The position numbers were made by a program, and so were the translations under genes. Below are positions 1 to 25,923 of a DNA stretch of 25,923 nt, one piece after another; positions within the stretch are counted from its first letter, which is position 1; each line of letters begins with the position of its first letter. The stretch is from a virus. The stretch is taken from the IMG/VR virus record IMGVR_UViG_3300031963_000830, positions 1 to 25,923 of that record, one strand, 5' to 3'. The notes beneath the pieces are model-generated. The model saw only the letters and a list, made by a program, of their open reading frames with translations. It was not told where the DNA came from and did not search any database.

Positions 1-1
1 T

Positions 2-1477
2 ATTTCCAACAAATTAAACCTCGCTAAGAAGTTTGCTAGGGGTATTAAAGATTATTGTTCACAGTTACCAAGATGGGTTTGGGGTCCAGACTATTATGGT
101 AGTGAGGAAAAAGAAAAGAAATCTATATTCGTAAAAGATTCTCAGATAGAAATTGAATTACCTAATGGTAGTAAAATTATTGCAGTTGCGACATCTACCG
201 ATGCTCTTCGTGGATATACCCCAACATTACTAATATTTGATGAGGCAGCCTTCATTGTTAATGGTGCTGAATTATATTCTGCGGCAATCACATCACTTGG
301 TACGGGTGGTGGTGCGATATTGATATCTACACCAAATGGTTATGACCCATTGTATTATAAAACCTATGAACAATCTGAAAAGGGTGAAAATGATTATAAT
401 GTAATTGAATTAAAATGGTATCAAGACCCTAGATATAACAAAGATTTGCAATGGCTAAAAGGTGATGAAATAATAAGTGAGGTTGAATTCACTTTGGAAT
501 CATTTGATGAAATGATTAAAAAGGGGTATAAACCAACATCTACTTGGTACCGTGATATGTGTAAGGGTATGAACAATGATAAGAAACGTATTGCTCAAGA
601 GCTTGACGTATCTTTCCTTGGTTCTGGGGGTAATGTTATTGATGATGAATATATTAATATGCATGATACTCAAAATGTTGAAAAACCTAAGTTTATTGAC
701 GACACTTATTATGATGGAAATAGTGGTTTAGTTTGGATTTGGAATGAACCCGAAGAAGACCACCAATATATATTAGCCGCTGACGTTGCTCGTGGTGATG
801 GTGCTGACTTTTCTTCATTTCAGATAATTGATTTTACAACAATGGAACAAGTTGTTGAATTTCAAGGTAAAATTCCACCAGATACCTTTGCTGAAATACT
901 TAATGTGTATGGTACCAAATATTCAGCATATTTAGTGGTTGATAATGTTGGTGTTGGTAATACAACCACATCAAAACTAGTGGAAATTAAATACCCAAAT
1001 TTACATTATGATTCAGTTAAAACTGAAAATGGTAAAAAGGTTGCTGGGTTTAATATTAATGGTGTTAGGTTACAGTTAATATCTCATTTAGAGATTGCGG
1101 TTAGAACTAACACCATAAAGATTAAATCTAAACGTGTAATCAATGAAATGAAAACATTTATTTATAAGAATGGTAGACCTGACCATATGGAGGGATACAA
1201 TGATGACTGTTTAATTTCATTGGGTATGGCATTATGGATATTGGAATCTTCATTTAAGAAATTAAAGAAATTAGAAAAACAAACTAAAGCAATATTATCA
1301 GCTTGGAAATCTGGTGGTAATAATAACAAAACTGATGAAGTATATAATAGTGGGTTTGTACCAAAAAATAAAAGAAATAAAGGTAATACTGGTAAACCCA
1401 ATTTTTCACCGAATGTATCTAAAAATATGCAAGACCCAAAAGGTGAATATTTATGGTTATTCAGTGGTATGAAATAA
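2..1477 (+). CDS. Terminase large subunit (T4 gp17-like), 5' truncated
   Basis: DNA-packaging motor and nuclease that pumps phage DNA through the portal and cuts concatemers. The frame is open from base 2, so the gene begins outside the window; about 491 residues are present versus about 610 in T4 gp17, and the Walker A part is missing. The first in-window ATG (320) lies inside the ATPase domain and is not the start. Visible: a Walker B strand LLIFDEAAF (nt 230-256), the following coupling segment ending in STPNG (nt 329-343), then an RNase H-like nuclease domain with AADVARGDGADFS (nt about 776-815), a second acidic strand VVDNVG (about 938-955) and a C-terminal DDC motif (about 1201-1209). 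The last 60 residues are basic and Asn/Lys rich. It lies directly ahead of the portal genes. The family call is secure; the exact N-terminus cannot be given. Confidence 0.95.
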   Translation: MSNKLNLAKKFARGIKDYCSQLPRWVWGPDYYGSEEKEKKSIFVKDSQIEIELPNGSKIIAVATSTDALRGYTPTLLIFDEAAFIVNGAELYSAAITSLGTGGGAILISTPNGYDPLYYKTYEQSEKGENDYNVIELKWYQDPRYNKDLQWLKGDEIISEVEFTLESFDEMIKKGYKPTSTWYRDMCKGMNNDKKRIAQELDVSFLGSGGNVIDDEYINMHDTQNVEKPKFIDDTYYDGNSGLVWIWNEPEEDHQYILAADVARGDGADFSSFQIIDFTTMEQVVEFQGKIPPDTFAEILNVYGTKYSAYLVVDNVGVGNTTTSKLVEIKYPNLHYDSVKTENGKKVAGFNINGVRLQLISHLEIAVRTNTIKIKSKRVINEMKTFIYKNGRPDHMEGYNDDCLISLGMALWILESSFKKLKKLEKQTKAILSAWKSGGNNNKTDEVYNSGFVPKNKRNKGNTGKPNFSPNVSKNMQDPKGEYLWLFSGMK

Positions 1478-1488
1478 ATTTATAAAAA

Positions 1489-1746
1489 ATGGCTAGAAAC
1501 GACAGAAAATTATACGCTAATAAAACAGTATATGGTGGTAGACCTCAGATTTTATATTTATGGTCACCAGAAACAGATATTAAAAAGGGTGGTTCATCTG
1601 GTAAAACTGGTAAAATAGGTCCATCTTGTACTGCAACAAAGGGGTCTCAAGGATATGATAATATTGTTGGGTATGTCTACAATTTAGTAGTAGTTGATGG
1701 TATTCAACAAGACTTGGCTTATGTCGAGTGTAATTACGTTCAATAA
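1489..1746 (+). CDS. Small conserved-looking unknown protein
   Basis: I do not recognise this 85-residue protein. It starts with ATG 11 bases after the terminase stop, behind an A-rich leader, and stops with TAA. The N-terminus is basic and is followed by a Gly/Ser/Lys-rich stretch (about residues 34-46) and a hydrophobic beta-like segment (VGYVYNLVVV, about 60-69). It has no transmembrane helix or signal peptide. Its place between terminase and portal suggests a virion or packaging accessory role, which is inference from context only. In T4 this interval holds the tail sheath and tube genes, and this protein is too short to be the sheath and does not look like a tube protein. Confidence 0.75.
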   Translation: MARNDRKLYANKTVYGGRPQILYLWSPETDIKKGGSSGKTGKIGPSCTATKGSQGYDNIVGYVYNLVVVDGIQQDLAYVECNYVQ

Positions 1747-1755
1747 GTATTTAGT

Positions 1756-1776
1756 TTATAGTTTATTTCACTATAA
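1756..1776. repeat. Small inverted repeat ahead of the portal gene
   Basis: TTATAGT (1756-1762) and ACTATAA (1770-1776) form a 7-bp AT-rich hairpin with a 7-nt loop in the 51-bp gap before the portal gene. It has no T-tract, so it is not a clear terminator; it could be an operator or processing site, or chance in AT-rich DNA. Confidence 0.3.
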
Positions 1777-1797
1777 TTAAATAAAAACAAAATAAAT

Positions 1798-3834
1798 ATG
1801 GCAAACAAAACAATATTTCAAAGATTAAATGCCATATTTGGTCCTGAGGGTGTTAGACAACAACCTCAGCAATCAAATAGGTATTCGATTAATAATGATG
1901 TGTTAATTAAAACACAATCAAAAGAAGAGTATGATTCCGTTAAATTACAGAATCAGCAAAATAAATTTTTAAGAAATCTTTGGAGAAAAGTAGATGGTGA
2001 ATTGTTTCAACAATCAATTCATTATGAAACAACCAGAATTGGTTCTTATACCGATTTTGAAAGTATGGAATTTTACCCAGAAATTGCTGCGGCTTTAGAT
2101 GTTATGATGGAAGAAGCTACAACAACAAATGAAAAAGGTAAAATATTAAATGTATATTCTGATAGCACTAGGATTAAAGCAGTTTTAGAAGATTTGTTTT
2201 TTAACCGATTGGATATTCATGTTTCATTACCGATGTGGACGAGAAACACATGTAAGTATGGTGATAACTTTTTATTATTAAATATTGATGATAGAAACGG
2301 AGTATTAGGTGCAAGACAATTACCAAACTTTGAAATAGAAAGAAGAGAAGGTGATATTATTGATGCCATGATAAGTGGTAGGAATAGAATTAATGTTGAA
2401 GACGTAAAAGAAACGTCTGGTAAAATTAAATTTTTCTGGAGGGGTAGAGATGTTGAATTTAATTCATGGCAAATAGCACACTTTAGATTATTGGGTGATG
2501 ATAGAAGATTACCGTATGGTACATCTATGCTTGAAAAGGCTAGAAGAATTTGGAAGCAACTTCAATTATCTGAAGATGCGATGTTGGTTTATCGTATTAC
2601 TAGAGCACCAGAAAGAAGAGTTTATAAAATATTTGTCGGTAACATTGATGAGGAAGATGTGCCACAATACGTTGATGAAATCGCCAATAGATTTAAGAGA
2701 ACACCAATTGTTGACCCACAAACAGGTCAAGTTGATTTAAGATATAATACATTGGCAAATGACCAAGATTATTTTATTCCAGTTAGGGATGAGAATGCAC
2801 CAACACCAATTGATACATTACAGGGTGCATCAAATCTTGACCAAATTGCGGATATTCAATATTTGCAAAGAAAATTATTTACAGCATTAAGGGTTCCAAA
2901 ACAATTTTTAAATTATGATGAACCACAAGGTGAAGGTAAAAATTTAGCATTACAAGATGTTAGATTTTCTAGAACTATAAACAGAATCCAACAAGCGATG
3001 ATTGCTGAATTAAATAAGATTGCAATTATACATTTATACTTGTTAGGTTTTGAAGATGATGTTGATAATTTTACATTAACCTTAAACAACCCATCAACAC
3101 AAGCTGAAATACTTAAAATTGAGCAATTACAGTTGAAGATGACATTGTACAAAGATGCAGTATCTGATGCTGGTAATGGATTTGCACCAATGTCAATGAC
3201 TAGAGCCCATAGAGAGATTCTTGGTTGGAGTGATGATGATATTAAACAAGATTTACTTGAACAAAGAATTGAAAAAGCTGCATCTGCTGAATTAGAAAAT
3301 ACTAGCAACGTTATTAAGTATACTGGTATGTTTGACAAAGTTGATACTATATATGGTGACATTGATGCTGCCCGTTCTGGTGGAACTGGTGCAGAAGGTG
3401 GTGGTGATGAAGAAGGTGGTGGTCCTACTGGTGGAGGCGGCGGTGGCGGCTTCGGTGGTGGTGGTCTTGATTTCGGTACCGAAGAAGGTGGTGAAGAAGC
3501 TCCAGAAGTTGGCGGTGAAGGTGAGGCTGCTGGTGGTGAAGAAGCTGCACCAGAAGTTGGTGCTCCAGAGGCTGGTGCCGCACCAGAAACTCCAGAGGGT
3601 CTTGCTGAGACAATAAAAAGACAAAAATCTTTATTGACTGAAGCTGGTAAAAGTAAAAGACCAATAAATAAAAAAGTATCAACAAATTCATTTGATAATT
3701 TATTGAAGACAATAAAGAATGATGATGAAAATATTGTATTAAATGAGCGTGTAAAAATATACGATAAAAATTTAAAAATAAATGAAGATATAAATACAAT
3801 TATCGGTGACATAGATAGAATGTTGGACGAATAA
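1798..3834 (+). CDS. Portal vertex protein (T4 gp20-like)
   Basis: Forms the dodecameric ring at the unique capsid vertex, nucleates prohead assembly and docks the terminase. The core (about residues 60-500) has portal-type sequence: EIAAALDVMMEEA near 95, CKYGDNFLLLNID near 150-162, and the helical RKLFTALRVPKQFLNYDEP segment near 355-380. At 678 residues it is longer than T4 gp20 (about 524). The extra length is a Gly/Glu/Ala/Pro low-complexity linker (about 527-601) and a C-terminal tail of about 75 residues. The tail begins with LLTEA (612-616), which matches the prohead-protease site in the capsid protein of this phage. ATG start behind an A-rich leader; TAA stop. The long open frame on the opposite strand here is a shadow of the GGN/GAA-rich linker. 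Confidence 0.95.
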   Translation: MANKTIFQRLNAIFGPEGVRQQPQQSNRYSINNDVLIKTQSKEEYDSVKLQNQQNKFLRNLWRKVDGELFQQSIHYETTRIGSYTDFESMEFYPEIAAALDVMMEEATTTNEKGKILNVYSDSTRIKAVLEDLFFNRLDIHVSLPMWTRNTCKYGDNFLLLNIDDRNGVLGARQLPNFEIERREGDIIDAMISGRNRINVEDVKETSGKIKFFWRGRDVEFNSWQIAHFRLLGDDRRLPYGTSMLEKARRIWKQLQLSEDAMLVYRITRAPERRVYKIFVGNIDEEDVPQYVDEIANRFKRTPIVDPQTGQVDLRYNTLANDQDYFIPVRDENAPTPIDTLQGASNLDQIADIQYLQRKLFTALRVPKQFLNYDEPQGEGKNLALQDVRFSRTINRIQQAMIAELNKIAIIHLYLLGFEDDVDNFTLTLNNPSTQAEILKIEQLQLKMTLYKDAVSDAGNGFAPMSMTRAHREILGWSDDDIKQDLLEQRIEKAASAELENTSNVIKYTGMFDKVDTIYGDIDAARSGGTGAEGGGDEEGGGPTGGGGGGGFGGGGLDFGTEEGGEEAPEVGGEGEAAGGEEAAPEVGAPEAGAAPETPEGLAETIKRQKSLLTEAGKSKRPINKKVSTNSFDNLLKTIKNDDENIVLNERVKIYDKNLKINEDINTIIGDIDRMLDE

Positions 3835-3850
3835 TGTTTTTATATTAATT

Positions 3851-3872
3851 TATCATATTTATTATTAAAAAA
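3851..3872 (+). promoter_or_regulatory. Candidate late promoter (TATTTATT box), copy 1 of a 22-bp repeat
   Basis: The box TATTTATT (3856-3863) lies in a 22-bp sequence repeated exactly at 5911-5932. It sits 17 bases ahead of the ATG at 3881. The same TATTTAT(A/T) box, always in gene-sense orientation, precedes several other units here, and a gp55-like sigma gene is present. The promoter role is inferred. Confidence 0.5.
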
Positions 3873-3880
3873 CTATAATT

Positions 3881-4651
3881 ATGGATAATTTTGGTAAAAT
3901 AAAATCAACATACAACTTTATATTGGCTGAAGCTATATCAACTGGTAATGAAAATAAAAAAGCAACATTCAAACAATATATAAAAACAATAAAAGAAAAC
4001 GAAGGTTTAAATGCTCAATTTAATGTCTATTATAATATTGAAAGTAAAATTGAATCTGATAAATTTAAAGCGTTGGAATATGTTAACGAGTGTATATCAT
4101 TGCTAGATAAATTTGATAAAAAACAAATAAAAGAATCAAATAAAAAATTAGCCAATGCTATACTTAGTGAGTCTTTTGAAATTGATGATATTAGAGAATC
4201 ATTATACAATAATATTGATACATTAATATTCACCAAAAAGACACATAAAACTATTGACCAGATAGTTGAGGCTAAAACAGCCATAGTTGATTACATATTA
4301 GCAAACACTAAAAAAGAAATCGGTGAAGGGTATGGTTTACCAAATAGTACATTAGCTGAAATTGCTGTTGATAAATTTAATGAGGAATATACTGAATTAG
4401 ATGAGTCTGATGTTTCAGCAGTTAATGCTGTAATATCTACCAATGAATCTGAAAAAGAAAATTTCTACAAAGAATCAATTAAAGAGTGTTTGACTTTGGT
4501 CAATACTAAAATTTCTGAATCTTCTGGTGATATAAAAGAAAAACTATTATCAACTAAAGAAAACTTATTAAATAGAACTTACAATACAGAATCCTTTGTG
4601 TCTGATATTTCTAAAATTCTAGAATTAAAAAAACATTTAAATAATAATTAA
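3881..4651 (+). CDS. Unknown protein, candidate internal head protein with capsid-targeting-like N-terminus
   Basis: A 256-residue protein, mostly predicted alpha-helical, charged (Lys/Glu rich) and free of transmembrane segments. I do not recognise the family. Its N-terminus, MDNFGKIKSTYNFILAEA, resembles T4 internal-protein capsid-targeting sequences (from memory, of the MKTYQEFIAEA type), with a likely gp21-type cut after Glu17 in I-L-A-E-|-A. It lies just after the portal gene, where T4 has prohead-core genes 67 and 68, so a core or internal head protein is the best guess. A candidate late promoter lies 17 bp upstream. The next gene starts one base after its stop, indicating translational coupling. 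Function is inference; that it is a gene is near certain from length, leader and operon position. Confidence 0.85.
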   Translation: MDNFGKIKSTYNFILAEAISTGNENKKATFKQYIKTIKENEGLNAQFNVYYNIESKIESDKFKALEYVNECISLLDKFDKKQIKESNKKLANAILSESFEIDDIRESLYNNIDTLIFTKKTHKTIDQIVEAKTAIVDYILANTKKEIGEGYGLPNSTLAEIAVDKFNEEYTELDESDVSAVNAVISTNESEKENFYKESIKECLTLVNTKISESSGDIKEKLLSTKENLLNRTYNTESFVSDISKILELKKHLNNN

Positions 4652-4652
4652 A

Positions 4653-4955
4653 ATGGAAATGAATTCCTTGGTTCAAATTTTTGGTAGCGCTGGTGTGACT
4701 TTTTATGTCATGTGGCTTTGGCTTCAGAGTATCCAAAAGGAAAAATCTGGCATAATTAAAAAGTTGGAGATTGAACAAGAAAATAGGATAAATGAACTTA
4801 AGGAAATATTGCCTTTACTAAATGAAGCATCCAATGGTCTTCAAGCTGCCATGAAAAATCAAGAACAAAGTAATGGTGAGGTGATTAAGAGAATCATTGA
4901 ACATGTTGACAAAAAAATAGATGAGTTAAGTAAAAAATGCTCAAATAACGATTAA
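4653..4955 (+). CDS. Small one-TM coiled-coil protein, holin-like (BhlA/UviB type?)
   Basis: A 100-residue protein with a short N-terminus, one hydrophobic segment (about residues 6-25, LVQIFGSAGVTFYVMWLWLQ) and a long charged helix or coiled coil to the end (heptad-like Ile/Leu in 33-95). This layout resembles small BhlA/UviB-type phage holin-like proteins, so it may form membrane lesions or anchor something at the inner membrane. It starts one base after the previous stop. A lysis gene in a head operon would be unusual, and no endolysin gene is visible in the window. The membrane topology is clear; the holin role is a weak inference. Confidence 0.75.
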   Translation: MEMNSLVQIFGSAGVTFYVMWLWLQSIQKEKSGIIKKLEIEQENRINELKEILPLLNEASNGLQAAMKNQEQSNGEVIKRIIEHVDKKIDELSKKCSNND

Positions 4956-4972
4956 AAAAAATAAATTAAGTT

Positions 4973-5365
4973 ATGGAAAATGTGTTACAATTAACTTTTG
5001 CTAAATTAGAGCTTAAACAAATGGAGCTAATTGACAGATTATCTATGAAGCATAATGATTATGTAATAAGAGTTATTATGTCAACAGTAACTGATAAATT
5101 TGTTGCTGTTAATGGTGATTGGGAATTGGTAACTGGTTTCAAGGAAAGTTATTGTATTGATAAAACATGGGAAGATATAGCACCAAAAAATCAAATTAAA
5201 AATGTTTTAGGTTATATGGATTACCTTAAAAAGAGTCAAAACACATTTCAAAAAACTAAATTTGATATAATCAAAAAAGATGGTAAGATATTATCAGTTG
5301 ATTGGACTGGTAAATATTTCCCAGAAATAAACGGAATGGTTTTAATTGGTAGAGTAACTAGGTAA
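4973..5365 (+). CDS. PAS-domain protein
   Basis: A 130-residue protein with a short helical N-terminus (1-40) and a single PAS fold (about 41-128). PAS features: the strand and turn FVAVNGDWELVTGFKESYC (43-61), a helix with WEDIAPKNQ, a central helix GYMDYLKKSQN, and the paired strands FDIIKKDGKILSVDW and INGMVLIGRVTR, a typical PAS C-terminal half. No kinase, cyclase, HTH or other output domain is attached, so it would act by binding a ligand or partner. It lies 17 bases after the preceding gene in the same orientation. A stand-alone PAS protein between portal and prohead-protease genes is unexpected. Confidence in the fold is good; the role is unknown. Confidence 0.85.
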   Translation: MENVLQLTFAKLELKQMELIDRLSMKHNDYVIRVIMSTVTDKFVAVNGDWELVTGFKESYCIDKTWEDIAPKNQIKNVLGYMDYLKKSQNTFQKTKFDIIKKDGKILSVDWTGKYFPEINGMVLIGRVTR

Positions 5366-5369
5366 TATA

Positions 5370-5400
5370 TTGACTTTGTTATTTTTTTTAAGTATAGTTA
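5370..5400 (+). promoter_or_regulatory. Possible host-type promoter (weak)
   Basis: TTGAC (5370-5374) followed after the same 20-base TTG-to-TA spacing as the 10861 promoter by TATAGTTA (5393-5400). The second box matches only four of the six fixed positions of the Bacteroidetes TAnnTTTG element. It lies 14 bases ahead of the ATG at 5415. Confidence 0.3.
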
Positions 5401-5414
5401 ATAAAAAAAATATT

Positions 5415-5852
5415 ATGCTTAAAACAGGAAAACAAATGAAAATTGATTTATTTAAAAATTACAAAATAGTTACAGGTACTATTGATAATAAAAACCCAAA
5501 ATCAATGTATCTTACAATATCAGCATGGGGTGAACCTAAATTAAATTCTGATATTAATTATTCTGATGTTATCAGAAAAATGAATAAACAAATAAAAGCA
5601 AATTTATATTCTAAATTAGATAAATCGTTATTTGATTACGGTAGAACTATTGTTGATTTGGATATGCGTGATTCTGGAATAAATTATAACAAAAAAAGTT
5701 ACATGAATTGTGAAATAACATTATTTAAATTAAATAATTTTAAAATACAAGATAAAAGAATAAAGGAAGAGGTTAAAAAAATAATGAATGATGTTGTATC
5801 TGAAGTATTTGAAAAATCTGAATATTTTAATTTCCACAAAACTAAAAAATAA
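5415..5852 (+). CDS. Unknown protein
   Basis: A 145-residue protein of no recognised family. The frame opens with a TTG at 5370, but the ATG at 5415, behind a run of A residues as for other genes here, is the better start; the extra TTG-initiated residues would be a random-looking hydrophobic stretch. The protein is basic and mixed alpha/beta, with no signal peptide or membrane segment. A rho-independent terminator follows 22 bases after the stop, so this is the last gene of its transcription unit. Context alone suggests a head-assembly accessory. Confidence 0.7.
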   Translation: MLKTGKQMKIDLFKNYKIVTGTIDNKNPKSMYLTISAWGEPKLNSDINYSDVIRKMNKQIKANLYSKLDKSLFDYGRTIVDLDMRDSGINYNKKSYMNCEITLFKLNNFKIQDKRIKEEVKKIMNDVVSEVFEKSEYFNFHKTKK

Positions 5853-5874
5853 AATAACCAACATATTATATATT

Positions 5875-5902
5875 AAATCCCGACTTAAGTTCGGGATTTT
5901 TT
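5875..5902 (+). terminator. Rho-independent terminator
   Basis: A 9-bp perfect stem, AAATCCCGA (5875-5883) with TCGGGATTT (5891-5899), a 7-nt loop and a T run through 5902. It closes the unit ending at 5852 and is followed directly by a candidate late promoter. Confidence 0.85.
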
Positions 5903-5910
5903 GTTTTATC

Positions 5911-5932
5911 TATCATATTTATTATTAAAAAA
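5911..5932 (+). promoter_or_regulatory. Candidate late promoter (TATTTATT box), copy 2 of the 22-bp repeat
   Basis: TATTTATT (5916-5923) inside a 22-bp sequence identical to 3851-3872. It lies just after a terminator and 14 bases ahead of the ATG at 5938. It would drive the homing endonuclease and the protease/scaffold genes behind it. Confidence 0.5.
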
Positions 5933-5937
5933 ATAAT

Positions 5938-6828
5938 ATGTCAGATATTAAAATACTAAAAGCTGTGGATGAATTAACCACTATGATTTATTCTTTAGTT
6001 GACCCAGAAACTAATATTATTAGATATATAGGTAAAAGTGATAATTTAAATAGACGACTAAGTGAACATATTAAAAAAAGTAAGCATTCAATAACACATA
6101 AAAATAACTGGATTGTCTCATTAACGAAAAAAGGGTTATCACCTATAATTGAAGTTATTGATATTGTTCCGAGGCATGAGTGGGAATTTTGGGAGGTGTT
6201 TTGGATAGACCAATTTAAATCCTGGGGTTTTAATTTAACTAACATAAGTAATGGTGGTAATGGTGGTGACTTAGGTCCCATAGTTAGAAAAAAAATATCA
6301 GATAAATTAAAAGGTAGGGTTAATTCAGAAGAATCTAAAAAAAAACTTAGTGAATATAGATTAGGTAAAACCTATGAAGAATTGTATGGTATTGAACGAG
6401 CTCTTGAGGTTAAGAGTAAAATGTCTAATGATAGGTCTGGTTCTAATAATAATATGTATGGTAAAACACATTCTGATGTTACTAAAATGAAGATTCGTTT
6501 GAAAAATTCAGAAAATAATAAGGGTGAAAATAACCCTATGTATGGTAAAAAACATACTAAAGATACTATTGAGGTTATTAAAAATAAATTATCAGTAAAG
6601 AATAGTGGTGTGGGTAATCCGTTTTATGGTAAAACCCATACTGATGAATTTAAAAATAAATTACGTAAAAAAGTTAAGCAATTAGATTTGGATGGTAATT
6701 TGATAAAAATATGGAATTCGATAACTGAGGCTGCTAATACACTTGGATTGAATCAAAGTAGTATATCTAGTGTTTGTAATAAACCAAATAGAACTTACAA
6801 TAATTATAAATGGGAAAAAATAAATTAA
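5938..6828 (+). CDS. GIY-YIG homing endonuclease with NUMOD3 repeats and NUMOD1
   Basis: A free-standing homing endonuclease, 296 residues. The N-terminal GIY-YIG nuclease has the GIY-equivalent I17-Y18-S19, Y30-I31-G32, arginines 39-40, Glu86 in the EVFWIDQF helix, and Asn99 followed by a Gly-rich turn (NGGNGG, 105-110). Three NUMOD3-like DNA-contact repeats follow (around 170-185, 197-213 and 225-241, each with N-x-M/F-Y-G-K-x-H). A C-terminal NUMOD1-like helix-turn-helix (246-296) contains SITEAANTLGLNQSSISSVC. The gene is complete with apparently intact catalytic residues, and sits between a late-type promoter and the prohead protease gene, which begins one base after its stop. Its first residues (MSDIKI) resemble those of the protease (MSDFQI). 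No role in head assembly is expected. Confidence 0.93.
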   Translation: MSDIKILKAVDELTTMIYSLVDPETNIIRYIGKSDNLNRRLSEHIKKSKHSITHKNNWIVSLTKKGLSPIIEVIDIVPRHEWEFWEVFWIDQFKSWGFNLTNISNGGNGGDLGPIVRKKISDKLKGRVNSEESKKKLSEYRLGKTYEELYGIERALEVKSKMSNDRSGSNNNMYGKTHSDVTKMKIRLKNSENNKGENNPMYGKKHTKDTIEVIKNKLSVKNSGVGNPFYGKTHTDEFKNKLRKKVKQLDLDGNLIKIWNSITEAANTLGLNQSSISSVCNKPNRTYNNYKWEKIN

Positions 6829-6829
6829 T

Positions 6830-7531
6830 ATGAGTGATTTTCAAATAAATAAGGATAATACAGTCGGTAAGGTCATGATTATGATTGAATCTGATGCGGG
6901 TTACATATCCCCAGATGATAAAAGAAATAAACCATTCATCACTGAGATGAAAAAATTAGAATCTGGTATACACCCATCAGTTCATGAACCATTAGTTGTT
7001 TATGTGGTCTTACAAAAATATGGTGTAAAAAATAGAAATGGTAGAATATATCCAGAATCTATTTTGAAAAGAGAAGTTGATAGATATCAAGAATTAATTA
7101 GAGAAAGAAGAGCTATTGGTGAATTGGACCATCCAGAATCTTCTATTATTGCTGGTGATAGAGTGTCACATAATATTATTGAAACTTGGTGGGAAGGTAA
7201 AACCCTAATGGGTAAAATGGAAATACTTATGACCCCAGGTTATGTAAATTATGGTATTGTATCAACAAAGGGTGATGAGGTTGCTAATCTTTTAAGAAAT
7301 AATATTATGATTGGTGTATCATCTAGAGGTGTTGGTTCATTAAGAGAAGTTGGTGGTGACCATGTTGTTCAAGAAGACTTTGAAATTATTTGTTGGGATG
7401 TTGTTACAGCACCTAGTACACCAGGGTCTTGGATGTTTAAAGAAAAGTCTGAAGCAAGACCATTTGTTGAATCTGTTGAAAAGAAAAATAATATATTAGG
7501 TGAAGGTCTAGATAAATTTTTATTGGACTAA
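6830..7531 (+). CDS. Prohead core protease (T4 gp21-like)
   Basis: Serine protease that matures the prohead by cutting scaffold, capsid and internal proteins at (L/I)-x-E sites. At 233 residues it is close to T4 gp21 (212). Diagnostic motifs: NRNGRIYP (about 66-73), the catalytic histidine H101 in GELDHPE, the nucleophile in GVSSRG (S164 or S165), and the conserved WDVVTAPST segment near 190-198. ATG begins one base after the stop of the upstream homing endonuclease, so the two are probably translationally coupled. Scaffold and capsid genes follow, as in T4. Confidence 0.95.
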   Translation: MSDFQINKDNTVGKVMIMIESDAGYISPDDKRNKPFITEMKKLESGIHPSVHEPLVVYVVLQKYGVKNRNGRIYPESILKREVDRYQELIRERRAIGELDHPESSIIAGDRVSHNIIETWWEGKTLMGKMEILMTPGYVNYGIVSTKGDEVANLLRNNIMIGVSSRGVGSLREVGGDHVVQEDFEIICWDVVTAPSTPGSWMFKEKSEARPFVESVEKKNNILGEGLDKFLLD

Positions 7532-7576
7532 TAAAAAAAAATATTTTTAAAATTTAGTTTTTCACAAAATTAAATA

Positions 7577-7584
7577 TATTTATA
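7577..7584 (+). promoter_or_regulatory. Candidate late promoter (TATTTATA box) for scaffold and capsid genes
   Basis: A TATTTATA box in the 107-bp gap between protease and scaffold genes, 54 bases ahead of the ATG. Same box and orientation as the other candidates. Inferred. Confidence 0.45.
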
Positions 7585-7591
7585 AACAACT

Positions 7592-7609
7592 GGGTATATT
7601 GCCCTTTTT
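7592..7609 (+). other. Leader hairpin ahead of the scaffold gene
   Basis: GGG (7592-7594) pairs with CCC (7602-7604), extended by a T-G and an A-T pair, with a 3-nt loop and followed by five T. It is a short, weak hairpin lying after the candidate promoter and before the scaffold ATG, so it could be a weak terminator or attenuator, or chance. Confidence 0.3.
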
Positions 7610-7638
7610 AATAATTAAAAAAAATTAAACAAAAAAAA

Positions 7639-8931
7639 ATGGCTGAGAAAAATAAATCAATTATTGAAAGCGCATTATTGGATGCTAAAAGAATCCAAGA
7701 AGCACTTAACGCCAACACAAAAGAAATACTTCGTAGCGTAGCGCTAGAAGAAATTGATGGACTAGTGAAAGAATCTTTGGGAGAAGGTTATGTTGAAGAA
7801 GATGCTGATGAAGATGAAGAAGTTGCTGATGTTGAAATCACTGATGAGCCAGAAGCTGGTGAAGAAGGTGAAGATGAGACTGAAGAACTTGATGATGACT
7901 CTGAAGACTCCGAAGAAGGTGATGACCTAGAAGGTGATGACGATATTAGTATGAGTGCTGTAGCACTTGGTGGAGATGATGAGGAAGTTGAGGATTTAAC
8001 TCAAGCGTCTGACGATGATGTTATTTCGGTTTACAAAAAGTTAACTGGGGATGACACTATCGAAGTTGTTGTTGACGATGAAACAGGAGACATCAAATTA
8101 ACTGTTAATGAGCCAGGTGAATTTATGATTAAAACTGGGGCTGAAGAAGCTGAAGTTGAAGATGAATTTGATACTGATGAAGTTGGTGGTGATGATGAAA
8201 CTGAAGAAGTTGACGAAGTTATGTATGAAATCGCACTTGAAGAAATGGAAAACATCGATGGTATTAAAGCACCTATTGGTGATAATACAGGTGATAACTT
8301 AGCTGGTGGTTTTGATGCTGACCAAGCATATGCTCACGCTGAAGGCGAAATGGTAATGTCTGAAGGTGAAGAAATTGCTGAAGTTGAAGAAACTATGGAA
8401 GAAGGTGAAGAAACCATGGAAGAATCTAATGTTAGAGCCTTAAATAATGGTAGAAACCAATCATTAAAACCAAGTACTTTCCCTGACGAAAGAAGGGGTG
8501 GTAGAGTTGATGAAAGTGCGAACAAATATAATACATTGTTAACTGAAGCTAAAGAATTAAGAGGTAAAAATGAAGAATACAAACAAGCTCTTAAGCAATT
8601 TAGAACAATGTTAGCAGAAACAGTTGTATTTAACTCTAACTTAACTTATGTAACTAAGTTATTCATGGAGCATTCTACAACTAAAGAGGAAAAACAAGAA
8701 ATCTTAAAAAGATTTGATAATGAAGTTTCTACTCTTAAAGAATCAAAAAGGTTATATAAATCAATCGCTAGTGAATTGACTTCTAGAAAGCCAATGAATG
8801 AGTCAGTTGAAAGAAAATTTAATAATGAAGTTTCAAGCGGTATGTCAAAACAATTAAATGAGTCTACTGCTTACATCGACAAAGAAACTCAAAGAATAAA
8901 AGACTTAATGAGTAGAGTCGAGAAAAGATAA
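7639..8931 (+). CDS. Prohead core scaffolding protein (T4 gp22-like)
   Basis: Internal scaffold around which the capsid shell assembles; normally degraded by the prohead protease. The call rests on its place between protease and major capsid genes and on composition. It has a helical N-terminus (1-50), a very acidic region (about 52-118 and 130-265, rich in Asp/Glu), then a helical Lys/Glu-rich C-terminal third typical of gp22. At 430 residues it is longer than T4 gp22 (about 269) because of the acidic block. LLTEA at 300-304 matches the putative protease sites in the portal tail and capsid protein. It has its own leader with a possible late promoter. Direct sequence similarity to gp22 cannot be judged by eye, so the functional call is strong but contextual. 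Confidence 0.88.
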   Translation: MAEKNKSIIESALLDAKRIQEALNANTKEILRSVALEEIDGLVKESLGEGYVEEDADEDEEVADVEITDEPEAGEEGEDETEELDDDSEDSEEGDDLEGDDDISMSAVALGGDDEEVEDLTQASDDDVISVYKKLTGDDTIEVVVDDETGDIKLTVNEPGEFMIKTGAEEAEVEDEFDTDEVGGDDETEEVDEVMYEIALEEMENIDGIKAPIGDNTGDNLAGGFDADQAYAHAEGEMVMSEGEEIAEVEETMEEGEETMEESNVRALNNGRNQSLKPSTFPDERRGGRVDESANKYNTLLTEAKELRGKNEEYKQALKQFRTMLAETVVFNSNLTYVTKLFMEHSTTKEEKQEILKRFDNEVSTLKESKRLYKSIASELTSRKPMNESVERKFNNEVSSGMSKQLNESTAYIDKETQRIKDLMSRVEKR

Positions 8932-8963
8932 TAACAATAAAAAAAAAGAAAAAATAAAAAATT

Positions 8964-10769
8964 ATGTCACAATTTTTAAATTCTGGACAAGTTGGTAACA
9001 TCGGATTAAACCACATGAAAGAAATCCGTAAACAAACACAACAAAAATGGGAATCTTTAGGATTCTTGGAAGGTCTTAAAGGACACATCAAAGAGAACGT
9101 TGCTCAATTATATGAAAACCAAGCAACTTCAATCTTAACTGAAGCTACTGATGCAACATCATCTGGTTCTTTCGAAACTGTAGTTTTCCCAATCGTGAGA
9201 AGAGTATTCTCTAAATTATTAGCTAACGATGTAGTATCTGTACAAGCTATGAACATGCCAATCGGTAAATTGTTCTTCTTCGTACCTCAAACTTCTTCAA
9301 GAGTTGATGCTAACGGTAACGCTGGTGATGATTACGCTACAATTCCTTACGGAACAACTTATTCTGCACACACAGGTATGGGTGACCAATTACCAAGTTG
9401 TGTTCAGCCAGTTGATGGATGTACTGTTACTCCATTCGCAGCTAAAAACTTATACGATATCTTCTACAACGATGGTATGTTTGATAACTCAAAAGGTACT
9501 TTAACTATCGCAGTTGGTACAGGTGTATTAAAAACTTTAGGTACTAACGGTACTTTCACAACTATCGCTAACTTCGCAGCTGCTCCATTGGCAACTGACG
9601 GTACTTTAAGAAACTTAATCGTTGCTGTTTCTGGTTTCTCAGCTGTTAACGCTGGTAGATTAACTGGTCCAGATGGAAACGAAATGGACACTGAAGCATT
9701 CTTAGCATCTTTAATCGTTGTTAACGGAGCTGGTGAAGCTTTAGTTGACCAAGATGGTGAAACAGTTATTGCTAATGGTGCATCAATTCCATTCAGATTA
9801 GTAACTCAAAAATATGGTAGAGGTATCGTTGATTACAATGATATTTGTGATGCTGTTGGTGTTATGTACATCGAATTAGATTTAACTCATCCAGCTGTAA
9901 CTACATCTACTTATGATGGTTACACAGGTATCGTATCTGGTGCATCTAGCACATTAGTTTCATTAGTTGCTAGTGATTTAGATATCGCATGGGGTCGTTA
10001 CGATTCATTAGAATTAGAAACTGAAATGGGTGAGGTATCATTCAAATTGGATGAAGTAGTTGTTTCTGTTGAAGAAAGAAAATTAAGAGCTACATGGTCT
10101 CCAGAATTAGCACAAGATGTTAGTGCATTCCACAACATCGATGCTGAAGCTGAATTAACTGCAATGCTTTCTGAGCAAGTTGCTGCTGAAATCGACCGTG
10201 AAATCTTAAGAGACTTAAGAAAAGCTGCTGCATGGCAATTAAGATGGGATTACAACGGATGGAGAAAAGCTTCTTCTGCTGCATCACCATACACTCAAAA
10301 AGACTGGAATCAAACTTTAATCACTAGAGTTAACCAAATTTCAGCACAAATTCACAAATCAACTCTTAGAGGTGGTGCTAACTTTATCGTAGTATCTTCT
10401 GAAATCTCTGCAATCATGGATGATTTAGAATACTTCCACGTAAGTGATGCTAACCCAGAGCAAGACCAATACAACATGGGTATTGAAAGAATCGGTTCAT
10501 TAAGCGGACGTTACCAAGTGTATCGTGACCCATATGCACCATTCTACTCAATGATTATCGGTCATAAAGGAAAATCATTGTTAGATACAGGTTACATCTA
10601 CGCACCATACGTGCCAATGCAACTTACTCCTACAATGTACAATCCGTTTAACTTTGCACCTGTAAAAGGTATCATGACGAGATATGCAAAAAAGGTGGTC
10701 AACAATCGCTTCTACGGGCATGTAAGAGTTGATGGTGTACCTACATTTAACGTTAATGAATTAAGATAA
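8964..10769 (+). CDS. Major capsid protein (T4 gp23-like)
   Basis: The main shell protein, HK97 fold, 601 residues (T4 gp23 is 521). The N-terminus has the gp23 pattern: QQKWESLGFLEGLKG (26-40), NVAQLYENQA (45-54), then ILTEA (57-61). Cleavage after E60 would correspond to T4 maturation after Glu65. The FETVVFPIVRRVFSKLLANDVVSVQAM segment (70-96) and the C-terminal region with RWDYNGW and DPYAPFYSMIIGHKG are also gp23-like. About residues 110-340 are more divergent and contain the extra length. Codon use differs from the neighbours, with many AAC, ATC, TTC and TAC codons, as expected for a very highly expressed gene. ATG behind an A-rich leader; a strong terminator follows. Confidence 0.96.
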   Translation: MSQFLNSGQVGNIGLNHMKEIRKQTQQKWESLGFLEGLKGHIKENVAQLYENQATSILTEATDATSSGSFETVVFPIVRRVFSKLLANDVVSVQAMNMPIGKLFFFVPQTSSRVDANGNAGDDYATIPYGTTYSAHTGMGDQLPSCVQPVDGCTVTPFAAKNLYDIFYNDGMFDNSKGTLTIAVGTGVLKTLGTNGTFTTIANFAAAPLATDGTLRNLIVAVSGFSAVNAGRLTGPDGNEMDTEAFLASLIVVNGAGEALVDQDGETVIANGASIPFRLVTQKYGRGIVDYNDICDAVGVMYIELDLTHPAVTTSTYDGYTGIVSGASSTLVSLVASDLDIAWGRYDSLELETEMGEVSFKLDEVVVSVEERKLRATWSPELAQDVSAFHNIDAEAELTAMLSEQVAAEIDREILRDLRKAAAWQLRWDYNGWRKASSAASPYTQKDWNQTLITRVNQISAQIHKSTLRGGANFIVVSSEISAIMDDLEYFHVSDANPEQDQYNMGIERIGSLSGRYQVYRDPYAPFYSMIIGHKGKSLLDTGYIYAPYVPMQLTPTMYNPFNFAPVKGIMTRYAKKVVNNRFYGHVRVDGVPTFNVNELR

Positions 10770-10790
10770 TCTCTTATAAATCAATAACTT

Positions 10791-10820
10791 AAAAGTCTAA
10801 TCGAAAGGTTAGACTTTTTT
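10791..10820 (+). terminator. Rho-independent terminator after the capsid gene
   Basis: A 10-bp perfect stem, AAAAGTCTAA (10791-10800) with TTAGACTTTT (10809-10818). The top can close further through T-G and C-G pairs onto a GAAA tetraloop. A T-rich tail follows. It ends the head operon proper. Confidence 0.9.
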
Positions 10821-10860
10821 GTTGTTATAAAGTTTTATTTAATAATAATCGATTTAATGG

Positions 10861-10891
10861 TTGACTTATTAAAGTAATATTCGTACCTTTG
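10861..10891 (+). promoter_or_regulatory. Bacteroidetes-type host promoter
   Basis: TTGAC (10861-10865) and TACCTTTG (10884-10891) match the -33 (TTTG/TTG) and -7 (TAnnTTTG) elements known for the Bacteroidetes primary sigma factor, with 20 bases between TTG and TA. It lies 15 bases ahead of the HNH gene ATG at 10907. This is the best host clue in the window. Confidence 0.85.
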
Positions 10892-10906
10892 TAAAAAAAA
10901 AGATAT

Positions 10907-11590
10907 ATGAGTAAGAAAATAGTGTTAACAACAGAGCAAATTAATGAATGTATTAATCTATACGTAAACGAATTAATGGGTACACCATCAATAAGTAAAA
11001 AGATGGGTATACATAAAACAATTGTGATTAGAACATTAAAGGAGAATAATATTGAACTTGGACCTTCTGGTCGAAGAAATATTGGTGGTAAATCAGTTTC
11101 CGATAAGAAATATCGTGAAAAAAATAAAGATAAACTAAATGAATACCATAAACAATGGTCAAAATTAAAACGTAAAGAATTACGTGAATATCATTCAACA
11201 TGGAGAAATAATAATCGAGAACATGTAAATGAGAAGACTAGATTATGGTATTTAAATAGACGAAGAACTGACCCAAGTTTTAGATTAAAATGTAATACTA
11301 GGACGGCTGTGTGGACATGTCTTAAAGAGCGTGATATTGCTAAATATCGTTCTACATTCGAATTATTAGGGTATACGTTAGAAGAACTAATAGCTCATTT
11401 AGAGAAACAGTTCACAGAGGGTATGACATGGGATAACTATGGTGAGTGGCATGTTGACCATAAGATACCAATGAGTAGTTTTCAATTTGAGACTACTGAT
11501 GATAGAGAGTTTAAATTATGTTGGTGTTTGGATAATCTTCAACCGTTGTGGGGACCAGATAATTTGAGTAAAGGAACTAAATTTTTATAG
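10907..11590 (+). CDS. HNH homing endonuclease
   Basis: A 227-residue free-standing endonuclease. The N-terminal part (about 8-50) looks like a small helix-turn-helix (LTTEQINECINLY ... PSISKKMGIHKTIVIRTLKENNI). A very basic linker (65-130) follows, then the HNH nuclease: WHVDHKIPMSSF (about 182-193) carries the His-x-Asp-His core and NLQPLWGPDNLSKG (about 211-224) supplies the asparagines. The gene sits directly behind the capsid gene and its terminator under its own host-type promoter, so it is probably expressed early and independently of late control. The stop is TAG, whereas most genes here use TAA. No frameshift or lost catalytic residue was seen. Confidence 0.92.
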   Translation: MSKKIVLTTEQINECINLYVNELMGTPSISKKMGIHKTIVIRTLKENNIELGPSGRRNIGGKSVSDKKYREKNKDKLNEYHKQWSKLKRKELREYHSTWRNNNREHVNEKTRLWYLNRRRTDPSFRLKCNTRTAVWTCLKERDIAKYRSTFELLGYTLEELIAHLEKQFTEGMTWDNYGEWHVDHKIPMSSFQFETTDDREFKLCWCLDNLQPLWGPDNLSKGTKFL

Positions 11591-11608
11591 TTTATATTGA
11601 TATTTATA
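11591..11608 (+). promoter_or_regulatory. Candidate late promoter (TATTTATA box), copy 1 of an 18-bp repeat
   Basis: TATTTATA (11601-11608) at the end of an 18-bp sequence repeated exactly at 12248-12265. The box ends 12 bases ahead of the ATG at 11621, directly behind the stop of the HNH gene. Confidence 0.5.
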
Positions 11609-11620
11609 AATAAAAGCAAT

Positions 11621-12223
11621 ATGAGAAAATTCGATAAAATAAAAAACATACAGATGGCTAATATATTGGTTGAACAAAGGTATTTAGAATATAAAGGTTT
11701 AATTAATGAGGAAGTTTCAACGGATTTATTAATGAATAAAATACCTTTTTTAAAACGTTTTGAACTTGACCCAGATTCTGATTCAAATTTTATTTTATTT
11801 ACATATAACAAAAAAGTTAAAGATGTTGAAGTTAGCAATCAATTATTTAAAAATATTTCAGTTCATTTGGGGGATTATGGTAATGAGAGTAATATTGAAA
11901 ATTTTAATGTTGATGTTGATTTTGAAATCGTATTAAGGTTTGATAATTATGGTGGTACTTATGATGTTAACTTAATACCTAATTTGCTTATTAATGTTAT
12001 AAATAAAAATGAGTTTAATATCCCAGAAAAATTTAAATCTTTTTATGTAAAATTAATTGAGCATTACGAAATAGAATACCCTAATTTAATTAAAAAAGAA
12101 TTTAGTTTACACACCCAAATAAATAATAATAATCTAGATGAAAAAATAACCGAAATAAATGAATTACTATATAAATTATCACAAAAATTAGATTTAAAAT
12201 TCGGGGAATTTAAATTATTTTAA
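11621..12223 (+). CDS. Unknown protein, possible packaged head protein
   Basis: A 200-residue protein of no recognised family. The frame opens with TTG at 11597, but that lies inside the promoter-like box; the ATG at 11621 is preferred. It has a basic helical N-terminus, MRKFDKIKNIQMANILVEQR, with an L-V-E site at 16-18 and I-N-E at 28-30, like the capsid-targeting leaders discussed for the protein at 3881. The rest is acidic mixed alpha/beta with aromatic-rich strands (about 65-140) and a C-terminal helical segment. There is no membrane segment. It is a single-gene unit, with a promoter-like box ahead and a terminator overlapping the end. The packaged-protein role is inference. Confidence 0.8.
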   Translation: MRKFDKIKNIQMANILVEQRYLEYKGLINEEVSTDLLMNKIPFLKRFELDPDSDSNFILFTYNKKVKDVEVSNQLFKNISVHLGDYGNESNIENFNVDVDFEIVLRFDNYGGTYDVNLIPNLLINVINKNEFNIPEKFKSFYVKLIEHYEIEYPNLIKKEFSLHTQINNNNLDEKITEINELLYKLSQKLDLKFGEFKLF

Positions 12224-12224
12224 A

Positions 12225-12250
12225 AAAAAAGGGTTAACCTTTTTTGTTTT
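12225..12250 (+). terminator. Rho-independent terminator
   Basis: An 8-bp stem, AAAAAAGG (12225-12232) with CCTTTTTT (12238-12245), a GTTAA loop and a GTTTT tail, starting two bases after the stop codon at 12223. Being nearly symmetrical, it could act on both strands. Confidence 0.65.
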
Positions 12251-12265
12251 ATATTGATATTTATA
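12248..12265 (+). promoter_or_regulatory. Candidate late promoter (TATTTATA box), copy 2 of the 18-bp repeat
   Basis: TATTTATA (12258-12265), in the same 18-bp context as 11591-11608, just after a terminator. It lies only 3 bases ahead of the ATG at 12269, so if it is a -10-type element the transcript would be leaderless or start inside the gene. That weakens either the promoter call or the chosen start. Confidence 0.4.
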
Positions 12266-12268
12266 GGT

Positions 12269-13729
12269 ATGAATTTGTTTATAAAAAAATTATTAAGGGA
12301 AGGTTTATTTGAAAGTATAAATTTAAATTTATCTAAACAAATAAGGTCTAAACAATTGGATGTTGATATTAACAAAACACTAGAAGATATATTTGGTAAA
12401 AACATATATCGTTTATATTATGATGTTAATACTGGTAAACAAATACAACCAACTAGGAAGGAACCTAAATTAAAATTTGATGTTGAGATTGTTGATAATT
12501 TAAATGCAGATATAGACACAATATTGAGTAAGTTGGGTTACAGCTTAGTTGATTTGGATAAAAATATAGCTAAGAGTAATAAAAACGGGCAAACTATCAA
12601 AGCAACAAAGGTTTTACAGTCATCTGACAAATTAATTTTCAAAAAATATACAGAATACCTTAGTTCAATTACAAATTCAACAATAGAATCTGAAAAATTA
12701 TATGTGGTTGTATCAAGACATTCGCACGATATTGCTAGTATGTCTAGTAAACCAAATATAGAATCTTGTGAAACACTGTCAGATTATACTGATATAAAAC
12801 AAACATTAATTGGTAAAGATGTTGATGGTGTTGAGGGTTATGGGGTGCACATATGGGATAATATACAGAGTGATGGGATTGTTTTCTATTTAATTAAAGA
12901 AGGTGATTGGAATATACAAGACCCAATTAGTAGATTTTTAGGGGCTGGTATATGTGAATTTGGTAATTCTTATCATTTTTATGGTAAATTCCACAATAAA
13001 TTTAAAAACTTTGTAATAGGTTGGGTAGAATATTATAAATCTAAGGTATTGAATCAATATACGGTTAAATCGGATAAAGATTTTTTCAATAAAAGCGTGG
13101 ATGAATTAGTCAAAATATTAAATAAAAGTATAAGTGATAATGATAATAATAAAGAATATATAATTAGAGGTTTAGTAAAAAATGATAGGTATGATGTTTT
13201 GTATGATTTAATTACTAAAACTGATTATAAATTCGATGATGAAGGTAGACCTAAACGTACTAAGGTTTTTGATTCTGGAAAGGTAAAATTTTTGGTGGAC
13301 ATGCTTAATGATATTTTTGGTTATAAAATTATTGAGAAATTTCCTAATAATATTAAGAAGCCAATCGTTGATTATGTTACATCGATTATTGATAATGATA
13401 CCTATAAATTAAAAGAAATAAATCAGTATTTTAGAAGCCCAGAAAAGGTCAAGGATTTATATATTAAACATTTTTCTAGGTATCTTAAAGATGGTAATTT
13501 ATCCAACGTTTTTTTAGATTTGTTAAAATCTAAGTTACTTACGATGTGCGATACTAATTTTATTGAAATAGGTGATATGGGTGAGTGGGCTGACCCAGAT
13601 AAATTAAATGAATATAAACGTGAATTAATTTTTTATAAAAAGAATGGTGGGTGCGATAAATTACAATCAACCAAAAAAGATATATATAATTCAATTATTG
13701 ATTATTTTGAACAAAATAAAAAAGGCTAG
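12269..13729 (+). CDS. Unknown phage protein with SRH...SC motif and capsid-targeting-like N-terminus
   Basis: A 486-residue protein. The ATG at 12269 is preferred over the TTG at 12254 inside the promoter-like box. The N-terminus, MNLFIKKLLREGLFES, is a short amphipathic helix with L-R-E (9-11) and L-F-E (13-15), possible prohead-protease sites. The middle (about 145-245) has S149-R150-H151, D154-I155, M158-S159 and S166-C167, then an aromatic beta segment (GYGVHIWDNIQSDGIVFYLIKEG). This resembles, from memory only, a recurrent motif of uncharacterised phage proteins with an SRxPxD..xMS...SC pattern. The C-terminal half is Lys/Asp-rich and helical. It is the last rightward gene, ends with TAG, and has 5 bases between its stop and that of the convergent gene. 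No enzyme can be named. Confidence 0.82.
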   Translation: MNLFIKKLLREGLFESINLNLSKQIRSKQLDVDINKTLEDIFGKNIYRLYYDVNTGKQIQPTRKEPKLKFDVEIVDNLNADIDTILSKLGYSLVDLDKNIAKSNKNGQTIKATKVLQSSDKLIFKKYTEYLSSITNSTIESEKLYVVVSRHSHDIASMSSKPNIESCETLSDYTDIKQTLIGKDVDGVEGYGVHIWDNIQSDGIVFYLIKEGDWNIQDPISRFLGAGICEFGNSYHFYGKFHNKFKNFVIGWVEYYKSKVLNQYTVKSDKDFFNKSVDELVKILNKSISDNDNNKEYIIRGLVKNDRYDVLYDLITKTDYKFDDEGRPKRTKVFDSGKVKFLVDMLNDIFGYKIIEKFPNNIKKPIVDYVTSIIDNDTYKLKEINQYFRSPEKVKDLYIKHFSRYLKDGNLSNVFLDLLKSKLLTMCDTNFIEIGDMGEWADPDKLNEYKRELIFYKKNGGCDKLQSTKKDIYNSIIDYFEQNKKG

Positions 13730-13734
13730 ATAAA

Positions 13735-14511
13735 TCATTTAAACCAATCGGTATTTGAATTTATTTTTGTTAAATTAAAACTTAAATTTCTTTCATTTGG
13801 TATTGCTAAAACATTGCTACAAATAAAATCTGATTCAAATACATTTATGGGATTATTTTTATGATTATTTATTTTAAATAATCGACTTATATGCCAATAA
13901 CAATCATAATTTTCTTGCAATAAGAAATCTAGTAATGCTGGTGAATATTCTCTATTATCATTTTCAACATATAAAATTGGCCTGTGTTTTTTTATTGTGT
14001 AATATGCACCATTTAATACATTAATTTCCATTGTTTCAACATCAATTTTCATTAGATTTAATTTATCAAATGATAAATCATCCAGTCTAATTTGATTTAC
14101 GTTAATACCGTTCTTTTCTGATAATCTTATACCACCAAAATTATTTGGTTTTGTATAATCTAATATTGGAACATTTATTACTTTTTGACTATCACCAACA
14201 GCTAAGTTATATGTTTCAACATTGCGCATATTGTTTATTGCTACATTGCCACAAAGTATTCTAAATATTTCTGGTTGTGGTTCAAAAGAAATAACCTTAC
14301 CATCAAAACCAACCATTTTACTAAATGGTAATGTCATCAAGCCAATATTTGCACCTATGTCTAATACAACATCATTTTTATTTATTAGTGATGATAATAA
14401 AATTATTTCATCATCACAATATTCACCATATTCGGATATACAATTACCAATGTAATAATCATTGGAATTATAAATCACTTTACCATATTTGTATTCAGAT
14501 ATTATATTCAT
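13735..14511 (-). CDS. FkbM-family SAM-dependent methyltransferase
   Basis: A 258-residue Rossmann-fold methyltransferase. Motif I is LDIGANIG (50-57), followed by the acidic strand end ISFEPQP (74-80), LAVGD (103-107) and the FkbM signature KIDVETME (155-162, usually KIDVEGxE). The family typically O-methylates sugars or glycan precursors using S-adenosylmethionine. It is oriented leftward but separated from the tail cluster by a terminator, with its own possible promoter, so it looks like an independently expressed accessory gene at the strand switch. Together with the two glycosyltransferases further right it may decorate a glycan on virion or host surface, which is inference. ATG start; TGA stop, unlike the TAA of most neighbours. 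Confidence 0.92.
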   Translation of the reverse strand: MNIISEYKYGKVIYNSNDYYIGNCISEYGEYCDDEIILLSSLINKNDVVLDIGANIGLMTLPFSKMVGFDGKVISFEPQPEIFRILCGNVAINNMRNVETYNLAVGDSQKVINVPILDYTKPNNFGGIRLSEKNGINVNQIRLDDLSFDKLNLMKIDVETMEINVLNGAYYTIKKHRPILYVENDNREYSPALLDFLLQENYDCYWHISRLFKINNHKNNPINVFESDFICSNVLAIPNERNLSFNLTKINSNTDWFK

Positions 14512-14515
14512 AATA

Positions 14516-14523
14516 CAAATATA
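14516..14523 (-). promoter_or_regulatory. Possible Bacteroidetes -7 box for the methyltransferase gene
   Basis: On the minus strand TATATTTG fits TAnnTTTG perfectly and lies 4 bases ahead of the ATG. No clear TTG element is present at the right distance upstream. If used, the transcript would be nearly leaderless. Confidence 0.45.
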
Positions 14524-14529
14524 CTAATA

Positions 14530-14560
14530 AAAAACAAAAAATGGGGCATTTAGCCCCATT
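14530..14560 (-). terminator. Rho-independent terminator of the leftward tail cluster
   Basis: An 8-bp GC-rich stem, AATGGGGC (14540-14547) with GCCCCATT (14553-14560), loop ATTTA. On the minus strand it is followed by TTTTTGTTTTTTATT. It separates the tail/baseplate cluster from the methyltransferase gene. Confidence 0.92.
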
Positions 14561-14581
14561 ATATAGTTAACTCAGTTATTT

Positions 14582-15283
14582 TTATTTATCAGGTATAATA
14601 TCTTTATTTAAATCAATATTTTCTTTTGCCAAAAAGAATGAGGTTCCACTATTTATAAAATTTATAATTGTATCGGTGATTGGTTTTAATAGTTCGATTA
14701 AAATAAAAACACCACCAACTATCTTAGTTATTAACCCAAAATAACTATTAATATTTGTTAAGCTATTAATTATTTCACCAATAACTACAACACCTAAAAA
14801 TTTTAATGCAAAATTTCTTATTTTTTCAATACCACCCTTTTTACTAGCTAATTCATCTATATATTTTTTTAAATATAATACTATTGAGCCAACAACTGAG
14901 CCTACTAAAAATTTTATTTTATCACTATATGAGCCATTTTCAATTTTAGATATTAAAGCTTCAATTTTTCCTTTTACATCTACCAATTTTAACTTTATTA
15001 ATTTATCATATAAATCTTTTAAAGTTGTTCTTTTAAATACTGTGAAAAAATAATCACTAGTTGTTTTGGCTAATTTTTCATCTGCTGATACTTTACCAAA
15101 TACATATGCCAAATCTTTAGCGTTACTAATTGTTTCAACACCTTTATTCCAGGCATTACCAACCATAGCTTTGGCTGATGATAAGAAGTTTTCAATAATA
15201 AGTGATTCATTCAATAATTGATTATTGTGGTGTTCATGTTCTGTTAGTGCTAACCTAACTTTATATTTTATTTCACTTTTCAT
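14582..15283 (-). CDS. Hydrophobic virion-associated candidate, multiple membrane segments
   Basis: A 233-residue unknown protein. The N-terminal 40 residues are His/Asn/Glu-rich and contain L-T-E (13-15), L-N-E (24-26) and I-I-E (29-31), possible prohead-protease sites. A helical region (40-120) follows, then at least three hydrophobic stretches: KFLVGSVVGSIVLYL (about 124-138), ALKFLGVVVIGEIINSL (about 154-170) and LITKIVGGVFILIELL (about 179-194). This suggests a membrane-inserting protein, possibly carried in the virion. Its start overlaps the stop of the upstream structural gene (TAATG), indicating coupled translation, and it is the last gene before a strong terminator. A holin-like or ejection-channel role is possible but unproven. 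Confidence 0.82.
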   Translation of the reverse strand: MKSEIKYKVRLALTEHEHHNNQLLNESLIIENFLSSAKAMVGNAWNKGVETISNAKDLAYVFGKVSADEKLAKTTSDYFFTVFKRTTLKDLYDKLIKLKLVDVKGKIEALISKIENGSYSDKIKFLVGSVVGSIVLYLKKYIDELASKKGGIEKIRNFALKFLGVVVIGEIINSLTNINSYFGLITKIVGGVFILIELLKPITDTIINFINSGTSFFLAKENIDLNKDIIPDK

Positions 15284-16695
15284 TATTGACTTATTCTTAA
15301 TTCTGATTGAGATACGATATCGAATTTTAATACTTCTTTATTTGTTGACACTTCTAAATTAGATTCATATTTAACATCTAAATAATAAGTATTAGGTATT
15401 AAACTGGAGGTATCTAGTAAAAAGTAATTATTAGTTGCGGTCATTTCAACATCTTGATAATCAATTACAGTATATTCGTTTTTACCTTCTCTAACGTATA
15501 ATCTATACTGTAAGCTATCAACTCTTTGAGTTTGATTAACAGTATATGGTATTCTTGTGCTTATTAATACCTTTCTAATATCACCTCTTTTAATTTTTTC
15601 ATTGTGATTTATACCAGAAATATTAAATCCAACTCTTTTTGGTAAATCATCAGCATCACCAATGTTGTAATATTCCATAGAGTCTCTTAAAGGTATTGAT
15701 AATTCAATTGCTGGTCTTTGCACACCATTTATAACAATATCATCCCACACATCATTAATAATGACTCCAGGCTCATTATTTCCACCAGTTGGTACTATTA
15801 TATCAATATAATAAACTCCTTTTGTGCAATGCACAATTTGACTTTGAGTATAAGATGATATAATCAAGCCACAATTATCATATACGTTAACTATTGGAAT
15901 ATCATCTAAGTTTGTTGGTCTACCGTTTATATTAACATAAAGATATATTCTATTATATTTATCTAAATAAAAATCATTTCTATCATCACTTATGTGACAT
16001 GAGTAAGTTGTTTCAATAAATGGTTCATAAAACGTTTGTGTATGTCTGGTAAAGAAACCAACATATTGGTAATCAAAGGTATTTAATTCTTCTAATGTTC
16101 TAGGAAATGCAATCCCTAATCCGTAGTTAGTTTCACCAGTTAAATATGCGTTAACAACATCTGTAACATCAATTTCCATTGATTCATTACCTTGTTCAAA
16201 ATGTTGTGTTCCAACAATTATATTTGATGGTGAGCCAGAATATACACCATTACCATTAAACCAGGACACATTTGTTTGAGCTTCAAACCAGTTTGACGGG
16301 CATATTGAAGTTACTATTGTATCACCATCAACAACACAGTCTAAATAATCATAACCAACACCCTCATCCCATTCCTGGTCTATTTTAAATAAAATTAAAT
16401 CAAATGAGCAAGCACGTTGTTTACCATCACATGTGTGTTTACCCAATAATTGTTCATCGAAAGCTCCAGTGTTGGTCATTCTAAGTGTGTGTCTCATTAA
16501 CCCAAGATTTGGGAATGTTCCACCACTATATAAATCTCTTAATCTAGTTTCATCAAAATGAAATAAAAATCTAGAATAATTTCTATTAACTTCATTACCA
16601 CCATAGAACAATTCTGTCACTGGGTTTCTAGCAGTGTTTAATGTACTATTATAAATTATTGTATTATTTCTATCGAAATACGTCCTTACTACCAT
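15283..16695 (-). CDS. Beta-rich structural protein with DNRLRE-like N-terminal domain
   Basis: A 470-residue protein. The first half (about 1-235) resembles a DNRLRE/jelly-roll module: SRFLFHFDETRLRDL (41-55), a LRMTNTG strand, WDEGVGYDYLDC (about 109-120), and near 180-210 IDVTDVVNAYLTGETNYGLGIAF followed by the closing strand FYEPFIETTY. The second half is all-beta, with Tyr/Asn/Asp-rich repeats resembling immunoglobulin-like or carbohydrate-binding sandwiches. It is most likely a baseplate, tail-fibre or virion-surface component. A candidate late promoter lies 12 bases upstream. The membrane-type protein gene overlaps its stop. The fold resemblance is moderate; the virion role is inferred from composition and place. 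Confidence 0.85.
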   Translation of the reverse strand: MVVRTYFDRNNTIIYNSTLNTARNPVTELFYGGNEVNRNYSRFLFHFDETRLRDLYSGGTFPNLGLMRHTLRMTNTGAFDEQLLGKHTCDGKQRACSFDLILFKIDQEWDEGVGYDYLDCVVDGDTIVTSICPSNWFEAQTNVSWFNGNGVYSGSPSNIIVGTQHFEQGNESMEIDVTDVVNAYLTGETNYGLGIAFPRTLEELNTFDYQYVGFFTRHTQTFYEPFIETTYSCHISDDRNDFYLDKYNRIYLYVNINGRPTNLDDIPIVNVYDNCGLIISSYTQSQIVHCTKGVYYIDIIVPTGGNNEPGVIINDVWDDIVINGVQRPAIELSIPLRDSMEYYNIGDADDLPKRVGFNISGINHNEKIKRGDIRKVLISTRIPYTVNQTQRVDSLQYRLYVREGKNEYTVIDYQDVEMTATNNYFLLDTSSLIPNTYYLDVKYESNLEVSTNKEVLKFDIVSQSELRISQ

Positions 16696-16707
16696 TTCTT
16701 TTTTATT

Positions 16708-16715
16708 AATAAATA
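16708..16715 (-). promoter_or_regulatory. Candidate late promoter (TATTTATT box)
   Basis: On the minus strand TATTTATT precedes the ATG at 16695 by 12 bases, the same box and spacing class as the rightward examples. Confidence 0.5.
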
Positions 16716-16755
16716 TCTAAGAATATTAATTAATTATCTAAGAATATTAATTAAT
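16714..16755. repeat. Exact 21-bp tandem duplication
   Basis: Two head-to-tail 21-bp copies (16714-16734 and 16735-16755), each beginning TATCTAAGAATATT. The right copy contains the last codons and the stop of the OB-fold baseplate gene; the left copy is intergenic and abuts the TATTTATT box. It looks like a recent slippage or duplication event. Confidence 0.95.
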
Positions 16756-17832
16756 ACGTATATTTTTGGATAGCATTTTGTTTTCTAATTCAGCAGCTTT
16801 TATACCAAAAGCCGAAACGGAACTACCAACATTAATATTGTCTGTTGGGGGTGCCATACCGTAAGCATTATGTATGTGACTTTGGAATGCCTGTCTTAGT
16901 GCGATTAAATATTCTAATAATACGTCACCAAAGACCATTGGATGTGCGGTAGTTAATATTGTATTAAGTTCGTCATCGGTAATGTATGGGGTTTTATTGT
17001 TAATTAAATCCCTATTTGTTAAATCAAATGTTGGACTGCCGTTGTATGTTAATAAATTAATTTTATCCGCAACAATATTATTTACACTAATTTTTTTAGA
17101 TTTACTTGGTGACCCAATTCCACTTATAGCGACTATTGCATTATTTACTTGGTCGGTATAATTAAAACCATTTTTAACTTGTATATAAGCTGGATTTATA
17201 TTATTAAATTTTTTACTATCGTTCTCAACAAACTTACCAGCACGTATTAATACTTCACTATCTCTAAATACGATATCAGCATTATTTCTACCATTTATAA
17301 CAAATGTATTTTCGTTATCGTATTCAGTATAAATACCCTTAGTTTCTTCGTTTTTTGTTGGGTTAGTTAAGTTATTATAATAACCAGAACTTAAATTTGT
17401 AGTTGCACCAGCTAATAATGTTTGTTTGTTTATTAGGGTTATATCTGATGTTATTGGACCAATATAATATCTATCACTATACCTATCTTCTGGGCTAGTC
17501 ATAAACAGTAGAACCATTTCATTTTTTTTGGGTATTGGTGCTCCAAATTTTGGTATTAGAGGATAGCAGTTTGGTAATTGATTATCATTATCTATTGGCG
17601 TATCAAAATTATTACCAGATATTCTACATTTAACAATATATGGGTCAATATTGAATGCTTCATCCCTAAATTTTTGATTAGGGTCAGTTTGTGTTACTGG
17701 TATTTGTACAATTTTATTATCAACATCTTTTGATGCTACAACAACTTGACCTAATTGTATAGATTTAAAGTATGAATTTGCGCCACCAAAAAACGAACCT
17801 TCACCAGTTACATATTTACCATCTATACTCAT
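16747..17832 (-). CDS. Baseplate/tail-spike-like protein with OB-fold
   Basis: A 361-residue protein. Residues about 20-130 look like the OB-fold found in gp5/VgrG-type hub and spike proteins: YFKSIQLGQVVVASKDV, then YIVKCRISGNN, NCYPLIPKFGAPIPKKNEMVLLFM and RYYIGPITSD. The middle (about 180-280) has short Asn/Asp-rich beta stretches (FVINGRNNADIVFRDSEVLIRAG) that could form a beta-prism or beta-helix. The C-terminal part has a helix, DVLLEYLIALRQAFQSHIHNAYGMAPP, with a His-rich turn as seen at the ends of some baseplate spike proteins. No lysozyme domain is fused. Start ATG overlaps the stop of the small upstream gene (ATGA). The baseplate call is supported by fold pattern and context, not certain. 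Confidence 0.82.
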   Translation of the reverse strand: MSIDGKYVTGEGSFFGGANSYFKSIQLGQVVVASKDVDNKIVQIPVTQTDPNQKFRDEAFNIDPYIVKCRISGNNFDTPIDNDNQLPNCYPLIPKFGAPIPKKNEMVLLFMTSPEDRYSDRYYIGPITSDITLINKQTLLAGATTNLSSGYYNNLTNPTKNEETKGIYTEYDNENTFVINGRNNADIVFRDSEVLIRAGKFVENDSKKFNNINPAYIQVKNGFNYTDQVNNAIVAISGIGSPSKSKKISVNNIVADKINLLTYNGSPTFDLTNRDLINNKTPYITDDELNTILTTAHPMVFGDVLLEYLIALRQAFQSHIHNAYGMAPPTDNINVGSSVSAFGIKAAELENKMLSKNIRIN

Positions 17833-18011
17833 TTCTTACCTTTCATTCTTTCAGTAATAACTGAAGAAGCTTCTATAAAAATCTTCTCAATTTCAGTTAG
17901 TTTATCAAATTCTTTAACTGTTTTTAATTTTTGAGCATCATAATCCATTTGCAATTGTTTTAATGCAATTACAATTTCATCATTGGTTTTATCTTCCCAT
18001 TCACTTTTCAT
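17829..18011 (-). CDS. Small coiled-coil protein
   Basis: A 60-residue, highly charged, all-helical protein (MKSEWEDKTNDEIVIALKQL onwards) with heptad-like spacing of Ile/Leu/Phe. Family not recognised. It overlaps the following baseplate gene by 4 bases (ATGA) and starts 3 bases after the preceding stop, so it is tightly coupled in the operon. Possibly a chaperone or small tail component; no function can be assigned. Confidence 0.75.
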   Translation of the reverse strand: MKSEWEDKTNDEIVIALKQLQMDYDAQKLKTVKEFDKLTEIEKIFIEASSVITERMKGKK

Positions 18012-18014
18012 AAT

Positions 18015-18467
18015 TTATTGTATTACCCCGTCTGTTATCGCTGGTAATATATTTGAACCGTTTGTTACAAATGGTCCACCAGCATTAGCTCCAGTCCCTT
18101 GAAATAATATTGAACCTGGTGGTATTACGGTTGTCACCTTTGCATTTTGTTGTATATGTGATACCATTTCTTGACATTGTACTAACATAGCCGCAGCCGT
18201 TTTATTTGGCCCATCAGCAAAGATATCACCCATTGGTATACCAGCTTCAGATTCCATCCTAGATATTATGTTTGCAGCTAAATTTCTACCACTCATACCT
18301 GGTTTTAATTTGGCTCCAGCCAATAATAAAAAAGGTGGTATTTCTGGTGCTGGTTTTTGACCCAAATTAAATACCCCTAATAATAAATTTAATATTTTAG
18401 TTATAGAAGTCAAGCCTTTGGTTGCTTCTGGTATATTTTTTTGTGTTGATTTACAATCTTGTGCCAT
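18015..18467 (-). CDS. Unknown small tail-cluster protein
   Basis: A 150-residue protein of no recognised family. The N-terminal helix has a hydrophobic patch (ITKILNLLLGVFNLG, 22-36), followed by a Pro-rich segment (38-46), an Ala/Met-rich helical middle (60-110) and a Gly/Pro/Asn-rich C-terminus (113-150) typical of exposed structural proteins. There is no signal peptide. It lies between the UAG-interrupted structural gene and the small coiled-coil gene in one tight operon. A tail or baseplate role is contextual inference. Confidence 0.8.
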   Translation of the reverse strand: MAQDCKSTQKNIPEATKGLTSITKILNLLLGVFNLGQKPAPEIPPFLLLAGAKLKPGMSGRNLAANIISRMESEAGIPMGDIFADGPNKTAAAMLVQCQEMVSHIQQNAKVTTVIPPGSILFQGTGANAGGPFVTNGSNILPAITDGVIQ

Positions 18468-18479
18468 GATTATTAAATT

Positions 18480-19466
18480 TTAAACTGCGACATATGATAT
18501 ATTTTGTATCTGTCTTATTATTTCTGGTGGTGTACCAATTAAGCTCAAAATTTGGGCTATATAATTTTTACCCCTTTCTATTTCATCTTGTGCAAATTTT
18601 TGTGATAATTTTTTACTAAGAAATTTTATAATTAAAGTTAATAGTAATTTTATAACTAGTTCTAATATTGTTTTAGATAAAGACTTTATTAAGTTTTTAT
18701 TTTTCTTAATAAAATCAATTGGACCATCATATGTTTCATTTTGACCATATAATATTTGGTAGTTTATCGCATAAACACTAATTAATTTTGGTGACATAAC
18801 GATGGTCATTATACCTTTAGCTAAAGATTTAACAAGCTCTAATAAAAAATTATTTTTTACTGTATTTTTATCCTCTGATGTTTCATTTTGTGCTTGTAAA
18901 TCAGCTAATGTATTTAATGCATTTTTAATTGATGTGTGTTGTTGTTCTAATATTGGTATTGGTGATGTTGTGTTTGATGTTGCATCTGAAAAATTTTGTG
19001 TTGTTTGTAATAATGAATCTATTGGTACTGAAACTTCCCTATTATCATAGGTATCAATAATACCCACACCATTTTTTCTATTATTAGCTTTTTCATTTAT
19101 TTTTATTAATTGTTCATTTGAAAAGCTAAAAAAACTATCATCAATTGCTTCACCATCATCTGAATTTAATATACAATTCAAACATTCTTTTATTTCTTCT
19201 TCTTTTTGTAGCTGACTTTTACTTTTGTTAATTTTAGATGATATTGTACCAAATAAATCATCAACTAATAAATTTAATATTTTATCAGAGCTTAAAGTAT
19301 CTGGTGACCCAAATAAACTAATACTATCGATTAGATTAACATTAAACTCATATAATGTTTTATTATCATAATTAGCATTAGAATTAAATTTAATAACATT
19401 GTTTTCCGTTGTACCAACAGGGCTAAATTTAATGTCTAATATTGGTTGTGTTGTTGTTGATGTGCC
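18480..19466 (-). CDS. C-terminal part of a structural protein, in frame beyond a UAG codon
   Basis: This 328-codon open frame follows the UAG at 19469-19467 in exactly the frame of the upstream gene. It contains no ATG for roughly its first 210 residues, so it is not a normal separate gene; the only candidate start seen is a TTG at 19181. The peptide after the stop (GTSTTTQPILDIKFSPVG ...) continues as well-formed protein to TAA at 18480. Features: beta-like segment (residues 8-60 of this part), a helical charged stretch, then two hydrophobic helices (LLELVKSLAKGIMTIVMSP and ILELVIKLLLTLIIKFL). With the upstream part it would make a 500-codon protein. Expression by stop-codon readthrough, suppression, or not at all remains open. 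Confidence 0.75.
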   Translation of the reverse strand, partial: GTSTTTQPILDIKFSPVGTTENNVIKFNSNANYDNKTLYEFNVNLIDSISLFGSPDTLSSDKILNLLVDDLFGTISSKINKSKSQLQKEEEIKECLNCILNSDDGEAIDDSFFSFSNEQLIKINEKANNRKNGVGIIDTYDNREVSVPIDSLLQTTQNFSDATSNTTSPIPILEQQHTSIKNALNTLADLQAQNETSEDKNTVKNNFLLELVKSLAKGIMTIVMSPKLISVYAINYQILYGQNETYDGPIDFIKKNKNLIKSLSKTILELVIKLLLTLIIKFLSKKLSQKFAQDEIERGKNYIAQILSLIGTPPEIIRQIQNISYVAV

Positions 19467-19982
19467 CTATGTACTAATTGAACCACCGTTTGGTGTGTAG
19501 TCTGATTTGTTTTGTGTTATATTTGAAAATAAAAAAGTATTAAAATCCTTACTGTTTACACCAGCTTGGTAATCTTCGTAGATTAACGCTCCGTATGGAC
19601 TCTCTGGGTCTACTTTAGTTATACCAAAGAAGTCAACATCAGATATATTTAAAACAACCCCAGCACCACCACTTCTAAACCAAGCTGGTATTGATGGGTT
19701 TACTGAACAACTGCATAGTTGTTTTATTTCTTTCTTTAAATCCTTTTTAATTGCTGATTCTATTTCTGGTAACTTTCTGGTTAAGAAATCCGATAAATTG
19801 TCTATCATCTCCTTATAACCAACCAACGATTTAGTTAAGTCCATTAAAAAGCCAACAGAATCACCGCTACCATTAATTGATGAAAATGAGTTTGTCTTTT
19901 TTAATTTAGGCAAACCTTCATTAATGGTGTTCAACGATGCAACATCGGCCATTATTTTATTTTTCTTATCTAATATTGACAT
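19467..19982 (-). CDS. Tail/baseplate-like structural protein, N-terminal part ending at UAG
   Basis: A 171-residue product if UAG terminates. Helical N-terminus (1-90, MSILDKKNKIMADVASL ... LTRKLPEIESAIKKDLKKEI), then CSCSVNPSIPAWF and a mixed region ending YTPNGGSIST before UAG. The local context is ACA-UAG-GGC. The frame continues open for 328 codons with matching composition and no nearby ATG, so the natural protein is probably 500 codons long. The start ATG lies 2 bases after the preceding stop. I do not recognise a named family; a structural role follows from its position in the cluster. UAG is used as an apparently genuine stop by two other genes here, so general reassignment is unlikely. 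Confidence 0.82.
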   Translation of the reverse strand: MSILDKKNKIMADVASLNTINEGLPKLKKTNSFSSINGSGDSVGFLMDLTKSLVGYKEMIDNLSDFLTRKLPEIESAIKKDLKKEIKQLCSCSVNPSIPAWFRSGGAGVVLNISDVDFFGITKVDPESPYGALIYEDYQAGVNSKDFNTFLFSNITQNKSDYTPNGGSIST

Positions 19983-19984
19983 TA

Positions 19985-20368
19985 TTAGTTGTTTTCAGAT
20001 TCTTTATTTGGACCATTCTTAATCATTTCCCTAACCTTTGCAAAATCATCTAAAGATACTGAACCGTTACTTCTTTCTTGTATTGCAGTTGAGGCATCTC
20101 CATTATGTTTTATTATGTCATTTTGCAATTTAGCAATTTCTAATTTTATTTTTATCGCTGAGTCTTTTACCTTTAAAGCATCAACTTTACCTTTTGCTAT
20201 TTTTGTCAAATCATCAACATCCACTGGGTTTGCTGAATTAACCATTTCATTAATAGTTTTTTGAGCATCATTGATTTGCGCACAGGCATCATTATACGCT
20301 TCTTGACATAATCCTTCAAGGCTGTCAACATTATTAATTTTAACGTCTTGCTTTTTCTTCCTAGGCAT
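19985..20368 (-). CDS. Small helical/coiled-coil protein
   Basis: A 127-residue protein. The frame could begin at 20434, but those 22 extra codons run back through a terminator stem and a promoter-like box; the ATG at 20368 (MPRKKKQDV) is the better start. The N-terminus is very basic, then the protein is almost all helix with heptad-like repeats (about 20-105) and ends in an acidic Asn-rich tail. It has no membrane segment. It is the first gene of the leftward tail unit, behind a terminator and a TATTTATA box. A small terminase-like or tail chaperone role could be imagined, but nothing in the sequence proves either. Confidence 0.8.
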   Translation of the reverse strand: MPRKKKQDVKINNVDSLEGLCQEAYNDACAQINDAQKTINEMVNSANPVDVDDLTKIAKGKVDALKVKDSAIKIKLEIAKLQNDIIKHNGDASTAIQERSNGSVSLDDFAKVREMIKNGPNKESENN

Positions 20369-20400
20369 CTTAATATAAATTAATTTTAATTTGTTATATC

Positions 20401-20408
20401 TATAAATA
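20401..20408 (-). promoter_or_regulatory. Candidate late promoter (TATTTATA box) for the leftward tail unit
   Basis: On the minus strand TATTTATA follows immediately after the terminator of the sigma factor gene, 32 bases ahead of the ATG at 20368. Same orientation relative to its gene as the other boxes. Confidence 0.55.
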
Positions 20409-20411
20409 CAC

Positions 20412-20443
20412 AAAAAACGGATTTTTTTATTCAAATCCGTTTT
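20412..20443 (-). terminator. Terminator overlapping the sigma factor stop codon
   Basis: An 11-bp perfect stem: 20433-20443 pairs with 20414-20424, core AAACGGATTT/AAATCCGTTT, with an 8-nt loop. On the minus strand a short T run follows. The last sense codons of the gp55-like gene lie in the 5' arm and its TAA stop (20429-20427) lies in the loop. Confidence 0.85.
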
Positions 20444-21176
20444 CTAGCCCATCCATTTTTAAAATAGAATATATGTCTTTGTATTTTTTCATAGATGACC
20501 TTATATCTTTAGTTGATAAATTGGTATAGTTTCGCATTGTTTCTAAAACTGAATTTTTATTAAATTTAGGTCCACCATTCATAATGTCTAATGTTTTTTC
20601 CCAATTTTCTAATATATCAATTAATGCGTAACCAACCTTTATTTCATTATCATTCAACCTTTTTTTAGGTGGAAGGTTATCATTGTTATCAATTTCTACT
20701 TTTATATTATTAGTTAAATTAAATATAAATTTATCTAATGTGAAATCTTTATCTTCTATTTCATATTGTAAATCTTCCCTACCATCTAAATATGATTGAG
20801 TTAAATCTTCATATGAATATAATTGTTTTAGAGAACCATCATCCTTTATTAGTAGCCCTAAAATATAATGTTTACAAATTGTTCCATAGTAAGAATATGC
20901 TTTTTTACCAGAATCTTTATCAAACTTATCCGCTTTTGTTATCAAGAAGGAAAGAGTGTCTGAATGTAAATCTTCAAATGAGACACCCTTTCTATATAAT
21001 TTATACCTTCTGATTATCGATTCAATCATTTTATCAAATGGTTTTCTTAACCATTGATTGTAGATTGCATTCCTTTCTATTTCATCGTTACATTCTAAAA
21101 ATCTAACTACAGCTGCTTCTTCTTCTGGGCCAAAATATAAATCATTCGTTCTTTTTCGCCCCCTTTGTTTAGCCAT
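20427..21176 (-). CDS. Late-transcription sigma factor (T4 gp55-like)
   Basis: A 249-residue sigma-family protein expected to direct host RNA polymerase to phage late promoters. The conserved core is region 2-like: MIESIIRRYKLYRKGVSFEDLHSDTLSFL (50-78), KADKFDKDSGKKAYSYYGTICKHYILGLL (81-109), with the aromatic YSYYGTICKHY stretch corresponding to sigma regions 2.3-2.4. No region 4 domain is apparent, as in gp55, which leaves upstream contacts to a partner such as gp33. It is longer than T4 gp55 (185), with a charged C-terminal region. The N-terminus is very basic. It ends inside a terminator and lies between glycosyltransferase and tail genes. Confidence 0.9.
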   Translation of the reverse strand: MAKQRGRKRTNDLYFGPEEEAAVVRFLECNDEIERNAIYNQWLRKPFDKMIESIIRRYKLYRKGVSFEDLHSDTLSFLITKADKFDKDSGKKAYSYYGTICKHYILGLLIKDDGSLKQLYSYEDLTQSYLDGREDLQYEIEDKDFTLDKFIFNLTNNIKVEIDNNDNLPPKKRLNDNEIKVGYALIDILENWEKTLDIMNGGPKFNKNSVLETMRNYTNLSTKDIRSSMKKYKDIYSILKMDGLENGFE

Positions 21177-21185
21177 AATTAAATA

Positions 21186-21971
21186 TTATTCTGTATAACT
21201 TATCTCTCTATCCTGTTCGTGATAAAATTCAGATTTAGCTTTATTTAACCACCAATTGGCTTCAACTGGGTTCATGGATTCTCTGTAATTATGGAACAAT
21301 GAGCCAGTTCTTTGGTTAACATGTTTGTAACCAAATCTAGGTATTGTCATAATTCTTGCTGATTTGTAAGACATTCTCAATAAGAATTCATAAATAAATG
21401 TTAATTTAATATTTGATTTAAAACCACCATATGATTGGTATAATTCTTTTTTCATAACAATACCATCAATATTAAAGTTTTGATATGTTAATAATGCATC
21501 TTTATCTAGGTATCCTAATTCTTCTGAAAAACTATTTGCCCAAACTGCTTCGTTTGTAAAACCAATAAATGAACCATTTTCATCAACATCAACAATAATT
21601 GGCATGAAGATATCCACATCTGTGTGTGCTTCGATATATGTTTCAACTGATTTAAACCATATTTTAGAATACTCATCATCATATTCTAAGATACTGAACC
21701 ATTCAGTATCACATTTATCAACACCGAAATTCATTTGCGATGCGAAATCAGTATTACCATCGTTTTCAACAACGGTTACTAAATCTTTAATTGAATCGTA
21801 ATCATATCCTTTTGCAAAATCAAAAGCATCACTAGCTTTTGGTACTACAACCATAACTTTACCAGGTTTAACAACTTGGTCATGTATGCTTTTGATTGCA
21901 TTTGCAAATAATGGTTTTGTATTATCATTAATATCATGTAATGGAATAATTACTGTTACATTTTTACTCAT
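21186..21971 (-). CDS. GT-A type (GT2-like) glycosyltransferase
   Basis: A 261-residue glycosyltransferase. It opens with the typical nucleotide-sugar-binding strand VTVIIPLHD (5-13) and a following AIKSIHDQ helix. The mid-domain carries DFASQMNFGVD (75-85) and the acidic motif EYDDEY (96-101) in the DxD position for metal and sugar-nucleotide binding. Later GIVMKKELYQSYGGF (about 171-185) resembles the acceptor-side segment of GT2 enzymes. It transfers a sugar to an unknown acceptor: phage DNA base, virion protein or cell-surface glycan. No signal peptide or membrane segment, so cytoplasmic. It lies 11 bases behind the GT-B gene. Confidence 0.88.
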   Translation of the reverse strand: MSKNVTVIIPLHDINDNTKPLFANAIKSIHDQVVKPGKVMVVVPKASDAFDFAKGYDYDSIKDLVTVVENDGNTDFASQMNFGVDKCDTEWFSILEYDDEYSKIWFKSVETYIEAHTDVDIFMPIIVDVDENGSFIGFTNEAVWANSFSEELGYLDKDALLTYQNFNIDGIVMKKELYQSYGGFKSNIKLTFIYEFLLRMSYKSARIMTIPRFGYKHVNQRTGSLFHNYRESMNPVEANWWLNKAKSEFYHEQDREISYTE

Positions 21972-21982
21972 AATTAATTTTT

Positions 21983-23113
21983 TTATTTGTTTGATTCAAC
22001 AACTGAACCAATTATGTTTTTAAATTCATCAATTCTTTCACCAACTAATGAACCGTAAACTTCTTTTATTTTATCCGCTTGTTTTTCTTCACTATATTCA
22101 CCTTTTGTTTCACCCATACCATCTAATAAATCTTGAGGTACTGAATCTTCTAACCAAAGTTTCATATATGTAGAAATTAATTCTGGGATATTATTTGTTG
22201 AACTAGTCCAAATACCATTATATTTTAATGATACCGTTCCATTTTCATCAACCTCTTCCATCCATTCTGGTGTTGTGTTTGGAATCTTAGCAATAACTGG
22301 TGTATCACACTCAATAGATTCTAATGGGAATGTACCAAAACCAGCTTGGTCATCAACCCATATGGATAAACATGCTTTTGATAGTTCATCAGCAAATTGT
22401 GCTTTTGGTAAACCTCTCAAATCTTTAAATGTTAACCATTTATAAATTGGGTATTGTAAGTAGAAAGATTTAGTAATTTTAGTTACGTCTGATTGATTTC
22501 TAGTGTGTAATACTACAATTGGTAGTTTTGGTTTTTTATTTGGTTTAAATTGGCTAGAAATTGCCACTGGAACCACATGTGTTTTTAAACTTGGGAAAAG
22601 TGTTTTTAAATAGTTCGCTTGTTTTTCTGATGTTGTAATTGCATCATTAAATCCAAAATCTGTCCATCTTCTACCAAGTGGTAATAATTCAAAAATATAT
22701 TCTGGACTTTGTGATAAAACAATTTTCTTACATGGTAATGCACGTACTTCTTTTTGTTGCATAACAGTTGAGAAAACTTCTGGAATAATTAAGAAATCTT
22801 GTGGAGCAACATTTAACACACCAGATTCAATAGATACGTGTGGTAAATTTGCGTATTCATAACCTAACCAGTCTGATACACCATTTTGGTCATCATCTCC
22901 AAATTTCTTATAATCGTTTTTCTCATGTAAGATATAAGCTTTATACCCTAATTCGTTTAACACTTTTACATGTTCATAAATGTTGGCAACACCAGCCACT
23001 GGGTTACCTTTAGTGTCTAATGTAAAAAAATACAAATTAAAATCTTTTGATTCTAATTTTGAAATAACACTGTTAACTTGTTCTTCAGTTACTTTGTTAG
23101 TTTGTTCTGACAT
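21983..23113 (-). CDS. GT-B type glycosyltransferase (GT4-like)
   Basis: A 376-residue cytoplasmic glycosyltransferase. The N-terminal half begins after a short helical extension with LYFFTLDTKGNPVAGVANIYEHVKVLNELGYKAYIL (27-62), the GT-B acceptor-domain pattern. The interdomain link reaches DAITTSEKQANYLKTLFP and VVPVAI. The C-terminal nucleotide-sugar domain has IVVLHTRNQSD (about 199-209), an elided middle, and the signature segment GFGTFPLESIECDTPVIAKIPNTTPEWM (about 261-288) corresponding to the GT4 E-x7-E region (here FPLESIECDTPVI). Paired with the GT-A gene downstream, it may build a disaccharide or longer glycan. The acceptor is unknown. ATG start in an AT-only leader with no promoter motif I could identify. 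Confidence 0.87.
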   Translation of the reverse strand: MSEQTNKVTEEQVNSVISKLESKDFNLYFFTLDTKGNPVAGVANIYEHVKVLNELGYKAYILHEKNDYKKFGDDDQNGVSDWLGYEYANLPHVSIESGVLNVAPQDFLIIPEVFSTVMQQKEVRALPCKKIVLSQSPEYIFELLPLGRRWTDFGFNDAITTSEKQANYLKTLFPSLKTHVVPVAISSQFKPNKKPKLPIVVLHTRNQSDVTKITKSFYLQYPIYKWLTFKDLRGLPKAQFADELSKACLSIWVDDQAGFGTFPLESIECDTPVIAKIPNTTPEWMEEVDENGTVSLKYNGIWTSSTNNIPELISTYMKLWLEDSVPQDLLDGMGETKGEYSEEKQADKIKEVYGSLVGERIDEFKNIIGSVVESNK

Positions 23114-23136
23114 AATTATTTATTATTATTTTATTA

Positions 23137-23502
23137 TTATAATTCCTTTAGTATTCCGTATTTTACTAAGGTATTAAATGCAATTTTAAATGGTAGTGGT
23201 GTACTATGTAATGCTTTTTCTGGTCCTAACGCATCATCAGATTCTTCATTATACGTTAGTAATATCTCCATTAAAGTTCTATAGGTTTCATATCTAGAGA
23301 TATCAATCTCCCTACCTTTATAATAAGACCTTTCTGTTATTTCTGTTTTTTCAACCCCACCTTGGATGTAAGTTGTTTTTGTTTCAGTTTCATTAACATC
23401 TTTTTGTTCTAACTCTGGGTCTGATTTTAAGATGTTTTCTAATCCATCGAAATCGATGTAATATGCAATACCACCAAATTCTAATATTGTTTCCTCTCCC
23501 AT
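23137..23502 (-). CDS. Unknown small acidic protein
   Basis: A 121-residue protein of no recognised family. The N-terminus has a short beta-like segment with GGIAYYIDFDGLENIL (10-25), followed by an acidic, Thr-rich middle that includes TYIQGGVEKTEITERSYY (44-61), and a helical C-terminal half (RYETYRTLMEILLTYNEE, then FKIAFNTLVKYGILKEL). No membrane segment or signal. It starts 7 bases after the upstream gene's stop and belongs to the same leftward unit as the HAD-like gene. No function can be offered. Confidence 0.75.
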   Translation of the reverse strand: MGEETILEFGGIAYYIDFDGLENILKSDPELEQKDVNETETKTTYIQGGVEKTEITERSYYKGREIDISRYETYRTLMEILLTYNEESDDALGPEKALHSTPLPFKIAFNTLVKYGILKEL

Positions 23503-23509
23503 TATTTTT

Positions 23510-24112
23510 TTATTCTTGTGTTGTTATTTTTGTGTTTAATATCTTATCTCTTAACGTTGCATCTTTAATGAAATCCAATATTGAATCAAGTTCAAAATCA
23601 GCTATAACATTTTTATTGTATGGTGCTTTTATTTTGACCGAAACTTTATCATTTGGTTTGTTTTCCAATGCGATTGGGTTTGCCGTTATTAAAACATCAG
23701 CATCACCCCATTCTTCTTCATTCTGTTTAACAAATCTAATATTACTTGCCCTACAACCTAATTTTGATAAGAAAAATAATGTTGATGGGATGCTTTTTAA
23801 ATACTCTCTACTAACTAATTCAACCGTATGTTCCTCTTCTTCTTCAATATCAACTAAAAACATATTGAATCTAGTCATTAGATTTTCATACATTTGGTCT
23901 GCGTGACCAAAAACTTCTAGACTAGCTTCCTCATATAAGAATTTATTTAATTCAGATTTTGAAGAAAAGGTAAAATGGTCAGATAAATTAAAAGATGTTA
24001 TATCATCTTTTTTAATTGTGTAATCACCTTCACCCAAATACTTAGTGTATGTATAATCCATTTGAGCTAATGTGTCCCTTAATACTTCATTTATACTAAT
24101 AACTATTTTCAT
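23510..24112 (-). CDS. HAD-like protein lacking the usual Asp nucleophile (tentative)
   Basis: A 200-residue protein. The N-terminal strand and loop, KIVISINEVLRDTLAQ (2-17), have the spacing of HAD motif I (hhhDxNxV/T), but Ser-Ile-Asn stands where Asp-x-Asp/Asn would be. The C-terminal half runs FFLSKLGCRASNIRFV (about 112-127), EEWGDADVLITANPIALENKP (about 131-151) and VKIKAPYNKN, as in HAD-type nucleotidase-like phage proteins where a damaged or missing acid would abolish hydrolysis. The middle is acidic (DIEEEEEH, 87-94). It may be a binding protein derived from a phosphatase. The fold is inferred by pattern only and could be wrong. Confidence 0.7.
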   Translation of the reverse strand: MKIVISINEVLRDTLAQMDYTYTKYLGEGDYTIKKDDITSFNLSDHFTFSSKSELNKFLYEEASLEVFGHADQMYENLMTRFNMFLVDIEEEEEHTVELVSREYLKSIPSTLFFLSKLGCRASNIRFVKQNEEEWGDADVLITANPIALENKPNDKVSVKIKAPYNKNVIADFELDSILDFIKDATLRDKILNTKITTQE

Positions 24113-24121
24113 GTTTTAATG

Positions 24122-24131
24122 ATACTAGTAT
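24122..24131. repeat. Ten-base palindrome in the phoH to HAD-like intergenic gap
   Basis: ATACTAGTAT, a perfect 10-bp palindrome in the 37-bp gap upstream of the HAD-like gene. It could be an operator half-site pair; without a T-tract it is not a terminator. Chance occurrence is possible. Confidence 0.3.
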
Positions 24132-24149
24132 TATTTGTTAAAGTAAAGT

Positions 24150-25043
24150 TTAGTTAAATCTTCTTTTAAAAAATATTTTTATTTTTCTAAGCCAATTAAT
24201 TTTTTTACCACCTTCTTTAATATATCTAGGTTTTATTTTGATAACTTTGGTTTGGTCAACCTTTGGTTTTGGTTCATCATCTTTTTGTATATTATCAAAT
24301 ATGTTAATAAAATATGTTGTTAATCTATGTCTAACAACTTCACTTTTATCAAACTTAACAATACCAACACCTTCTTCTGGATTTTTAAGTACATTATTAA
24401 CCAAAGGTTCTAATGCACTTAACCTTTTATCTTTTAAATCGATTTGTCCAGAATCACCAAGTACAATAACTTTAGTATTTTCTGAGAACCTAGTTAAGAA
24501 TGTTTTACCATTATCTTTTGATATATTTTGAAATTCATCTATAATAATAATTGAATTGGTAAATGAGCGACCTCTAATGGCACCAAACACTTCCATTTTA
24601 ATAATACCAAATTCAATAAGTAGATTAGTTAGTTCTTCACCTATTAGTTTATGAAAAGCATCAAGAAATGACATCATATGGAATTTCAATTTATCCATCT
24701 CATCACCTGGAAGTGTACCTATTTCTTCATTCTTTAATTGTGTTATTGATTTAACCAATTTAATCTCTTTATATAAGGTTGGGTTATTTTTTAATAATAA
24801 TAGCGCTTCATATATACTGATTAATGTTTTACCAGTACCAGCTGGTCCAGAACAAATTGTAACATCATTTTCTTTTATGATGGTCATTAACTTTTTCTGA
24901 GTTTCATTTTTACACTTTAAAGATATTCTAATATTATTAATAAGTTCTTCCTTTGTTAACGCTTTTTTAACTGTACTAACTTTAGTTTTAGTCCCCGTTG
25001 TTGTGGTTGTTGCGGTTGATGGTGTTTTTCTGGTTCTAGTCAT
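24150..25043 (-). CDS. phoH: PhoH-like P-loop ATPase
   Basis: A 297-residue PhoH-family ATPase, common in large marine and environmental phages. It has a Thr/Lys-rich disordered N-terminus (1-30), Walker A GPAGTGKT (66-73), a linker with LPGDEMDKLK (111-120), Walker B IIIIDEFQN (165-173) and the sensor-like VLGDSGQIDL (194-203). It ends in a very basic tail (KIKIFFKRRFN). In bacteria the family is linked to phosphate starvation and to RNA metabolism as an ATPase or helicase-like module; its phage role is not settled. No PIN domain is fused. The downstream gene is separated by 37 bp that include a short palindrome. ATG lies 3 bases after the upstream gene's stop. Confidence 0.94.
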   Translation of the reverse strand: MTRTRKTPSTATTTTTGTKTKVSTVKKALTKEELINNIRISLKCKNETQKKLMTIIKENDVTICSGPAGTGKTLISIYEALLLLKNNPTLYKEIKLVKSITQLKNEEIGTLPGDEMDKLKFHMMSFLDAFHKLIGEELTNLLIEFGIIKMEVFGAIRGRSFTNSIIIIDEFQNISKDNGKTFLTRFSENTKVIVLGDSGQIDLKDKRLSALEPLVNNVLKNPEEGVGIVKFDKSEVVRHRLTTYFINIFDNIQKDDEPKPKVDQTKVIKIKPRYIKEGGKKINWLRKIKIFFKRRFN

Positions 25044-25046
25044 ATT

Positions 25047-25923
25047 TTATCTTTTTTCCTTTTTTTCATATTTCGAATCTAATTCAAGATTTCGATATTG
25101 TTCTATTATATTTCTACCATTTATTTTTACTTCTGATATGAATTTAACAACATAGTATTGATTGAACTCAATGATTTTATCAAAATCAATAATATCATAT
25201 TCGTATTCTAAAAAATCTGCTGACCCTATTGTATTGTTTGTTAAAAAACAAATTGATTTTATATCAGTTAATGAGCTGTATATTTTATTATTCATTAACT
25301 TTTTTATTTCAGATATAAAGAAATGGTTATTTTTATCAAATTGCGCTGGGTATTTTGATACATAAAACTCTAATAGGTAATTATTATTCTCTATCTTTTT
25401 TATATGCAATTTTTCTGTATATTTTTCCAATTCAAACTTTGGTCTAAGTTCTCTTATTATATTTATAGGCAAATTAAGTTTTGAATGATTATATTTTAAT
25501 TCACCTATAGTTTTAATTAAACCAAGGTTTAAAGATATGTCACTATCATTATTTATTTCATCATCTAAATTTAGATTGGTATCATCTATAATATTTGTGG
25601 TATCTGATAGCTCTTCACCTTTTAATTCAATATCTAAATCTAAACTATCTATAACACCACTACTAATATTTGTATTGTCCACAACCATGATTAGTTCATA
25701 GTCATCACTATTATCAGTTTTTATTTTTGATAGTTTTTGGGTGTCACCAATATATTTGGTTTCAAGTATTGGGTATCCATCATCATCATAACCAACAAGT
25801 GTTGATGACATTTGTTTTGAAGCCTCAATAGTTTTATAAATTCTCCATCTTAGTTTTTCAACATCTTCAGTTATTTCACCTCTTATCAATGCATCCAATA
25901 CAGAGTTTTGATTTAGTGTTTGA
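25047..25923 (-). CDS. Conserved unknown phage protein, truncated by the window edge
   Basis: The frame is open to the right edge; the TTG at 25898 is not a convincing start because the reading frame continues upstream without a stop (… QTLNQNSVLDALIRG). About 291 residues are visible. The N-terminal visible part, DALIRGEITEDVEKLRWRIYKTIEASKQ, is a well-formed amphipathic helix pair. A very acidic Asn/Asp-rich stretch follows (about residues 80-125), then a mixed alpha/beta domain with HIKKIENNNYLLEFYVSKYPAQFD and a basic C-terminus (EKKEKR). I recall proteins of this sort as conserved unknowns in T4-like phages, but cannot name a family. It is co-oriented with phoH, with a 3-base gap between the two genes. 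Confidence 0.8.
   Translation of the reverse strand, partial: QTLNQNSVLDALIRGEITEDVEKLRWRIYKTIEASKQMSSTLVGYDDDGYPILETKYIGDTQKLSKIKTDNSDDYELIMVVDNTNISSGVIDSLDLDIELKGEELSDTTNIIDDTNLNLDDEINNDSDISLNLGLIKTIGELKYNHSKLNLPINIIRELRPKFELEKYTEKLHIKKIENNNYLLEFYVSKYPAQFDKNNHFFISEIKKLMNNKIYSSLTDIKSICFLTNNTIGSADFLEYEYDIIDFDKIIEFNQYYVVKFISEVKINGRNIIEQYRNLELDSKYEKKEKR

Follow-up and report, generated by a model that had tools for sequence, protein, structure and literature searches.

In a virus record of 25,923 bases, analysed at full length and referred to below as the window, positions 4653–5365 encode two adjoining small proteins, a predicted transmembrane (TM) protein (TM-A) and a PAS-domain protein (PAS-A), which are obligately paired and mobile as a unit. 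We propose, with a probability of about 0.5, that they constitute a two-gene sensory module that governs a membrane lysis protein in a holin/antiholin-like manner; the lysis role itself we infer at roughly even odds. The window stems from a T4-like phage in which portal, prohead protease and gp23 capsid genes are present. Judged by the portal protein, its closest cultured relatives are a Microcystis phage and Flavobacterium phage immuto, at ~37–40% identity. The genes surrounding the pair are as follows.

1798–3834, plus strand: portal protein (gp20), T4-like (Pfam Portal_T4, 9.3e-77)
3881–4651, plus strand: conserved protein of 256 aa, left border of the swap site described below (tblastn, 63 of 82 loci)
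4653–4955, plus strand: TM-A, the partner of the PAS protein, 100 aa (hydropathy; upstream of the PAS gene in 25 of 25 cases)
4973–5365, plus strand: PAS protein (PAS-A), 130 aa, ATG start (PAS_3 in homologs, AlphaFold2, Foldseek)
5415–5852, plus strand: conserved protein of 145 aa, right border of the swap site (the ATG-started protein aligns in 52 of 82 loci)
5938–6828, plus strand: GIY-YIG/NUMOD homing endonuclease, outside the module and before the protease (Pfam GIY-YIG, NUMOD3)
6830–7531, plus strand: prohead protease, gp21-like (Pfam Peptidase_S77, 2.5e-24)

A preliminary description of this DNA had located the PAS gene between the portal and protease genes, which is correct, although four other ORFs lie there too, one of them the homing endonuclease. 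Related copies of this endonuclease are inserted at the same place, between the right-border ORF and the protease gene, in L046, L047, L097 and L100, and are missing in other relatives. The product of the left-border ORF resembles, by eye, the post-portal proteins of Flavobacterium phage immuto and Microcystis phage Mel-JY01 and is a possible candidate for a prohead-core role. For the right-border ORF, the ATG at 5415 is probably the correct start, not the TTG listed at 5370.

The ORF at 4973–5365 is a real, conserved gene, since homologs were found in about 25 further contigs (33–72% identity) and dN lies well under dS. In comparisons with close relatives, dN was 0.18–0.35 and dS 0.85–1.24, with variability highest at third codon positions; PAS-A is under purifying selection at a dN/dS of about 0.2–0.3. 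The window protein alone matches PAS_3 (PF08447) at E=2.5e-4, which is under the Pfam gathering score, and it is the homolog family that makes the PAS assignment firm, through profile matches, an AlphaFold2 model and Foldseek. Pfam searches with 23 family members returned PAS_3 for 19 (best 6.3e-7), PAS_9 for 10 and PAS for 5, and in genome searches two members exceeded the PAS_3 cut-off of 25.6 bits, scoring 27.7 and 30.3 bits. AlphaFold2, run on the 23-sequence alignment, produced a model with PAS topology (pLDDT 86.7, pTM 0.77); a single-sequence model (pLDDT 57.9) was set aside. The elements follow each other as E29–37, E43–48, H50–54, H58–61, H66–69, H72–87, E93–100, E106–116 and E121–129. 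The model thus comprises a helix, two strands, helices C–F and three strands, and contains the five-stranded antiparallel sheet characteristic of PAS domains. Foldseek returned 360 PDB matches at E≤1e-3 with this model, and the best 50 of the 360 are all PAS proteins.

PAS-A consists of an N-cap helix (residues 2–24, with a conserved AKLELKQxE) and a PAS core (residues 29–129, with a conserved VNGDW motif), and carries no output domain. The preliminary description is hence borne out in its reading of this ORF as a PAS-domain protein that lacks an output domain and is foreign to the T4 set; the structure prediction and Foldseek search that it had proposed as a check both gave a PAS-like fold and not a different one. 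With the PAS_3 family of bacterial sensor kinases and diguanylate cyclases (PF08447), PAS-A has in common the fold, the strand order, the N-cap helix and the profile match. It differs from them in having no fused output domain and a membrane protein paired in trans instead, in its divergent VNGDW and PEIN motifs, and in having no recognised cofactor residue. Searches of known phages gave no match to PAS-A. No relatives were found in GTDB bacterial contigs either, and PAS-A is therefore not a recently captured host gene from that source. A PAS match in Pseudomonas phage Y10 (OQ572411; L160 4857–5987) proved to be a PAS-GGDEF protein in a record flagged UNVERIFIED, possibly host sequence, and is unrelated to the module.

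A sensing role for PAS-A, as considered in the preliminary description, is plausible. It is highly improbable that the protein is a LOV- or haem-type sensor of light, oxygen or redox state adjusting infection to the environment. LOV and haem sensors do belong to the PAS fold class, and the LOV domain of YtvA is among the Foldseek matches, but Trp or another residue stands where LOV domains have their reactive cysteine, the 23-sequence alignment contains no invariant His or Cys, and no cofactor-binding residue is recognisable across the family. As the default reading of PAS-A, such a sensor was rejected because conserved reactive residues are absent.

The term 'stand-alone' in the preliminary description holds for the single-domain protein but not for the gene, which is obligately paired with TM-A directly upstream; this partner had been overlooked, as had the swap site that also holds a recognised holin family. 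Two independent profile scans detected PAS-A in 26 contigs and TM-A in 24, and all 24 TM-A contigs recur in the PAS-A list. TM-A lies directly upstream of PAS-A in every one of the 25 distinct contigs with upstream sequence, at an intergenic distance of −32 to +17 bp; the contig L102 is cut at its start. In L104 the genes around the pair are unrelated ones, and homologs of portal and protease are missing from its vicinity. The two genes therefore travel together, and their link to head genes is positional.

TM-A shows an N-terminal TM segment at about residues 6–24, followed by a Lys/Glu-rich coiled coil. The TM call derives from hydropathy and is marginal (1.52 at residue 6). As a small protein (100 aa) with at least one TM segment by hydropathy, TM-A is holin-like in architecture and falls into no named family. 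Holin models matched none of 21 TM-A members in Pfam, nor did any appear among the PHROGs matches listed, and profile searches with TM-A and with TM-B, the membrane protein of a second class of pairs, gave weak coiled-coil matches only. Neither protein had a match in known phages.

The pair occupies a swap site between the conserved ORFs 3881 and 5415. A census of 75 distinct slots found TM-A with PAS-A in 18, a PAS protein (PAS-B) followed by the different TM coiled-coil protein TM-B in 21, TM-B with a short helical, PAS-less partner in 10, and TM-B alone in 2. Three slots hold a TM-GAF protein, three a Phage_holin_4_1-type protein and two other TM proteins, while 16 are empty with the flanking genes kept. 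The cassette classes are never mixed. The slots were partly fetched with PAS profiles, which biases the class proportions but not the exclusivity. All 59 occupied slots encode a predicted TM protein or a homolog of one, and direct testing placed two of the Phage_holin_4_1-type proteins above the PF05105 cut-off. PAS-B is a canonical PAS protein (PAS_3, E=1.4e-17). Its direct comparison with PAS-A by hhalign was not significant, and we therefore handle the two as distinct PAS families that share a site; homology between TM-A and TM-B was not significant. Six slots (L066, L067, L076, L077, L080, L082) additionally contain a glutamine synthetase gene of full length, which directly adjoins the gene for the holin, the TM-GAF protein or TM-B.

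Whole-record searches of 26 records, which may be incomplete, located TM-A in 5 and TM-B in 12, always as a single copy and never together. The two records with PF05105 proteins contained neither TM-A nor TM-B in such searches, again of records that may be partial. Like a holin, TM-A takes the site of a known holin in relatives and, as far as these possibly partial records extend, is the one candidate lysis TM protein per genome.

TM-B also occurs in numerous further phage lineages, at other genomic sites. A PAS gene adjoins about 38 of the 71 distinct TM-B sequences, and a short helical protein is encoded beside most of the remainder. Partners with and without a PAS domain have the N-terminal helix LKxLxxxLxDRD in common, which suggests that this helix may dock on TM-B, with the PAS domain as an optional, added sensor. 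Gene order is reversed, with TM-B preceding the PAS gene, in L149–L152 and L154, and two tandem PAS genes stand beside one TM-B gene in L125 (4998–5907) and L150 (2816–3702). A second swap site follows the tail-tube gene and holds TM-B with a PAS protein in L150–L152 and L154, and TM-GAF in L260 and L261. The GAF assignment of the TM-GAF proteins is below the Pfam cut-offs (0.0021 and 6e-4). In L268 (4001–4611) the TM-GAF gene is broken into two adjoining ORFs, possibly by a frameshift or an assembly error.

This distribution bears on a role in head assembly. In such a role TM-A would bring portal or prohead core to the membrane, with PAS-A as a reused scaffold or chaperone fold, in analogy to T4, where prohead assembly starts in a membrane-linked way. 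The position of the pair between portal and protease is in line with such a role, as the T4 core genes 67 and 68 sit between portal and protease, and in another lineage a third PAS type (PAS-C) is encoded with TM-B between the major capsid gene and the next structural gene. The constant presence expected of gp67- or gp68-like proteins is nevertheless contradicted by the 16 empty slots among 75, in which the flanks are retained. The pair or its analogues also follow tail-fibre genes or the tail tube and occur elsewhere, and the same scaffold job would have to fall to three unrelated PAS types plus a GAF type. We consider this role improbable, and the virion or assembly use raised in the preliminary description is weakened by the empty slots, the displaced pair in L104 and the analogous TM+PAS modules at other sites.

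The membrane proteins of these modules are suggested to be lysis proteins or their regulators, because TM-GAF proteins share both swap sites with them, are located near endolysins in three phages, and because two contigs are arranged in parallel. In Nonlabens phage P12024S the TM-GAF relative gp12 immediately precedes gp13 and gp14, which are annotated as endolysin and holin. The order is TM-GAF, 2-TM protein, Amidase_2 endolysin in L257 and Amidase_3 endolysin, TM-GAF, 4-TM protein in L263. In L105, TM-A and the PAS gene are followed by a 2-TM gene, and in L077 a homologous 2-TM gene is downstream of a Phage_holin_4_1 gene. Three endolysin families were searched in the TM-A and TM-B records and lie mostly tens of kb away, within ~5 kb only in L220 and L238; no endolysin was seen adjoining a TM-A/PAS-A pair. 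Adjacency to an endolysin, a mark of holins, is accordingly absent for TM-A and found only for the TM-GAF analogues. The strongest connection to lysis thus runs through proteins whose GAF assignment is itself below cut-off. The endolysin is distant from the Phage_holin_4_1 gene of G017, too.

Against a lysis function speaks that no Pfam holin model matches TM-A or TM-B. It can also be argued that the swap site simply tolerates any small late cargo, given that glutamine synthetase enters the same slot; the synthetase gene is, however, placed beside the TM gene and does not replace it. Alternatively, the pair could be a membrane-tethered signalling or takeover module with no tie to lysis, TM-A anchoring PAS-A at the inner membrane and both modulating a host sensor kinase, a transporter or superinfection, by exclusion or as a decoy. 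PAS proteins are common in host signalling, other viral PAS matches in BFVD include histidine kinases and one GGDEF protein, and the pair behaves as mobile cargo in which PAS-A evolves faster than TM-A (dN of TM-A is about half that of PAS-A). From such a module one would expect neither replacement by Phage_holin_4_1 nor endolysins with TM-GAF homologs next to them, and no single copies or mutual exclusivity either. We regard it as rather unlikely, and the host-signalling decoy of the preliminary description has no specific support.

For a lysis module, the following mechanism can be envisaged. TM-A would insert into the membrane with its coiled coil facing the cytoplasm, an orientation suggested by charge distribution only, and cytoplasmic PAS-A would bind it via the conserved N-cap helix. 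PAS-A would serve as an antiholin-like sensor by which TM-A, as holin or holin regulator, is held or released. An intracellular cue such as redox, energy state or a small ligand, perceived at the PAS core, would change the complex, and release of TM-A would trigger lysis, so that the cue sets its timing.

The proposed logic resembles that of T4, in which the holin T is governed by the cytoplasmic antiholin RIII and the periplasmic RI (PMC8385771), i.e. a small membrane lysis protein with a separate small regulator acting on its cytoplasmic domain. No sequence relation to these proteins was found, T4 senses superinfection in the periplasm, and the periplasmic domain of T is large (PMC8385771), whereas TM-A would have a cytoplasmic coiled coil, judged by charge distribution. 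In our mechanism PAS-A would act on TM-A as RIII does on T, and membership in that family is not claimed. RIII is not known to have a PAS domain. XhlA/BhlA-type proteins, which we take to be single-TM coiled-coil lysis proteins, are presumably like TM-A in size, in their one TM helix and in the coiled coil; TM-A has no Pfam match to these families. TeaA and ArrA of phage ICP1 are a holin and an antiholin that fit lysis timing to the environment, as proposed for TM-A and PAS-A; the likeness is by description, and the abstract of that account names no PAS or GAF domain (PMC7182436). A sensory protein over holin-like proteins, as proposed here, is also exemplified by the GAF sensor LytS controlling LrgAB, although this is a host system operating via transcription and the phage module has no kinase (PMC3507848).

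That lysis timing responds to superinfection is already known from T4 and ICP1. Literature searches on PAS or GAF holins returned nothing relevant, nor did they bring up any sensor of intracellular metabolites or redox state that is coupled to a lysis protein. We tentatively suggest, with somewhat less confidence than in the module itself, that aquatic T4-like phages carry an undescribed class of ligand-sensing lysis timers. In these, exchangeable PAS or GAF sensors, placed in cis or in trans to small membrane proteins, would make the time of lysis depend on a signal from inside the host. If so, virus-driven death of aquatic bacteria would depend on host physiology via an identifiable sensor open to purification and mutagenesis. 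Sensors swapped on a constant membrane partner would provide a comparative handle on what each of them detects, and the module reading offers a function for several membrane proteins of such phages to which none is assigned at present.

Elsewhere in the window, the structural region contains, on the minus strand, an FkbM methyltransferase (13735–14511) and a family 2 glycosyltransferase (21186–21971). A Sigma-70 region 2-like protein is encoded at 20427–21176 (E=7.7e-5, below cut-off) and is possibly a late sigma factor. Among the relatives, intein-like insertions are apparent in the portal (997 aa) and prohead protease (614 aa) ORFs of L190 and L191.
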